Origin: Ruminococcus sp.
GTDB lineage: Bacteria > Bacillota > Clostridia > Oscillospirales > Ruminococcaceae
Assembly: GCA_017471405.1 (NCBI GenBank)
Contig: JAFUTK010000060.1
Span: forward strand, 1 to 61,202
Length of the DNA stretch: 61,202 bases
Reading direction: 5' to 3'
Positions 1-61,202 of the stretch are shown in pieces. How positions within the stretch are numbered: the first letter of the stretch is position 1; the number at the start of each line of letters is the position of its first letter. Made by a program: the position numbers and the translations under genes. The notes beneath the pieces are model-generated. The model searched no databases. It had not been told where the DNA came from and saw nothing but the letters and a program-made list of their open reading frames with translations.

Positions 1-1
1 C

Positions 2-280
2 GTCAGGGAAAAGATAGCCGCCTTCCGCAAAAGCGGGGAGTACAAGGATTGGCTTATTGATACCGTCAGCGCCTGCGTCAGGAAGTATCCCTCCGCAAAT
101 TCGTAGGTACACGCCTCTCCCGAGGACGCTCCGCTGATATTCGCCGAGCCCGACGAGACGATAAGGCTCGGAGGCGTCTGCGTTTATTTTAAAGAGATAG
201 GCATCGTGCTTGACTGCACTCTGGACACCCGCCTTGAGCACGAGCGCAAGAGCTTCTCCAAGCTGGGAGAGCTGCTCTAA
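2..280 (+). pseudogene. atpE: V-type ATP synthase subunit E, C-terminal part, interrupted by an in-frame TAG
   Basis: The frame enters from the left edge and runs to a TAA at 278-280. Its end (GGVCVYFKEIGIVLDCTLDT, then an E/R/K-rich helix ending KLGELL) matches the C-terminus of peripheral-stalk subunit E, and it lies directly before subunit A, as expected for a V-ATPase operon. A TAG at 104-106 interrupts the same frame, yet coding quality is similar on both sides (before: CVRKYPSANS; after: VHASPEDAPLI). TAG is a normal stop elsewhere in the window (60467-60469 and 60527-60529), so recoding is unlikely. A nonsense mutation or a sequence error are the likeliest explanations. The family call is fairly secure; the gene's functional state is not. 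Confidence 0.62.
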
Positions 281-334
281 TTCCGAATTTAAACCCGCCC
301 TTGTGGGGACAATACATATAATCGGAGAATAAAG

Positions 335-2107
335 ATGGACAGGATTTATTCGATAAACGGGCCTGTGGTAAAGGTCAAGGCCTCAAAGAGCTTCTCCATG
401 ACCGAGATGGTCTATGTGGGCAACAAAAGGCTCATAAGCGAGGTCATCAACGTCAGCTCGGACTTCACCACCATACAGGTCTATGAGGGCACAACGGGGC
501 TGATGCCCGGTGAGCCCGTAGTGGGGACAGGTGCTGCTATGTCGGCGCTGCTGGGCCCCGGAATAATCACAAATATATTCGACGGCATCGAGCGCCCGCT
601 GAGGGCTCTTGCCGACCTGACCGGCGCCTTCATCGGCGACGGCGCGGAGGTCTCACCGCTGGATACCGAGCGCAAATTCAAGGTGACCATGACCGTCAAG
701 CCCGGAGACAGGCTCTCCGCCGGCGAGGTCTACTGCACCTGCCCCGAGACACCGGTGGTCACTCACAAGTGTATGCTCTCGCCCCTTTCAAAGGGCGGAG
801 AGGTGGTCTGGACCGCCCCTGACGGAGAGTACACCATAAACGACACCGTTTGCAAGATACGCACAGCCGAGGGCTCGGAGGAGGAGCTCACCCTCTGCCA
901 GCGCTGGCCTATCAGGACGCCCCGCCCTTCAAAGGAGAGGCTCCCCATTGACCGCCCACTCGTCACCGGACAGCGTGTTATCGACACTATTGCACCTATC
1001 GCAAAGGGCGGCACCGCCGCTATCCCCGGAGGCTTCGGCACCGGCAAGACCATGACCCAGCACCAGCTGGCGAAGTGGTGCGATGCGGATATCATCGTCT
1101 ACATCGGCTGCGGCGAGCGCGGAAACGAGATGACACAGGTGCTGGAGGAGTTCACTGAGCTTATCGACCCCCGCACCGACCGTCCCCTCACCGACAGAAC
1201 GGTGCTCATCGCCAACACCTCCAATATGCCGGTGGCTGCCCGTGAGGCGTCTATCTATACAGGCATCACCTTGGCGGAATACTACCGCGATATGGGCTAC
1301 CACATCGCCATAATGGCTGACTCAACCTCCCGCTGGGCGGAGGCTCTGCGCGAGCTTTCCGGCAGACTGGAGGAAATGCCCGCAGAGGAAGGCTTCCCCG
1401 CCTATCTGCCCTCGAGGATCTCCGAGTTCTATGAGAGAGCCGGCTATGTGAAAACTCTGGGCGGCAGCGAGGGCTCCGTTTCTATCATCGGAGCAGTATC
1501 CCCTCAGGGCTCTGATTTCTCCGAGCCTGTGACCCAGAACACCAAGCGCTTTGTCAGATGCTTCTGGGCGCTGGATAAGAGCCTCGCCTATGCGAGACAT
1601 TACCCCGCCATCAACTGGAACGATTCCTACTCCGAGTATACCGACGACCTCGCCGCCTACTACAAGGCAAACGTCGCCGAGGATTTCATGCAGGTGAGAC
1701 AGGATATCGCCAATATCCTTAACCGCGAGAACTCCCTTATGGAGATAGTAAAGCTCATGGGCGCCGACGTCCTCCCGGACGATCAGAAGCTGCTCATCGA
1801 GACCGCAAGGGCAGTCCGGGTGGGCTTTTTACAGCAGAACGCCTACCATAAGGACGATACCTATGTTCCCCTTGCAAAGCAGTATAAAATGATGAAGCTG
1901 ATACTCAAATTCTACGAGCTGGGCGGCAGGGCATTGGATAACGGCTCGCCCATATCCGCCGTCACCGGCACCGGCTGGGTGGAGAAGCTAATAAAACTGA
2001 AGTACGATATCCCCAACGACAAGCCGGAGCTGTTCGACAGCTATTCCAAGCAGATGGAGCAGGACTTCAATGCACTGATATCGGGAGGTGAGCCGGTTGG
2101 AGCTTAA
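335..2107 (+). CDS. atpA: V-type ATP synthase catalytic subunit A
   Basis: Catalytic A subunit of the V-type (A/V-type) H+ or Na+ translocating ATPase, part of the peripheral A3B3 head. The 590-aa length is typical. It has the N-terminal beta-barrel, the A-specific insertion at roughly residues 110-200, and a P-loop GGFGTGKT at 232-239, followed by the GER and SRWAEALRE segments of the nucleotide-binding domain. It is the first complete gene of the operon, 54 bases after the subunit E frame, and its 3' end overlaps atpB. Whether the coupling ion is proton or sodium cannot be told from this subunit. Confidence 0.97.
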
Positions 2108-3497
2108 ATATATAGGCCTCGACGAGATAAACGGCCCCCTGGTGGCGCTTGAAGGAGTTTCCGGCATCGGCTACGACGAGATGGCAGAGATACGCCTCTC
2201 CGACGGCAGCAGACGAATGGGGAGAGTGGTCGAGATATCCGAGGGCAGGGCGGTGCTTCAGGTCTTTGAGGGCACAAAGGGCCTCTCGCTGACCAATACC
2301 ACCACCAGCTTTGAGGGCAAGCCTATGGAGCTGCCCCTCTCCAAGGAAATGCTGGGACGCATCTTCTCCGGCGCCGGCAGGCCTGCCGACGGGCTGGGAG
2401 AGATATGCCCCGAGAAGTTTGCCGACATCAACGGCAAGCCTTTAAACCCCGTTTCAAGAGAGTACCCCCGCAACTATATCAACACCGGCATCAGTTCAAT
2501 AGACGCCCTGATGACCCTTATCAGAGGGCAGAAGCTGCCTATATTCTCCGGCTCGGGACTTTCCCATAACAAGCTGGCGGTGCAGATAGTCAGACAGGCA
2601 AAAATCGCCGACGAGAAGGGTCAGGACTTCGCTATCGTATTCGGCGCTATGGGCGTCAAGAACGACGTGGCAGACTATTTCCGTCGCTCCTTTGAGGAAA
2701 CAGGCTCGCTGCAAAGGGTGGCGATGTTCCTCAATATGTCTAACGACCCCATTATCGAGCGTATACTGACCCCCCGCTGTGCACTGACGCTGGCGGAGTA
2801 TCTGGCGTTTGAAAAGAATATGCACATACTTGTTATCCTCACCGATATGACCGCCTATGCCGAGGCGCTGCGTGAGTTCTCCTCCTCCAAGGGAGAGATA
2901 CCCGCCAGAAAGGGCTACCCCGGCTACCTCTATTCCGACCTTGCCTCCCTCTATGAGAGAGCGGGCGTTGTGAAGGGGTCTACCGGCTCGGTAACGCAGA
3001 TACCCATTTTAACTATGCCCAACGACGATATCACCCACCCGGTGCCGGACCTGACGGGATATATCACCGAGGGACAGATAGTTCTGGACAGAAACCTCGA
3101 CCAGTCGGGAGTGTACCCGGCAGTCTCAGTCCTGCCCAGCCTTTCGAGACTTATGAAGGACGGCATCGGCGAGGGCTATACCAGAGAGGATCATCAGATG
3201 TGCGCCAATCAGCTTTTCGCGGCGTATGCGAAGGTGTCGGATGCAAGAGCGCTGGCGTCCGTTATCGGCGAGGAGGAACTTTCCGCCTCGGACAGAGCGT
3301 ATATGCGCTTTGGCGAGCTGTTTGAGAAGCACTTTATTGACCAGGGCTTTGATGTCAACAGGACCATTGAGCAGACCCTTGACTTGGGCTGGGCGCTGCT
3401 ATCCACCCTGCCGAGAAACGAGCTTGACAGAGTTGACGATGAGCACCTTGATAAGTTCTACGACACGGAGAACGCAAAGATAGAGTTTGACATCTGA
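2097..3497 (+). CDS. atpB: V-type ATP synthase subunit B (TTG start preferred)
   Basis: Non-catalytic B subunit of the V-ATPase head. In place of a true P-loop it has the degenerate GSGLSHN (residues 152-158), the hallmark separating B from A. A longer frame opens at GTG 2088, but that codon lies inside the Shine-Dalgarno sequence GGGAGGTGA (2083-2091). TTG at 2097 is spaced correctly from it and gives [11 protein letters not shown], the usual B-subunit start, for 466 aa. The gene overlaps the end of atpA by 11 bases, so translation is probably coupled. Confidence 0.95.
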
Positions 3498-3545
3498 CAG
3501 AGGAAAAATCTCACAAAGTGAGCAACCGCCCGGCTTCGCATCTCC

Positions 3546-3665
3546 CCTTGTGGAATGCGAGCACCAAAAGTTACAGTACGAACAAACAAACGAACGCGGC
3601 ACGAAAGTTGCGGACCTGCACACACCCAAGCGACCAACGGGAGCGCAGCGCGACTTCGCCCGCGG
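3546..3665 (+). repeat. Dispersed intergenic repeat family 1, copy A
   Basis: This is one of four related intergenic segments. Copies A, B (29160-29272) and C (35776-35882, opposite strand) share a left core TTGTGGAATGCG(A/G)GCACC. They also share a right core, GCGACC(A/G)ACGGGAGCGCAGC. Copy D (47645-47702, opposite strand) keeps the left part. No conserved reading frame runs through the copies. This copy fills most of the 198-base gap between atpB and atpD. Confidence 0.8.
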
Positions 3666-3695
3666 GGGCGTGCCCCGCAAAAAGGAGTGAACGTA

Positions 3696-4322
3696 ATGGC
3701 ACAGCAGGTATTTCCCACTAAAGGCAATCTGATAGCAACCAAGCGTTCCCTCGCACTGGCTATGCTGGGCTATGACCTTCTGGATAGGAAGAGAAATATC
3801 CTCATAAGAGAGCTGATGTCGCTTGTCGATAGGGCAGAGGAGCTGAAGGCCTCCGTCGAGGACGTCTATAAGGAAGCCTATGCAGCATTGCAGCTGGCGA
3901 ATATCTCCCACGGTGTCATCACCCCCTATGCCGAGTGCGTGCCGGTGGAGAACGGCCTTGATATCACCAGCCGAAGCGTTATGGGCGTCGAGCTGCCGAA
4001 GGTCACTTTCAAGGCTCAGGAGCTGGATATAAACTACGGCTTTATGAATACCACCTCCCAGCTGGACCGCGCCTACCTCGCCTTCGATAAGGTCAAGAAG
4101 CTCACCGCCGAGCTGGCAGAGGTCGAGAGCAGCATCTACCGCCTCTCTACCGCTATCCGTAAAACACAAAGACGCGCCAACGCTTTGCAGAATATCATAA
4201 TCCCCCGGAGCAGAGAGACCGTCAAGTATATCTCCGACTCGCTGGAGGAAAAGGAGCGGGAGGAGTTCTCGCGCCTTAAGGTGATAAAGGCAGTTAAGCT
4301 CAAAAAGAGCTCGGGAAAATAA
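3696..4322 (+). CDS. atpD: V-type ATP synthase subunit D
   Basis: Central-stalk (rotor) subunit D of the V-ATPase, 208 aa, mostly two long helices. The start MAQQVFPTKGNLIATKRSL and the C-terminal RRANALQNIIIPR are typical of the family. The same frame is open further upstream, but ATG 3696 follows the ribosome site AAAGGAG (3681-3687), and upstream codons fall in repeat DNA. It is separated from atpB by an unusually long 198-base gap holding repeat copy A, and is the last subunit gene of the operon. Confidence 0.95.
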   Translation: MAQQVFPTKGNLIATKRSLALAMLGYDLLDRKRNILIRELMSLVDRAEELKASVEDVYKEAYAALQLANISHGVITPYAECVPVENGLDITSRSVMGVELPKVTFKAQELDINYGFMNTTSQLDRAYLAFDKVKKLTAELAEVESSIYRLSTAIRKTQRRANALQNIIIPRSRETVKYISDSLEEKEREEFSRLKVIKAVKLKKSSGK

Positions 4323-4349
4323 ACATCAACTGAAACGGAGGTACCACCT

Positions 4350-4958
4350 ATGAAAACCGTCAAAAAGATATTCGGCAACTATCTGCTGCTTTCCGCAGTC
4401 TGCATACTGCTGGGAGCCGCACTGATAGCCAACCCCGACTTCTTCACCCACGCCATCAGCTATACCATAGGCGGCCTCTCCATAGCCGCCGGAGCGATCG
4501 AGATAGTCAGGTTCGTGCTGCTCAAGCAGAGCACCGAGGAGGACGCTCCAAGCCCTACCTTCCCGCTGTTTCGCGGCATCATACTCGTTGCTATCGGCAT
4601 CTTCCTGATACTCAAGCCCGACTTCATCGCACAGGTGCTCTCCTTCGCCTTCGGACTTTATATGGTCATCAGCGGCGGCATCACATTGCTGGACAGCTTG
4701 AAGGTCAGAAAGTCCGGCGACGGCTGGCAGACCCCCTGCCTGCTGGCCTCCCTTACCCTCATCGGCGGCATACTTATCCTCTGCGACCCGCTGATGCCTG
4801 AGAGAATAATGTTCAGAGTGCTGGGTATAGTCCTGCTCATCACCGGCATTACCAATATGATAGGCTGCGTCATCGGCAAGAGAGCAGTCGGAAATCTCCT
4901 TGCAGAGACAGATACCGACAAGAAGGACAAGAAGAAAAGGGACTTCATCGACATCTGA
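4350..4958 (+). CDS. DUF308 (HdeD-like) membrane protein
   Basis: Predicted integral membrane protein of 202 aa with about six hydrophobic segments in pairs (around residues 10-30, 36-56, 70-88, 94-114, 126-143, 152-171) and a charged, lysine-rich tail. Pairs of helices with small residues and a conserved pattern (GxxLIANPD, then GIFLILKPD) match the DUF308/HdeD family. HdeD in E. coli is linked to acid resistance, but the function here is unknown. It lies 27 bases after atpD with a good GGAGG site and ends at a hairpin, so it may be the last gene of the ATPase transcript. Confidence 0.8.
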   Translation: MKTVKKIFGNYLLLSAVCILLGAALIANPDFFTHAISYTIGGLSIAAGAIEIVRFVLLKQSTEEDAPSPTFPLFRGIILVAIGIFLILKPDFIAQVLSFAFGLYMVISGGITLLDSLKVRKSGDGWQTPCLLASLTLIGGILILCDPLMPERIMFRVLGIVLLITGITNMIGCVIGKRAVGNLLAETDTDKKDKKKRDFIDI

Positions 4959-4969
4959 ATACAAGTGCA

Positions 4970-5007
4970 AAAAGCACCTCTCCCACTGCGGGAGGAGGTG
5001 CTTTTTT
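4970..5007. terminator. Bidirectional rho-independent terminator
   Basis: Stem AAGCACCTC...GAGGTGCTT with a run of Ts on the + strand and As before it. It lies between the convergent genes ending at 4958 (+) and 5026 (-). Confidence 0.8.
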
Positions 5008-5025
5008 AGTATATAGGAGCTTTCC

Positions 5026-5436
5026 TTACTCTATCTCACCCAGCTCATAGCCCTTGCGGTCGTAGAAGTAGGCGTAGGCCGCCAGCAGCAGCATAAGCGA
5101 GCCGGCAACAGGGTAGACCTTCAAAAGCAGATTGTCGGTGCCGTATATCTCAATAACGCCCGTCGCCAGAGATCCCAGCGCAAAGGTAGCGGAGGCCGCC
5201 CCCAGAAGGTTCAGGAAAGCCCTGCCCGGTGGACGCTTTCCCAGCGCCATCAGCACCAGTATAAGTCCCGCCGCCAGCGGGAAGATGAAGCTATAAAGCA
5301 TAAAATTCGAGTAGACCCCGAAGCTAAAATGCTCATATATCAATCCGAATACCGCGCAGAACATCGCAGCAATAAGCTGCCCCGCCGCGTGCCGGAGAAG
5401 TGCCCGGCGTCTTTGCTCAATAACCGATGTAGACAA
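5026..5436 (-). CDS. Four-helix membrane protein of unknown function
   Basis: 136-aa protein with a basic N-terminus (IEQRRRALLRHAAG) and four hydrophobic segments at about residues 18-36, 42-62, 72-92 and 106-125. I do not recognise a family. It overlaps the end of the upstream phosphodiester glycosidase gene by 20 bases and is the last gene of a three-gene leftward operon, so it probably works with the glycosyltransferase and glycosidase at the membrane. That role is inferred from position alone. Confidence 0.7.
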   Translation of the reverse strand: MSTSVIEQRRRALLRHAAGQLIAAMFCAVFGLIYEHFSFGVYSNFMLYSFIFPLAAGLILVLMALGKRPPGRAFLNLLGAASATFALGSLATGVIEIYGTDNLLLKVYPVAGSLMLLLAAYAYFYDRKGYELGEIE

Positions 5437-6490
5437 TGTCGCTCACGCTCCTTTCCTTGATGCTCCTGCCGGAGGTGGTGGGGTTGTTGATGACCTGACC
5501 GTTATAGTACATTGTGGAGGAGCCGCCGCCGTCCAGATTGTAGGCGGTGGTAACTCCCAGCGATTGCATAAACTCCGCCAGCTCCCGCAGGGATAAGCCC
5601 TCGCTCTCCGTCGTCCTGCCGTCGGAGACCACCAGCAGATAGTGCAGGTCGTCAACTATTCCGATAGCCGTCCGGGGATTGCTGGCCATAGCCTTGCCTA
5701 CCTCCTGAGAGGCTGTGACTGCCACCTCGCCCTCTCGCACCAGCGCCGGCCCGAAGGAAAATGCCTGCCATACTCCCTCGTCGATGAGCTGCTGCGCCGA
5801 TTTCTCACCGCTGTTGGTTATCTCAAAATGTCCGTCAGCGTAAATGCACAGCACATCGGTGTCGGAGCTGCCGGTGTCCCGGTAGAGTATGCCATTGCGG
5901 ATAACGTAGCCGCTCTGACGGGCACCGTAGTAGTCGCCGTTGATGGCAAGTATCGCATTGTTAGCCTCCGCCGTATCGGAGGTGGGGGCGGTGACGTTCC
6001 TGCCATAGGTGTCGTCGGCAAAGGCGGTCTTTAAATACTGCGCCGAGGACAGCTGAACGTCCGCAACATATACCACCGTATCATTGACGTTGTATTCGCT
6101 TACCGTCACACTGATGTTATCGTCTGAGTAGCCCTGATAGGTCGAATTCCCACTGGAGACGGTGCTGCTGCCGGTGCTGTTCTCGGTAGGCTGCTCCTGC
6201 GTCGCTGAGGACTTGGAGCGGCTGCGCTTTGAGGTCTTGGCGGAGCCCTCGCTGCCGGCGTTATTGTCAGTAGCCCTGTTCTCCGCATCATTCGAGGAGG
6301 AGCTGTCGTCTCCGCTCAGCGATGATGAGGGCATATCCTCAAACAGCGAGAGGTTCATCTTTCCGGCATCGCTGTTCTCCGCCTTGGGGATAACGAAGGT
6401 GTCCAGCATTACATAGCCGGTGAAGGCAGCCAGCACAGCGCCGTAGGTCACCGCGAAGAGAAACGGTTTTTTCTTTTTGTTCTCCTTCAT
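5417..6490 (-). CDS. Phosphodiester glycosidase (NAGPA-domain) family protein
   Basis: 357-aa membrane-anchored exported protein. It has a lysine-rich start and one N-terminal membrane segment (FLFAVTYGAVLAAFTGYVML), a Ser/Asn/Asp-rich linker to about residue 130, then a NAGPA/DUF2233-type domain. Typical features of that domain are AINGDYYGAR, SNPRTAIGIV and the terminal NLDGGGSSTMYYNG. Family members cleave sugar-phosphodiester bonds; the substrate here is unknown. The frame extends upstream, but ATG 6490 is preferred because GGAGGCGAGGG precedes it and it overlaps the upstream glycosyltransferase by 4 bases (ATGA). Confidence 0.85.
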   Translation of the reverse strand: MKENKKKKPFLFAVTYGAVLAAFTGYVMLDTFVIPKAENSDAGKMNLSLFEDMPSSSLSGDDSSSSNDAENRATDNNAGSEGSAKTSKRSRSKSSATQEQPTENSTGSSTVSSGNSTYQGYSDDNISVTVSEYNVNDTVVYVADVQLSSAQYLKTAFADDTYGRNVTAPTSDTAEANNAILAINGDYYGARQSGYVIRNGILYRDTGSSDTDVLCIYADGHFEITNSGEKSAQQLIDEGVWQAFSFGPALVREGEVAVTASQEVGKAMASNPRTAIGIVDDLHYLLVVSDGRTTESEGLSLRELAEFMQSLGVTTAYNLDGGGSSTMYYNGQVINNPTTSGRSIKERSVSDIVYIGY

Positions 6491-7536
6491 TTTGCCCTCG
6501 CCTCCTTTTTTCTGAATATCATAGTTTTCTGCACCGTCCAGCTTACTATGAACATAGCGCACTCTGTAATGAGCTTGGCGGCGTACCGTCCCAGAGGTGT
6601 CACCTTCACCAGCAGGTCAAGCAGCAGCGTGTTGCACAGCAGTATGAAGGCCGCCAGCGTGAAGTATTGCAGCGCTGACTTGGGCACCGACTTCTTACTG
6701 CCGAATACCAGCCTGCGGTTCAGCTCAAAATTCACGCAGGAGCTGATAACTCTGGCTGCGATATTCGCCGCAGTTATCGAGCCTAAAAACGTGCCGAACA
6801 GGCAGTAGAGCAGGTAATCAAGCCCGAAGCAGATAAGGGACGATGCCGAGAATTTAAGTATCTCCTTGTATATCCTGGCGGAGTCGTGAACGGGGTCAAA
6901 GTGGGAGGATGAGTTGTTGTCGATGTAGATGGTCTCGATAGGCACCTCTTCGATGGGAACGCCCTCCTTGGCGTAGCGCATCAGCACGTTCATTTCGTAC
7001 TCGTACCGCTCGCCGGAGATAGAGAGCATCCGCTCGATGTGCCTGTCGGAAAACGCCCGCAGGCCTGTCTGGGTGTCGCTGACGTCCATTCCCGAGGATA
7101 GCGAGAACACCGCCCGGGTTATTTTGTTTCCCAGCAGGCTCTTCTTCGGCACCTTTACATTCTCGCCCTTGAATTCTCTGCACCCCAGCACCAGCGCCTG
7201 CCTGACGCTTTCCGCTCTGTCGCAGACCCGGGAGGCATCTGAAATGCTGTGCTGTCCGTCAGCGTCCAGCGTTACCACCGTGTAGGGCGGGATAAACACA
7301 TCTCTGATGTAGGAGAGCCCGGTCTTGAGTGCCGCGCCCTTGCCCTGATTTACAGGGTGGGTCAGCACCGAGCTGAACTGTATGGCTGCGTCGAAAACTC
7401 CGTTATACTCCTCGCCGCTGCCGTCGTTGACGATAACTACCGCAAAGCCGATGTCGTAAAGCTCGTGGGCTAGCGTCACCAGCTGCTCACCGGGACAGAA
7501 TGCGGGTATGAGGGCTATTCTTCTTTCTGTGGTCAT
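6487..7536 (-). CDS. GT2 glycosyltransferase fused to GtrA-type membrane domain
   Basis: 349 aa. Residues about 1-215 form a family 2 glycosyltransferase of the dolichyl-phosphate-mannose-synthase type: ALIPAFCPGE start, VVTLDADGQHS with the DxD-like motif, and SDTQTGLRAF. Residues about 225-345 form a GtrA domain with four hydrophobic helices (SSLICFGLDYLLYCLFGTFL, then others). Such fusions are thought to make a lipid-linked sugar and help flip it, so it may glycosylate a cell-surface polymer. It heads a three-gene operon with the phosphodiester glycosidase and a small membrane protein. AAAGGAG precedes the start. Confidence 0.9.
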   Translation of the reverse strand: MTTERRIALIPAFCPGEQLVTLAHELYDIGFAVVIVNDGSGEEYNGVFDAAIQFSSVLTHPVNQGKGAALKTGLSYIRDVFIPPYTVVTLDADGQHSISDASRVCDRAESVRQALVLGCREFKGENVKVPKKSLLGNKITRAVFSLSSGMDVSDTQTGLRAFSDRHIERMLSISGERYEYEMNVLMRYAKEGVPIEEVPIETIYIDNNSSSHFDPVHDSARIYKEILKFSASSLICFGLDYLLYCLFGTFLGSITAANIAARVISSCVNFELNRRLVFGSKKSVPKSALQYFTLAAFILLCNTLLLDLLVKVTPLGRYAAKLITECAMFIVSWTVQKTMIFRKKEARAK

Positions 7537-7540
7537 ATCA

Positions 7541-7980
7541 ATGCATCTCCTTTCGAGGGGGGCGGTTGTTGTCCTTTGAGTATATTGTAAGCTCTGTTCC
7601 TTAAAACAACTTTAAGGTTTTGAGGGAGATGAAAAAAGGGTATTGCATAAGCGGATTTATGTAAAGAAAGGTATTCCCTTACGAATGTGAGCAGCCATAA
7701 AGAGGTTTTGCCCCCGAGCGTTGAAGGGCGCTCGGGGGCATCTCCCCTAAGGGTAGAATAATAAATGAGCTGTATGATGAAAACCGCGCAAACAGGCGCT
7801 TCTATCATCAGGAACTAAATGGTCTCAATGACATTAAGCTCATATCTCTGTCAGCCTGTCAGAAGCTCATCAAGACCATAAGTGTCTTAATGATAAAAGC
7901 GCGCAAATACGTTATTTTACATCATTAAGCTCATTTAATAATTGTGTTAAGGGGAGGTGACCCGGAGCACACCTTTGCTG
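7541..7980. other. 440-base gene-poor region with several hairpins
   Basis: I see no convincing gene here. It contains a strong 12-base-pair GC hairpin at 7711-7740 without a T-run on either strand. Two similar AT-framed hairpins follow, around 7770-7810 (TGATGA...TCATCA) and 7892-7930 (CTTAATGAT...ATCATTAAG), each with an (A)CGCGCAAA loop motif. Between them are ATGGTCT/AGACCAT arms (7819-7880). The promoter for the leftward GT2 operon should lie here. Confidence 0.45.
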
Positions 7981-8055
7981 TTACATCTTCCTGTGATTAT
8001 ACTCATACACGACCAGCAGATAGATAAATGCCGCGGCGATATTGACGGTCAGCAT
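7981..8055 (-). CDS. Candidate 24-aa small membrane peptide, overlapping the rubrerythrin stop
   Basis: A 24-codon frame starts MLTVNIAAAFIYLLVVYEYN and ends in a short basic tail. It is one hydrophobic helix of about 16 residues. Its ATG (8055-8053) sits just before the rubrerythrin TGA (8051-8049), so the two frames overlap, and GGAGGGTGAGG lies 5-15 bases upstream inside the rubrerythrin gene. This is what a translationally coupled small gene looks like. It is too short for composition to decide, and no family is recognised. Confidence 0.5.
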   Translation of the reverse strand: MLTVNIAAAFIYLLVVYEYNHRKM

Positions 8056-8669
8056 TGCGCCTCACCCTCCGGGCGCAGCTCCCATGGGGACTGCTTTAAT
8101 CTGATGAACCACCCCTGAGGCTGCTTGCAGACCGGGCAGGTCTCCGGAGCGGAGGTCCCCTCCGGGATATACCCACAGTTAAGGCAGAGCCACTGCTCGC
8201 TGACCTCTGCGGAGAAGAGCCTGCCCTCCTCCATCAGCTGGGCGAAGCGCTTAAAGCGGTTGCCGTGGGCCCGCTCGATCCCCGCGATGTTCTCAAAGTC
8301 CTGTGCGATCTGAGGATAGCCTTCCTCCCGGGCGTCGGCGGCAAAGGCGGGGTAGACCTCTCCGTTCTCCTTGAACTCGTGCTGGTGGGAGTGCTTTAAC
8401 AGCTCCAGCGGTTCCTCCGACAGCTCGGCAGGGTAGTCGGCGTTTATGCTGATGAGATCGCAGCCGCCCTCCTTAAGATGATTGTAGAAAATCTCGCCGT
8501 GAGCCTTTTCCTGCGCGGCGGTGAACTTGAACAGGTTCGCCAGCACAAACAGCTGCTTCTGGCGGCAGACCTTCTCCGCAATCTTGTACCTGCTGCAGGA
8601 CATAGCCTCGCCGGCGAAAGCCCTCATAAGATTTTCCTTGGTCTTGCTCTGACAAAATTCGGTTGACAT
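8049..8669 (-). CDS. rbr: Rubrerythrin family protein
   Basis: 206-aa cytoplasmic diiron protein, probably an NADH-linked peroxide reductase protecting an anaerobe from oxygen. The N-terminal ferritin-like four-helix part carries the ligand pattern E20, EKAH, E (ENGEVYP, AREE) and ERAH. The C-terminal rubredoxin-like part has CLNCG and CPVC for one Fe(Cys)4 centre. GAGGAAC precedes ATG 8669. It follows ypeB by 52 bases on the same strand and overlaps a candidate 24-aa ORF at its 3' end, so the three may share a transcript. Confidence 0.93.
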   Translation of the reverse strand: MSTEFCQSKTKENLMRAFAGEAMSCSRYKIAEKVCRQKQLFVLANLFKFTAAQEKAHGEIFYNHLKEGGCDLISINADYPAELSEEPLELLKHSHQHEFKENGEVYPAFAADAREEGYPQIAQDFENIAGIERAHGNRFKRFAQLMEEGRLFSAEVSEQWLCLNCGYIPEGTSAPETCPVCKQPQGWFIRLKQSPWELRPEGEAQC

Positions 8670-8721
8670 AATTGTTCCTCACTTTCTTATTTTTGTAGGA
8701 GCGTTTGTTATCACACTCCTG

Positions 8722-10047
8722 TTACATCGTCAGCGTTCCGCTCTCGCTCTCGAAGAGAATGAGTATCTGCTCCTCCTTGCCGGTGTATGCGTTGAAGTAG
8801 ACGAGAACGTGAGTGCCGTCGGGAGCCTCGCATTTGAATTCGTAGCAGAGGCGCTCCTCCTGTGAGTCGGAGGGGATTACCGCCAGCCCTCTGGACAGCA
8901 CCTTTAGCTTCGGGCTGACCTGCTCCTGCACCTCGAGAACCGACAGCCGTTTGTCGCTGTAGGCGCGGCTCTGATGGTTGACCAGATACCCTCTCGCATC
9001 ATACCCAATAATTTCTCCCGAGTCCATCGCCACAGAGACCTTGATGAGGTCGGTGTAGCAGCAGATCTCCCCCAGATAGTAGGCGTAATTGATGGTCATA
9101 ATGTGGTTAATATTTTCATAGTAGGTGCGGCGCATTGAGTTTATTCCCAGCGAGTCAAGGCAGCTGTCTCCGGCCTTCAAGGCTTCATCAACAGTGATGC
9201 TTTCAGCGGTGACATCCCGGCTCTTTAAAAAGTAGGAGACATAGCCACCCTGCTTGGTGACGGCGCAGGCCGCCGAGCCCTTGGCGTCGGTGAAAAGGTA
9301 GGAGGGCATCTTGCCGTCCTCCTCGATGACGTCGGTGAGAACGCTCTGGTCAAGGTGCAGTGCCAGGCAGGCAATCTCCAATGCCTTTTCCCGGGAAATC
9401 TCTGCCTTGCCGGAGGTCATCAGCGGGGTCTTTTGCATAATGTGGTCGGAGAAGGGACCGTCGTAAACAAGCGTCGGGTAGGAGTCGAAGCCCTCCTCAA
9501 AATCGGAGAAGCCGTCGGTAACGGAGGGCGCGTTATCCTGCGCATCTGCGGCGTTTACAAGCTCTATTTCCCCGGAGGATACGCTGCTTTCCAGCGACCA
9601 CATATCGTCCCTCAGTCTCTGTGAGAAGCCGTAAAGCGCTTCCAAATCGTCATATTCTTTTTCCGAAAGAGTGCCGCCCTCCCGGAGCTTTTCGCTCAGC
9701 GACAGCGCATAGTTGCCCACCTGCGAGAGGAACTTGTAGGTGTTGCCCAAATCGAGCCTCTCCACCGGCAGCTGTGACAGCGCCGCCTTCGCCGTTGACG
9801 AGTCCCGCCAGAGCTGTTGTGACAGGTCAAGGTGCATATCAGCGGTGCCGGCGTAGAGCTGCTTTTGCAGGGTGTTCGAGATGTTGTCCGCCGCCGTTGA
9901 GAGCTCCTCTATCGCCCGGGCATAGTTGTTTTTGATTGTGAGGTTCGCGTTCTCGTTCTCCCTCATCAGCATAACATTCCTAGCCAGCAGTACCGCCAGC
10001 GCTATCACCGAAAAGGATAATATTCTTATAAGCGTTCTTCTTTTCAT
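8722..10047 (-). CDS. ypeB: Germination protein YpeB
   Basis: 441-aa protein with an N-terminal membrane anchor (RILSFSVIALAVLLARNVML), a helical region, and two or more PepSY-type repeats in the C-terminal half. In spore formers YpeB sits in the spore inner membrane and stabilises the cortex-lytic enzyme SleB, which breaks down cortex during germination. In Bacillus the two genes are adjacent; here the nearest SleB-type gene is about 5 kb away on the other strand (15056-16237). The family match over the whole length is good. I could not find a convincing SigG promoter upstream. Confidence 0.9.
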   Translation of the reverse strand: MKRRTLIRILSFSVIALAVLLARNVMLMRENENANLTIKNNYARAIEELSTAADNISNTLQKQLYAGTADMHLDLSQQLWRDSSTAKAALSQLPVERLDLGNTYKFLSQVGNYALSLSEKLREGGTLSEKEYDDLEALYGFSQRLRDDMWSLESSVSSGEIELVNAADAQDNAPSVTDGFSDFEEGFDSYPTLVYDGPFSDHIMQKTPLMTSGKAEISREKALEIACLALHLDQSVLTDVIEEDGKMPSYLFTDAKGSAACAVTKQGGYVSYFLKSRDVTAESITVDEALKAGDSCLDSLGINSMRRTYYENINHIMTINYAYYLGEICCYTDLIKVSVAMDSGEIIGYDARGYLVNHQSRAYSDKRLSVLEVQEQVSPKLKVLSRGLAVIPSDSQEERLCYEFKCEAPDGTHVLVYFNAYTGKEEQILILFESESGTLTM

Positions 10048-10267
10048 AGTTCCTCCAACTATCCAAATATCTGTACTAATACTCTTGAAAGTACAATTTG
10101 CTGTACTTAAACTTTTTCTGTTATTAGTACAATTATCAGGACTTAAATATTAAACTGTCCAATAATTTACATAGCTTTCAAGAATTAGTGTTCCCTCTTT
10201 TAGCCTAGATATTCAGCACAGAACAAGTACATTTTTTCGTACTGTTATCATAGACATTTCAGACCTA

Positions 10268-10296
10268 TTGCATTTTTATCATATTTGTGTTATAAT
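10268..10296 (+). promoter_or_regulatory. Promoter of the cysteine desulfurase gene
   Basis: TTGCAT (10268-10273), 17-base spacer, TATAAT (10291-10296), 37 bases before the start codon. It lies in a 286-base AT-rich region between divergent genes. Confidence 0.75.
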
Positions 10297-10333
10297 ATAA
10301 TTTGGCATACTATTTTAATAAGGAGAGACCTTA

Positions 10334-11467
10334 ATGATATATCTTGACAATGCCGCCACCACGCGCCCCTGTCGGGAGTCGGTGGAGGCAGTAATGCAGG
10401 GGCTTGAGCAGTTCGGCAACCCTTCCTCGCTTCATGGCCTGGGGCTTCGAGCGGAACAGCTCCGGGAGAAAGCAAGGGAACAGGTAGCTCACGCGCTTGG
10501 CGCTCTTCCTGAGGAGATATTTTTCACCTCCTGTGCCACCGAGAGCAGCAACACCGCCATTTTCGGCGTGTCGAAATCTGTCGGAAAACGCAAAAAAAGG
10601 ATAATCACCACCTCTGTCGAGCACCCCTCCGTAGCCGTTTGCATTAACACCTTAGAGGAGCAGGGCTTTGAGGTTATCCGCCTCCGTCCTGATGAGAACG
10701 GTGAGATATCCGCCGATGATATAATTTCCGCCGTAGATGACAACACCTGCCTCGTCAGCTGTATGCTGGTCAACAACGAGACCGGAACAGTTTTCCCGGT
10801 GGGCGCTGCATTTAAGGCTATCAAGAAAAATTTTCCTCAGACAATCACCCACTGCGACTGCGTTCAGGGCTTTCTGAAACGGTCGGTCAGGGTGAAGGAC
10901 CTCTCCGCTGATATTATTTCCTTAAGCGCCCATAAAATTCACGGCCCCAAGGGAATAGGCGCTATTTTCATCAGAAAGGGCGTTCACATTCCCGCCTTTA
11001 TTCTCGGCGGAGGTCAGGAAAAGGGTTTCCGCTCCGGGACGGAATCCGTCCCGCTGATAATGGGCTTCGGCGCCGCCTGTGAGAAATACTCAGGTGCCAT
11101 CGCGGAGAGATATGCTAAGATGTCCGAGCTGAAAAAATACTTCTGCGAACTCTGCCAAAAAGCCGACGGAGTTTTCGTCAACAGCCGGGAGGACGCCTCC
11201 CCCTACATCGTCAGCATTTCCGTTAAGGGACTGAAATCCGAGCCGCTTCTCCATTTCCTTGAACAGCGGGAGATATACGTTTCCAGCGGGTCGGCCTGCT
11301 CCAAGGGAAAGAAAAGCACTGTCATCTCCGAATTTCACGTTCCCTCCGAGCTGGCGGATTCGGTGCTGCGCATCAGCTTTTCCGGGGAAAACACCAGAGA
11401 GGATATTGACGCTCTGATGGCCGCCATATCAGAGGCTCAGAACACTCTGGCAAAGCTGAGGAAATAA
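10334..11467 (+). CDS. Cysteine desulfurase, NifS/IscS family
   Basis: 377-aa class V aminotransferase-fold PLP enzyme that removes sulfur from cysteine to give alanine and an enzyme persulfide. Features are the MIYLDNAATT start, the Schiff-base lysine in SAHKIHG (K201) and the mobile catalytic cysteine in SGSACSKG (C322). It is followed 69 bases later by thiI, so its sulfur most likely goes to tRNA 4-thiouridine, as in the Bacillus NifZ-ThiI pair; no Fe-S scaffold gene is nearby. AAGGAGAG precedes the ATG. Confidence 0.95.
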   Translation: MIYLDNAATTRPCRESVEAVMQGLEQFGNPSSLHGLGLRAEQLREKAREQVAHALGALPEEIFFTSCATESSNTAIFGVSKSVGKRKKRIITTSVEHPSVAVCINTLEEQGFEVIRLRPDENGEISADDIISAVDDNTCLVSCMLVNNETGTVFPVGAAFKAIKKNFPQTITHCDCVQGFLKRSVRVKDLSADIISLSAHKIHGPKGIGAIFIRKGVHIPAFILGGGQEKGFRSGTESVPLIMGFGAACEKYSGAIAERYAKMSELKKYFCELCQKADGVFVNSREDASPYIVSISVKGLKSEPLLHFLEQREIYVSSGSACSKGKKSTVISEFHVPSELADSVLRISFSGENTREDIDALMAAISEAQNTLAKLRK

Positions 11468-11536
11468 TGAGAACAAATATTCCATACTATTATAATATAT
11501 AAGAGAATGAAAAAAGATGAAAGGTGAAGAATAAGA

Positions 11537-12715
11537 ATGAAGGAACTCATACTCTGCAAGTACGGCGAGATAGCCTTGAAGGGACTGAACAAATCCAACT
11601 TCGAGAGCGTGCTGTGCAAAAATGTGAAAAGACGTCTCCAGTCGCTGGGACAGTTCTCGGTGACAAGGGCGCAGTCCACCGTCTATGTTGAACCTCTGGA
11701 GGAGGGCATAGATATGGACGAGGCGGTGGAGAGGCTGAAAAAGGTTTTTGGCATCGCCAAGCTGACTCGGGCTCTCGAGGTGGAAAAATCCATGGACGCC
11801 ATACTCAACGACACTATGGATTACCTCGCCCTCGCCTTTGACGGCTATCGCACCTTCAAGGTCAACGCCAAGCGTGCCGACAAAAAATTCCCGGTGAAGT
11901 CGCCGGAGATCTGTTCCGAGCTGGGACATAAGATACTCGAGCAGTTCCCGGAGATGAAGGTGGACGTCCACGACCCGGACGTTACCGTTACAGTGGAGAT
12001 CAGAGAAAAGCACGCCTTCGTCAACGCTCTTAGGATAGACGGCGCGGGCGGCATACCCGTCGGCACCGGCGGCAGGGGAATGCTGCTGCTGTCGGGAGGC
12101 ATAGATTCACCGGTGGCGGGATATATGATAGCCAAGCGGGGAGTACAGGTGCAGGCCATACACTTTGAGGCTCCCCCCTACACCTCCGAGCGGGCAAGGC
12201 TCAAGGTGGAGAAGCTGGCCTCCGAGATCGCAGAATACTGCGGTGACATTTTCTTCCACTGCGTCCCCTTCACCGAAATTCAGGAGACTATTCGGGACCA
12301 GTGCCCCGAGGAGCTGTTCACTATCATTATGCGTCGGCTTATGATGGAAATTGCACAAAGGATCTCCGCCAAGGAGGACTGTGCCGCCCTTATCACCGGC
12401 GAGAGCTTAGGGCAGGTCGCCAGCCAGACGATGTATGCAATGGTCTGCACCGATGCCGCTTGCCGTATGCCTGTGCTGCGTCCCTGCATCGGACTTGACA
12501 AATCTGAGATAGTAGAAATTTCCAGAAAAATAGGAACTTTTGAGACTTCTATCCTCCCCTACGAGGATTGCTGCACAGTGTTCACTCCCAAGCATCCAAA
12601 GACAAGGCCGCTGCTTGATGACGTGGAAAAAGCGCAGAATTCCTTCGATTTTGATCCGCTTATCCAAAAAGCTGTGGAGGAAACAACGGTCAAGCTCATT
12701 AAGAAATTTGTATGA
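11537..12715 (+). CDS. thiI: tRNA 4-thiouridine synthase ThiI
   Basis: 392-aa enzyme that adenylates uridine 8 of tRNA and installs sulfur from the desulfurase. The N-terminal ferredoxin-like and THUMP domains (about 1-165) bind tRNA. The PP-loop pyrophosphatase domain begins with SGGIDS at 186-191. It ends without the C-terminal rhodanese domain of the E. coli protein, as is usual in Firmicutes. The paired desulfurase gene upstream supports the thiouridine role. AAAGGTGA lies about 10 bases before ATG. Confidence 0.96.
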   Translation: MKELILCKYGEIALKGLNKSNFESVLCKNVKRRLQSLGQFSVTRAQSTVYVEPLEEGIDMDEAVERLKKVFGIAKLTRALEVEKSMDAILNDTMDYLALAFDGYRTFKVNAKRADKKFPVKSPEICSELGHKILEQFPEMKVDVHDPDVTVTVEIREKHAFVNALRIDGAGGIPVGTGGRGMLLLSGGIDSPVAGYMIAKRGVQVQAIHFEAPPYTSERARLKVEKLASEIAEYCGDIFFHCVPFTEIQETIRDQCPEELFTIIMRRLMMEIAQRISAKEDCAALITGESLGQVASQTMYAMVCTDAACRMPVLRPCIGLDKSEIVEISRKIGTFETSILPYEDCCTVFTPKHPKTRPLLDDVEKAQNSFDFDPLIQKAVEETTVKLIKKFV

Positions 12716-13291
12716 TTTTTGACTATAAAACGCCTCAAATGCCGTAAAATTGACGTTTGATGCTGTCAAGAAAAATGATTTGTCACCCGATTTTCTCATA
12801 CTTAATTTTACATTTATGGAAATAATATACATATTTCAAAACTGTGAACAAAATGCCCAAAAATAGGCTATGTAAAGGCTTTGACCTTTCAAAAACCGAT
12901 AAATACAAAAAATTGGACGAATTTTGAGGGCTAAAATATTACAAAAATCAAGCTAAATGTAATAAATTTGCAGGAAAATCGGCTGTGACATTTTTTGTAC
13001 AGTTAAAAGGTTACAGCAAGGTTAAGACTGTAACTCGATTTTAATAAAATTGTACGCTTATTTGTACAGCTCCCATTGTAGACCCCTTTTGTGCATATTC
13101 CACAAGTCCCTAAACTGCGCGGTTTAAAGGGCTGGGAAAAGATTTTTATTCAATTCGTCAGAACGCTTTTCGACAGCAAAACACCTTCCTTCCGGTAACA
13201 GTTCGGTGACTTTTTTGGGACTGAAAGTGCTGAAACTTTGATTAAAACTGCTTTGCTCGTTCGCAAAATGTTCAAAAATAAGGTGATTTTT
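12716..13291. other. 576-base AT-rich intergenic region
   Basis: No gene is supported. The sequence is markedly more AT-rich than the flanks. It holds short inverted elements such as CAGTTAAAAGGTTACAGC with GTTAAGACTGTAAC (13000-13035) and repeated TTGTAC motifs (12996, 13051, 13062). No clear terminator follows thiI, and no 17-spaced promoter stands out for the next gene. Confidence 0.4.
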
Positions 13292-13870
13292 ATGTGCAAT
13301 ATGAAAGATAAACCGACCTCCGGCTCGTCTAAATTTGCTAAAGATAACAAACTGGTTACAAAAAGTCTTGACATTGTTACTGCTCGTGTTGTAAAATATA
13401 TGATAGCAAACGGTATCACCCTGTCCGCAGCCGAAAGCTGCACCGGCGGACTGATAAGCGAAAGGGTCACTTCGGTGCCCGGAGCCTCCGCAATATATAA
13501 GGGCGGCGTTTGCAGCTACAGCGAGTCGGTAAAGATGAAGGTGCTGGGCGTGAGGGAAGAAACCTTAGCCCGCTACACCGTCTACTCCGCCCAGGTCGCA
13601 GAGGAAATGAGCGAGGGCGTGAGAAAGCTGATGGAGACGCAAGCCTCCATAGGAGTGACCGGACTTGCAGGTCCCGGCGGCGGAACGGAAGATAAGCCGG
13701 TGGGCACTGTATATGTATCAGTCAGATATAAAGCAGGGCACCTCGTAAGAGACCTTGCTCTCTATAAAGAATATGAAAAATTAGACAGAGAATTTATCCG
13801 TATCGTTACCGCGGCAGAGGCTTTGGAAATGCTGGAGCAGCTGCTCAAAAGCGAAAGTGAGGAAAACTGA
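13292..13870 (+). CDS. Nicotinamide-nucleotide amidohydrolase (CinA C-terminal domain, PncC)
   Basis: 192-aa stand-alone CinA C-terminal domain. Such proteins deamidate nicotinamide mononucleotide to recycle NAD. Diagnostic motifs are SAAESCTGGLISERVT near the N-terminus and GVTGLAGPGGGTEDKPVGTV in the middle. The frame could start at 13238, but ATG 13292 follows AAGGTGA and the sequence upstream of it does not look coding. It overlaps the sortase gene by one base (TGATG), so the two are co-translated although their functions seem unrelated. Confidence 0.92.
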   Translation: MCNMKDKPTSGSSKFAKDNKLVTKSLDIVTARVVKYMIANGITLSAAESCTGGLISERVTSVPGASAIYKGGVCSYSESVKMKVLGVREETLARYTVYSAQVAEEMSEGVRKLMETQASIGVTGLAGPGGGTEDKPVGTVYVSVRYKAGHLVRDLALYKEYEKLDREFIRIVTAAEALEMLEQLLKSESEEN

Positions 13871-14985
13871 TGTCTATGGCTAATGAGGTCAAAAACCTGT
13901 CCGAGCAGGACAGTTCCAATTTCTTTGTAAGATTTCTAAAATACTTTATTCCTTGGAAGGGCGACGGCAGCGCCGAGGTAGTGAGAAAGATAGTTTTCGT
14001 TTTCTCCATTGTCCTGTTTGTCGCTTCTGTCAATGAGTTGACTGACTTCCTCAAAACAGACCAGGTCGAGCTCAATTACGCTCAGAGCATAGTAAAGTAT
14101 GAGCCCGATTGGGAGGGTGACCTGGATCTCGATACTGTTGATGTTGTTATCGACAACAGCAGCGCCGAAGAGGAAATCACAATGCCCAGCAGCGGCGAGA
14201 CCAAGGTAAAGGAACGCAAGGTCCAGGCTTGGGCCGAAAAGCTGCTCGAGAGAAACAGCGACTCAAGGGGCTGGATAAAAATCCCTGGCTTCTGCAACGA
14301 CAACGGCGATGAGTACATCAACTTCCCCGTTCTGCAGAGACCATATGAAGGAAACATCGACGAGGGCAACAATTACTACCTTGTCCGCGATATCGACGGC
14401 AATTACTATGAGTCGGGAAGCGTGTTCGCTGACTGCTATATCCCTATAGATGAGAACGGCCAGCCCGACAATATAATAATTTACGCCCACAATATGAGAA
14501 AGCTGGGGACCTCCTTCACCCATCTGGTTGAATATAAGGAGGGCGTCAACTTCCTCAAAAAGTACCCGATGATAGAGTTCAACACTATCTATGAGAATAA
14601 TCAGAAGTATGTTATAATCGGCTGCTTTGTATCAGCCGCTGATGAATCTCAGGACGACGCTCCCTTGTTTGACTATTGGAGATACCGCAACTTCGATGAC
14701 GATAAGTACTCCTTCGATAAGTGGATCGCCAATGTAAGAAAGCAGAGCTGGTATTCCTGCGATGTGGAATGTACAGCTGATGACGACTACATCACTCTCT
14801 CCACCTGCTCCAATGAGGTGAGACCTATGAGATGGGTAATGGTCGCAAAGAAAATGACAGCATCCGATAATCTTGACCTCATCGTTCAATCCTATGAGGA
14901 AAAACCGGACAGCGAGATATATTTCCCCAAGATATGGAGAGATGTCTGGGGCAACAACAAGAAATATCTGGGCTGGTCATACTGA
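13870..14985 (+). CDS. srtB: Class B sortase
   Basis: 371-aa membrane-anchored cysteine transpeptidase that attaches exported proteins to peptidoglycan or pilin subunits. It has a cytoplasmic tail of about 40 residues, one membrane segment (VVRKIVFVFSIVLFVASV), an acidic linker, then the sortase domain with H207 (YAHNMR), C313 (TLSTC) and probably R321. A typical class B signal is its insertion-rich domain and long N-terminus. No substrate with an NPxTN-like sorting signal is encoded in the window. It is translationally coupled to the gene before it and lies just upstream of two cell-wall enzymes. Confidence 0.9.
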   Translation: MSMANEVKNLSEQDSSNFFVRFLKYFIPWKGDGSAEVVRKIVFVFSIVLFVASVNELTDFLKTDQVELNYAQSIVKYEPDWEGDLDLDTVDVVIDNSSAEEEITMPSSGETKVKERKVQAWAEKLLERNSDSRGWIKIPGFCNDNGDEYINFPVLQRPYEGNIDEGNNYYLVRDIDGNYYESGSVFADCYIPIDENGQPDNIIIYAHNMRKLGTSFTHLVEYKEGVNFLKKYPMIEFNTIYENNQKYVIIGCFVSAADESQDDAPLFDYWRYRNFDDDKYSFDKWIANVRKQSWYSCDVECTADDDYITLSTCSNEVRPMRWVMVAKKMTASDNLDLIVQSYEEKPDSEIYFPKIWRDVWGNNKKYLGWSY

Positions 14986-15055
14986 TGAAATCTGCGGGAG
15001 ATCCCGCATACGGCGGTCGGCTTTTACAGACCGCGGAAAGGTAATGTGATCTATA

Positions 15056-16237
15056 ATGAAACACGTCCGAAGTGCAGACAGCGAAAAACAGACAGTAAGG
15101 CTTTCTGCGGTGAAAACAGCAGTTGCTCTTGTCGCAGCGTTGACAGTTGTCCTTACAGGAACTATTGCCGTTTATGGCGTCTCCGGCAAGGAGAAGGTCG
15201 ATTCTGTAGCTGCTGCGGATATCGTTATCGACTCGAGTGAAACTGAGGAGGATTCCCTCCCCGAGGAAACAGTGCAGGAGACTGAGGAGCTCGACAGCTC
15301 TTCTGAGGAGCCCACCGAGATAGTTGACTGGCGTAAGGCTGATATTGCCGATTATGACTTCTCCGACAGGGCAGAGGCTTCCAAGGTTACCACCACTTCT
15401 GCGACTACCACCACCACAACAACTACGACAACAACTACTACCACTACGACAACAACCACAACTACCGCTAAGGAGCTTCCTCCCGTTGAGACGGCTGTAA
15501 CTCCCGCGGCTCAGGCAAAGACCACCACTGTCACCACCAAGAAGGTGACTACCACTACCACAGCAGCATACAAGGCAGTCGATGCGACTATGTATGTTAA
15601 GGAGCGCGTCAACTTCCGTAAGAGTCCGTCCTACAGCGGCACTATCATCAAGGTGCTCCCTGTCGGAACAGAGGTCAAGGCTAACAAGATTAGCGCCGAC
15701 GGACAGTGGTATGCTGTTCAGGTGGACGGTACCTCCGGATATCTTAAGTCGGAGTATCTGAGCTCTACCAAGCCTGTTACCACTACCACCGCAAAGGTGA
15801 CGACTACTACCGCTGCTGCAAAAGCACCGGCTTCCACCGGCGCCGATGTTATCAGCTATACAGCTCAGGAGTTTGAGATGATGAGCTATGTCGTTTCCAG
15901 TGAGGTGGGCAATTGCAGTGAGACCTATAAGCTGGCTGTTGCAAATGTCATCATCAACAGAGTGAAGTCGCCCTATTTCCCCAATACAATCGCTGGCGTG
16001 CTTACTCAGAGCGGACAGTTTACAGCTATCAGAAGCTATTATAACAGAACAAACACCCCCTCACAGAACACTATCGACTGCTGCAGGAGGGCGCTCCAGG
16101 GCGAGGGAGCTTCCGTCGTCAACGGGGCTACGTTCTACTATACCCCCACATATACCAGCGCATCAGTCGCGGCCTGGTTCGAGAGCCTCTGCTTCTGTGC
16201 AGTTATCGAAAACGGAAGGTTCTTCAAGAACTGGTAA
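15056..16237 (+). CDS. SleB-type cell wall hydrolase with SH3 domain and poly-Thr linkers
   Basis: 393-aa exported protein. It has a membrane or signal segment (about 17-42), an acidic stretch, a run of 21 threonines (about 118-138), a second Thr-rich linker, a bacterial SH3 domain (about 175-240), another Thr linker, and a C-terminal Hydrolase_2 domain starting YTAQEFEMMSYVVSSEVG. This domain occurs in SleB and CwlJ, which cut spore cortex, and also in vegetative wall hydrolases. SH3 plus Thr linkers are unlike classical SleB, so a wall-binding vegetative role is possible. The Thr codons are mixed, so the run is maintained at protein level. Confidence 0.85.
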   Translation: MKHVRSADSEKQTVRLSAVKTAVALVAALTVVLTGTIAVYGVSGKEKVDSVAAADIVIDSSETEEDSLPEETVQETEELDSSSEEPTEIVDWRKADIADYDFSDRAEASKVTTTSATTTTTTTTTTTTTTTTTTTTTAKELPPVETAVTPAAQAKTTTVTTKKVTTTTTAAYKAVDATMYVKERVNFRKSPSYSGTIIKVLPVGTEVKANKISADGQWYAVQVDGTSGYLKSEYLSSTKPVTTTTAKVTTTTAAAKAPASTGADVISYTAQEFEMMSYVVSSEVGNCSETYKLAVANVIINRVKSPYFPNTIAGVLTQSGQFTAIRSYYNRTNTPSQNTIDCCRRALQGEGASVVNGATFYYTPTYTSASVAAWFESLCFCAVIENGRFFKNW

Positions 16238-16266
16238 TGAGCCGCACAGCGTTGCTGTGAAAGATC

Positions 16267-16305
16267 AATGTCAAGGCTCTATAAAACAACGCCTTGACAT
16301 TTTTC
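16267..16305 (+). terminator. Rho-independent terminator after the SleB-type gene
   Basis: Perfect 11-base-pair stem AATGTCAAGGC...GCCTTGACATT followed by TTT. It lies between the SleB-type and SpoIID-type genes. Confidence 0.8.
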
Positions 16306-16387
16306 CATAAATATGAAACGAAAGATGCCCGATATACGGGCACTGAAAAAAGTGTTTGCGGATAAGCTCCGCATGAAGGGAAGGACT

Positions 16388-17920
16388 ATGGAACCTACTC
16401 GAAAAAACAATCTGATAAGATATGCTGCCACGGCTGCAAGCATTTCTGCTGTTATGCTGATCGGCGCGCTTTTCCCGGGAAAGACCCCGGATAAGGTCGA
16501 TACAGCAGGCGGTTCAAGCTACGGCTTCGGAGCCATCTCCGCTTCGGCTAGCATTTCAAATGACGATGTTTATGAGTTCATTGAGTACCGCAAGGCAGGG
16601 CTGGACGAGTACGAGCTGCCCCTTGCAGTGACCTCCGTTGAAGAGGACGGAGAGGCTGCTGAGGCCGACGCAGTATCCTCTGCTCAGGCAGCGGTAAAGA
16701 CTTCCGCCGCAGGTGTGGCAGGCAGCTTCAGTGTATCGCTGCCCTCCGATAATACCTTTGTTTACGACCCCCAGCCCGCAAAGCTCGGACTGGTCACCAC
16801 AAGATCCACCAAGCAGGAATTCTATACAGTCAACGACCTGCTCTCCGGCGGATATGTTACTATGAACGCCCACGATATGGTATGTATGATGGTCTACAAC
16901 GAGATCGGCTCCGACTGGAATGTTGAGGCTATCAAGGCACAGGCAGTTGCAGCCTATACTCATCTTAGATTTAATGACATTCTGGGTACTATCCCGACGG
17001 TGGCTCTGAAAAAGGGCTACCCCACCAAGATCGAGAACTGCGTCAATGCAGTTGAGGGACAGTGCGTTTACTACGGCGGCGGTATCGCCAATGCCGTATA
17101 TACTGCCTCCACAGGCGGTTATTCCTGTGACAGCGCAAAGGTGTTCGGCGTTAAATACCCCTACTTAAAGCCGGTAGTCAGCGCCTATGACACTCTGGAT
17201 CCCAACTGGGGCTCCGTCGAGCGCTTCACCGAATCCTACATAAGAAAGACTTTAGAGAGCAGACTTGGCTTCAAGCTCTCGGACGATGTAAAGAACTGGT
17301 TCAGAGTTGATTCAGTATTCAGCGGAAAATATGTAGAGACCCTCGTTATCGACGGCGGAAAGGCTACTATGACCGGACAGGCTGCGAGAAAGCTCTTCGG
17401 ACTTAAATCCGCTGCCTTTGAGATTAGCTACGCTAACGGCTCCTTCAGCTTCACCACCTACGGCTACGGCCACGGCGTGGGAATGTCCCAGTGGGGTGCG
17501 AAGTTCTATGCCGACCACGGCTACACCTATGACCAGATACTCCGTCATTACTATATGGATACGCAGATCAAGCTCTCTGACCCCAGCATTAAGGCTGTAA
17601 AGCGCGGAGGTCTTACCGACGCACAGATCAAGAGCCAGATCAGCGAGGCAACTGTTGCAGGTGCCGATGGCTTCAATATGGAGCCCGTAGATAAGATAAC
17701 CATCAATAAGGACGCTGTGGAAAAGGCGGAGACCTCCGCTGAGACAACAGCAGCCGAGACCGAGACCCCCGCTCCCACTACAATTGAGCCGGAGGCTGTC
17801 CCCGCTGTGACCACTGCTGCGCGTCCTACAGAAACTCCGCCTCCCGAGGTTGAAGAGACTCCCGAGGAATCGGAGGAGCTCCCGGCTGATGAAGTAGCGC
17901 TCGCCGACGCTGCCGAATAA
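16388..17920 (+). CDS. SpoIID/LytB-domain protein
   Basis: 510-aa membrane-anchored protein. It has one N-terminal membrane segment (about 13-31) and a SpoIID domain with the family motif MVYNEIGSDWN, AIKAQAVAAYTH and GHGVGMSQWGA. The C-terminal 80 residues are a Pro/Thr/Glu-rich tail. SpoIID is a lytic transglycosylase that trims denuded glycan during forespore engulfment; the Glu in NEIG fits the catalytic position. The tail is not found in classical SpoIID, so this may be a paralogue. The frame opens at 16313, just after a terminator, but ATG 16388 has GAAGGGAAGG in front. Confidence 0.88.
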   Translation: MEPTRKNNLIRYAATAASISAVMLIGALFPGKTPDKVDTAGGSSYGFGAISASASISNDDVYEFIEYRKAGLDEYELPLAVTSVEEDGEAAEADAVSSAQAAVKTSAAGVAGSFSVSLPSDNTFVYDPQPAKLGLVTTRSTKQEFYTVNDLLSGGYVTMNAHDMVCMMVYNEIGSDWNVEAIKAQAVAAYTHLRFNDILGTIPTVALKKGYPTKIENCVNAVEGQCVYYGGGIANAVYTASTGGYSCDSAKVFGVKYPYLKPVVSAYDTLDPNWGSVERFTESYIRKTLESRLGFKLSDDVKNWFRVDSVFSGKYVETLVIDGGKATMTGQAARKLFGLKSAAFEISYANGSFSFTTYGYGHGVGMSQWGAKFYADHGYTYDQILRHYYMDTQIKLSDPSIKAVKRGGLTDAQIKSQISEATVAGADGFNMEPVDKITINKDAVEKAETSAETTAAETETPAPTTIEPEAVPAVTTAARPTETPPPEVEETPEESEELPADEVALADAAE

Positions 17921-18073
17921 GCCGCAGGAAATAAAGTCAATAATATCCCGTCAGCGATCTGAACGGGTAGCATAGCCTGCCTTGCCGCATTTTGTGGCCG
18001 GGCTTTTCCTGCTATCTGAACAAATTGCCCCGGGAGACAGAATTATAAAATTTTTATGTCAGGGGGATCACTT

Positions 18074-18934
18074 ATGGCGCTGTTTGACAAAAACGTGCAG
18101 AACCGCAAGGCTGACCTCGCAAGGGTCAACAATCAGATCAATCAGGATCTGGAAAACATCAACCGCAAGTATACCGAGATCGGACGTATCGTAAAGCTCC
18201 GCTGTCTCGACCAGGTGAGCAATGAGGACGTTCAGAGGCTCGCCGGCGAGATCGACGCTCTGCTTGCCGAGCTCAAGAGGCTCAACGAGGAGGTCAATGT
18301 CATCAACGGCATCAAGATCTGCCCCAGCTGCAACTCGAAGATAGACATCAATGTGGCTTTCTGCCCCAACTGTGGCACTAAGCAGCCCGTAAACAATCAG
18401 GCAGCACCTACGCCTGCACCGGCTCCTGCACCTGCACCCGCACCTGCACCCGCACCTGTGCCTGCTCCGGCACCTGCTCCTATACCTGCACCCGTTCCCG
18501 CACCCGTTCCCGCACCCGCTCCGGCGCCCGTACCTGCGCCTGCTCCTGCTCCCGCTCCCGTACCGGAGCCCGTTGCTGAGCCTGTTCAGGAGGCCGTAGA
18601 GGCTGCTGCCGAGGCTGTAGAGGCAGTGGAGGAAAAGGCAGAGGAAACTGTCGCTGCCGCAGAGGAGACCGTTACAGAGGCCGCTGAGGCCGTTCAGGAG
18701 GCTGCTCCCGCACCCGTAGTGCCTGAGCCTGTTCAGGTAAAGCCCTTTGAGATGCCCGCCCCCGCACAGGTAGCACCCGCACCGGCGCCCGTACCTATTC
18801 CTGCACCTGCACCCGCTCCCGCACCAGCACCTGCCCCCGCTCCCGTACAGGGCGGTGTGGTATTCTGCACACAGTGTGGCAGCAAGGAGCCTGCCGGCAC
18901 CCGTTTCTGCTCACAGTGCGGAAGCCCTATGTAA
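18074..18934 (+). CDS. Double zinc-ribbon protein with coiled coil and Pro-Ala repeats
   Basis: 286-aa protein of unknown function. Residues about 1-75 form a charged coiled coil; a zinc ribbon follows (CPSC...CPNCG, about 82-101). Next is a long low-complexity region dominated by Pro-Ala repeats, split by an acidic helix (VEAVEEKAEETVAAAEETV). A second ribbon (CTQCG...CSQCG) closes the protein. No signal peptide or membrane helix is seen, so it is probably cytoplasmic. ATG 18074 is chosen over 18056 because AGGGGGAT (18061-18068) precedes it. It ends at a strong terminator and appears monocistronic. Confidence 0.8.
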   Translation: MALFDKNVQNRKADLARVNNQINQDLENINRKYTEIGRIVKLRCLDQVSNEDVQRLAGEIDALLAELKRLNEEVNVINGIKICPSCNSKIDINVAFCPNCGTKQPVNNQAAPTPAPAPAPAPAPAPAPVPAPAPAPIPAPVPAPVPAPAPAPVPAPAPAPAPVPEPVAEPVQEAVEAAAEAVEAVEEKAEETVAAAEETVTEAAEAVQEAAPAPVVPEPVQVKPFEMPAPAQVAPAPAPVPIPAPAPAPAPAPAPAPVQGGVVFCTQCGSKEPAGTRFCSQCGSPM

Positions 18935-18941
18935 TAACCAC

Positions 18942-18974
18942 AAAAGCCGAGCCCGGAATGGCTCGGCTTTTTTT
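18942..18974 (+). terminator. Rho-independent terminator
   Basis: Stem AAAGCCGAGCC...GGCTCGGCTTT followed by a T-run, 8 bases after the zinc-ribbon gene. Confidence 0.85.
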
Positions 18975-19006
18975 CGCCTAAAAGATAATCAGCAAGCTCA
19001 TAAAAT

Positions 19007-19040
19007 AAGACCGGGAATCCCGTTAGGGGAGACCCGGTCA
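19007..19040 (-). terminator. Terminator of the rplU-mrnC operon
   Basis: Stem GACCGGG...CCCGGTC followed on the minus strand by TTATTTTA, just after the mrnC stop. Confidence 0.65.
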
Positions 19041-19043
19041 GTT

Positions 19044-19430
19044 TTATACCTCATTTACAATCAGCTCGAACAGCTGGACAATCCGCTCCTGCCTGTCGGC
19101 AAGGAAGAGATACCCAAACAAACACTCCAAGCCTGTGGCAGCGCGGTATTCGGCAACGGTGGAGTGCTTCGGTACGGTGACGCCGCAGGCGTTCCTACCC
19201 CGGCGGAAGATGTCCGCCTCCTCCTCGGTGAGGTGACCGCCCTCTGACAGGCGCTTTATCGCCCTCGCCTGATATTCGGCGCACACCAACTCCACAGCTC
19301 TCTCGTGCAGCTTGTGGACGGGCATATTCGCCTGACGCACTATTCTCTCGCGCACAAGCTGCTCGTATACCGCATCTCCCAGAAAGGCTAAGGTAAGAGG
19401 GGAGTAGGCGTTAAGCTCTCGCTCTGTCAA
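19044..19430 (-). CDS. mrnC: Mini-ribonuclease 3
   Basis: 128-aa RNase III-like nuclease without a double-strand RNA-binding domain; it trims 23S rRNA precursor ends in Bacillus. The catalytic segment LAFLGDAVYEQLVRE and the GRNA and KHSTVAEYRAATGLECLFGYL motifs are diagnostic. It starts with TTG at 19430, supported by AGGAGG 7 bases upstream. It is the last gene of a leftward ribosome-linked operon, 46 bases after obg. In many Firmicutes mrnC sits beside cysS and rlmB, but here rlmB is 25 kb away. Confidence 0.93.
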   Translation of the reverse strand: MTERELNAYSPLTLAFLGDAVYEQLVRERIVRQANMPVHKLHERAVELVCAEYQARAIKRLSEGGHLTEEEADIFRRGRNACGVTVPKHSTVAEYRAATGLECLFGYLFLADRQERIVQLFELIVNEV

Positions 19431-19476
19431 GACAATTCCTCCTATAAGTACAAATAATCGGACAGTTAATGGAACG

Positions 19477-20769
<1,293 letters not shown>

Positions 20770-21330
20770 TTATTTTTGGTATCCGTTCCGCATAATAGCG
20801 GTCTCGCTGTAATATTTCTTCTCTCTGGAAAGCTCCCCCAGCCCCGCCATAACAAGGAAAGCTCCTATCCCCGCCGCGATGATGGCTCCCCACTTCATAT
20901 AGATCATATTGCTGTCAGGGAAGAGCTCGTAGTAATCCTTCTCTGCGGCCTTTACGGAAGAGATGCCTCTCCAGCTGATGTAGTAGGTGCCGTTTGGCTT
21001 TGTGAAGGCGGTGCGCTTGTAGCTCTCGCCCTCCTTGAGGGAGTAGAGTATGGCCTTTGTCACCGTTTGGTGGTGGGACTCACCGTTCTCATCGGTGCAG
21101 GTGACATAGTAATGGTGGTATGTTCTGCGTCTGTAGCGGTAGCTCTTATCCTCCAGCTTGGTGACAGTGTAGGTATGCTCGCCGTCAAAGGTGAGGGGCT
21201 CAGGCTTGTAGACCAGCTGCCTGTAGGCAAAAACAAGCCCCGCTATTATAAACACAACCACAGCGATGCGAAAGCAGGTCACCGCCATATTGTAGGACAT
21301 ATGCCTGTTATAGTCCTTGACAAGAAACAT
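20770..21330 (-). CDS. Two-helix membrane protein of unknown function between rpmA and obg
   Basis: 186-aa protein with a membrane segment near each end (about 16-38 and 143-164). The loop between them has a Tyr/Arg-rich segment (SYRYRRRTYHHYYVTCTDEN) and looks like an extracytoplasmic beta-rich domain, vaguely like DUF3592 proteins; I would not assign it. ATG 21330 is preferred over GTG 21342 because GGGGGTGGA sits before it. It is 15 bases from obg, so it is probably co-transcribed with it. Confidence 0.7.
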   Translation of the reverse strand: MFLVKDYNRHMSYNMAVTCFRIAVVVFIIAGLVFAYRQLVYKPEPLTFDGEHTYTVTKLEDKSYRYRRRTYHHYYVTCTDENGESHHQTVTKAILYSLKEGESYKRTAFTKPNGTYYISWRGISSVKAAEKDYYELFPDSNMIYMKWGAIIAAGIGAFLVMAGLGELSREKKYYSETAIMRNGYQK

Positions 21331-21350
21331 AACGCTTTCCACCCCCTATG

Positions 21351-21392
21351 AAAACCGCCCCGAACCATTTTTACGGCTCAGGGCGGTTCTTA
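21351..21392 (-). terminator. Candidate terminator or attenuator after rpmA
   Basis: Stem AACCGCCC...GGGCGGTT followed by TTTC on the minus strand, between rpmA and the membrane protein gene. It may separate ribosomal protein transcription from obg expression. Confidence 0.55.
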
Positions 21393-21402
21393 ATGTCTGT
21401 GA

Positions 21403-21684
21403 TCAAGCCTGCGGATAAACCGAGACCTTCTTGCGGTCTCTGCCCAGTCTCTCAAATCTTACAACACCGTCAGCGGTAGCGAACAGTGTATCATCGGAGC
21501 CGCGGCTCACGTTCTCGCCCGGGTGGATGTGAGTACCTCTCTGACGAACGAGGATATTGCCTGCCAGGACAGCCTGTCCATCGGCACGCTTAACGCCAAG
21601 GCGCTTAGCCTCGGAGTCACGTCCGTTCTTGGTGGAACCCATTCCTTTCTTATGAGCAAAGAACTGCATAGAAATTCTGATCAT
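21403..21684 (-). CDS. rpmA: 50S ribosomal protein L27 with cleavable N-terminal extension
   Basis: 93 aa including the Firmicute-type pre-sequence [10 protein letters not shown] before [20 protein letters not shown]. In Staphylococcus the equivalent extension is removed by the protease Prp, exposing the L27 N-terminus that reaches the peptidyl-transferase centre. The FFA site is conserved here and prp lies immediately upstream, so the same maturation is expected. GGAGGTG precedes the ATG. Confidence 0.97.
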
Positions 21685-21687
21685 TGA

Positions 21688-22008
21688 TTACACCTCCGTA
21701 AATGTGATCTTAATGCGCTGCGGAAACTCGTCGGAGAGAAAGTAGAGGTGTGTGAGCAAGCTTAAGATAAGCTTATCTGCTTCACCGCTCTCATCGAGCC
21801 CCGCCAGAAGATAAATATCGTTTTCTTCGACCCTTACCTCAGCTTCAAGCTTGAATATATCGGTAAGAGTATTGGCTGTGAGCATCACAGCCGAGGACAC
21901 AGCGGCGCACGCTATATCCTGTCCGTACTCCGCCAGCCCTGCGTGTCCCGAAACGCGGAACCCCTTGAGCTTGTCGGAGCTGTCACGGTAAAACTCGGCG
22001 CGTATCAT
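21688..22008 (-). CDS. prp: Ribosomal-processing cysteine protease Prp
   Basis: 106-aa YsxB/Prp protease that cleaves the N-terminal extension of ribosomal protein L27. The catalytic pair is visible at H22 (SGHAG) and C34 (DIACAAVSS), the same positions as in the Staphylococcus enzyme. It sits between rplU and rpmA, the conserved arrangement in species with extended L27. Its ATG shares the final A of the rplU TAA (TAATG), so translation is coupled. Confidence 0.95.
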   Translation of the reverse strand: MIRAEFYRDSSDKLKGFRVSGHAGLAEYGQDIACAAVSSAVMLTANTLTDIFKLEAEVRVEENDIYLLAGLDESGEADKLILSLLTHLYFLSDEFPQRIKITFTEV

Positions 22009-22322
22009 TATGCGTTGATAGCTTCGATCTTTACCTGAGTGTAGGGCTGTCTGTGACCCATTTTTCTCTTCTCACCCTTCTTGGGCTTGTAAGTGAAAAC
22101 AGTGATCTTCTTAGACTTGCCGTTCTTGACTACCTTAGCGGAAACCGTAGCACCTTCAACATAAGGAGCGCCAACGTTCACGCTGCCCTCTCCGCCTACT
22201 GCGAGGACCTTATCGAAGGTCACTGCGGAGTCAGCCTCAACAGCGTCCAGCTTCTCAACGAAAACGACGTCACCGACGTTTACCTGATACTGCTTTCCGC
22301 CAGTCTCGATAACTGCGTACAT
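22008..22322 (-). CDS. rplU: 50S ribosomal protein L21
   Basis: 104-aa L21, with the conserved [14 protein letters not shown] start and the C-terminal [19 protein letters not shown]. The frame stays open a further 24 bases upstream, but the family start is ATG 22322, with AGGTG about 9 bases before it. First gene of the rplU-prp-rpmA operon, behind a strong promoter and a structured leader of roughly 100 bases. Confidence 0.97.
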
Positions 22323-22418
22323 CTCAAAATGCACCTGCCTTTTCATACAAACTCGCTGCGCACGGTGTCATCACCCGCATTTGAGCATAGTGATGCCTTG
22401 GTGACCGTAAACAAGCGG
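22323..22418 (-). ncRNA. Candidate L21 leader (cis-regulatory RNA)
   Basis: The roughly 95-base transcribed leader ahead of rplU is GC-rich and can fold: GCATCAC pairs with GTGATG, and CGGTCACC with GGTGATG-flanking bases. Firmicute rplU operons carry an autoregulatory L21 leader in this place. The call rests on position and folding; I could not run a covariance model. Confidence 0.5.
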
Positions 22419-22425
22419 CCTATAT

Positions 22426-22454
22426 AATATAACACATTTCGCCCTCAAAGTCAA
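22426..22454 (-). promoter_or_regulatory. Promoter of the rplU operon
   Basis: On the minus strand: TTGACT (22454-22449), 17-base spacer, TATATT (22431-22426). Confidence 0.75.
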
Positions 22455-22530
22455 GGGCAGGGGAGAACGGCAGAGAAAGTTTACACTTTTTTTACATTTA
22501 TCCTTTCCCGCCGGGAATACTATTGCAGGA

Positions 22531-22559
22531 TTGACTATTGAGGCTGCCGGTGGTATAAT
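22531..22559 (+). promoter_or_regulatory. Promoter of the M20 dipeptidase gene
   Basis: TTGACT (22531-22536), 17-base spacer, TATAAT (22554-22559). Confidence 0.75.
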
Positions 22560-22629
22560 AAATACGGCGCCCTACCGCGCCTGCAAACAGTCATGTGACG
22601 TAAACCATCATATAGAAAGAGTGACCCCT

Positions 22630-23919
22630 ATGCTGGAAAAAGAAATCGAACAGTACTATGACACCCACCTTGATGAGATGCTTGCAAGCCTCTCCGAGCT
22701 AATCGCCATCGACAGCTCTTTCAGTGAGCCAAAGGAGGGCAAGCCCTTCGGTGAGGGTTCCGCACGCGCACTTGAATGGGTACAAAAATTTGGACAGAAA
22801 ATCGGACTGCATACGCGCAATATCGACAACTGCGTTATCGCTATGGACTGGGCAGAGACCGACCCCGTCCTCGCCATACTGAGCCACGCCGACGTTGTCC
22901 CCGCAAACCCCGCCGAGTGGACCACCCCTCCCTTTGAAATGAACGTCCGGGACGGAAACATCTACGGCCGCGGCTCGGTGGACGATAAAGGTCCCACCGT
23001 TGCTGTAATGTACGCCGTCAAGTGCCTTAAGGACTTGGGCGTGACCCTTGACAACAGCTTCCGAATGGTAGTCGGCGGCAACGAGGAGCAGGGCTGCGAG
23101 GACATCGAATATTACGCTAAGCGCGAGCCCTTCCCGGATATGGTCGTCACCCCCGATGGCTCCTTCCCGGTGCTCAACTGCGAAAAGGGAATGGTGCACA
23201 TGTTGTTCTCCGCCCCCTTTGAGGACAGTGAGATAACCTCGCTCTCCGGCAATAAGACCATCAACGCTATCCCCGATAAGCTCACCGCCGTCATAGGCGG
23301 GGAGACGGTGCTGTTCGCCGGAAAGGCCGCCCACGGCTCCCGCCCCGAGAACGGCGAGAATGCCGTCACCAAATTCCTCTCCGAATATAAGGGAGAGAAC
23401 AGGCTGCTGAACGGCCTTAAGCGGCTCTTCCCCCACGGCGAGTTCAACGGCAAATCGGCGGGGCTGGGCTTTTCCGACCCTCTCACTGGTGACATGACCT
23501 GCGCCCTCACCGTATTGAACACTGTTGATGGAAGATTGCAGGGAGGCATTGATATCCGCTTCCCCATCGACAGAAAATATGACGAGGTGAGAGGCATTAT
23601 AGTTTCCGCATTGGAGAGTGTGGGCTTCACCCCTGACGACATCGACGGAAAGGAGCCTCACTACGTCCCTGAGGACAGCAGATTGGTGAAAACCCTGCTG
23701 GGGGTATACGAAAAAGTCAGCGGAAGGAAGGGCGAGTGCATAGCCGAGGGCGGCATCACCTATGTCCACGACACACCGGGGGGAGTAGCCTTCGGGGCGG
23801 AGTATCCGTGGGAGGAGAACAATATGCATGGCGCCGATGAGCATATCCCGCTGACTACCTTCCGGGACAATTTCGTGATGTACGCACATGCCATAATGGA
23901 GCTGACCAAGAACGGCTAA
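22630..23919 (+). CDS. M20-family dipeptidase (PepV-like)
   Basis: 429-aa zinc metallopeptidase, probably a cytoplasmic dipeptidase of the PepV/carnosinase type. The metal-site pattern is visible: LSHADVVPA (His, Asp), GRGSVDDKG (bridging Asp), NEEQG (catalytic Glu and ligand Glu), TPDGSFP, and a late His in GGITYVHDTPG. The frame is open to 22531, but that start would lie on the promoter; ATG 22630 has AAAGAGTGA upstream and gives the family start. It appears to be a single-gene transcript. Confidence 0.9.
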   Translation: MLEKEIEQYYDTHLDEMLASLSELIAIDSSFSEPKEGKPFGEGSARALEWVQKFGQKIGLHTRNIDNCVIAMDWAETDPVLAILSHADVVPANPAEWTTPPFEMNVRDGNIYGRGSVDDKGPTVAVMYAVKCLKDLGVTLDNSFRMVVGGNEEQGCEDIEYYAKREPFPDMVVTPDGSFPVLNCEKGMVHMLFSAPFEDSEITSLSGNKTINAIPDKLTAVIGGETVLFAGKAAHGSRPENGENAVTKFLSEYKGENRLLNGLKRLFPHGEFNGKSAGLGFSDPLTGDMTCALTVLNTVDGRLQGGIDIRFPIDRKYDEVRGIIVSALESVGFTPDDIDGKEPHYVPEDSRLVKTLLGVYEKVSGRKGECIAEGGITYVHDTPGGVAFGAEYPWEENNMHGADEHIPLTTFRDNFVMYAHAIMELTKNG

Positions 23920-23933
23920 ATAACGCACACAGT

Positions 23934-24092
23934 AGGGAAACCAAACGCGAAGCGCGTTAAAAAGCGCGCGGTCGAGCCTCGCGCCAGACTCCTCGCCGCT
24001 GACGCGGCTCGGAGGAATTCCGGAAAAGGATATTTCTCCGCCTTCGGCGGAGAAATACCCTTTTCCGGCAAAATCTTCGCGGCGCCGCACTG
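23934..24092 (+). repeat. Dispersed intergenic repeat family 2, copy A, with nested palindrome
   Basis: Shares AACGCGAAGCG(C/A)GTT, AAAAAGCGCGCGGTC and AGCCTCGCGCCAGA with a copy at 37473-37639, and both copies end GGCGCCGCACT. A long perfect palindrome of the GGAAAAGG-TAT type (24022-24072) is nested in this copy. Confidence 0.75.
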
Positions 24093-24135
24093 TTTCGCCC
24101 CCTTCCCGGCAATCCACAAAACACCAAAATAAACA

Positions 24136-24164
24136 TTTGACAATCCGCATCCCGCGTGATATAA
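24136..24164 (+). promoter_or_regulatory. Promoter of the 62-aa protein gene
   Basis: TTGACA (24136-24141), 17-base spacer, TATAAT (24159-24164). Confidence 0.8.
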
Positions 24165-24214
24165 TAAATACGAGCAATCACCCGCGGGTGAAAAAATGAA
24201 CGGAGGTAATCACA

Positions 24215-24403
24215 ATGGATTTCAATCTTGACAGCATCAAGCAGACTATCGACAAGGTAGAGGATAAGATCCCCGACGAGGTAAAGGATAAGGCAAAGGA
24301 GCTTGCCACCAAGGAGAACCTCGAAAAGGTCAAGGATAAGGTCGGCGACTTCATCGAGGATAAGTTCAAGAAGGATAAAAAGGACGAGAAGAAGGACGAC
24401 TGA
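24215..24403 (+). CDS. Small Lys/Asp/Glu-rich helical protein, 62 aa
   Basis: 62 aa, almost entirely charged amphipathic helix built from repeated KVxDKxxD/E-like units, ending in an alternating Lys/Asp tail. No membrane segment, no cysteine. It has its own consensus promoter, a GGAGGT ribosome site and a following hairpin, so it is a well-expressed single gene. It recalls small stress-induced helical proteins but I cannot name a family. Confidence 0.75.
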   Translation: MDFNLDSIKQTIDKVEDKIPDEVKDKAKELATKENLEKVKDKVGDFIEDKFKKDKKDEKKDD

Positions 24404-24418
24404 TACCGTCCTCTCAGA

Positions 24419-24453
24419 GCGGCACGCCCGGCATCGGACGCGCCGCCTTTTTG
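24419..24453 (+). terminator. Candidate terminator
   Basis: GCGGC...GCCGC imperfect stem followed by TTTTTG, 16 bases after the 62-aa gene. The -35 box of the next promoter begins right after it. Confidence 0.55.
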
Positions 24454-24454
24454 T

Positions 24455-24483
24455 TTGACAAAACCCCCGCTGTGTGATATACT
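24455..24483 (+). promoter_or_regulatory. Promoter of the EcfA-type ATPase operon
   Basis: TTGACA (24455-24460), 17-base spacer, TATACT (24478-24483). Confidence 0.78.
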
Positions 24484-24520
24484 GAAACAAAGAAAAACCA
24501 CATTTCAAAGGAGCAAGACT

Positions 24521-25393
24521 ATGAGCGCATTTCTTCACGCAGAGGATCTCTGCTTTTCCTACATAAATGACGTGGAGGAGCCCCCGGTAAAGACCGAGGT
24601 GCTAAAGCATATCGACCTTGATATACAGAAGGGTGAGTTTGTCGCGATCCTCGGCCATAACGGCTCCGGCAAGTCTACCCTTGCCAAGTGCTTCAACGCC
24701 ATAAACCTGCCGGAGAGCGGCAAGGTCACCGTTGACGGAATGGATACCGCAGACGATAACAACTTGCTGGAAATACGCAAGCGGGTGGGGATGGTGTTCC
24801 AGAACCCCGATAACCAGATAGTCGCCACCATCGTCGAGGAGGACGTGGCCTTCGCACTGGAAAACTTAGGCGTGGAGCCTAAGGAGATCCGCCGCAGAGT
24901 GGACGATGCCCTCAAAACTGTGGGAATGTACGAGTACCGTATGCACGCCCCACATAAGCTCTCGGGCGGGCAGAAGCAGAGGGTGGCCATCGCCGGCATC
25001 ATCGCTATGAAGCCCGACTGCATACTGCTGGACGAGCCTACCGCTATGCTTGACCCCAAGGGCAGGAGCGAGGTAATGAAGACCATCAAAATGCTCAACC
25101 GGGAGCAGGGTGTTACCATCGTCCTCATCACTCACTATATGGAGGAGGCCGCCCAGGCCGACCGCATCGTTGTCATCGACGGCGGCGAGGTGGTGCTGGA
25201 CAATACCCCCAAAAAGGTGTTCTCACAGGTCAGTACTATGAAAAACCTCGGCCTCGACGTGCCCCAGGTCACAGAGCTTATCTGGGAGCTGCAAAAGCAG
25301 GGCTTGGACCTCCCCGATGAGATAATCACCGAGGACGAGTGCGTGGAGGCGCTGGAGAGACTGCTGCCAAAGGGAGAGCAGAGCGATGCTTGA
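24521..25393 (+). CDS. Energy-coupling factor transporter ATPase (EcfA1-like)
   Basis: 290-aa ABC ATPase of the ECF vitamin/metal importer type. It has the Walker A motif [10 protein letters not shown]-loop [11 protein letters not shown], signature [13 protein letters not shown], Walker [11 protein letters not shown] and switch His. The NPDNQ segment marks EcfA. ATG 24521 follows AAAGGAG. Normally ecfA1, ecfA2 and ecfT occur together; here neither partner follows, and the next gene is a serine hydrolase overlapping by 8 bases. It presumably works with an EcfA2 and EcfT encoded elsewhere. Confidence 0.88.
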
Positions 25394-26249
25394 ACAGGCA
25401 ATAAATGAGATACGCCGCCTTGACCTTGCCGTTCACGGCTTAGAGGTCAGACAGGGCGGCGACGTCATATTCAGGGAAATGTTCGGGGAGGATATCCGTT
25501 ACCCCGCCTATTCTGCCGCCAAAAGCGTAACGGCGCTGGCGGTGGGGCTGGCGGTATCGGACGGACGGTTTGATATCAACGCCCCGCTGGCATACTGGCT
25601 CACCGAGAACGAGCTCTCGGCAATGCTCCCCCACAGGCGGGAGCAGTTCTGTAAGCTGCCTGTCACAAGATTTCTCACAATGTCAGTCAAGGGCTATCCC
25701 TTCCGCCCGGAGGGGGACGACCCGCTGCGCAATTGCCTTTCCCGGGATATGGACTACTCCGCCGAGCCCAGATTTGATTACTCCAACGTGCAGGCCTACC
25801 TTGTGGGGCTTATCTGCGAGCGGGCGGTGGGAGTGAAAATGGAGCAGTATATAAACTCCCGCCTGTTCGAGCCTATGGGTATCCCTCACGTTGGCTTTCA
25901 GACCGACAGTCAGGGGCGTTTTTACGGCGCCACCGGAATGAGCCTTAAAATAAGTGAGCTCGCCGACTTGGGACAGCTGCTGCTGGAGGACGGCCGCAGC
26001 ATCGTCAGCAAAGATTGGATAAGGGAGATGACCTCCATCCACATAAGCACAAAGGAGAGCGGCTACGGCTATTTCATCTGGACAAAGCCGGGACGCTATT
26101 ACATCAGCGGCAAGTGGGGTCAGAGAAGCATAGTCTGCCCGGAACTGGGCACCGTCATCACCTATATGTCAGACCTGAGAGACAACAGCGAGCTTATGAC
26201 CCCCATCGCCGACAGCATCATAAAGGAGCTTGCCGATGAAGCGGGATAA
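25386..26249 (+). CDS. Serine hydrolase of the beta-lactamase / penicillin-binding fold
   Basis: 287-aa class C beta-lactamase-like hydrolase with the catalytic tetrad SAAK (about residues 42-45) and DYSN as the YxN-type motif (about 137-140). KWGQRS near the end fits the third motif. No signal peptide is evident, so it may act in the cytoplasm as an esterase or amidase; antibiotic hydrolysis is not implied. It overlaps the EcfA gene by 8 bases and the EamA transporter gene by 14, placing it inside an operon. Confidence 0.82.
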
Positions 26250-27183
26250 GCTGCTTAAAATGCTTCTGCCGGCATTGCTCTGCTGCCTGCTGTGGGGCAG
26301 CGCCTTCCCCTTTATCAAGCTGGGCTACCGGGAATTAGGAATAGCGCAGGACGACAGCTTTTCCCAGCTGCTTTTTGCAGGCGTGCGCTTTATGCTGGCG
26401 GGAGTACTGGCGGTCATAATCGGCAGCTTTGTGCAGAGGCGGGCACTGCTGCCCGACGGCTCCGACCTTAAAAAGGCAGCCGAGCTTTCACTGTTTCAGA
26501 CGGTGTCGCAGTACACCTTTTTCTATCTGGGGCTTGCCCGCACTACGGGCATGAAAAGCTCTATCATCACCGGCTCCAACGTGTTCTTCTCGGTGATGCT
26601 CTCGGCATTTCTTTTCAGGCAGGAGCGCCTCACGGCCCGCAAGCTCATTGGCTGCCTTATCGGTTTTGCGGGAGTGGTGCTCATCAATCTGAAAAGCGGC
26701 GAGAGCGCCGGCTTTTCGCTGACCGGGGAGGGGTTCATTCTCTTCTCCGCTATGTCCTACGGCGTGTCCTCCTGCCTTACAAAGCGCTTTTCAAAGGAGC
26801 ACGACCCGGTGCTTTTAAGCGGCTGGCAGTTCATTATGGGCGGAGCGGTGATGACTATCGCGGGGCTCTGCTTCGGCGGCAGCCTCGGCACAGTTACCCT
26901 CAAAGGACTGATGATACTTCTCTGGCTGGCATTTGTGTCGGCGGCGGCCTTTTCGGTATGGTCGCTGCTGCTTAAGCACAACCCGGTCTCGGAGGTATCG
27001 GTCTACGGCTTTACTAATCCTATATTCGGGCTGCTGCTGTCGTACCTGCTGCTGGGAGAGCGCGGCTCCGTATCCACCGCAAGAACGCTGGCGGCGCTGG
27101 TGCTGGTTGCCGCCGGGATAATCACTGTCAATGCGGCAGGAAAACAAGATAAATCGAAAGGAAGCGAGCAGAATGGTATTTGA
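26236..27183 (+). CDS. EamA/DMT-family transporter
   Basis: 315-aa membrane protein with ten hydrophobic helices arranged as two EamA repeats (about 5-145 and 160-300), the plan of drug/metabolite exporters. The early motif WGSAFPFIKLGYRELG is typical. Substrate unknown. ATG 26236 has AAGGAG 7 bases upstream. It overlaps the genes on both sides and belongs to the EcfA-to-macro-domain operon. Confidence 0.88.
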   Translation: MKRDKLLKMLLPALLCCLLWGSAFPFIKLGYRELGIAQDDSFSQLLFAGVRFMLAGVLAVIIGSFVQRRALLPDGSDLKKAAELSLFQTVSQYTFFYLGLARTTGMKSSIITGSNVFFSVMLSAFLFRQERLTARKLIGCLIGFAGVVLINLKSGESAGFSLTGEGFILFSAMSYGVSSCLTKRFSKEHDPVLLSGWQFIMGGAVMTIAGLCFGGSLGTVTLKGLMILLWLAFVSAAAFSVWSLLLKHNPVSEVSVYGFTNPIFGLLLSYLLLGERGSVSTARTLAALVLVAAGIITVNAAGKQDKSKGSEQNGI

Positions 27184-27784
27184 GCTTGACAGGCTGCTGG
27201 GCGGCAGGAGGGTGATACTCGCCTCCAAGTCCCCCCGCAGGCAGGAGCTGCTGGGGCTCATTTTTCCAAGCTTTGATATAGTCCCCGCCGTGGGGGAGGA
27301 GATTATCCCCGAGGGCACCCCCGCCCATAAGGCCTCAGAGCTGCTGGCGGTGCAGAAGTGCAGGGAGGTGGCAGAAAAGTACCCCTCCGCCCTCGTCATC
27401 GGCTGCGATACCACCGTCGTCCTGGGTGATGAGATACTGGGCAAGCCCGCCGATAACGCCGACGCCGCCAGAATGCTCCGGGAGCTTTCCGGCAGCACTC
27501 ATAAGGTCATCAGCGGCTGCGCCGTCAGCCTTCAGGGGGAGCTTATAAGCTTCTCGCAGGAGACTTCTGTTACCTTCCGCAAGCTGACGGAAGCGGAGAT
27601 ATCCGCATATGTCGCCACCGGGGAGCCCTCCGACAAGGCGGGCGCCTACGGCATACAGGAAAAGGGCTCGCTGCTGGTGGAGAAGATAGAAGGAGATTTC
27701 TTCAACGTGGTAGGTCTGCCGGTGACAGAGCTGGCGCTGACGGTAAACAAATTGCTGGGAGGGGATAGCGATGCTGTTCGGTAA
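27173..27784 (+). CDS. maf: Maf-family nucleoside triphosphate pyrophosphatase
   Basis: 203-aa house-cleaning pyrophosphatase that hydrolyses non-canonical or modified NTPs. Diagnostic motifs are ILASKSPRRQELL near the start, the VIGCDTTV region with its catalytic Asp, and YGIQEKGSLLVEKIEGDFFN. ATG 27173 is favoured by AAAGGA upstream and by the family start; the longer frame runs back into the transporter gene. It overlaps both neighbours by about a dozen bases. Confidence 0.93.
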   Translation: MVFELDRLLGGRRVILASKSPRRQELLGLIFPSFDIVPAVGEEIIPEGTPAHKASELLAVQKCREVAEKYPSALVIGCDTTVVLGDEILGKPADNADAARMLRELSGSTHKVISGCAVSLQGELISFSQETSVTFRKLTEAEISAYVATGEPSDKAGAYGIQEKGSLLVEKIEGDFFNVVGLPVTELALTVNKLLGGDSDAVR

Positions 27785-28079
27785 GAAAAAGCAAAAGGGC
27801 ACGCCCCGGGCGGAGCTTGAAGCTCTCCACGGCAAGCGCCTCTCCTACGCCGTCGAGCGCGAGGGAGGCAATGAGCTTGTCCTCGGCAGGAACGGTGGCA
27901 TCTCTGTCTCGGAGGAGGAGCTGGTCATTGTCTGCGACGGTCACGAGATATTCCGCTGCAAGCTGGAGGGCTGTATCGCCGCCGAGCTTATGAGCCGCAA
28001 CGGTGTTGATATCAAGGGGGAGGACCTCTCCGGCAAGCGCCGCCACATCGTCGCCTACTATTCCAACTTAAGACAGTAA
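27771..28079 (+). CDS. Small protein of unknown function, 102 aa
   Basis: 102 aa with a basic start (FGKKKQKGTPRAEL) and a predicted beta-rich body (SYAVEREGGNELVLGRNGGISV). No membrane helix or signal. It has a strong GGGAGGGGA ribosome site, overlaps maf by 14 bases and is followed 12 bases later by the macro-domain gene. The coding frame is convincing from context, but no family is recognised. Confidence 0.7.
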   Translation: MLFGKKKQKGTPRAELEALHGKRLSYAVEREGGNELVLGRNGGISVSEEELVIVCDGHEIFRCKLEGCIAAELMSRNGVDIKGEDLSGKRRHIVAYYSNLRQ

Positions 28080-28091
28080 GGGGGAGACCTT

Positions 28092-29120
28092 ATGCCATTC
28101 AATATCATCAGAGCAGACATCACCACACTTGATTGCGATGCCATAGTCAATGCCGCCAACAGCTCGCTGCTGGGCGGCGGGGGAGTGGACGGCGCTATCC
28201 ACAGAGCCGCCGGTCCCGGACTTCTGGCAGAGTGCCGCAAGCTTGGGGGCTGCAAGACCGGAGAAGCCAAAATAACCGGAGCCTATGACCTGAAAGCAAA
28301 GTACGTTATCCATACCGTCGGCCCCGTATGGCAGGGAGGCTCCCACAATGAGGAGCAGTTGTTGTACAGCTGCTACAGGAGCTCATTGGAGCTTGCAAAG
28401 GAGCACAGCTGCGAGAGCATCGCCTTCCCGCTGATATCCTCCGGCGTGTACAGCTACCCCAAGGCGGAGGCGCTGGACGTCGCTACCCGGGCAATTAAGG
28501 ACTTCCTCGAAACGGAGGATATGGACGTCACCCTTGTGGTGTTCGGCAAGGCTGCGCTGAAAATAAGCGAGCAGCTCTACGGCGATGTAAAGCAGTACAT
28601 CGACGATGCCACCACCGACAGGGCAGAGCTTATGGAGGCTCCCCGCCGCAGGGCAAAAATGAACCTGTTGGGTGCCTTCGGCAAGACTGCGATGAAGGAG
28701 TCTGCCGCGGCTATGCCTATGGCGGACGCCTTTGCGGAGGAGAGCTGTGCGGACCTCTCCATTGAGGACTACCTAAAACAGAAGGACGAGAGCTTTTCCC
28801 AGTCGCTGCTGCACCTGATAGACAAAAGCGGTATGACCGATGTGCAGGTCTACCGCAAGGCGAACATCGACCGCAAGCTGTTCTCGAAAATTCGCTCTGA
28901 CGTCAACTACCGCCCCAAGAAGCAGACGGTGCTGGCCTTTGCCATAGCCTTAGAGCTTGACCTGCCGGAGACGCTCTCGCTGCTTTCCAAGGCGGGGTAT
29001 ACCCTCTCGGACAGCATAAGGTTCGATCTTATCGTGAGATACTTCATTGAGCATAAGCGCTACAACATCTTCGAGCTGAACGAGACCCTTTTTGCCTTTG
29101 ACCAGACGCTTCTGAACTGA
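28092..29120 (+). CDS. Macro-domain (ADP-ribose-binding) protein with C-terminal helical domain
   Basis: 342 aa. Residues about 1-170 form a macro domain like those that remove ADP-ribose from proteins or bind O-acetyl-ADP-ribose: [20 protein letters not shown], the GEAKIT segment and the SSGVYSYPK phosphate-loop. Residues about 240-342 form an all-helical domain ([38 protein letters not shown]-like) resembling an XRE-type helix-turn-helix module that occurs in several Firmicute signalling fusions. A basic linker joins them. It is the last gene of the operon starting at ecfA. Confidence 0.88.
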
Positions 29121-29159
29121 CGGGTGTTGTGAGGGATAACGAACGCGAAACGAATCTCA

Positions 29160-29272
29160 CTATGTGGAATGCGAGCACCTACGGTCACAGTATGATGAGA
29201 CCCCGGTCGCGGCACTAATGCTGCAAGCCCGCACACACCCAAGCGACCAACGGGAGCGCAGCGCGAATTGCG
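29160..29272 (+). repeat. Dispersed intergenic repeat family 1, copy B
   Basis: Left core TGTGGAATGCGAGCACC and right core ACACACCCAAGCGACCAACG both match copy A. It is preceded by GGGATAACGAACGCGAA (29133-29150), the left end of repeat family 2, so this copy looks like a composite. Confidence 0.8.
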
Positions 29273-29313
29273 ATGCGAACTTGTTCACATTGTGCACGCT
29301 GTGCACCCGCCAC

Positions 29314-29342
29314 TTGACAAATTCTCCCTTATGATATATAAT
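29314..29342 (+). promoter_or_regulatory. Promoter of rex
   Basis: TTGACA (29314-29319), 17-base spacer, TATAAT (29337-29342). Confidence 0.8.
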
Positions 29343-29346
29343 AATA

Positions 29347-29364
29347 TTGTTATTTATTTATCAA
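29347..29364 (+). promoter_or_regulatory. Candidate Rex operator
   Basis: TTGTTATTTATTTATCAA matches 12 of the 14 fixed positions of the clostridial Rex consensus TTGTTAANNNNTTAACAA. It starts 5 bases after the -10 box of the rex promoter, which fits autoregulation. Confidence 0.65.
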
Positions 29365-29382
29365 AGTCAGAAAGGCTTAAAA

Positions 29383-30024
29383 ATGGCAAAGAACGGAACT
29401 ATATCATCATCAGTAATAAAGCGCCTTCCCAGATATTACCGCTTTCTGGGCGAGCTTATGAAAAACGGAACCGAGCGCATCTCCTCCCGGGAGCTCTCCC
29501 AGCTGATGAAGCTCACCGCCTCACAGATAAGGCAGGACTTAAACTGCTTCGGCGGCTTCGGCCAGCAGGGCTACGGCTACCACGTCCGGCAGCTCCACGA
29601 GGAAATAGGCAAGATACTGGGCGTCGATAAGAAGTACAAGACCATCGTCATAGGTGCGGGAAACTTAGGCAGAGCCATCGCCACCCATATCAACTTCGAT
29701 ACCCGCGGCTGCGAGCTCATCGGAATATTTGACCGCAAGGAGGAGCTTAAAGGCTTGCAGGTGGGAAAGCTCACCGTCACCGGTACCGACGAGCTGGAGC
29801 GCTTCTGCCGGAGGCATAAGCCGGTGGTGGCAGTGCTGTGCATACCAAAGTCCGACACGCAGGAGATAGCCGATAAGCTGGTGAGCCTCGGTCTGCGCTC
29901 CTTCTGGAACTTCTCCCACTACGACCTCTCCATCGACCACGAAAACATCGTCGTCGAGAACGTCCACCTGGGGGACAGCCTCCTGACCCTTACCTACGGC
30001 ACTAAAACTGTTGAGGAGCAGTAA
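29383..30024 (+). CDS. rex: Redox-sensing transcriptional repressor Rex
   Basis: 213-aa repressor that senses the NADH/NAD+ ratio and controls fermentation genes. N-terminal winged helix (about 1-80; SSRELSQLMKLTASQIRQDL, FGGFGQQGYGY) and a Rossmann domain with GAGNLGRAI. ATG 29383 is the family start, with AAAGG upstream. The upstream region has a consensus promoter and a candidate Rex operator. It is a single-gene transcript ending at a strong hairpin. The lactate dehydrogenase gene at 47855 is an obvious potential target, but I saw no good operator there. Confidence 0.96.
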   Translation: MAKNGTISSSVIKRLPRYYRFLGELMKNGTERISSRELSQLMKLTASQIRQDLNCFGGFGQQGYGYHVRQLHEEIGKILGVDKKYKTIVIGAGNLGRAIATHINFDTRGCELIGIFDRKEELKGLQVGKLTVTGTDELERFCRRHKPVVAVLCIPKSDTQEIADKLVSLGLRSFWNFSHYDLSIDHENIVVENVHLGDSLLTLTYGTKTVEEQ

Positions 30025-30034
30025 AATCAAACAT

Positions 30035-30072
30035 AAAGGGATATCCACCACGCGGGCGGATATCCCTTTTTT
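30035..30072. terminator. Bidirectional terminator after rex
   Basis: Stem AAAGGGATATCC...GGATATCCCTTT followed by Ts. It lies between convergent rex and the leftward ABC operon. Confidence 0.8.
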
Positions 30073-30107
30073 AAGCTTTAATTTGATGTGTCCAATTAAT
30101 TGTACTT

Positions 30108-30833
30108 TTACTTCTCCATCCTGTCTACGCCCTTGAGGTACAGCTTTGTACTGATGAAGTAGGAAACGATGTACATCGGCAGCCCCACAGCCGCCAGCTT
30201 AAGAGCCAGATCGGTGAACTTGAAATCGCGGATCCAGGTGAAGAGCCCGTCCCAGAAGTCGTATTCCGAGCCTATCCAGGAGAGGTTCCCGAACAGCAGG
30301 TAGACCACGATGCCCAGTATCACCAGCAGCATCAGTCCGCCCTTGACCTGCGAGCCTACCTTTGAGCCGAAAGCGATGATGCAGGGCAGCTCGATAGCTC
30401 TCATTATCAGCCCGAAGAATACAAGCGTCAGGGTTATGCCCAGCATATCCGGCACTGCGTCAACCACCGTTCTTGCGATAAAGTTGACGCCGTAAACAAC
30501 GGTGAAGGTGATGAGCATAGCGATAAATACGAAGGTGTATATCGCCCACACCTGCTTGCGTATGCCGTTCGGTACGGCGGTGATGTAGTAGCCCCACTTC
30601 TTCCGCTCGTCGGTCTGAACGATGTTTAAAGCAGTGGCTCCGATGGTCATAAAGGAGGAAACAGCCATTATGGAGCAGAAGCCCATTATGAAGGTTGTGT
30701 TCATAGCAGAGGCGTTGTCTTCTCCCACAAAGAGCATTACTGTCGTAAGACCGTTAAGGAAGATCAGCACCAAAAGCATCACCAATATGCCCTTGAGGTT
30801 TGCCCTCATATCCTTGTAAAGTAAGCCCAGCAT
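30108..30833 (-). CDS. ABC-2 type transporter permease
   Basis: 241-aa membrane protein with six hydrophobic segments, typical of small ABC-2 exporter permeases. It starts MLGLLYKDMRANLKG, the short amphipathic entry helix of the family. Start and stop positions (TGATATG) show coupling to the permease before it. Last gene of the GntR-ABC operon. Substrate unknown; related YtrBCEF-type systems respond to cell-wall antibiotics. Confidence 0.85.
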   Translation of the reverse strand: MLGLLYKDMRANLKGILVMLLVLIFLNGLTTVMLFVGEDNASAMNTTFIMGFCSIMAVSSFMTIGATALNIVQTDERKKWGYYITAVPNGIRKQVWAIYTFVFIAMLITFTVVYGVNFIARTVVDAVPDMLGITLTLVFFGLIMRAIELPCIIAFGSKVGSQVKGGLMLLVILGIVVYLLFGNLSWIGSEYDFWDGLFTWIRDFKFTDLALKLAAVGLPMYIVSYFISTKLYLKGVDRMEK

Positions 30834-30834
30834 A

Positions 30835-31626
30835 TCAGCCCCTCCTTTTCAGTCCGCGGACGCTCAGGAAATACCACAGCGCCGTCAGGGTCAGCAGAAC
30901 TGCGGGTATCAGCCACCAGAGGTTGTCTCCCAGCCAGTTTATCTTCCCCATCACCTCGTCCTTGTAGAACATAGTCATCACCTGACTGGTGACGTCCTCG
31001 GCTTCGTCATCGTAGATGCTGAAGCCTGTCATCTTTATGCTGTAGCTGTCTATCCAGTGTATCAGTCCGAAGCCTGCACCGAAGTAGAGCGTCATAAAGA
31101 TGACCGTGAATATCATTTTTGCGGTCTTTGCCCGGCGGAAGTTGTAGTTGATAGCCATATTGCCGTGAAAGAACATATAAACGAAGCAGCCAATGCCGAA
31201 GATGTAAAGCAGCAGCTTCGGCTCGATATCCCTGCCGAACATAAGGCAGGCTATGAGCATTGTCACCCAGCAGAGCACAGTCACCGCCGCAAGGCAGATG
31301 AGGTTGAGCAGATACACCGCTCCGACCATCTTGTATTCTGTCACCGGCAGCGTCTGACCATAGCGCCGGAAGCCGCTCTTTTCGTCGGCGGCTATCTGGC
31401 AGGTGAACTGGCAGGCAAAAAGCACCACCGCCCCGCCGTAGGTCATAATGTAAAAGGTCACGCTCTCAACGCTGCTCACAGTGCTCTCCGCCAGATGCCC
31501 TATATTTCCGTAAAGCGCCGAGAGCTTCACAAGTATGCACAGCAGCATCAGTAATATGTAAATGGCTATGCCTATTATGCGCAGCTTGCGGGAAAGGTAG
31601 AACTCCTTGTAGATAAGTCCCTTCAT
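30835..31626 (-). CDS. ABC-2 type transporter permease
   Basis: 263-aa membrane protein with six predicted helices and a long extracytoplasmic loop between the fifth and sixth (FSIYDDEAEDVTSQVMTMFY). The start MKGLIYKEFYLSRKLRIIG resembles the neighbouring permease, so the two probably form a heterodimer energised by the ATPase encoded just before. The start codon lies two bases after the ATPase stop. Confidence 0.85.
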   Translation of the reverse strand: MKGLIYKEFYLSRKLRIIGIAIYILLMLLCILVKLSALYGNIGHLAESTVSSVESVTFYIMTYGGAVVLFACQFTCQIAADEKSGFRRYGQTLPVTEYKMVGAVYLLNLICLAAVTVLCWVTMLIACLMFGRDIEPKLLLYIFGIGCFVYMFFHGNMAINYNFRRAKTAKMIFTVIFMTLYFGAGFGLIHWIDSYSIKMTGFSIYDDEAEDVTSQVMTMFYKDEVMGKINWLGDNLWWLIPAVLLTLTALWYFLSVRGLKRRG

Positions 31627-31627
31627 T

Positions 31628-32506
31628 TCAGCTCCACTCCTTTTTCTCCCGATTTACATAGTAGATCATTATGTCGTCAAGAGTTGCAGGGTCGATGACG
31701 GCGCCGGAATACTTCTTCGAGCACTCCGCCCGGTCTGAAACCATAAGCTCCGCGCCGTAGTCGTTGAGCCTTGCGGAGATAAAGTCCTCGCGGGCTACCT
31801 GTGCGTAATCTGCCTTGGAGCATTTCATAATGCCGTGAGAGCCCAGGATATCGTCCTTGTAGCCGGAGAGGAGTATCTTCCCCCTGTCGATGAAGGTAAC
31901 GCTGTCGGCAATCTTCTCCAAATCAGATGTGATGTGTGAGGACATCAGGATAGAGTTATTTTCGTCCTGCAAATACTCCATAAAGATGTCAAGTATCTCA
32001 TTTCTTACAACAGGGTCAAGGCCTGTGGTGGCCTCGTCCATTATCAGCAGCTTTGCGCCGTGAGAAAGGGCAGCAGCAATTTGTAGCTTCATCTTCATTC
32101 CCTTTGAGAACTGCGCGAACTTCTTCTTGGAGGGCAGAGCAAACCGCTCCAGATATTTAAAGAAGGTCTCGCTGCTCCAGCCCGGGAAGATGTGCTTAAG
32201 GGTCTTGTCAAGGGCTCTGGCGGTGAGCTGCTCGTGGAAGGGCAGCTCGTCGAATACCGCCGAGATGTCCCGCTTTATTTCCAGCTCGTGCTCTCTGGGG
32301 TCAAGGCCGAAAATTTTGTACTTGCCCTCGTCCTGCCTGATGATGCCAAGCAGGGTGTTTATGGTGGTGGACTTGCCGGCGCCGTTCTGCCCGATGAAGC
32401 CCATAATGCTGCCCTTGGGCACATTGAAGCTCACCTTATCCAGAGTGAAGCCGTCATAGCGTTTGGTAAGATCCCTTATTTCAATAGCGTTCTCATAGTC
32501 AGACAT
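31628..32506 (-). CDS. ABC transporter ATP-binding protein
   Basis: 292-aa ATPase of the CcmA/BcrA exporter class. Walker A GQNGAGKST (about residues 38-46), signature FSKGMKMKLQIAAALS, Walker B LLIMDEATTGLD and a C-terminal extension. It lies 23 bases after the regulator gene with GAAAGGGG before the ATG. With the two permeases it forms a complete exporter under control of the GntR-type repressor. Confidence 0.93.
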   Translation of the reverse strand: MSDYENAIEIRDLTKRYDGFTLDKVSFNVPKGSIMGFIGQNGAGKSTTINTLLGIIRQDEGKYKIFGLDPREHELEIKRDISAVFDELPFHEQLTARALDKTLKHIFPGWSSETFFKYLERFALPSKKKFAQFSKGMKMKLQIAAALSHGAKLLIMDEATTGLDPVVRNEILDIFMEYLQDENNSILMSSHITSDLEKIADSVTFIDRGKILLSGYKDDILGSHGIMKCSKADYAQVAREDFISARLNDYGAELMVSDRAECSKKYSGAVIDPATLDDIMIYYVNREKKEWS

Positions 32507-32529
32507 AAGCTCTTCCCCTTTCGCGCAGG

Positions 32530-32913
32530 TCAGTCCTGCGCCTCACTGTTATAGATGATGTCGAGCAGCTCGTGGAGCTCCTCCAGCGTAACTCCGCCGG
32601 TCCTTGCCTTGTCGCAGACCTGTGTGATGAGCGCCTCGGTCTGCCGCAGGTATTCCTCCCGCAAAAGCTCTCTGTTCTGGCGCTTTACAAAGGAGCCCTT
32701 GCCGGTGAAGGATTCTATAAAACCGTCCCGCTCCAGCTCCTCATAGGCGCGCTTGGTGGTGATGACGCTGATGCGCAGGCTCTGAGCCAGAGCTCTCATT
32801 GACGGAAGGGCGTCCCCCTCCGCAAGCTCGCCGCTCATTATCTGCGCCTTGACCTGGGAAACTATCTGCTCGTAGATAGGCTCCCCCGACGAATTTGATA
32901 TTATGATGTCCAT
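32530..32913 (-). CDS. GntR-family regulator, YtrA subfamily
   Basis: 127-aa repressor. The N-terminal GntR winged helix (IYEQIVSQVKAQIMSGEL, LPSMRALAQSL, ITTKRAYEELERDGFI) is followed by a short helical tail of about 45 residues, as in YtrA, with no large effector domain. ATG 32913 gives the usual MDIIISNSSGEPIYEQI start. Repeated GTGTATA operators overlap its promoter, indicating autoregulation of the regulator-ABC operon. Confidence 0.92.
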   Translation of the reverse strand: MDIIISNSSGEPIYEQIVSQVKAQIMSGELAEGDALPSMRALAQSLRISVITTKRAYEELERDGFIESFTGKGSFVKRQNRELLREEYLRQTEALITQVCDKARTGGVTLEELHELLDIIYNSEAQD

Positions 32914-32928
32914 ATGGTACCTCTCATA

Positions 32929-32972
32929 GTGTATATACTCGATATACACATTATACACTTTGTATATACACT
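32929..32972 (-). promoter_or_regulatory. Operator array of the GntR/YtrA-type regulator
   Basis: GTGTATATA(N3)GATATACAC (32929-32949) is an almost perfect palindrome. On the minus strand two more direct GTGTATA copies run through the -10 and the spacer. The arrangement resembles YtrA operators (GTGTA...TACAC). Confidence 0.78.
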
Positions 32973-32978
32973 TGTCAA
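32950..32978 (-). promoter_or_regulatory. Promoter of the GntR-ABC operon
   Basis: Minus strand: TTGACA (32978-32973), 17-base spacer, TATAAT (32955-32950), embedded in the operator array. Confidence 0.82.
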
Positions 32979-33135
32979 GGGGGTTACTGCAATTATTCTG
33001 CACAATAATTTGAAGTCTGCTTTAGATATCCTGCACAAAGACATGATATGTTAATGAACACATTGTCTTGTTTGAATATGTATTGTTGTCTCATATAAGG
33101 TTTGCCCTCGCCGCTTTCAGCGGCTCGGGATAGTT

Positions 33136-33183
33136 CGGAAAAAGGTATTCTCCCCCTGGCGGGGGAGAATACCTTTTTCCGGC
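33136..33183. repeat. Long palindrome of the GGAAAAAGGTAT family
   Basis: Stem CCGGAAAAAGGTATTCTCCC...GGGAGAATACC, near perfect over more than 20 base pairs. Similar palindromes occur at 24022-24072 and 40242-40289, with looser relatives at 35914-35956 and 39408-39453. Confidence 0.75.
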
Positions 33184-33340
33184 GAATAACTTTCATAATA
33201 AAAGCAGTTTCTCGTTAATCAAATATTCACACTATGTTTACTTCAAGTTATAGGATTTTGCCGCCCGGCAGCGGTATATATAATTGAAATGCATTTTACG
33301 TTCCCCATCATCAGGAACGGCGGGTACCCGGAAGGCGGTG

Positions 33341-33889
33341 ATGAAATTGACCGATGAGAAGATACTCTCCCTTATGCGGGAGGGCGACGAACGGGGGCTT
33401 ACCGCAGCTATCGACAAGTATCAGAGGCTGGTGCTCTCCATAGCCGCAGGTATGCTCTCAGCAAAGGAGGACAGAGAAGAAGTGGCAGCAGATACCTTTT
33501 ACAAGGTCTGGAAAACAGCAGACCGCATCGACACTGAAAAGGCCAGCCTTAAGACTTATATCTGTATGGTAGGCAGAGGCCTGACCATCAACAAGCTCCG
33601 GCAGGTGAAGGTCACCGAGGAGCTCCCGGAGCAGGAGCGCGACATCGGCTTTGAGGTCGATTTCTCAACGGAGCAGGCAGCGGAGCACAACCGGCAGGTC
33701 ATAGCAGCCTGCATCAGAGAGCTGCCATCTCCCGAGCGGGAGATTTTCATTTACCGCTTCTACTATTCGCTGACTGTTCCGGAGATCGCCGGCAGGCTCT
33801 CCATAAGCGAAAGACGTGTGGAGCACCTTATCGACAAGACCAGACGCGCCCTCCGGAACGCGCTGTTGAAGGGAGGAATATTACTGTGA
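33341..33889 (+). CDS. ECF-type RNA polymerase sigma factor
   Basis: 182-aa sigma-70-family factor with region 2 (about 15-85; DREEVAADTFYKVWKTADRI) and region 4 (about 115-175; YYSLTVPEIAGRLSISERRVEHLI). No sigma 1 or 3 regions, so ECF class. ATG 33341 follows GGAAGGCGGTG; the frame is open further upstream. It overlaps the next gene by 4 bases (GTGA), and that gene encodes a membrane protein likely to be its anti-sigma partner. Confidence 0.92.
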   Translation: MKLTDEKILSLMREGDERGLTAAIDKYQRLVLSIAAGMLSAKEDREEVAADTFYKVWKTADRIDTEKASLKTYICMVGRGLTINKLRQVKVTEELPEQERDIGFEVDFSTEQAAEHNRQVIAACIRELPSPEREIFIYRFYYSLTVPEIAGRLSISERRVEHLIDKTRRALRNALLKGGILL

Positions 33890-35709
33890 GATATATTGAC
33901 GATATGATAAAGGGTATTCCTCTTGAGGAGATGACAGGAGGAACCGATATTATGGAGAACAACGAAAACAACACTATCCGCTCAATCATACCCGATACAA
34001 AGCGGGAGATACCCTTAAGCGAAAGCAGTGAAGAGGGCTATGTGCAGAGCATTATAACAGAGCAGCAAAACGAGCCGGAGGCTCCGGCAAAGAAAGCGAA
34101 AAAGGGCAGGCCCGCAAGGGTAAAGTCAAAGGGCCTGGGCGTGCTGGCGGCAGCACTGGCACTGGTGGTCTCGGCGGGAGCCGTCACCGCATATCTCGGA
34201 GTAGTCAAACACACCGGCCCCCTCTCGTGGCTTTCCGACCAGCAGAATGGCGTCCCCGCCGAGGTGGCAGAGGCCAACGCCAACGCAAAGCAGGTTTTTG
34301 TGCAGATAAACGGGCTTATTGCCGATAAAACAGCCGACGGCAGGCCGGAGGAATTTTTCTGCCTGAGGGGCACTCATATAGTTGACCTCAACGGGCTGGA
34401 ACAGCTGGCAGACGGCGACTTCAAGGAAAGGATAAAGGATATCAGCGCACACATTCCCAAGGGAAAGATAGCCTTCTGCGTAGATGACTTTAAACTCAAA
34501 TGGGCGCAGTGGACAGCCGGCGACGGCTCCTTTGTAGGGCAGTACCCCCATCCCGCCAAGGACGTTTCCCCCACTTTGGGCGAATTCTTTATCGACCCCA
34601 CCTACACCGATAATTATGTAAACGACGTGTTAAACGGCACCTACACCGAAATGACCCACGCCAATTCACTCTTCAACTGCATTTCAAAGGAGGTCACAGC
34701 CCGGCTGTTTGCAAACGATAAGGACGAGTATGTCACCGCAGGCGAGCATATCCTTGACCTTTCGGAGCAGAGCGATTTCCTTGACAGTATAGACGAGTTT
34801 TCCGGCGGAGAGATAAAGACCTACACCGGCAAGGCGGTCTATTACATCGGCAGCGACCGCAGGGTAAAATACGTCTGCTGGCAGTCGGAAGACGGCGCCC
34901 TCACCGAGGATTACATCGCCGGCGTCGGCGCGTCCAATGAGCCCCATGGCCTTGAGGATTACCCCGTTGCCGCCAATGAAGTGCTGGAGTCCCGCTCACA
35001 CTACTATCACGACATTATCCAGAGAGTCAGTGTGATGTATGACAGCTATGCAGGCTTTACCGGCAGTGATTATTATGAGCTGCTGTATCCTTATACCGAT
35101 GAAGTGGAGAACATCAATTTTGAGCACCTCTATCAGGCTTACTGCGAGGGCAGGCTCACCAAGGTTGAGCCGCAGGCTCCCAAGGCATATACGGTAACGG
35201 TATTCGACAACATATATGACCCTCAGGAGGGGCGCTACACCACTATCCAGAGCTCCGACAGGGCAGACGCAGACGTTATGATCAATGATGAGTACTACAC
35301 CTACGACGGCAGGACAGGCTTTGACGGCGCCAGAAATTATTTTTTGGCGCTTTACAACGGCACAGTCTCCAATGAGCAAGACATTTGCTTCCAGCAGCAG
35401 ACAGCCGTTGAAAATACCAACTACTCCGAGATAAGGGAATTCATAAGCGGTGCTGAGTACACCAATAAGGAGATAAGACAGCAGTACGGTCTGCTTGAAG
35501 CCGCCAATCTGGAGCCGGTGACCGATACCGGACGTTCGCTGGGCGGTAAGGTGCAATACAGGGCTGCCTTCTGGAAGGACGGGAACCTTATTCTCATATC
35601 CACCACCGATTATGAATACGCCAACATTCAGATAGGAGACACCTACTACCACACCGATGACACAACTATCCTTGATATGATAAAAAGCGTTTGCAGCATG
35701 AACACCTGA
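33886..35709 (+). CDS. Large membrane-anchored protein, probable anti-sigma partner
   Basis: 607 aa starting with GTG at 33886, overlapping the sigma gene. It has a cytoplasmic part of about 90 residues containing a short N-terminal MRYIDDMIKGIPLEEM-like helix, a basic stretch, one membrane segment (about 88-108), then about 500 extracytoplasmic residues rich in Asp, Tyr and Thr with no family I recognise. The gene order sigma then single-pass membrane protein is the classical ECF arrangement. No zinc-binding HxxxCxxC motif is seen, so if it is an anti-sigma factor it is not of the ZAS type. Confidence 0.72.
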   Translation: MRYIDDMIKGIPLEEMTGGTDIMENNENNTIRSIIPDTKREIPLSESSEEGYVQSIITEQQNEPEAPAKKAKKGRPARVKSKGLGVLAAALALVVSAGAVTAYLGVVKHTGPLSWLSDQQNGVPAEVAEANANAKQVFVQINGLIADKTADGRPEEFFCLRGTHIVDLNGLEQLADGDFKERIKDISAHIPKGKIAFCVDDFKLKWAQWTAGDGSFVGQYPHPAKDVSPTLGEFFIDPTYTDNYVNDVLNGTYTEMTHANSLFNCISKEVTARLFANDKDEYVTAGEHILDLSEQSDFLDSIDEFSGGEIKTYTGKAVYYIGSDRRVKYVCWQSEDGALTEDYIAGVGASNEPHGLEDYPVAANEVLESRSHYYHDIIQRVSVMYDSYAGFTGSDYYELLYPYTDEVENINFEHLYQAYCEGRLTKVEPQAPKAYTVTVFDNIYDPQEGRYTTIQSSDRADADVMINDEYYTYDGRTGFDGARNYFLALYNGTVSNEQDICFQQQTAVENTNYSEIREFISGAEYTNKEIRQQYGLLEAANLEPVTDTGRSLGGKVQYRAAFWKDGNLILISTTDYEYANIQIGDTYYHTDDTTILDMIKSVCSMNT

Positions 35710-35744
35710 CAGCAAGGCATTTGAAAATGTATCCCCCTAAAAAG

Positions 35745-35773
35745 AAAAACTCCCCCTCGGGGGAGTTTTTTTT
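35745..35773 (+). terminator. Rho-independent terminator
   Basis: Stem AAAACTCCCCC...GGGGGAGTTTT followed by Ts, after the 607-aa gene. Confidence 0.85.
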
Positions 35774-35775
35774 AA

Positions 35776-35882
35776 CGTCGCGCTGCGCTCCCGTCGGTCG
35801 CTGCCACTTGTGCGGGTATGTGACTTTTGCTCCGCGACCGGGGTCTCATCGTGCTGTGGCCGTAGGTGCCCGCATTCCACAA
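35776..35882 (-). repeat. Dispersed intergenic repeat family 1, copy C
   Basis: Read on the minus strand it has CTTGTGGAATGCGGGCACC at the left and GCGACCGACGGGAGCGCAGC at the right, matching copies A and B. The middle also shares GATGAGACCCCGGTCGCGG with copy B. Confidence 0.8.
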
Positions 35883-35913
35883 GGTGATGTGTGCGGGCTT
35901 TCGCCGGAAAAAG

Positions 35914-35956
35914 AAAAGGGTATATCTTCCTTGTGGGGGAGATATACCCTTTTTTA
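35914..35956. terminator. Long palindrome acting as terminator of spoVAE
   Basis: Stem AAAAGGGTATATC...GATATACCCTTTT, T-rich on both strands, between the repeat and the spoVAE stop. Confidence 0.75.
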
Positions 35957-35959
35957 TTA

Positions 35960-36316
35960 TCACATTTTCTGCTTGCTCTTCGCAAACAGCGCTGCCACGA
36001 AGGACAGGCACATCGCCGCGGTTATCCCGGCGGCGCAGCCGGAGAGCCCCCCGGTGAGTATACCCATAAAACCGTCCCGGTCAACAGCCTCCTTGACACC
36101 CTCGGCAATGGCATTGCCGAATCCGGTCAGGGGAACGGTGGCGCCGGCGCCTCCCAGCTCCTTTATGGGAGCATATATTCCCAGCGCCCCCATTATCACC
36201 CCCGCCGTCACAAAGCTTACCAGAATCTTTGCGGGCGTCAGGGCGGTCTTATCAATAAGCACCTGCCCCACAGCGCAGAACACCCCGCCTATTACAAAGG
36301 CATAGAAAAAATCCAT
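35960..36316 (-). CDS. spoVAE: Stage V sporulation protein AE
   Basis: 118-aa membrane protein with four hydrophobic segments, part of the SpoVA channel that moves Ca-dipicolinate into the forespore and out at germination. The GQVLIDKTALTPAKILV and SVTAGVIMGALGIYxP-like segments are typical. ATG 36316 is chosen over GTG 36325 because AGGAAG lies 8 bases upstream. It follows spoVAD by 12 bases. The third core partner, spoVAC, is not adjacent. Confidence 0.93.
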   Translation of the reverse strand: MDFFYAFVIGGVFCAVGQVLIDKTALTPAKILVSFVTAGVIMGALGIYAPIKELGGAGATVPLTGFGNAIAEGVKEAVDRDGFMGILTGGLSGCAAGITAAMCLSFVAALFAKSKQKM

Positions 36317-36328
36317 TATATCCACTTC

Positions 36329-37363
36329 CTACATCTTCTTGAACTTTATATCCATAGCGCTCCCCGATTCAAAGGACAGCCATACCGCGTGGGAAATGGC
36401 TGGGATGCTCTCCCCCTGAGCGTTGACAGTGGGGGAGAGCAGCGCACCCGTCGCCGCGAAGAGAATGTTCTTGAATTCCCCTGAACGCAGCTTCGGCACG
36501 AAGTACCCGCAGAGCATCGATGCCGCACACCCCGCTCCGCTGGCTCCCGCGTGAACGTCCTGCTCCTCGAAGGAGTAGAGCATAGTGCCGCAGTCCCGGT
36601 GAAGGCTCCTGATATCCACACCGTCCCGCTCAAACAGCTCGCACAGCAGCCGACTGCCCACCTTTCCCAGGTCTCCGGTAACTATGGCGTCAAAGAACTC
36701 CGGAGTGAGGCCGGTGTCCTGCAAAAGCTGACGTATGCTGGTGTACGCCGCCGGAGCCATTGCCGCACCCATATTTGCGGCATCCTTCACGCCCATATCG
36801 ACCACCTTACCGACGGTGGCGGCTCGGACGTAGGGAGGAAGCCTCTCGGCGGACACCACCAGCGCTCCCGCCGCCGTCGCGGTATACTGGGAGGTAGGCG
36901 TGCGCTGTCCGCCGTAATTGAGAGGGAAGCGGTACTGCCGCTCCGCCGCGCAGAAGTGGGAGGAGGTGACGGCCAGCGCCCTGTCGGCGTAGCCTCCGTC
37001 CACGAAAAGAGAGGCCAGCATAAGTCCCTCCGTAACTGTGGAGCAGGCGCCGTAAATGCCGAGAAAGGGGATGTCAAGCTCCCTGATGCCGTAGGTAGTG
37101 CCCACGCACTGATTGAGCAGGTCGCCTCCCAGCATAACGTCTATCCCCTCGGGATTGAGGGAGGCCTTGGACAATGCATGGAGGACCGCCTCCTTCAGCA
37201 GCTTGCTCTCCCCCTGCTCGAAGGTCTCGCAGGAGAAGAAGGGGTCCTCGTTGATTTTATCGAAGCACTGGCACATAGGCCCGTCGCCCTCCATTTTTCC
37301 GCCCACCGCCGCCGAGCTGATGACAGCGGGGGTGTTGGTAAAGAAGACTGTATTTCCTTTCAT
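36329..37363 (-). CDS. spoVAD: Stage V sporulation protein AD
   Basis: 344-aa soluble SpoVA component with a thiolase-like fold that binds dipicolinic acid. Recognisable segments are FFTNTPAVISSAAVGGKMEG at the start, DVMLGGDLLNQ-like, GIYGACSTVTEGLMLAS and SGAGCAAS. AGGAGG precedes the ATG. Together with spoVAE it forms a two-gene leftward operon, preceded by a candidate SigG-type promoter, and both ends are bounded by repeat DNA. Confidence 0.96.
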   Translation of the reverse strand: MKGNTVFFTNTPAVISSAAVGGKMEGDGPMCQCFDKINEDPFFSCETFEQGESKLLKEAVLHALSKASLNPEGIDVMLGGDLLNQCVGTTYGIRELDIPFLGIYGACSTVTEGLMLASLFVDGGYADRALAVTSSHFCAAERQYRFPLNYGGQRTPTSQYTATAAGALVVSAERLPPYVRAATVGKVVDMGVKDAANMGAAMAPAAYTSIRQLLQDTGLTPEFFDAIVTGDLGKVGSRLLCELFERDGVDIRSLHRDCGTMLYSFEEQDVHAGASGAGCAASMLCGYFVPKLRSGEFKNILFAATGALLSPTVNAQGESIPAISHAVWLSFESGSAMDIKFKKM

Positions 37364-37389
37364 AAGTACCTCCTATCCGTTGTTAGGGA

Positions 37390-37419
37390 TAGTATTGGCT
37401 CATAGCGGGGAAGATATGC
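37390..37419 (-). promoter_or_regulatory. Candidate SigG-type promoter of spoVAD
   Basis: Minus strand: GCATA (37419-37415), 18-base spacer, AATACTA (37396-37390), one mismatch from the SigG -10 CATNNTA. The position, about 27 bases before the start, fits forespore expression. Confidence 0.4.
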
Positions 37420-37472
37420 ATTTTCGGTTGCGGGGGGAGAAAAATAAGTGTATAATAAAATCAGCCAACGGT

Positions 37473-37639
37473 GGGATAACGAACGCGAAGCGAGTTAAAA
37501 AGCGCGCGGTCAAGCCTCGCGCCAGAGGTTTGCGAGGTGTCGGGGCAGCGCCCTGACCAGGGTTTGGGGCAGAGCCCCAATTGCGGCGCCAGCCGCAACT
37601 TGGCGCTGCGCAAAAGACGATAAAGGCGCCGCACTATAA
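37473..37639 (+). repeat. Dispersed intergenic repeat family 2, copy B
   Basis: Begins GGGATAACGAACGCGAAGCG and contains TTAAAAAGCGCGCGGTC and GCCTCGCGCCAGA; ends GGCGCCGCACT, as does copy A at 23934. It occupies much of the 539-base space between spoVAD and the second sigma gene. The rest of that space holds only the candidate sigma promoter at 37825. Confidence 0.75.
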
Positions 37640-37824
37640 TACCACACCGCAGATGCAGGAACAGACTATACGCAGCGCCGTCAACGTGATAGTTCTGCAC
37701 TCGCAGGAAACAGTGAGCGCAGCGAACGCTTTTCCGTATCTAGGCACACAAAATGAGGGGACGCCCGTTTTTTTGCGCCAATGTGGCTCGGAGAAATAAT
37801 CATTGAAAAAACTTGAATAAAGTC

Positions 37825-37853
37825 TGTAACATTCCCACTTCTCAGTTGTCTAA
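37825..37853 (+). promoter_or_regulatory. Candidate ECF-type autoregulatory promoter
   Basis: TGTAAC (37825-37830), 16-base spacer, TGTCTAA (37847-37853). The AAC-containing -35 and GTC-containing -10 with this spacing are typical of ECF sigma promoters, and it lies before an ECF sigma gene. Confidence 0.5.
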
Positions 37854-37902
37854 CAAACAGAGGGACACAAAATCAGGCATTATAGCATCAGGGGGCGAGG
37901 CT

Positions 37903-38409
37903 GTGGGCAGTAAAAAAATAATGAGCGACGAGGCTCTGTACGCCGAGTACAGTGCGCTCTACCGCTATGCCCTCTCCCTTACCGGCAATAAGCAGGAGGC
38001 CGAGGATATCACGCAGGAAGCATTCCTCAAAGCTATGAGCTCAAAGGCCGGATTTGAGGGCGGCAGCAGCCTCTTTACATGGCTCTGCTCGATCGCTAAA
38101 AACCTCTGGCTCAACCGCCTCAAAAAGCAAAAGCGCATAAGCCCCGACGAGCCCTCTCCTGACCTCTCCGACGACAGCCCCCGCTTCGAGGAAAGGCTGG
38201 AGGATAAGCAGTCAGCCCTCGACATAATGCAATGCCTTCACACCCTCGACGAGCCCTATAAGGAGGTATTCCTCCTGCGTATATTCGGTGACGTCAGCTT
38301 CTCCGAGATAGCCGCGGTTTTCGGCAGAACCGAGGGCTGGGCGAGAGTCACCTTCCATCGCGCGAAAGCAAAAATAACCGACCGGATGAGAAAGGACGGA
38401 AAGCTATGA
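37903..38409 (+). CDS. ECF-type RNA polymerase sigma factor
   Basis: 168-aa sigma factor: region 2 (ALSLTGNKQEAEDITQEAFL, SLFTWLCSIAKNLWLNRLKK) and region 4 (SFSEIAAVFGRTEGWARVTFHRAK). GTG 37903 is preferred because AGGGGG lies 10 bases upstream; ATG 37921 is the alternative but has no ribosome site. It overlaps the following anti-sigma gene by 4 bases (ATGA) and seems to read its own ECF promoter. Confidence 0.9.
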   Translation: MGSKKIMSDEALYAEYSALYRYALSLTGNKQEAEDITQEAFLKAMSSKAGFEGGSSLFTWLCSIAKNLWLNRLKKQKRISPDEPSPDLSDDSPRFEERLEDKQSALDIMQCLHTLDEPYKEVFLLRIFGDVSFSEIAAVFGRTEGWARVTFHRAKAKITDRMRKDGKL

Positions 38410-39251
38410 GCAGGAACGAAAAGAACGAGAATAAACAGCAGAACAACACCCTCCCCTGCGAGGTGGTAAAAGATATCCTCCCCCTCTACCACGACGGCAT
38501 TGTCAGCAAGAAGACAAAGGAAAGGGTGGAGGAGCACCTTGCCTCCTGCGAGGAGTGCTCAAAGGAGCTTCAGAAGCTGGAGGAGCAGCTGCCTGTCCCC
38601 GCAGACGATGAGGGCGTGCGTGAGAGCTTTGACAACCTGAAAAAGAAGAGCAAAAAGCGTACTATCATCATAGGAGCGGTCTGCGCTGCGGTGCTGGCAG
38701 GGATAGCATACTTTGCCGCATGGTTTTTGCAGAACGCTATGATAATGGAATACTCCCCGGAGGATATCACCGTTATCAAGGTGTTCCGGGCGGTATATCC
38801 CGACTGTGAGCTTCCTGACTATACTCACTATGAGGGCGATGACGACGGCGTGCTCATCTATATGGAAGCCCCCTGGGAAGGGGATATGGAAGTCACCCGG
38901 GAAAACGGCAGCATCGAGCTGACCTTCAAGCACCCCATTATGAACCGCGACATTTATGAGGCGGGCCTCAGAAAGGACTTCTATTATATTCCTGTGAAAC
39001 CCGGCGACAAGACGATATCGGTCAACGGAAAGACCGTCTGCACCATCGCAGACCTCCCCGCAGAGAACCCGGATTACGTCTACGCCTACCATGAGTTCTC
39101 TCATTCCGGCAAGAACAGCAGCTGGGATATAAACCAGAGCCCTTCCGGTTACACCTTCACCTACTGCCCCGACTCTAACAAGCAGAACGAGTATGTGACC
39201 TGGGATCTTGCCGGCAATGTCCTTAAGGACACAAGAAAAACCGACAGCTAA
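38406..39251 (+). CDS. Zinc-finger anti-sigma factor with extracytoplasmic domain
   Basis: 281 aa. The N-terminal ZAS (zf-HC2) domain (LPCEVVKDILPLYHDG, HLASCEECSKEL) should bind and inhibit the sigma factor encoded just before. One membrane helix (about 83-102) and a 180-residue outside domain follow, presumably sensing the envelope. The signal is unknown. Cognate pairing is supported by the 4-base gene overlap. Confidence 0.88.
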   Translation: MSRNEKNENKQQNNTLPCEVVKDILPLYHDGIVSKKTKERVEEHLASCEECSKELQKLEEQLPVPADDEGVRESFDNLKKKSKKRTIIIGAVCAAVLAGIAYFAAWFLQNAMIMEYSPEDITVIKVFRAVYPDCELPDYTHYEGDDDGVLIYMEAPWEGDMEVTRENGSIELTFKHPIMNRDIYEAGLRKDFYYIPVKPGDKTISVNGKTVCTIADLPAENPDYVYAYHEFSHSGKNSSWDINQSPSGYTFTYCPDSNKQNEYVTWDLAGNVLKDTRKTDS

Positions 39252-39330
39252 GATTCTTCCTCCCGGACATAAGGCATATGTCTCCTGAACTCAAAGGGGG
39301 CTGCCCCGCAGTCCTCTCGCCGAAAAACCC

Positions 39331-39370
39331 AAAGGCTATCCCACCCCCTGCGGGGCGGGATAGCCTTTTT
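39331..39370 (+). terminator. Terminator of the second ECF module
   Basis: Stem AAAGGCTATCCC...GGGATAGCCTTT followed by Ts. Confidence 0.8.
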
Positions 39371-39407
39371 GCACAATTTCCACATCGGTTGAGCATTGAA
39401 AATAACG

Positions 39408-39488
39408 GCGGAAAATGCTCTTCCCCGCGTTAGCGGGGAAGAGTATTTTCCGCACTTTCCCTCGCCGCCGCAGGCGGCGAGGGAAAAG
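39408..39488. repeat. Two consecutive long palindromes
   Basis: GCGGAAAATGCTCTTCCCCG...CGGGGAAGAGTATTTTCCGC (39408-39453) is followed directly by CTTTCCCTCGCCGCC...GGCGGCGAGGGAAAAG (39455-39488). With the hairpins at 39331 and 39534 there are four strong hairpins in about 235 bases; no gene lies among them. Confidence 0.8.
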
Positions 39489-39533
39489 CAAATTCAATGA
39501 GCGATACACGTCGAAATTGTGAGTTCGCAAAAA

Positions 39534-39564
39534 AAGTGCCGGACCGATAGGCGGTCCGGCACTT
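39534..39564 (-). terminator. Terminator of hsp20
   Basis: Stem AAGTGCCGGACCG...CGGTCCGGCACTT, with TTTTTTGCG following on the minus strand, just after the hsp20 stop. Confidence 0.82.
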
Positions 39565-39572
39565 GCAATATA

Positions 39573-40007
39573 TTATTCCGCTTCGGTTATCTCAAGCCTT
39601 CTCTGCTTGGGAGCCTCCTGCTTCTGCTTGGGCAGGTCAATGGTCAGGATACCGTTCTTGTATTCTGCCTTGATGCCCTCGGTGTCGATGCCGGTAAGGT
39701 CGAAACTGCGCTTATAGGAGCCGTAGCGTCTCTCGCGGCGGATATACTTGCCGTTCTGATCCTTCTCGTCATTCTCGATCTTGTGCTCTGCCGAAAGGGT
39801 GAGCATATTGTCGGTGATGTCGAGGTTTATATCCTTCTTCTCGAAGCCGGGGAGCTCTGCCTCCATAACGTACTTCTCACCCTCATCGCGGATATCTGTC
39901 CTGATGCGCTCGTAACGGGGGTTCGGTGCGAAGAAGTCGCGGTCGAAGTCCGAGAACATATCAAACGGGTCATACATTCTTCTTTCAAACGGTGTAAGTG
40001 CTAACAT
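39573..40007 (-). CDS. Hsp20/alpha-crystallin small heat-shock protein
   Basis: 144-aa ATP-independent chaperone that holds unfolding proteins. It has the alpha-crystallin domain (about 38-132; YVMEAELPGFEKKDINLDI to AEYKNGILTIDLPK) and a short C-terminal tail. CAGGAGGAA precedes the ATG. It is expressed leftward behind a perfect CIRCE element 190 bases upstream, so HrcA control is expected. It ends at its own terminator. Confidence 0.94.
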   Translation of the reverse strand: MLALTPFERRMYDPFDMFSDFDRDFFAPNPRYERIRTDIRDEGEKYVMEAELPGFEKKDINLDITDNMLTLSAEHKIENDEKDQNGKYIRRERRYGSYKRSFDLTGIDTEGIKAEYKNGILTIDLPKQKQEAPKQRRLEITEAE

Positions 40008-40089
40008 AAGTCATTCCTCCTGTTGTTCATTATCGTGCCCCTCTGTACGGCGGGGCCTCTGTTTTTATCATTGACAATTCCTTGAAACC

Positions 40090-40113
40090 TTATTCAGCTT
40101 TATTCTGCTCCAT
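40090..40113 (-). CDS. Possible 7-codon leader ORF before hsp20
   Basis: ATG to TAA encodes MEQNKAE, with AAAGGAG 9 bases upstream, inside the long region between the CIRCE element and hsp20. It is too short to support on its own; it may be chance. Confidence 0.2.
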   Translation of the reverse strand: MEQNKAE

Positions 40114-40196
40114 CGGGCTCATCTCCTTTTGTTTGACTATATATTACCCCCCTTGTTTGAAAAATGTGTATCGCTTTTGTGACAGGAAGATGAAAA

Positions 40197-40223
40197 TTAG
40201 CACTCTCGTGGCAAGAGTGCTAA
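40197..40223 (-). promoter_or_regulatory. CIRCE element (HrcA operator)
   Basis: TTAGCACTC, 9 bases, GAGTGCTAA: an exact match to the CIRCE consensus. It lies 190 bases upstream of hsp20. Confidence 0.95.
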
Positions 40224-40241
40224 AATGCTGTGAAGAGAAAC

Positions 40242-40289
40242 CGGAAAGGATATTCTCTCCGCCTGCGGCGGAGGAATACCCTTTTCCGG
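40242..40289. repeat. Long palindrome of the GGAAAAAGGTAT family
   Basis: CCGGAAAGGATATTCTCTCC...GGAGGAATACCCTTTTCCGG between the CIRCE element and the tRNA terminator. Confidence 0.7.
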
Positions 40290-40350
40290 CGATAACTTTA
40301 TTTATTATAATACAGTCAGCTCGAAGTTACGCCCCGAGCCAAACAAAGTT

Positions 40351-40384
40351 AAAATGCCCTCACCTTGTTGGAGGCGAGGGCATT
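40351..40384 (-). terminator. Terminator of the tRNA-Gln operon
   Basis: Stem AATGCCCTC...GAGGGCATT followed by TTAAC on the minus strand, downstream of the two tRNAs. Confidence 0.7.
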
Positions 40385-40404
40385 CGCTGGCGCAGCGTGT
40401 GCGC

Positions 40405-40480
40405 TGGCTGGGGTAAAAGGATTCGAACCTTTGAAATGCCGGAATCAGAATCCGGTGCCTTACCGCTTGGCTATACCCCA
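40405..40480 (-). tRNA. tRNA-Gln (CUG)
   Basis: 76 bases with CCA encoded. Acceptor stem TGGGGTA/TACCCCA, anticodon stem CCGGA/TCCGG with loop TTCTGAT giving anticodon CTG, and T-loop GTTCGAATC. Second gene of a two-tRNA transcript. Confidence 0.95.
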
Positions 40481-40498
40481 ATATTATCGGGAAAGTAA

Positions 40499-40574
40499 TG
40501 GCTGGGATAGCTGGACTCGAACCAGCGGAATGGAGGGATCAAAACCCTCTGCCTTACCACTTGGCTATATCCCA
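40499..40574 (-). tRNA. tRNA-Gln (UUG)
   Basis: 76 bases with CCA encoded. Acceptor stem TGGGATA/TATCCCA, anticodon stem GAGGG/CCCTC with loop TTTTGAT giving anticodon TTG, and T-loop GGTTCGAGTC. It is 18 bases upstream of the CUG isoacceptor. Confidence 0.95.
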
Positions 40575-40615
40575 ATGCTTTCCCGACATCACTTCTGTTT
40601 TATTACAGCTTTATT

Positions 40616-40644
40616 ATTATACCACTCTGTCCCGAGAAATGCAA
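40616..40644 (-). promoter_or_regulatory. Promoter of the tRNA-Gln operon
   Basis: Minus strand: TTGCAT (40644-40639), 17-base spacer, TATAAT (40621-40616), 42 bases before the tRNA. Confidence 0.78.
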
Positions 40645-40672
40645 GCGGGCAGATGTCTTTTTAACAAATTGT

Positions 40673-41482
40673 TTACATCTGCTCATTGGGGTGATTTCTT
40701 ATGTAATGGAAGAGATACTGCTGAGCCGTACCCTCATAGCCCTTGACACACTCCGGCAGACCGTTGGGATACCACCGCTCCAGCGCCCGCTTCATCCACA
40801 CATCTATGGGGAAGGCATCGGTGCGGTACATACCGAAGAGCAGAGCGCACATCGCCACCTTTGGCCCCACGCCCTTTATCCTCATAAGCTCCTTCTGGGC
40901 ATCATTAAGGGGGAGGGACTTTATCTTTTCAAGGTCTAGCTCTCCGGAAAGCATTTTATGCACCGCGTCCACAAGGTACTTTGCCCTGAAACCGCTGCGC
41001 AGGAAGGCAAGGCTCTCTTCAGTCTCCTCGCGAAGGCGCTCGGCGTCGGGGTAGCCCTCATAGTGCTCCACCAGTCTGCCGATTATGCCCTTAATGCGGG
41101 GGATATTGTTGTTCTGGGAGATGATAAAGCTGGAAAGCGCCTCCCAGCTGTCCTGCCGGAGAATTCGTATGCCCCCGGCGTACTCGCAGGCGCGGGCGAG
41201 TGTCTTATCCTCCGAAAAGCGGCGCTTTAATTCGCCGTAGTCTGTGGATAAGTCCAAATAATTGTACCATTTGTCCAGCAAATCGTGCTCTGTGGTGTTT
41301 TCCAAAAGGAAGGTCTCATCGCCTATCCTGCTTATGCGCAAAAAGTCGTTGAGGTAGTAGCCCTCATATGTATCGGGGGCAGTCTTAGCCCAGCGAAAGG
41401 CCTGCCCGCAGTCGAGAGTCTCGTCCAGGTCGAAGTCGGGCTGGTGCAGTATGATATCGCTGCCCTTTACTGTGTAGTCCAT
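40673..41482 (-). CDS. 8-oxoguanine DNA glycosylase/AP lyase, OGG1 type
   Basis: 269-aa base-excision-repair enzyme that removes 8-oxoguanine. The helix-hairpin-helix GPD motif (LMRIKGVGPKVAMCALLFG) contains the catalytic K208, and D227 follows 19 residues later (AFPIDVWMK), the same spacing as K249/D268 in human OGG1. The N-terminal TATA-like domain (DETLDCGQAFRW) is present. It lies 9 bases after the DUF6062 gene on the same strand. Confidence 0.93.
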   Translation of the reverse strand: MDYTVKGSDIILHQPDFDLDETLDCGQAFRWAKTAPDTYEGYYLNDFLRISRIGDETFLLENTTEHDLLDKWYNYLDLSTDYGELKRRFSEDKTLARACEYAGGIRILRQDSWEALSSFIISQNNNIPRIKGIIGRLVEHYEGYPDAERLREETEESLAFLRSGFRAKYLVDAVHKMLSGELDLEKIKSLPLNDAQKELMRIKGVGPKVAMCALLFGMYRTDAFPIDVWMKRALERWYPNGLPECVKGYEGTAQQYLFHYIRNHPNEQM

Positions 41483-41491
41483 TTGGTCTCC

Positions 41492-42181
41492 TTATCTTGT
41501 CGTCAGAAACTTTATCGCTCTCTCAATGGAGTCCTTCGAGTTGCCCCAGTCTGCATTTTTGGAGGTATTGCGGTAATCGTACATCTTGCAGTAGTGCGAA
41601 ACGTCCGCCTCCAATGCATCAAGGTACTTTTTCGTCAGTTCCCCGCAGTCGTTCACAAACTGCCCCAGCCACTTCTTTTCAAGTGATGTGGAAGCCATCG
41701 TCACCAGCAGTTCGTAGTGCGGCAGGCACAGCTGCTCCTGCTGTGAAAACAGCTCCCTGAACTCTCTCTCTTTTTGGTAGAGCTCAAAAAAGGTCACCAT
41801 CAGCCGCGACATTCCCCACTCTATCTTAGAGCACACAAAGCAATCGTTGTTGATGACCGATACCTTCTTCTGCTTGGCGGTCTTGCTCTCGAACATTCCC
41901 GTCTTGGCCTTCTCAAACACATTCTTTTGCAGCGACTGCAAGTGCGTCTGAAGCATCAGCGCCAGCGAGAGACGGTTCTTGCAGGCTCTCATCTGCTCAA
42001 AATGGGTCTTGCAGAAGCCCTGCCTGTTAGTCTCGATGCGCACATCAGGCTCCATCATCGCCGCCCCCATAATGTAATCCACAGTGCGCTGCTCCAGCAT
42101 ATCTCTCATGCGGCAGATGGGGCAGCCCTCCTTGGGCTCGAATATCTCGTTTACGGGTATCGTCAGAATACTTTCTCTCAT
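41492..42181 (-). CDS. DUF6062-family protein with paired-cysteine motifs
   Basis: 229-aa predicted cytoplasmic helical protein. Two similar halves each carry CxxC followed by a Cys/His pair: GCPICRMR with GFCKTHFEQM, and CFVCSKIE with CLPHYELL. These look like two metal-binding (probably zinc) sites. The start ESILTIPVNEIFEPKEGCPIC is typical of DUF6062; function unknown. It is co-directional with the OGG gene and divergent from the membrane protein gene at 42263. Confidence 0.85.
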   Translation of the reverse strand: MRESILTIPVNEIFEPKEGCPICRMRDMLEQRTVDYIMGAAMMEPDVRIETNRQGFCKTHFEQMRACKNRLSLALMLQTHLQSLQKNVFEKAKTGMFESKTAKQKKVSVINNDCFVCSKIEWGMSRLMVTFFELYQKEREFRELFSQQEQLCLPHYELLVTMASTSLEKKWLGQFVNDCGELTKKYLDALEADVSHYCKMYDYRNTSKNADWGNSKDSIERAIKFLTTR

Positions 42182-42195
42182 ATTGTCCTCCCGGC

Positions 42196-42224
42196 TTGAA
42201 TTTTTTGTCTGATTATAGTATAAT
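42196..42224 (+). promoter_or_regulatory. Promoter of the 322-aa membrane protein gene
   Basis: TTGAAT (42196-42201), 17-base spacer, TATAAT (42219-42224). Confidence 0.72.
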
Positions 42225-42262
42225 AGGAATTGAAGGATTTTTCAAGAGGGGAGAACGAAAAA

Positions 42263-43231
42263 ATGCGCAAGGACACCCTGCTCCTGCTGGAGCGTATCGC
42301 TGTGGTGATAATTGTGGGAGCGGTGAGCTATGCCCTGTTCTTCTCCTTAAGCGGAGGAGGGGACATTGCCCTTGAGGCTGCCCTCGACGCCGTCTTTGTG
42401 ACCATAGCCGCCCTGATGGTGATAGCCTTCGTCAAGAATTTGAGGAAGTACTCAAAGACTGGGCAATTTCTGGGAGTTCCGCCCCCGGCTGCTCATATGG
42501 GTATCGCGGCGCATCTTGTCTGGAAGCTGTGCTGGCTGTGCCTTTGCGCCGCCTGCGTTCTCGTCAATCATTCAGATAACGAAACGCTTGAAAACTTAGC
42601 TACTATGATGCTGGGCTTTTGGCTGATGACCCTTATTCCGGCGATAGTTCTGCGGATAGCCTTTTACTCCCGCAAGACAAATATAATCAGGGGCAAGCCC
42701 AATGATGTTATGGGCTACCGCTGGTACTTCGGCAGCGGTGAGGGCACTCATACCAAAACTACCTCCGCGGACTTCAATGCGCAGGACGGCCATTTAGCCG
42801 AGAGGTTCGAGGCCGTCACAAACGGCAGGCTCCCCCTGCCCTCCGACAACACCCCTCCGACGGCTGTGCTCCTGCGGGACGGGTATGCTTTCTCGGTGCT
42901 GCAGGTGCAGACCGGCACATTAGAGTCAGTCGCCGCTATGACCGAAAAAACCTTCCTGAAAGGCGCCAGCGAGCTCTGCCAAAGGCTGGGGTATGACGCC
43001 TTCCTCGACCCGGAGGACTGGAAGGCAATAGTCACCTCCAGCGCCGACCAATGGGTAATAAACCGCCTTGAGGGCGGGGTGGATATCAGCTACTATCTGC
43101 TCTCCTGCCTGGATATGCTGCTGTTTCCCCGGGGGCTCTCGGTGGTGGAGGTCACCAACTACGGCGGCAAGGTCCGCTTTGCGGTGATAGTCCCCTCGGA
43201 TAAGCTCCGGCTCTTCGGAGGCAGGGGCTGA
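42263..43231 (+). CDS. Membrane protein of unknown function, 322 aa
   Basis: Four hydrophobic helices in the first 145 residues (about 9-30, 38-58, 80-102, 112-134), then a soluble domain of about 180 residues with no recognised family (motifs MGYRWYFGSGEGTH, ADQWVINRLEGGVDISYYLL). ATG 42263 is chosen because GAGGGGAG lies 10 bases upstream; an earlier TTG in frame overlaps the leader. A single-gene transcript with its own promoter. Confidence 0.75.
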   Translation: MRKDTLLLLERIAVVIIVGAVSYALFFSLSGGGDIALEAALDAVFVTIAALMVIAFVKNLRKYSKTGQFLGVPPPAAHMGIAAHLVWKLCWLCLCAACVLVNHSDNETLENLATMMLGFWLMTLIPAIVLRIAFYSRKTNIIRGKPNDVMGYRWYFGSGEGTHTKTTSADFNAQDGHLAERFEAVTNGRLPLPSDNTPPTAVLLRDGYAFSVLQVQTGTLESVAAMTEKTFLKGASELCQRLGYDAFLDPEDWKAIVTSSADQWVINRLEGGVDISYYLLSCLDMLLFPRGLSVVEVTNYGGKVRFAVIVPSDKLRLFGGRG

Positions 43232-43570
43232 CGCCTACCGAAGAGGCAGAAGATTACAGAATGGTAACAGATATGACAGTCCTCTTCGGACTGTATGAGT
43301 ACAATTTTTAGTACTCGTAAAGCTCGTTTATCGGTCTTTCGCCGAAACGACATTTTAAGGGAGATTTTTTGGACAGTTTACATTATTTTCCGACCGTTTG
43401 TTCCAAACAAATTAAAAAATCGGGGCAAAGCCCGAACTTTCGGGAGGCTTCGATAATGACACGCCGCAGGACAAAATGATGTTCACACTTTGCTCATATT
43501 TGTAATTGGTTTTTCGCTTTTCTTTTCGCTTTTTTCGATGATCTTGTACGTTTTTTCAGACAGGCTGCTT

Positions 43571-43731
43571 TTTCAACAATCGGGAAAACAACGAAAAATC
43601 AGCGGGTTTTCAACGGTTTCAACAGACTTTTCAACACTTTTGAGCTCCGAAAACCGACTTTCAACACTCCTTTTCAACTTTTTGTTGAAAACTCGCCCAC
43701 ATTTGATTACTTTCAACATTTTCTTTCAAAA
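43571..43731. repeat. Array of TTTCAACA motifs
   Basis: TTTCAAC begins at 43571, 43608, 43617, 43629, 43659, 43672 and 43711; the inverted form TGTTGAAA lies at 43683-43690, and a degenerate TTTCAAAA at 43724. Most copies are followed by A. Spacing is irregular, so this is not a tandem repeat. It may be a binding-site cluster. Confidence 0.6.
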
Positions 43732-43912
43732 CAGTATGATTTTACCAATTATCAGCCGATTTGTATTAACAAGTTATGAATAACGACTCTGGACAAGTTC
43801 CAGAACATACCCGTTTTTACCCACGCTAATATGCCCTTCCGGAGATTATGACCCTCCGGGGAGGAAAAATTGTAAAAAAAATATAAACAGCCGCAAAAAT
43901 CTCTCAAGACTA

Positions 43913-43941
43913 TTGGATTTTTGGAAAAAATGTGATATAAT
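43913..43941 (+). promoter_or_regulatory. Promoter of rlmB
   Basis: TTGGAT (43913-43918), 17-base spacer, TATAAT (43936-43941). The transcript leader contains the hairpin GCCGCGC-TGC-GCGGC. Confidence 0.75.
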
Positions 43942-43995
43942 GCATTTATGTATATATACTGCCGCGCTGCGCGGCAAAAAAAAGGAACTGACCTT

Positions 43996-44784
43996 ATGGA
44001 TAAAAATAACAGGCCGCGTCGCCCCGTTCAGCAGGACGATGAGCGGGACGAGCAGCTGATAATCGGGCGCAACCCCGTCACCGAGGCTATAAAGTCCGGA
44101 ATGAATATCGACGCTATATATGTGGACCCCGACGCCGGCGGCTCGATAGGGCATATCCTCTCGCTTGCGAAGCAGCAGGGGATAGTCGTCAAGAACGCCG
44201 ACGACAGAAAGCTCTCTAAGATGTGCAGGGGAGCCTCCCATCAGGGGATAATTGCGGTGGGGGCCTGTGCCGAGTATGTGTCTGTAGATGATATACTCAA
44301 GGCTGCCGAGGATAAAAACGAGGAGCCCTTTATCATCATCTGCGACGAGATAGAGGATCCCCATAATCTGGGAGCCATTATCAGAACTGCCGAAACTGCG
44401 GGCGCCCACGGCGTCATCATACCGAAAAGGCGCAGCGCTTCGCTGAACTACACCGTATTCAAGACCTCTGCCGGAGCTGCAAGCTATGTGCCCGTTGCAA
44501 GGGTCTCCAATCTGGCCTCCGCCATTGACGACCTGAAAAAGAGGGGGGTCTGGATCTACGGCACCGACGGCGCCGGCGAGGATTACGCCTCCGTCAGTCT
44601 GACAGGCCCTGTGGGGCTGGTCATAGGCTCGGAGGGCTTTGGAATGGGGCGTCTTATCAAGGATAAATGCGATCACCTTTTGCGCCTCCCTATGGCGGGC
44701 AGGATAACCTCCCTCAACGCATCAGTCGCTGCGGGGATATTTATGTATGAGATCGTAAGGCAGCGTAGGAGCTGCATAAAGTAA
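43996..44784 (+). CDS. rlmB: 23S rRNA 2'-O-methyltransferase, RlmB/SpoU family
   Basis: 262-aa SPOUT methyltransferase, expected to methylate G2251 of 23S rRNA with S-adenosylmethionine. The N-terminal substrate-binding domain starts IIGRNPVTEAIKSG. The knotted catalytic domain has DEIEDPHNLGAIIRTAE, VIGSEGFGM and the LPMAGRITSLNASVAAGI motif 3. ATG 43996 has AAAAGGAAC upstream; the frame extends a little further back. The next gene starts 12 bases later, so the pair is probably co-transcribed. Confidence 0.94.
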   Translation: MDKNNRPRRPVQQDDERDEQLIIGRNPVTEAIKSGMNIDAIYVDPDAGGSIGHILSLAKQQGIVVKNADDRKLSKMCRGASHQGIIAVGACAEYVSVDDILKAAEDKNEEPFIIICDEIEDPHNLGAIIRTAETAGAHGVIIPKRRSASLNYTVFKTSAGAASYVPVARVSNLASAIDDLKKRGVWIYGTDGAGEDYASVSLTGPVGLVIGSEGFGMGRLIKDKCDHLLRLPMAGRITSLNASVAAGIFMYEIVRQRRSCIK

Positions 44785-44796
44785 GGAGCTGATCAC

Positions 44797-46992
44797 TTGT
44801 CTGACAAGCTGTCGATCGACGATATAGTCAATGAGTACAACGAAAAGAAGGCTAAGGATGCGGAGCAGGAGGCTCCCGCTCAGGAGGTCGAGCCCATTAT
44901 CCCGGACGTTCCCGCGGAGCAGGCTGACCCCGAGCGCGCAGAGAAGAATGCCGAGCTTATCGAAAGCATTATGAAGATGCGGCGTGAGAGCGGCGGCGTC
45001 TCCGAGGAGAGCGAGGAAACGCCTGTGAGCCGTCCCCACGTCAGCGATATTGATATGGGCCTCACCGGCAAGATAATCCCCAAGACTGAGGAGATCGAGC
45101 GGGTGGATATTCCCTCCGACTTAGACTATGAGGAGAAATCAAAGCTGCTCCGCGACCACAGACGCAGCAAGGTGGATAGCTTCCGCCTAAAGCACGCCGA
45201 GGATCCGGAGGAGGAAGAGGAGATAGAGACCAAGCACACCGGTCAGCACGAATTCGAGCAGTTCGAGGACGAGGACGAGGTGCTCTCGGATATCCTCCAG
45301 GTCAAGCAGAACCTGACTGTGAGAATGATAGTGCTGCTGTTTGCGGGAGTGTTCTCCCTGCTGATAACGCTGGCTAACGACTTCGGGCTCTCGCTGGTCA
45401 AGGTGTTCGACAAGGTGGAGTTCCCCTCCACATACCTGTTCACTAACACCATAGCAGGGCTTGTGGCTATCGCCATTTCCTATACGGTAGTGCTGGAGGG
45501 TATAAAGAACATCTTCCGCCGCCGCGCCGACTGCGACAGCATCGCTGCCATAGGCATACTGGTGAGCGTTGTTTCTGGCATTGCCACGCTGTTTGAGCCG
45601 TCTATCGTGCGCCAGAGCTTTTACCATATCTACACATCAATCGCCATCATAGGGCTGATATTCAACACCTTGGGCAAGCTGATGATAGTCAAGCGCACCG
45701 AGCGCAACTTCCGCTTTGTTGCCGATGACTTCGAGCGCTGCGCCCTTGTCACCGTCGATGACGAGGACACCGCAGGAAAGTTCACTAAGGGCGTGCTCAA
45801 CGACTTTCCCGAGCTGGCTACTATGCGCCGGACAGAGTTTATCAAGGACTTTATGAAGAACTCCTATTCCTCCGACGTGGCCGACACCTACGCCCGCAGA
45901 ATGACCCCGCTGATACTTTTAGCGGGAGTGATAGTCGGGCTGCTGTCAATGGTGTTTGAAAAGAACACCGCCGGTATGACCGAAAAGGTGTTCAATATGC
46001 TGGCAGTTATGTCAGGGACGATAACCCTCTGCTCGTCGCTGTCGCTGATGCTTATCGTTAATATCCCGCTGGGAAGAGCGCAGAACAAGTATCTGCAATA
46101 TTCCGGCGTAATACTTGGCTATTCCGCTGTTGACCGTTTCTGCGACACCAACTCCGTCCTTGTGGACGCAGAGCAGCTGTTCCCCAAGGGAATGGTAGAC
46201 CTGAAAAGCATCAAGCTGCTGGGATCAACCAAGATAGAGGAGTGCATACTTTATGCCGCCAGCCTTGCCTGCCAGGCGGGGAGCGTGCTCAAGCCTACCT
46301 TCTACAAAATGCTCCGGGGAAAGACCGAGATGCTCTACCCCGTAGAGAGCTATATCTACGAGGACGGGCTGGGTCTCTCCGGCTGGATAGAGAATAAGCG
46401 TGTGCTTTTCGGCTCCAGAGAGCTGATGGAGAACCACTCCATAGAGGGACTCCCCCCCAAGAGCAAGGAGGCGGACTACGCCAAGGGCAATATGGTGCTG
46501 TATCTCTCGGTATCGGGCGTTGTTTCGATGCTGTTCGTGGTGCAGGCAAAGGCAAGCCTTTCGGTGTCCCGCTGGCTCAAGGAGATGGGAAATAACGGCA
46601 TCGTCACCGTTGTGAGAACAGTAGACGGCTTCATCGACCTGGACTTCCTCTCCGAGCTCTTCGGCGCGGACAAGTCTATGCTTAAGCTCCTGCCCTTCCG
46701 TTTTCATAAGGATTACGTAAAGGAGACCGAGTACACCCCGGAGGTTTCCTCCCCGATGCTCTGCTCGGGACATTTCCCCTCCTTTGCTATGCTGCTGATA
46801 GGCACCAAGAACCTAAAGCAGATAACCGCTCTGGGCGTGGCTATACAGGCCGGCGCCGCAGTCCTGGGAGCGGGCATCGCCCTTGTGATGACCCTGCTGG
46901 GCACCTTCGGGCAGATAAACCCCACCTTCGCGCTGGTATACAATCTGGTATTTATGCTGGTGACGCTGGCAGCGGAGAACAGAAAAGTCTGA
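44797..46992 (+). CDS. Degenerate P1B-type-ATPase-like membrane protein
   Basis: 731 aa, TTG start with AAGGAG 8 bases upstream. A disordered acidic region (about 1-165) is followed by four membrane helices, a cytoplasmic segment in the A-domain place without TGE, two helices, a large cytoplasmic domain, and two final helices. The plan follows heavy-metal P-type ATPases: IVNIPLGRAQ (423-426) lies where CPCALG is expected; VLVDAEQLF (D457) replaces DKTGTLT; VYED-GLGLSGW-KRVLFGSRELME matches the N-domain. No GDGxND is present. It cannot be a normal ion pump; a regulatory or scaffold role is possible. Confidence 0.75.
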   Translation: MSDKLSIDDIVNEYNEKKAKDAEQEAPAQEVEPIIPDVPAEQADPERAEKNAELIESIMKMRRESGGVSEESEETPVSRPHVSDIDMGLTGKIIPKTEEIERVDIPSDLDYEEKSKLLRDHRRSKVDSFRLKHAEDPEEEEEIETKHTGQHEFEQFEDEDEVLSDILQVKQNLTVRMIVLLFAGVFSLLITLANDFGLSLVKVFDKVEFPSTYLFTNTIAGLVAIAISYTVVLEGIKNIFRRRADCDSIAAIGILVSVVSGIATLFEPSIVRQSFYHIYTSIAIIGLIFNTLGKLMIVKRTERNFRFVADDFERCALVTVDDEDTAGKFTKGVLNDFPELATMRRTEFIKDFMKNSYSSDVADTYARRMTPLILLAGVIVGLLSMVFEKNTAGMTEKVFNMLAVMSGTITLCSSLSLMLIVNIPLGRAQNKYLQYSGVILGYSAVDRFCDTNSVLVDAEQLFPKGMVDLKSIKLLGSTKIEECILYAASLACQAGSVLKPTFYKMLRGKTEMLYPVESYIYEDGLGLSGWIENKRVLFGSRELMENHSIEGLPPKSKEADYAKGNMVLYLSVSGVVSMLFVVQAKASLSVSRWLKEMGNNGIVTVVRTVDGFIDLDFLSELFGADKSMLKLLPFRFHKDYVKETEYTPEVSSPMLCSGHFPSFAMLLIGTKNLKQITALGVAIQAGAAVLGAGIALVMTLLGTFGQINPTFALVYNLVFMLVTLAAENRKV

Positions 46993-47000
46993 TATTGAAG

Positions 47001-47039
47001 AAAAAGGTATCTCTCCCAACAGGGAGCGATATCTTTTTT
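47001..47039 (+). terminator. Terminator
   Basis: Imperfect stem AAAAAGGTATC(T)CTCCC...GGGAG(C)GATATCTTTTTT after the P-type-like gene. Confidence 0.72.
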
Positions 47040-47131
47040 CGTCTCCTGTATCAAAAAATGAACAATCTGTCAAATTGTACATATGAACATCAAAAAGTAA
47101 GATTATTTTGCAAAAAACCGCAAAATAAGTG

Positions 47132-47160
47132 TTGCAATTTATGAAATTATATGCTATAAT
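47132..47160 (+). promoter_or_regulatory. Promoter of mscL
   Basis: TTGCAA (47132-47137), 17-base spacer, TATAAT (47155-47160). Confidence 0.78.
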
Positions 47161-47191
47161 TAAGAAAATTTTTGATTTGAGGTGTTTCACT

Positions 47192-47599
47192 ATGAAAAAA
47201 TTTCTGGAAGAGTTCAAGGCCTTTGCCTTGAAGGGCAACGTAATGGATCTTGCGATAGGCGTTATCATCGGTGCTGCTTTCGGCAACATCGTAACAGCCT
47301 TCACTGAGGATATCATCAATCCTCTCATCGCAGGCATCGGCGGAGCTGAGTTCGGCTTCAAGATCAAGATCTACGGCGGTCAGTACATTCTTCTCGGAGA
47401 CTTCATCACGGCTATTGTTAACTTCCTCATCATGGCATTCTGCATATTCCTGATGATGAAGGCTGTAAACAAGCTGATGAGCCTTGGCAAGAAGAAGGAA
47501 GCGGAAGCTGCTCCCACCACCAAGACCTGCCCCTTCTGCAAGACCGATATCAACATCGAGGCTACAAGATGCCCCAACTGCACCTCGCAGCTCGACTAA
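47192..47599 (+). CDS. mscL: Large-conductance mechanosensitive channel MscL with zinc-ribbon tail
   Basis: 135-aa channel that opens at high membrane tension to release solutes on osmotic downshock. The N-terminal amphipathic helix MKKFLEEFKAFALKGN, TM1 (VMDLAIGVIIGAAFGNIV) and TM2 (about 67-90) are typical. After the cytoplasmic helix the protein ends in a short zinc ribbon, CPFC...CPNC, not present in the E. coli channel. ATG 47192 follows GAGGTG; an earlier in-frame codon lies in the promoter. Single-gene transcript. Confidence 0.94.
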   Translation: MKKFLEEFKAFALKGNVMDLAIGVIIGAAFGNIVTAFTEDIINPLIAGIGGAEFGFKIKIYGGQYILLGDFITAIVNFLIMAFCIFLMMKAVNKLMSLGKKKEAEAAPTTKTCPFCKTDINIEATRCPNCTSQLD

Positions 47600-47644
47600 T
47601 TCTTTTCCCTTCGCGCCCGGGCTTTTGCGGGCGTACATTGGCGG

Positions 47645-47702
47645 CACCGCGCCTGTAGAACAGTGTGTGATGCGGCCGAAGGTACTCGCATTCCACAAGA
47701 TG
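47645..47702 (-). repeat. Dispersed intergenic repeat family 1, copy D (partial)
   Basis: On the minus strand: CATCTTGTGGAATGCGAGTACC followed by TTCGGCCGCATCAC and ending GCGCGGTGCCGCC. The right-hand core of copies A-C is missing. Confidence 0.65.
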
Positions 47703-47795
47703 AGATGTGAGAGTCATTATATGACACCGTAGGGTGGGGGCTTGCCCCCCCCTTTTCTTTTTTATGCTCGGGCTGTACTCCTGGAATAAAAATCC

Positions 47796-47824
47796 TTGAC
47801 AACGCCCATAATATGGAGTATAAT
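47796..47824 (+). promoter_or_regulatory. Promoter of ldh
   Basis: TTGACA (47796-47801), 17-base spacer, TATAAT (47819-47824). Confidence 0.8.
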
Positions 47825-47854
47825 CAAAGTATACCAATTAAGGAGGTTTTAGCT

Positions 47855-48808
47855 GTGAATACTGATAAAAGAAAGGTCGTGCTCATCGGCACAGGAATGG
47901 TGGGAATGAGCTTTGCCTATGCGCTGGTAAATCAGGGAGGCATCTGCAACGAGCTGGTGCTGATAGATGTAAACAAGGAGCGCGCCAACGGCGAGGCTAT
48001 GGACCTAAACCACGGTCTAGCATTCGCCAAGTCCAATATGAGGATATATGCCGGAGACTACCACGACTGCAAGGACGCTGATATAATCGTCATCGCGGCG
48101 GGCGTAGCCCAGAAGGAGGGCGAAAGCAGGCTGGACCTCCTGCAGCGCAATACCGAGGTGTTCCGCTCTATAATCACTCCCGTTGTAAAGAGCGGCTTTG
48201 ACGGCATCTTCCTGGTGGCGACCAACCCCGTTGACATAATGACCCGCGTGACCTACGAGCTCTCACGCTTCGGAGCGTCCAGAGTAATAGGCACCGGCAC
48301 ATCGCTGGATACTGCGCGTCTGCGCTATCTGCTGGGAGACTATTTCACCGTTGACCCCAAGAATATCCACGCCTACGTTATCGGCGAGCATGGCGATAGC
48401 GAGTTCGTGCCCCTGTCACAGGTGATGCTGGCTACCAAGCCGGTGCTGACCATTCTGGAGGACGACCGCAACAACTACTGCCGCAAGGATATGGAGAGGA
48501 TAGAGGAGCAGGTGCGCACCGCCGCCTACAAGATAATCGAGGCCAAGCGCGCCACCTACTACGGCATCGGAATGGCGCTGGCACGTATCGTTAAGGCCAT
48601 ACTGGGCGATGAGAACAGCGTGCTGACCGTTTCCGCCAAGCTCTGCGGAGAGTATGGCGAGCGCCATGTTTTCATCGGCGTTCCCACCATCATCGGGCGC
48701 AACGGTGTCAAGGAGATAGTGGAGCTCGACCTCACTGACGAGGAAAAGGAGAAGTTCAGCAAGTCCGTCCAGCTGCTGGACGAGTATTTCGAGGGGCTTA
48801 AGCTCTGA
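47855..48808 (+). CDS. ldh: L-lactate dehydrogenase
   Basis: 317-aa NAD-dependent enzyme reducing pyruvate to lactate, regenerating NAD+ in fermentation. Rossmann motif GTGMVGMSFA; AGVAQKEGESRLDLLQRN, where the Q fits lactate rather than malate dehydrogenase specificity; the catalytic His in GEHGDSE; and VIGTGTSLDTARLR. GTG 47855 is preferred, with AGGAGG 8 bases before it; the upstream open frame overlaps the promoter. It has its own promoter and no partner genes. Confidence 0.93.
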   Translation: MNTDKRKVVLIGTGMVGMSFAYALVNQGGICNELVLIDVNKERANGEAMDLNHGLAFAKSNMRIYAGDYHDCKDADIIVIAAGVAQKEGESRLDLLQRNTEVFRSIITPVVKSGFDGIFLVATNPVDIMTRVTYELSRFGASRVIGTGTSLDTARLRYLLGDYFTVDPKNIHAYVIGEHGDSEFVPLSQVMLATKPVLTILEDDRNNYCRKDMERIEEQVRTAAYKIIEAKRATYYGIGMALARIVKAILGDENSVLTVSAKLCGEYGERHVFIGVPTIIGRNGVKEIVELDLTDEEKEKFSKSVQLLDEYFEGLKL

Positions 48809-48884
48809 TAACACGCAAATTTAGCATTTTAAGTCCAAAAAATTATACAGAAATTAACTGTACTGTTTTTTGGACTTATTTTTG

Positions 48885-48913
48885 TTGCATTTTCTGACAG
48901 AATGTGTTATAAT
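48885..48913 (+). promoter_or_regulatory. Promoter of rmuC
   Basis: TTGCAT (48885-48890), 17-base spacer, TATAAT (48908-48913). Confidence 0.78.
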
Positions 48914-48956
48914 GTAGGGGTAAATTTCAGACCTGAAAAAAGAAAGGGGAAAGAAT

Positions 48957-50591
48957 ATGGATATCGCATTGCTTATACTCAGCATAGTTATAATCCTGCT
49001 GCTGGCGGTGCTCATCTACAGAACGGCGCAGTCGGGAGGGGAGCGTGCCGCTGAGCTGGTAAAAAGGCTGGAGGAGACCGTCTCCGAAAGCAACAGAGAG
49101 CTTCGCCGGGACGTTAGCGAGAATGTCCAGTCCAGCGTTTCGTCTATGGGCTCAATGCTGAACGAGAGCCAGCGCACAGCCTCGGACACTATGTCAAAGA
49201 ATATGTCCGATAGGCTGGGCAGCCTGGAAAACCGCTTTGCAACTCTGGAAAAGAGCAACGCCCAGAACCTCACCGATGTCCGCAAGACTATGGACGACAG
49301 CTTCAAGACTATCCGGGAGGAGAATTCCGGCAACCTTGAAACTATCAGAAAAACTGTGGGCGAGGAGCTTGACCAGAAGCTGAAATCGGAGTTCAAGCTC
49401 ATCTCCGAGACCCAGAACCAGAACCTTGGCAAGATGTCCGAGAGCCAAAATCAGACTCTCAATAAAATGTCGGAAAGCCAAAATCAGAACCTGAACAAGA
49501 TGTCCGACAGTCAGAACCAAAGCCTGAACAAGATGTCGGAGGAGCTGAAAAACTCCCTCCTGCTCTTTGAGCAGCGCCTTAAGGGGCTGGAGGACAGCAA
49601 CAAGAAGGATCAGGAGCAGATGCGCCAGGAGATGCAGCGCCAGCTCACCAATATCCGCGAGGACAACAGCAAGAGGCTTGAGAGCATACAGAACACAGTC
49701 AATGAGAAGCTTGACCAACGGCTCAACGACTCCTTCAAGCAGGTCAGCGAGCGTCTTGAGCAGGTCTATAAGGGGCTGGGCGAGATGCAGACCATTGCCT
49801 CCGGCGTGGGAGACCTGAAAAAGGTGCTCTCCAACGTCAAGACCCGCGGAATTATGGGAGAAATTCAGCTGGGCGCTATCCTTTCCGAGATACTTGCCCC
49901 CGAGCAGTATGAGACCAACGTGGAGATTGTTCCCGGCAGCAAGAAGGTGGTGGAGTTTGCAGTTAAGCTGCCCGGCACCACCGAGGGAGACAAGCCGGTT
50001 TACCTGCCTATCGACTCCAAGTTCCCGGGAGAGCGCTACTCAGCCCTGCAGGACGCCTATGAGTCCGGCAGCCCTGAGGCAGTATCCGAGGCGAAGAAGG
50101 CTCTCGTGACCGAGATAAAGCTCTGCGCCAAGGATATCAGCACCAAGTACATCTGTCCGCCCTACTCCACCAACTTCGCTATTATGTTCCTGCCCTTTGA
50201 GGGACTTTACGCCGAGGTGGTCAACAGCGGACTGGTGGACGAGCTGCAGCGCACCTTCAGCGTGAACGTGGCAGGCCCCTCAACTATGGCGGCGCTGCTC
50301 AACTCCCTGCAAATGGGCTTCCGCACACTGGCTCTGCAAAAGCGTTCTACTGAGGTGTGGAACGTGCTGGGCGCCGTCAAGACCGAATTCGGCACCTTTA
50401 AAGCTGCCCTTGAAAAGGCTCAGAAGCAGATACAGACCGCCGAGAGCAGCCTTAATACTCTGGTGGGCACCAGAATGAACGTTATGAGCCGCAAGCTCAA
50501 GGACGTTGAGGCTCTCCCTGCCGATACAGCCGCCAAGGTGCTGGGCACTGATGCCCTCACCCTCATCGACACCTCCGACGACGAAGATTGA
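48957..50591 (+). CDS. rmuC: RmuC-family DNA recombination protein
   Basis: 544-aa protein with an N-terminal membrane helix (ALLILSIVIILLLAVLIY), a long coiled coil (about 28-285), and the RmuC nuclease-like domain (about 290-490; TRGIMGEIQLGAILSEIL, LPIDSKFPGERYSAL). RmuC limits certain recombination events, perhaps as a nuclease. The coiled coil contains four consecutive 11-residue units of the type KMSESQNQNLN (about 160-203), suggesting a hendecad coil. Single-gene transcript with its own promoter and terminator. Confidence 0.92.
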   Translation: MDIALLILSIVIILLLAVLIYRTAQSGGERAAELVKRLEETVSESNRELRRDVSENVQSSVSSMGSMLNESQRTASDTMSKNMSDRLGSLENRFATLEKSNAQNLTDVRKTMDDSFKTIREENSGNLETIRKTVGEELDQKLKSEFKLISETQNQNLGKMSESQNQTLNKMSESQNQNLNKMSDSQNQSLNKMSEELKNSLLLFEQRLKGLEDSNKKDQEQMRQEMQRQLTNIREDNSKRLESIQNTVNEKLDQRLNDSFKQVSERLEQVYKGLGEMQTIASGVGDLKKVLSNVKTRGIMGEIQLGAILSEILAPEQYETNVEIVPGSKKVVEFAVKLPGTTEGDKPVYLPIDSKFPGERYSALQDAYESGSPEAVSEAKKALVTEIKLCAKDISTKYICPPYSTNFAIMFLPFEGLYAEVVNSGLVDELQRTFSVNVAGPSTMAALLNSLQMGFRTLALQKRSTEVWNVLGAVKTEFGTFKAALEKAQKQIQTAESSLNTLVGTRMNVMSRKLKDVEALPADTAAKVLGTDALTLIDTSDDED

Positions 50592-50593
50592 CA

Positions 50594-50634
50594 AAAAGCT
50601 CCTGCTGTGGTATAATATACACAGCAGGAGCTTT
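50594..50634 (+). terminator. Terminator of rmuC
   Basis: Stem AAAGCTCCTGCTGTG...CACAGCAGGAGCTTT. The loop contains TATAAT by chance or as part of a promoter for the next gene. Confidence 0.78.
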
Positions 50635-50684
50635 CTGCTTCGGCAGAAAACAGGTTTATCCGTTTTGCAGGGAGGTGACCCACT

Positions 50685-51221
50685 GTGGAAAATACAGGCG
50701 GAAATAAGAAAAGACTTCTGAGCAGCACCAATGCAGTGACTATTCTCACCGTCCTGATAGCGGCTGTGCTTTGTGTTATACTGGTGGTGTTTGTGGCAAA
50801 GAAGCTCTTTGCCAGCAACAGCAGGGACGTACCTGTCGGGCTCAATACCGCTACCATAGCAGCTGCGGTGACAAATATCCCTGACGCGCAGGAGCAGCCC
50901 GCAGTTACGACCTCGGTGACAAAACAGACTACCTCCGAAACGGTGCTGACCACAGCGCCTCTGCCCGAAGAGATGTATGTTGTCACATATGTCCAGCTAC
51001 AGGCGGAGCCTAGTGTGGACGCGGCTAATCTCATCTGTATGTCTCCGAATATCAAGGTGAAGGTGCTGGAAAGGACCTCTGAGGGCTATATGAAGGTCAC
51101 CTTCTTAAACTGCGACGATACCGTTTACACAGGCTACGTGCTGGAATCCTTCCTCTCTCCCGTACCTGTGGAGAGGGAGACGACCACCACCGCCGAGACA
51201 GAATTATTCGCAGGGGAATAA
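50685..51221 (+). CDS. Membrane-anchored SH3-like domain protein
   Basis: 178-aa protein, GTG start with GGGAGGTGA 6 bases upstream. One membrane segment (about 18-40), a Thr/Ala-rich linker, and a single bacterial SH3-like domain outside (about 95-165; YVVTYVQLQAEPSVDAANLI), then a Thr-rich tail. SH3-like domains often bind cell wall; ligand unknown. A terminator follows, so it is a single-gene transcript. Confidence 0.75.
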   Translation: MENTGGNKKRLLSSTNAVTILTVLIAAVLCVILVVFVAKKLFASNSRDVPVGLNTATIAAAVTNIPDAQEQPAVTTSVTKQTTSETVLTTAPLPEEMYVVTYVQLQAEPSVDAANLICMSPNIKVKVLERTSEGYMKVTFLNCDDTVYTGYVLESFLSPVPVERETTTTAETELFAGE

Positions 51222-51233
51222 CATAAGACACAT

Positions 51234-51258
51234 ACGGACGGCTTTGCCGTCCGTTTTT
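51234..51258 (+). terminator. Terminator
   Basis: Stem ACGGACGGC-TTT-GCCGTCCGT followed by Ts. Confidence 0.85.
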
Positions 51259-51270
51259 AGGTGAAGAGAT

Positions 51271-51960
51271 ATGCTTACTGAAAAACGCAGCCTGACATTG
51301 GAGGACGGCCGCACTATAGAATACTTCGTTGACCGGGGCAAGCGGCGCAACACCTACATCTCCGTCCGGGACGGAAGGGTGGTGCTGAAGCTCTCGGCCT
51401 ATTCCGATATAGCCAAGGGCGAGCAGTTTATCCGCGAAAAGGCCGACTGGATACTGGAAAGCCTGCAAACCCATCAGACCGAGGCGATAAGGCCCGTCAC
51501 CTTCACAGAGGGGGAGCGATTCACTTTGGCAGGGGAGGAGTATGTCATCACCTGTCAGCCCGCAGAGAGATACACCCCTCCGCGCTTTGAGGACGGAAAG
51601 CTCATAGTTTTTGTCAGCAGGACCAACGATGATCGCTATGTCGCCTCCCAGGCCGCAAGGGCATTGGCGGATAAGACTATGGAGATAATACGCCGGGAAT
51701 TTGAGCGCCTCACCGCCCTGACGGGGCTGTTCCCGAAAAAGGTCACCGTCAAGCAGATGACTGCCAGCTGGGGGAGATGCTCCTCCAAGGGGGATATCTC
51801 CATCAACTCCAACGCCATATTCTACGACCTTGAATGTATCGACTACGTCATCATTCACGAGCTCTGCCACCTGAGGCATATGGACCACAGCCCGGAATTC
51901 TGGGCGCTGGTGGGAAAATACTGCCCCGAATGGAAGCGCATACGCGGAAAAATGAAATAA
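51271..51960 (+). CDS. YgjP-type M48-like metallopeptidase
   Basis: 229-aa zinc metallopeptidase domain protein of the YgjP/DUF45 family. It has the zinc motif HELCH at 196-200 with a downstream H (MDHSPEFW) and the preceding TASWGRCSSKGDISIN segment, which is strongly conserved. The in vivo substrate is unknown. ATG 51271 lies 13 bases after the hairpin terminator, preceded by AGGTGAAGAG. Confidence 0.9.
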   Translation: MLTEKRSLTLEDGRTIEYFVDRGKRRNTYISVRDGRVVLKLSAYSDIAKGEQFIREKADWILESLQTHQTEAIRPVTFTEGERFTLAGEEYVITCQPAERYTPPRFEDGKLIVFVSRTNDDRYVASQAARALADKTMEIIRREFERLTALTGLFPKKVTVKQMTASWGRCSSKGDISINSNAIFYDLECIDYVIIHELCHLRHMDHSPEFWALVGKYCPEWKRIRGKMK

Positions 51961-52084
51961 GCGGCAGAGGGGATTTTTGCTCCAAGCCCGGGAAAGTGGG
52001 TGTAAATTTCCCTAAAAATTTCGTGGCAGGGCGGGAGAATAGTGTAACATTCAATGAAATAGGCATTGTAAACAATTACCCGGC

Positions 52085-52113
52085 TTGACATTTGGGCAGA
52101 ATACACATATAAT
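52085..52113 (+). promoter_or_regulatory. Upstream promoter of glycogen phosphorylase gene
   Basis: TTGACA (52085-52090), 17-base spacer, TATAAT (52108-52113). Confidence 0.72.
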
Positions 52114-52176
52114 ATTATTATCTGGCATTGCAGCCTGCGGTTTGGGTCAAATTTTTTACCTATTCACAGGAAATGG

Positions 52177-52205
52177 TTGAACAATGACGGATATTGTGGT
52201 ATAAT
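52177..52205 (+). promoter_or_regulatory. Downstream promoter of glycogen phosphorylase gene
   Basis: TTGAAC (52177-52182), 17-base spacer, TATAAT (52200-52205). Together with the one at 52085 this makes tandem promoters 92 bases apart. Confidence 0.7.
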
Positions 52206-52302
52206 AAATTGGATATATTGCTTTTGCAATTTTTTGCATTGGCTGACGGGAAGGGCATACCATTCTGTGCCTTCCCCATCAAATATAGGAGGGAATATTT
52301 AT

Positions 52303-54720
52303 ATGGCAAAGCCAAAGAAGGCAGTTGAAAAGACTATCACAAGAGAGGAGCTCAAGGCTCAGTTCCTTGATATCCTGCACGGCGACTTCCAGACCACCCC
52401 GCAGGAGGCTTCCGACCAGCAGGTCTATGAGGCTCTCACCAAGATAGTTGTAAGACTTATGAAGGCCAAGAGACGTCACTTCACCGTCAAGACCCACTCG
52501 GTAGGCCACAAGAAGGTGTACTACCTCTCAATGGAGTTCCTGATGGGACGCTCGCTCAAGACCAGCCTTTACAATCTCGAAATGGTAGACCAGACCGTTG
52601 CGGTGCTGAATGAGTTTGGTATCTCTATCAACGGGATCTATGAGTGCGAGCCCGATGCAGGCCTCGGTAACGGCGGCCTCGGCAGACTTGCAGCCTGCTA
52701 TCTCGACGGACTTGCAGCCGACGGCTATCACGGCACCGGCTATTCCATCTGCTATGAGTACGGCATCTTCAAGCAGAAGCTTGACGAGGGCTGGCAGACC
52801 GAGCTGCCCGATAACTGGCTGCCCGGCGGCTCCGCTTGGCTCGTTCCTGTGCCCAGCAAGGCAATTGAAGTAAGATTTGACGGCGAGCTCAAGGAGAACT
52901 GGGATAACCAGTATCACCTGGTAGAGCATCAGAACTACACCTCCGTTATGGCGGTGCCCTACGATATGTTCGTTTCCGGCTACGGCAGCGAGGCTGTTTC
53001 CAAGCTGCGCCTGTGGAAGGCAGAGGTAAGCTCCTTCGATATGCCCCTGTTCAACAAGGGCGATTACAGCAAGGCTCTGGGCCTCAACATCATGTCCCAG
53101 GCTATCACAAAGGTGCTCTACCCCAACGACAACCACGCTGAGGGTAAGAGCCTGAGACTGCGCCAGCAGTACTTCCTCTGCGCTGCCTCCATCGGTGATA
53201 TCGTAAACCAGCATATGAGCGTTTACGGCACTCTGGACAACCTCCACGAGAAGGTGGCTATCCACATCAACGACACTCACCCCACTCTGGCTATCCCCGA
53301 GCTGATGAGAGTTATGCTGGACGACTGTGGCTATTCCTGGGACAAGGCATGGGATATCGTCACCAAGACCTTTGCATACACTAACCACACTGTAATGCCC
53401 GAGGCTCTGGAGAAGTGGGACTGCAACCTGCTCAAGAGCGTTACTCCGAGAATTTTCTCCATCATCGTTGAGATAAACGAGCGTTACTGCCGCCAGCTCT
53501 GGGAGCGCTACGGCGACCAGGAGAAGGTCACCAGAATGTCCATCATCGAGAACAACAAGGTTAAGATGGCTACCCTCTGCGTTCACGCTTCTCACCACGT
53601 CAACGGCGTTGCAAAGATTCACTCCGAGATCATCAAGAGGGATACCTTCCGCGACGAGTATGACTACACTCCCGAGAAGTTCACAAACGTTACCAACGGC
53701 ATCGCATACAGGCGCTGGCTCTATCAGTCCAACGAGGGCCTGACCGAGCTGCTCCGCGACAAGATAGGCGACGGCTTCCTTAAGGACGCCTCCCAGCTTT
53801 CTAAGTTCAACAAGTTCGCTGACGACAAGGATGTTCTCGAGCAGCTGGCTGCCATCAAGAAGGCCAACAAGGAGTCCTTTGCGAAGTATGTGAAGAACCA
53901 GTACGGCGTTGTGCTCAACACCGACTCCATCTTCGATGTTCAGGTAAAGCGTCTGCACGAGTACAAGCGTCAGCAGCTCAATGCTCTGAACATCATCGCA
54001 CAGTATAACTACCTGAAGGCCAACCCAGACGCAGACTTCACCCCCAAGACCTATATCTTCGCTGCAAAGGCTGCTCCCGGCTACTATATGGCAAAGCAGA
54101 TAATCAAGCTTATCTGGAACATCTCTCAGGAGCTGAGACGCGACAAGAAGCTCTCCGAGAAGCTCTCGGTCATCTTCCTTGAGGATTACTGCGTATCCCT
54201 CTCCGAGAAGCTGATGCCCGCCGCTGAGATCTCCGAGCAGATCTCTCTGGCAGGAACCGAGGCCTCCGGCACCGGCAATATGAAGCTGATGATAAACGGT
54301 GCGGTAACTCTGGGAACTATGGATGGCGCCAATGTTGAGATTCACGAGCAGGTAGGCGATGCCAACATCATCATCTTCGGTATGAATGTTGATGAGGTCA
54401 ACGCTGCAAAGCCCAACTACAGGCCTATCGACGTTTACAACTCCAACGGCATCGTAAGAGACGCTGTGGATACTCTTTCCCGCGGCATCAACGGCGAGCA
54501 GTTCTCCGAGATAGCTCAGTCCCTCAAGACCACCGACCCCTATATGGCGCTGGCTGATTTCAACTCCTATCAGCAGGCACAGGCTTACGCCTCCGAGTGC
54601 TACAGGGATCAGATGAAGTGGCAGAGAATGTCTCTGGCGAACATCGCAAACGCCGGCATCTTCTCCGCAGACCGCTCTGTAGAGGACTATGCAAGAGATA
54701 TCTGGCACCTGACCAAGTAA
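52303..54720 (+). CDS. glgP: Glycogen/starch/alpha-glucan phosphorylase
   Basis: 805-aa PLP enzyme (GT35) releasing glucose 1-phosphate from stored glycogen or starch. The PLP lysine is K661 in EASGTGNMKLMINGAVTLGT. GLGNGGLGRLAACYLDG (about 125-141) and HINDTHPTLAIPELMRV are conserved active-site segments. ATG 52303 follows GGAGGG; the open frame upstream runs over the promoters. Two tandem promoters and a double terminator frame it as a single-gene unit. Confidence 0.97.
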   Translation: MAKPKKAVEKTITREELKAQFLDILHGDFQTTPQEASDQQVYEALTKIVVRLMKAKRRHFTVKTHSVGHKKVYYLSMEFLMGRSLKTSLYNLEMVDQTVAVLNEFGISINGIYECEPDAGLGNGGLGRLAACYLDGLAADGYHGTGYSICYEYGIFKQKLDEGWQTELPDNWLPGGSAWLVPVPSKAIEVRFDGELKENWDNQYHLVEHQNYTSVMAVPYDMFVSGYGSEAVSKLRLWKAEVSSFDMPLFNKGDYSKALGLNIMSQAITKVLYPNDNHAEGKSLRLRQQYFLCAASIGDIVNQHMSVYGTLDNLHEKVAIHINDTHPTLAIPELMRVMLDDCGYSWDKAWDIVTKTFAYTNHTVMPEALEKWDCNLLKSVTPRIFSIIVEINERYCRQLWERYGDQEKVTRMSIIENNKVKMATLCVHASHHVNGVAKIHSEIIKRDTFRDEYDYTPEKFTNVTNGIAYRRWLYQSNEGLTELLRDKIGDGFLKDASQLSKFNKFADDKDVLEQLAAIKKANKESFAKYVKNQYGVVLNTDSIFDVQVKRLHEYKRQQLNALNIIAQYNYLKANPDADFTPKTYIFAAKAAPGYYMAKQIIKLIWNISQELRRDKKLSEKLSVIFLEDYCVSLSEKLMPAAEISEQISLAGTEASGTGNMKLMINGAVTLGTMDGANVEIHEQVGDANIIIFGMNVDEVNAAKPNYRPIDVYNSNGIVRDAVDTLSRGINGEQFSEIAQSLKTTDPYMALADFNSYQQAQAYASECYRDQMKWQRMSLANIANAGIFSADRSVEDYARDIWHLTK

Positions 54721-54732
54721 TATCACAAAGAC

Positions 54733-54812
54733 AGAACGCCTCCCGAAGGGGAGGCGTTCTTTATGAGTACACAAAAAGCATATCCTCCCCCTTCGGGGAG
54801 GATATGCTTTTT
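54733..54812. terminator. Double terminator between glgP and the LCP gene
   Basis: Two hairpins: AGAACGCCTCCC...GGGAGGCGTTCT (54733-54762) and AAAAAGCATATCCTCCCC...GGGGAGGATATGCTTTTT (54773-54812). They serve the convergent genes glgP (+) and the LCP gene (-). Confidence 0.85.
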
Positions 54813-54813
54813 G

Positions 54814-56109
54814 TTATTGGTAAATTTCTCTGTTCAGCGTTTCGATGCAGCCGGGGAGATTGAGCAGCAGCACCGATGAGCCGTCGTAGCCGGTGCCGAA
54901 GGAGTATTCGTCGTCCCCCGGTATGCGCAGCTCGTTGATATCGTATTTGAGTATGAAGGGCGCCCGGTAGACCAGCTTGTAGAGCTCCCACTTGGTCATA
55001 TTGGTCTCGGCACTCTCACAGATGGCGGAAATAAGCCTGTCCAGACCCTTCAAGCTCTGCTCCTTGGACTTTTCTATGAGCTTGGTGAGAACCGTTCTCT
55101 GGCGCTGTGTGCGCTGGAAATCAGCGTTGCCGACGTAGCGCAGCCTTGCATAGCCCAGCGCCTGATTGCCGTTTACCAGCAGTCCCTTGCCGCCGCAGGC
55201 CAGATAGTCGGTTCCGAAGGCGTTGCCTAAGTATTTGTTCTGCTCGTACATCGGGGCTTTCATTCCCGCTGCCTCTTCATCGGTGATGTCCAGCGTGATG
55301 CCTCCCACTGCGTCGATTATGTCGATGAAGGAGAAGAAGTCAACGTAAACGTACCTGTCCACCTCGATGTCGAAGTTGTATTCGATGGTGTCCATAAGCA
55401 GCTCGGCTCCGCCGTAGACGTAAGCCGCATTGAGCTTGCACTTGTCCCCCTCGCCGTAGTAGGCACCGTCGCCGTCAAGGTCATACTCCGGCAGCATAAC
55501 GTAGCCGTCACGCATGAATGAGGTCATGGTAGTGCGCTTGTTGTTCGAGTCTATGGAGAGGAGTATCATCGAATCCGTTCTGCCCCGCTGGGAGCTGTCC
55601 CGGGTGTCAGAGCCTATGAGCAGCACATTGAGCACGCTGTCCGAGTGGAGGGAGGCGGTGTTGAAGTGCCTCTCGCCGGTCTCCCGGTAGGTGACCTTGC
55701 CTAAATATCTGAATATCAGCAGCTGCAGCACTCCTATCAGCAGAATGATGAGCAGCAGCAGTACCAGCAGCACCTTCTTTACCGGTGAGCCCTTTTTGAC
55801 TGCCTTCTCCTCTTGCTGTGCGTGGCCGCCGAAGCGCAGTGGTTCACTGCGGTCTATGTGTGAAGCCTTCATATTTGTTGCCTTTTTCTTCTTGGAGCCT
55901 GTCCTTTTGCCGGACCTCTGCCGGTTTTGGCGGTTGGGGTGCTGCCCGTACTGCATACCGGAGAGGTTCTCCACATCTATATCTTCCGTATCGCTTGTGT
56001 CCATCTCCGTAAAGCGCTTGAGCTGTTTCTCGTAGGCGCGCTCGTAGCCGTCCTTGGAGGCGTCTGATGCCTGCGCGGATGGGGTGCGGCGGGGGTCCTC
56101 GTTTTTCAT
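54814..56109 (-). CDS. LytR-CpsA-Psr (LCP) family protein
   Basis: 431-aa membrane protein. The N-terminal cytoplasmic part (about 1-105) is charged and likely disordered; one membrane helix follows (VLLVLLLLIILLIGVLQLLI), then the LCP domain (about 150-360; LLIGSDTRD, RTDSMILLSID, YVYVDFFSFIDIIDAVGGI, QALGYARLR, QRTVLTKLI). LCP proteins transfer lipid-linked glycopolymers such as teichoic acids or capsule onto peptidoglycan. The long basic cytoplasmic tail (KRTGSKKKKATNMK) is longer than usual. Single gene with its own promoter. Confidence 0.92.
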   Translation of the reverse strand: MKNEDPRRTPSAQASDASKDGYERAYEKQLKRFTEMDTSDTEDIDVENLSGMQYGQHPNRQNRQRSGKRTGSKKKKATNMKASHIDRSEPLRFGGHAQQEEKAVKKGSPVKKVLLVLLLLIILLIGVLQLLIFRYLGKVTYRETGERHFNTASLHSDSVLNVLLIGSDTRDSSQRGRTDSMILLSIDSNNKRTTMTSFMRDGYVMLPEYDLDGDGAYYGEGDKCKLNAAYVYGGAELLMDTIEYNFDIEVDRYVYVDFFSFIDIIDAVGGITLDITDEEAAGMKAPMYEQNKYLGNAFGTDYLACGGKGLLVNGNQALGYARLRYVGNADFQRTQRQRTVLTKLIEKSKEQSLKGLDRLISAICESAETNMTKWELYKLVYRAPFILKYDINELRIPGDDEYSFGTGYDGSSVLLLNLPGCIETLNREIYQ

Positions 56110-56162
56110 TGCGATCCTCCTTGACCGAATGAGGTAGGTACTTGTCCGTATAAGACCTATTT

Positions 56163-56191
56163 ATTATAATACAAAACGCCGAAATTGTCAA
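56163..56191 (-). promoter_or_regulatory. Promoter of the LCP gene
   Basis: Minus strand: TTGACA (56191-56186), 17-base spacer, TATAAT (56168-56163). Confidence 0.8.
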
Positions 56192-56218
56192 CGGCTGTGT
56201 CAGCCCAGCGGCTTGACG

Positions 56219-56227
56219 CATAGTATA
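56219..56227 (+). promoter_or_regulatory. Candidate SigK/SigE-type -10 box of dpaA
   Basis: CATAGTATA matches the mother-cell sigma -10 pattern CATANNNTA, 33 bases before the start. No convincing -35 AC motif at 16-17 bases upstream, so this is tentative. No vegetative promoter is seen. Confidence 0.35.
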
Positions 56228-56260
56228 AAGCGTAGACCATTCCGATGCGGAGGGAAAGAT

Positions 56261-57142
56261 ATGAACGGGATAAATATTTTAGTGCTGGGCGGCGACGCCC
56301 GGGCGATATATATGTGCGAGCAGCTGGCGGAAAGCTTTAACGTCACCGCCTGTAAGCTGCCGGCCCGACCGGAGGGGGCGGCGGTCATAAGCAGGCTGGA
56401 GGATATGCCCTCAAAGGCGGATGCCCTTATCCTGCCTATGCTGACAGGTGTGCGCCACACTGCCGACGGCTCATTCCTGCCCTGCGGGCTGGAGGTAATA
56501 TGCCTTGAACGGCTGCTGCCGCTGCTTTGTGAGGGCGCCCCGGTGCTGGGGGGCCTTGCCGACAGCGGGACTGTCTCCCTCTTTGAGAGCGCCGGCCACC
56601 CCTTTGCGGATTATTTCAAGCGCCGGGAGCTGACAGTGCGCAACTGTATACCTACAGCCGAGGGAGCCTTGATGATAGCTATGCAGGAGCAGGCGCAGAC
56701 GGTTTTCGGCTCATCGGTACTTGCCATAGGCTTTGGCAACGTGGGAAGGGCGGTGGCTAGGCTGTTCTCGGCTGTGGGAGCTAAGGTCTCCTGCGCCGTC
56801 AGGCGCCCGGACGCCGCCGCCGAGGCGGAGAGCGAGGGCTTTGCCCCTGTTGTGATGTCTCAGCTTGCTGAGAGCATTTCCCGCTTTGACACAGTAATAA
56901 ACACCGCCCCTGCCCTTGTGATAGATGAACCCCTTCTGAAAAATATGAAGCCCAAGGCGCTTATCATAGACCTCGCCTCCCGACCCGGAGGCGTTGACAA
57001 GGCAGCAGCCGAGGCGCTGGGAGTGCGGCTCGTTCACGCTCTCGCCCTCCCCGGAAGGGTCGCACCCGTCACCGCCGGCAGATACATCGCCGAGACGGTG
57101 ACGGATATCCTAACCGAAAGGGGAGTGGGGAATGTCACTTGA
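56261..57142 (+). CDS. dpaA: Dipicolinate synthase subunit A
   Basis: 293-aa NAD(P)-binding subunit which, with DpaB, makes dipicolinic acid from a dihydrodipicolinate-pathway intermediate in the mother cell; the product gives spores heat resistance. Two Rossmann-like parts are visible: ILVLGGDARAIYMCEQL at the start and VLAIGFGNVGRAVARL in the second half. ATG 56261 has GGAGGGAAAG upstream; the longer frame overlaps the promoter region. It overlaps dpaB by 11 bases. Confidence 0.93.
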   Translation: MNGINILVLGGDARAIYMCEQLAESFNVTACKLPARPEGAAVISRLEDMPSKADALILPMLTGVRHTADGSFLPCGLEVICLERLLPLLCEGAPVLGGLADSGTVSLFESAGHPFADYFKRRELTVRNCIPTAEGALMIAMQEQAQTVFGSSVLAIGFGNVGRAVARLFSAVGAKVSCAVRRPDAAAEAESEGFAPVVMSQLAESISRFDTVINTAPALVIDEPLLKNMKPKALIIDLASRPGGVDKAAAEALGVRLVHALALPGRVAPVTAGRYIAETVTDILTERGVGNVT

Positions 57143-57731
57143 AGGCAAAAAAATAGGGCTCGTGCTGACCGGCTCCTTCTGCACCTTTGAGAGGGTGTTT
57201 CACGCGGCGGAGGAGCTGGTGAAGCTGGGGGCGGAGGTAACTCCCATAATGAGCAGCAACGCTGCCTCTATAAAGAGCCGCTTCGGCACGCCGGAGGAGT
57301 TCATCAAGCGGCTTGTCGAGATAACCGGCAGGGACGTCATCAAGACCATTGAGGACGCCGAGCCCATAGGCCCGAAAAAGCTCTTCGACCTTATTGCAGT
57401 TGCACCCTGCACTGGGAACACTCTGGCAAAGCTGGCTCATGGCATCACCGATACGCCCGCGACTATGGCGGTGAAATCCCACGTGCGCAACGGGCGTCCG
57501 GTGCTGATAGCCGTTTCTACCAATGACGGATTGGCTGCTGCGGCGAAGAATATAGGCACCTTGCAGAATTATCGCAATTTCTACTTTGTGCCCTACCGTC
57601 AGGACGATGCAGAGGGCAAGCCCTCGTCCACCGTCGCGGACTTTACCAAGCTGCCCGAAGCAGCCGATGCCGCCCTGCAGGGCAAACAGCTCCAGCCCAC
57701 ACTGCTGGCACCGAAAGAGAAGAAAGAATAA
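57132..57731 (+). CDS. dpaB: Dipicolinate synthase subunit B
   Basis: 199-aa flavoprotein-fold subunit of dipicolinate synthase. The start KKIGLVLTGSFCTFERVF and the middle APCTGNTLAKLAHGITDTP are typical of DpaB/SpoVFB. It overlaps dpaA by 11 bases, forming the spoVF-type pair. A hairpin without a T-run (57740-57768) follows; then a Ca2+ ATPase gene begins about 105 bases downstream. Confidence 0.94.
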   Translation: MSLEGKKIGLVLTGSFCTFERVFHAAEELVKLGAEVTPIMSSNAASIKSRFGTPEEFIKRLVEITGRDVIKTIEDAEPIGPKKLFDLIAVAPCTGNTLAKLAHGITDTPATMAVKSHVRNGRPVLIAVSTNDGLAAAAKNIGTLQNYRNFYFVPYRQDDAEGKPSSTVADFTKLPEAADAALQGKQLQPTLLAPKEKKE

Positions 57732-57739
57732 TTATTACC

Positions 57740-57768
57740 CGGGGGACTGTCATTGCGGCGGTCCCCCG
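57740..57768 (+). terminator. Hairpin after dpaB
   Basis: Stem CGGGGGAC...GTCCCCCG followed by TAATATTT rather than a T-run, so termination may be partial. Confidence 0.5.
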
Positions 57769-57838
57769 TAATATTTCAGCTCCCCTGCGAATATGCTTTA
57801 CCAAGCGGACACGCTCTCAAATGAAAGGAAGATGTGAA

Positions 57839-60469
57839 ATGACAGAGACACCCGTAAAGCCGCAGGAAAAGCTGTTCTCCGAACCCTCCGGACTGACTGA
57901 GGCCAGAGCCCGCAGGCTCTTAAATCTCAACGGTCCCAACCGCCTTGCCGCCAAGAAGCGCAGGAGCGCCGCCTCCATTTTTGCGGGGCAGTTTAGGGAC
58001 CTGATGGTGATGATACTCCTAGTCGCGGCGGGAGTGTCGGTGCTCATAGGGGAGATAGCCGATGCGGTCCCCATAATGCTGATACTGGTCACCAACGCAG
58101 TGCTAGGCTTCTTTCAGGAATACCGCGCCGAAAAAACGCTGGAAAAGCTCACTGAGCTCACCGCCCCCACCGCCAAGGTCAGACGGGACGGCAGGCTGGT
58201 GACTATCCCTGCCGAAAGCATAGTCGTGGGGGACGTTATAGAGCTGGAGGCCGGTGACCGCGTCCCCGCCGACTGCGTTATCCTCTCATCAAGGGGACTT
58301 TGCTGTGACGAATCCCTGCTGACCGGTGAATCCGCCGCCTGCGACAAATCCCCGCGCCTCGACCGGCCGGACATCACCTCCCCCAGCCTTGAATATATGG
58401 TCTATATGGGGACGGTAGTGCTCAAGGGCTCCGCCTGCTGTGAGGTCACCGCAACGGGTATGCATACCCAGATGGGTAAGGTCTCCGACCTGCTGCAAAG
58501 CACCGGCGAGGAGCTCACCCCCTTGCAGCAAAAGCTGGGAGAACTGGGGAGGGTGCTAGCGGTGCTCTGCCTCGGAGTGTGCGTTATCGTGTTTGCTGCG
58601 GGAGTGCTCCGGGGGGAGAATATTCTTGAAATGCTGATGACCTCCATATCCATAGCTGTGGCGGCTATCCCGGAGGGACTTCCGGCGGCGGTGACTATCG
58701 CCCTCGCCCTTGCGGTGAGAAGGATGCTGGCGCAGAAGGCGCTGATAAACCGCCTTCATTCGGTGGAGACGCTGGGCTGCGCTTCGGTCATCTGCACCGA
58801 CAAGACCGGCACCCTAACCCAGAACAGAATGACCGTCACCGGCATTACAGTCTGCTCGGAAAAGGACGAGGCTCTTACCTTATCAAACGGGCGCCTTATG
58901 GATAAGTCCGGCGGGGAGCTAAAGCCCTGGGATAACTCCGCTCTGCGGGAGCTGTTGTGCTGTGCCGCTGTCTGCAATAACGCCAGGCTGGAAACGGTAG
59001 ACCTCACCCGCTCCCGGGACAGGGGCGGGGAGATATCCGGTCTGAAGGCCTTCGGCGACCCAACGGAGGCAGCATTGCTCACCGCCGCCGTCTCCGCCGG
59101 GATAGACGCCGAGAGCTTTCGCCGCCTGCGCACCGACGAGCTCCCATTTGACTCGGAGCGCCGGTATATGACCGTCACCGTCACCGACGGAGGCGAGAGC
59201 CGCATCTACAAAAAGGGCGCCCCGGACGCGGTGCTTTCCTCCTGCGGCTATGTGATATCCGGGGAGGGGGAGGCTCTCCCGCTGGGAGATGCCCGCCGCA
59301 GGGCGATAAATAACGCCGTTGAGAGCTACGCCGCCGATGGCGGGAGGGTGCTGGGCTTTTCCCTCATAGCCGAGGGCAGGGAGGTCTTTTTAGGCGTGAT
59401 GTCCCTCTCTGATCCGCTGCGGCCGGAGGCCGAAAGAGCCGTTCGTGAGTGCTCAAAGGCGGGCATCAGAACGGTGATGATAACCGGCGACCACAAGCTT
59501 ACCGCCTGCGCCATAGCGCGCGAGGCGGGCATACTCACCAAGGGAATGACCGCCGTTACCGGGGCGGAGCTGGATAAGCTTTCCGACCAGCAGCTGGACG
59601 ATATTTTAGATGAGACTGCCGTATTCGCAAGGGTTTCCCCCGAGCACAAGCTGCGCATCGTCCGGGCGTTCAAGCGGAGAGGCAAGGTCTGCGCTATGAC
59701 CGGCGACGGCGTCAACGACGCTCCCGCCGTCCGGGAGGCCTCCATTGGCGTGGCTATGGGGCAGAGCGGCACCGACGTCACCAAGCAGGCCGCCGACTGC
59801 ATCCTCCTTGACGACAACTTCGCAACCCTCGTCACCGCCGTCCGGGAGGGCAGGACGATATATCAGAGCATACGCAAGTTTGTGCGGTATCTCATCTCCT
59901 GCAACATCGGCGAGGTGCTGACTATGCTGGGGGGCATTATAATGGGGCTGCCCATAGTGCTGCTGCCGGCGCAGATACTGCTTGTAAACCTCGTCACCGA
60001 CGGCCTGCCCGCCATAGCTCTGGGAGCCGAGCCCTCCGACCCCGACATTATGGAGCACCCGCCCCGCTCGGAGAACGAGAGCTTTTTCAGCGGCGGCCTG
60101 CTCTACCGAATGATAGTCCGCGGAGCCCTAATCGGCATAGTTACCCTTGCCGCCTTTACGGTGGTTCTTAAGCTGGGCGGAGGCCTTGCCGCCGCCCGCA
60201 GCGCCGCTTTGGTAACGCTGGTGCTGACGCAGCTTGTCCACGTCTACGAGTGCCGCAGCGAGGAGCGCTCCCTCTTCCGCCACAGAACGAGAGCCGGAGC
60301 CTTCATACATATCTCGGTGGGGATATCCCTTGCCTGTATGCTGGCGGCGATGTATGTGCCCTTCCTTGCGGGGGTTTTCGCACTGATACCGCTGACAGCG
60401 GTGCAGTGGCTGGTGTGCATAGCTCTGACGGCAGCGATACCCCTCTTGGCGTCGCTTATCGGGAAATAG
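57839..60469 (+). CDS. SERCA-type P-type Ca2+ ATPase
   Basis: 876-aa P2A pump with all catalytic motifs: TGES (A domain), DKTGTLTQN (D321, phosphorylated), FDSERRYMTV and KGAPDAVL (N domain), and TGDGVNDAP (P domain). Calcium-site residues typical of SERCA are present: AAIPEGLP in M4, NIGE in M5 and NLVTDGLPA in M6. ATG 57839 follows AAAGGA; an earlier ATG (57821) lacks a ribosome site. It lies downstream of dpaAB, suggesting a role in spore calcium loading; otherwise it would export calcium in growing cells. Confidence 0.93.
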   Translation: MTETPVKPQEKLFSEPSGLTEARARRLLNLNGPNRLAAKKRRSAASIFAGQFRDLMVMILLVAAGVSVLIGEIADAVPIMLILVTNAVLGFFQEYRAEKTLEKLTELTAPTAKVRRDGRLVTIPAESIVVGDVIELEAGDRVPADCVILSSRGLCCDESLLTGESAACDKSPRLDRPDITSPSLEYMVYMGTVVLKGSACCEVTATGMHTQMGKVSDLLQSTGEELTPLQQKLGELGRVLAVLCLGVCVIVFAAGVLRGENILEMLMTSISIAVAAIPEGLPAAVTIALALAVRRMLAQKALINRLHSVETLGCASVICTDKTGTLTQNRMTVTGITVCSEKDEALTLSNGRLMDKSGGELKPWDNSALRELLCCAAVCNNARLETVDLTRSRDRGGEISGLKAFGDPTEAALLTAAVSAGIDAESFRRLRTDELPFDSERRYMTVTVTDGGESRIYKKGAPDAVLSSCGYVISGEGEALPLGDARRRAINNAVESYAADGGRVLGFSLIAEGREVFLGVMSLSDPLRPEAERAVRECSKAGIRTVMITGDHKLTACAIAREAGILTKGMTAVTGAELDKLSDQQLDDILDETAVFARVSPEHKLRIVRAFKRRGKVCAMTGDGVNDAPAVREASIGVAMGQSGTDVTKQAADCILLDDNFATLVTAVREGRTIYQSIRKFVRYLISCNIGEVLTMLGGIIMGLPIVLLPAQILLVNLVTDGLPAIALGAEPSDPDIMEHPPRSENESFFSGGLLYRMIVRGALIGIVTLAAFTVVLKLGGGLAAARSAALVTLVLTQLVHVYECRSEERSLFRHRTRAGAFIHISVGISLACMLAAMYVPFLAGVFALIPLTAVQWLVCIALTAAIPLLASLIGK

Positions 60470-60472
60470 TCC

Positions 60473-60511
60473 AAAAAAAGGTACTCTCTCAAAAGGAAGA
60501 GTACCTTTTTA
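60473..60511. terminator. Bidirectional terminator
   Basis: Stem AAAAAGGTACTC...GAGTACCTTTTT between the convergent Ca2+ ATPase and the last gene. Confidence 0.8.
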
Positions 60512-60526
60512 TGTACTTATAAATTG

Positions 60527-61198
60527 CTATTCATCATAGGAGCCGTATTCATAAGAGCCGTAAAGCTCCTCTATCTTTACGTCCACGCCGTCCTTTAATA
60601 TCCTGCCGTCATCAAGATATTCCCAGAGGTGAACGGTGAGCCCCTGCGCCTTTGCCCAGTCGCTTATCTTGTAGCAGTCCTCATTACCGATGTGATAGCT
60701 TATCCTGTCGGAGGCTCCCCGACCTTGCAGCAGCTTGTCGTTGCGGCAGTAGATGTAAACGTCTCCTGACGAGGGTGAATAGTTGTTTTCCTCATAGTTG
60801 ATTATGGAGAGATATTCGCTGACAGAATTGATAAAGCCGTCGCCTTTGCTCTCGCGGTACTTCACACACTCCTTGATGGCAGCGTCCAGCTTGGATTTGT
60901 CGAACTCCTCCTGCGATATCTGAAACTCATAGAAATAGTCCCCGTTGCCGGCGTTTACCTGGATTGCCCACTTGGTGTCTTTATCGTCAAAGCCGGAGGC
61001 GGTCTTTGCCCCCACATATCCGAAGCCGCCGGTCATATACGCGGCGTAGCCTATGACTACCACCGCCACAACACAGCCGGTAAAGCCTGCCAGCGCGTTG
61101 ATGATGTACTTCGAGTCGGGGGCGCCCCGCTTGGAGGAAATGGCGATACCAAGGAACACCGCCGCTCCGCCGATGATGCCGAAGTAGAAGGCGTTCAT
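60527..61198 (-). CDS. Membrane-anchored protein of unknown function at the window edge
   Basis: 223 aa from the ATG at 61198, four bases from the edge, so the true start may lie beyond. Two hydrophobic segments (about 3-20 and 33-57) are followed by a soluble domain rich in Tyr, Asp and Glu that ends in a Tyr/Gly/Ser-rich tail (ELYGSYEYGSYDE). No family recognised. It ends with TAG, one of only two TAG stops I noted in real genes here. Confidence 0.68.
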   Translation of the reverse strand: MNAFYFGIIGGAAVFLGIAISSKRGAPDSKYIINALAGFTGCVVAVVVIGYAAYMTGGFGYVGAKTASGFDDKDTKWAIQVNAGNGDYFYEFQISQEEFDKSKLDAAIKECVKYRESKGDGFINSVSEYLSIINYEENNYSPSSGDVYIYCRNDKLLQGRGASDRISYHIGNEDCYKISDWAKAQGLTVHLWEYLDDGRILKDGVDVKIEELYGSYEYGSYDE

Positions 61199-61202
61199 AT
61201 AG

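Follow-up and report, generated by a model that had tools for sequence, protein, structure and literature searches.

Genomic locus and architecture of the pseudo-pump

The window (the whole stretch of DNA that was analysed, 61,202 nucleotides; contig C42 of a host genome of 2.04 Mb that is 64% complete) carries a gene for a predicted membrane protein, here called the pseudo-pump, directly behind an rlmB-like gene. The features of the two genes are:

43948..44784, + strand: rlmB-like rRNA 2'-O-methyltransferase gene (SpoU; PF00588, 1.2e-42; PF08032, 4.4e-16)
44783..44788, + strand: AAGGAG ribosome site read from the sequence, 8 nt before the TTG start codon
44797..46992, + strand: pseudo-P1B-ATPase gene, an intact open reading frame of 731 aa with a TTG start
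44797..45291, + strand: acidic tail, residues 1-165, with 50 D/E and 22 K/R
44812..44838, + strand: N-terminal short motif SIDDIVNEY, found by the scan for the strict form of the motif
45169..45189, + strand: tail patch KVDSFRL, common to many near relatives
45307..45693, + strand: first four predicted transmembrane helices (counterparts of MA, MB, M1 and M2), residues 171-299, from the sequence, family hydropathy and hhalign alignment with a CopA-like pump
45670..45909, + strand: shortened A-domain segment, residues 292-371, from LGKLM to MTP, without TGE; 80 residues versus 145 in three true pumps
45889..46074, + strand: counterparts of M3 and M4, residues 365-426, with SSL at the CPC position (alignments, hydropathy)
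46060..46074, + strand: NIPLG, within the M3/M4 counterpart region
46165..46191, + strand: former phosphorylation loop, in which DAEQLFPKG replaces DKTGTxTxG (alignment)
46360..46386, + strand: N-domain core EDGLGLSGW with its glycines kept (alignment of 54 members)
46615..46629, + strand: RTVDG in place of the P-domain TGD, with the Asp retained (D in 52 of 54)
46684..46821, + strand: P-domain remnant from KLLPF to the last transmembrane pair, lacking the GDGxND block (alignment, hhalign)
46822..46977, + strand: final two predicted transmembrane helices (counterparts of M5 and M6), residues 676-727 (hydropathy)

The pseudo-pump gene begins 12 nt behind the end of the rlmB-like gene, and AAGGAG overlaps the stop codon of the latter (44782-44784). 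An intact gene with a good ribosome site right behind rlmB, as described by an earlier reading made from the sequence only, is indeed what the locus holds. On the 3' side follow mscL and a lactate/malate dehydrogenase gene. According to its hydropathy, the protein begins with the acidic tail and four hydrophobic segments; a short cytoplasmic part separates these from two more, and some 250 soluble residues lie ahead of the final pair. This is the segment layout of a P1B pump. The eight segments fit the pump order; a ninth, weaker one (residues 564-590) lies inside the soluble region, where a low-confidence AlphaFold model has strands.

Descent from P1B pumps

The family alignment A1 contains 53 rows; it omits four fragments (L021, L027, L032, L053) and two true pumps (L063, L064), and L006 enters it as the window's own copy. 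The CopA-like true pump L064 matches the A1 profile in hhalign with 99.7% probability (E 4.9e-26, 544 columns) along residues 76-725 of its 751, and an unrelated MATE-like transporter, used as a control, reaches only 0.2%. In the PDB, the profile matches 50 sequences, best of all CopA (3rfu, which we take to be the Legionella protein) at 7.8e-31, followed by further pumps for copper and zinc and, at weak scores, by Na,K-ATPase and other pumps. The matches also include one cilia protein (3.6e-6), aligned to profile positions 46-221, which are mostly tail. A phmmer search with the single sequence finds 3rfu at 4.9e-10 as its sole match up to E 10. The profile comparison with P-type pumps is collinear, and it upholds the helix and domain order of heavy-metal P-type ATPases that the sequence-only reading had seen in weak matches.

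Family models recognise the protein faintly. The window protein matches the NCBIfam models TIGR01525 (5.2e-7) and CopA (8e-7) with 28.9 and 27.6 bits, far under the cut-offs of 346 and 1316; at E <0.001 the CopA model is matched by 44 and the heavy-metal model by 42 of the 53 members. The window protein has no Pfam match even at E 10, and none of the 53 members matches a P-type Pfam family at E 0.001, where one chance-looking Extensin match appears. AlphaFold models computed from the window protein and four close relatives are both of low confidence, with mean pLDDT values of 44 (body) and 40 (P/N region). The collinear similarity over the transmembrane, P and N domains, read from profile alignment and not from structure, indicates descent from a P1B pump.

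A quick tree of 285 columns, from which the P2-like L002 and L003 were left out, separates 53 pseudo-pump rows from 50 true P1B rows by a branch with an SH-aLRT value of 100. A single origin fits this tree but is unproved, because nine rows, every one a pseudo-pump, are long-branched and the root is unknown. From an ancestral CopA-like P1B pump, the family probably arose a single time, close to or at the base of the order.

Lost and replaced catalytic parts

Motifs were compared in an alignment of seven true pumps with the 54 members that reach 500 aa or more, among them the window's copy; L021, L027 and L032, shorter than 500 aa, were left out. DKTGT occurs at the aligned site in none of the 54 members. 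Its Lys is found in 0 of 54 and its Asp in 26, including the window, so that some residual phosphate chemistry is still conceivable from the sequence. The letters DKTG are seen only in the tail, in L028 of the first set and in three of 34 further loci. The replacement of DKTGT by DAEQL in the window had been placed in the correct register, as the family alignment and the alignment with 3rfu both have it. DAEQL itself is conserved only among close relatives of the window's copy; what the family as a whole shares is the loop xxxLFPxG (F 46/54, P 46/54, G 37/54).

Each of the 54 members shows gaps in the GDGxND columns; one of them, L053, is cut before the block by a frame break. In hhalign the gap is set slightly later, with PMLCSG opposite AMVGDG and the next 34 pump residues, starting IND, left out; both aligners thus place GDGxND and the block behind it among the missing parts. 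GDGxxD is found nowhere in the 58 open reading frames other than true pumps, and GDGxND in none of the 34 further loci, about ten of which come from genomes already counted. The A-domain segment measures 67-80 residues in the 21 members printed, compared with 145 in three pumps. Within this segment the letters TGE occur only in L047 and L051, without the DExxLTGE context; outside it they occur in about a dozen members. The absence of TGE and GDGxND from the window protein, noted earlier, is therefore part of a larger loss than was claimed, in which the A domain is cut and the P-domain block gone.

The metal site is affected as well. None of CPC, SPC, CPH and TPC occurs in the 58 open reading frames other than true pumps, and SPC appears once among the 34 further loci, before M4. 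At the CPC site, Cys occupies the first position in 3 of 54 members and the third in 0 of the 51 members listed. The proposal that NIPLG is what became of CPCALG does not hold: CPC aligns with SSL (in TLCSSLSL), and NIPLG lies near ATPTAI, which follows CPCALGL in pumps, in the same register against 3rfu. Other parts are kept, namely the second glycine of the N-domain GxG (53/54), a later glycine (54/54), and the Asp of the old P-domain TGD (52/54).

The Post-Albers cycle is not known to run without the Asp motif and GDGxND. Judged by its motifs, the pseudo-pump should not be an active P1B ATPase, as DKTGT, GDGxND, a full TGE-bearing A domain and CPC/SPC are all lacking. Homologues with intact DKTGT and GDGxND, which the sequence-only reading had named as the mark of a lesion, were sought, and neither motif stands at its aligned site in any of the 54 members.

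Distribution and selection

In a sample of the order, presumably GTDB Oscillospirales, the family profile matches 275 of 295 genomes at E 1e-50, which refutes a single-genome lesion. Among the good-quality genomes of the order, 219 of 225 have a match; those without are G207, G242, G268, G282, G311 and G452. No more than three candidates were scored per genome; each matching genome has one match except G467, which has two. The window protein itself is matched in 57 of 61 near genomes, and two of the four misses (G037 and G041) match the family profile. Of 148 genomes sampled from the class, the five that belong to the order reach 496-997 bits, the others at most 132 bits; the best 25 of the matches from outside the order each carry a CPx motif together with DKTGT and GDGxND. 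Of 348 genomes sampled from the phylum, with the two best candidates per genome scored, the same five of the order match at E 1e-41 and the remaining 343 do not; at least 20 of these 343 lie outside the order.

Compared with seven relatives of the same genus, dN/dS is 0.08-0.19 for the body and 0.07-0.14 for the P/N region; these figures are rough because dS is near saturation. The pseudo-catalytic P/N region is the most constrained of the regions measured. The tail is looser than the body, with values of 0.20-0.34 in the six comparisons where they could be calculated. The family spans the order, is subject to purifying selection and nearly always has just one match in a genome, in line with the earlier view that the gene is not decaying.

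Pairing with rlmB and gene neighborhood

An rlmB homologue is present in 47 of 48 neighborhoods, and in 45 of the 48 loci it lies directly upstream on the same strand. The gaps between the reading frames range from -196 to 193 nt, the negative values arising because the longest open reading frame was taken. The exceptions are G016, which has no rlmB and carries MreB-like and MutS-like genes upstream (identified by eye), G019, a duplicated, N-filled stretch, and G058, in which an in-frame stop splits the pseudo-pump gene. The pair recurs in 31 of 34 further, partly overlapping, loci; in L137 the start of the reading frame coincides with the edge of the sequence, and L131 belongs to G058, already named. 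Downstream, the neighbor appears to vary, with an EF-G-like gene (by eye) in 11 loci. The pair is either selected or hardly ever broken, and the two proteins have no obvious link. Its steadiness suggests constitutive, growth-linked expression of the pseudo-pump.

Elsewhere in the window, positions 41495-42181 (- strand) encode a DUF6062 protein (2e-78), a homologue of which is also present in L080. A 333 aa reading frame at 42230-43231 (+ strand), hydrophobic near its start, has no Pfam match at E 0.001. Positions 57821-60469 (+ strand) hold an intact true P-type ATPase of 882 aa with DKTGT, GDGVND and IPEGLP, the last of which leads us to take it as P2-like.

Acidic tail and N-terminal motif

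The acidic stretch of roughly 165 residues said to be added in front is present as residues 1-165, with 50 acidic and 22 basic side chains. Many members open with a short, DDILxE-like N-terminal motif, for example MADKFTLDDILDEY. The strict form of the motif, [STN][VIL][DE][DE]I[LIVM]xE within the first 70 aa, was searched for in reading frames of at least 150 aa. It occurs in 44 of 1491 reading frames from 240 loci, 40 of which belong to the pseudo-pump family, a share inflated because most loci were fetched for this family; the reversed form occurs in 0. The motif is present in several families of the order. The strict form is found in 22 of the 53 A1 rows and is absent in 6 of 15 members of the window's genus, which have looser forms or other starts instead.

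A pattern search across 61 whole genomes yielded 15 matches (12 in the pseudo-pump, one in a sortase, two elsewhere), compared with 2 for the reversed pattern. A looser pattern, run on 37 genomes, has 38 matches where its reversed control has 10, and is thus only partly specific; in the 30 of its loci inspected, 12 matches fall in the pseudo-pump gene, two in SecA-like genes (by eye), and the rest are mostly internal.

The sortase, from G017 (L192:857-3454, - strand, 865 aa, PF04203 1.6e-10), is encoded about 10 kb from the pseudo-pump gene. Its acidic, cytoplasmic tail of several hundred residues opens with FTVDDIIAEF, which resembles the pseudo-pump motif. This is the sole other gene found with the motif near its start and a like tail, in one genome, and the likeness hints at a cytoplasmic partner that the two proteins may share. 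Sortases as a second family with the motif were rejected, as the scan of reading frames of at least 150 aa in all loci gave the G017 sortase only. The sequences covered included 15 sortase stretches with long or odd frames, and sortase-like reading frames were seen in at least 11 of the 17 loci checked. In L225 and L230, and perhaps in L224 and L227, long reading frames carry a sortase-like end behind an apparent CinA-type domain (by eye).

Possible functions of the pseudo-pump

Order-wide retention beside rlmB under strong selection suggests that the pseudo-pump has an unrecognised structural or regulatory job. We propose, with a probability of about 0.6, that it is an ancient pseudo-pump that now serves as a membrane-anchored scaffold or regulator. 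The alignments show what has been lost relative to a CopA-like P1B pump, namely the catalytic Asp motif, the A-domain core with TGE, the P-domain part with GDGxND and the metal site CPC, and what has been gained, the long acidic tail. The P-type phosphorylation cycle should be impossible, because these catalytic parts are missing. The tail, in many members through the DDILxE-like motif, may bind a cytoplasmic partner. The transmembrane bundle and the N/P remnant with its new LFPxG loop may maintain or report a state that is conformational or depends on a nucleotide. The looser selection on the tail, the presence of the strict motif in fewer than half of the A1 rows, the partial specificity of the looser pattern and the Asp kept in 26 of 54 members count against this proposal. 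More tentatively, and with considerable doubt, we picture an order-defining pseudoenzyme scaffold whose acidic tail recruits the partner and which organises the envelope or couples it to ribosome-linked growth; it would be the first bacterial P-type pseudo-pump family described in the literature covered here.

It is unlikely, though worth weighing, that the protein is instead a nucleotide or phosphate sensor, in which the N-domain remnant binds ATP or ADP, the LFPxG loop reads out the bound state, and the tail passes the signal on. The near-invariant N-domain glycines and TGD Asp speak for such a sensor; the glycines may, however, serve the fold alone. The His of the HP motif contacts ATP in pumps, and it is not among the six commonest letters at its site, which cover 52 of 54 members. 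A degenerate P-type-like protein that binds a nucleotide is known from humans: TMEM94 has A-, P- and N-like domains in its cryo-EM structure, lacks TGES, showed no detectable ATPase activity, and bound AMPPCP with micromolar affinity (PMC12134183).

It is improbable that the protein still acts as a transporter or channel, its transmembrane bundle carrying an ion or a lipid by means other than the P-type cycle, with a gradient or a partner protein as the driving force. The eight P1B helices appear to be kept, as hydropathy and alignment indicate; however, the CPC metal site is gone, the downstream gene varies, and the most constrained part is the soluble N/P remnant, which a passive channel would hardly need. 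We regard it as very unlikely that the pseudo-pump pairs with a true P-type pump and regulates it. Five further PF00122 matches in the genome do pass the cut-off, every one of them with DKTGT and GDGxND, and one lies in the window; that true pump, however, is P2-like and 11 kb away, and heterodimers are not a known requirement of P1B pumps. Decay of a pump gene, or a lesion from sequencing or assembly, would account for the single in-frame stops in G058 (L032, L074, L131), G453 and G238 and for the frame break in L053, which may be real, errors of sequencing or recoding. For the family, such a reading is ruled out by the order-wide presence, a body dN/dS of about 0.1, and the common replacement motif LFPxG.

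Few membrane enzymes have been studied as well as P-type ATPases. A conserved dead branch, nearly always single, in a major gut and rumen order would show the pump fold turned to a structural or signalling use. It marks a core gene of the order and is a warning that such proteins may be mistaken for metal pumps.

Comparison with known systems

The pseudo-pump has the same collinear order of transmembrane helices, P domain and N domain as the P1B-1 heavy-metal ATPases (CopA; 3rfu). Unlike CopA, it has no DKTGT, GDGxND, TGE context or CPC, its A domain is reduced, it carries the long acidic tail, and no Pfam metal-binding domain is reported in its members. Compared with pumps, the family has acquired LFPxG where the phosphorylation loop was, and some of its members also the DDILxE-like tail motif.

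TMEM94 resembles the pseudo-pump in its P-type-like cytoplasmic domains and the lack of TGES. It differs in being human, structurally closest to the Ca2+ pump SPCA, and built with ten transmembrane helices and with P-like and N-like domains present. Its status is disputed, as passages of a later paper call it the ER Mg2+ ATPase (PMC13322241). TMEM94 is the nearest precedent met, with no sign of kinship to the P1B-derived family. Reuse of a P-type module in signalling is described, in the extracts covered, for a Toxoplasma guanylate cyclase with a P4-ATPase-like domain (PMC6592433), which differs from the pseudo-pump in being of P4 type, from a protist, and fused to a cyclase. No description of a bacterial P-type pseudo-pump is found in the text excerpts of the open-access literature matches listed, a scope outside which subscription papers mostly lie, and the excerpts of a 2023 review of P-type ATPases do not mention one (PMC10654040).

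Phage and plasmid records

Seven faecal records labelled 'Bacteriophage sp.' (unverified labels) match the pseudo-pump protein. One of them, MT835581.1 (L261), has an rlmB homologue 36 nt upstream of the match and is thus apparently bacterial DNA filed among phages. PHROGs gave no match for the pseudo-pump, and with the opened phage-labelled record looking bacterial, a mobile gene was rejected. Nine plasmid records match, and four of the five listed are annotated true pumps. Subdoligranulum variabile 'plasmid 3' carries a relative of 944 aa that overlaps an rlmB-like gene.
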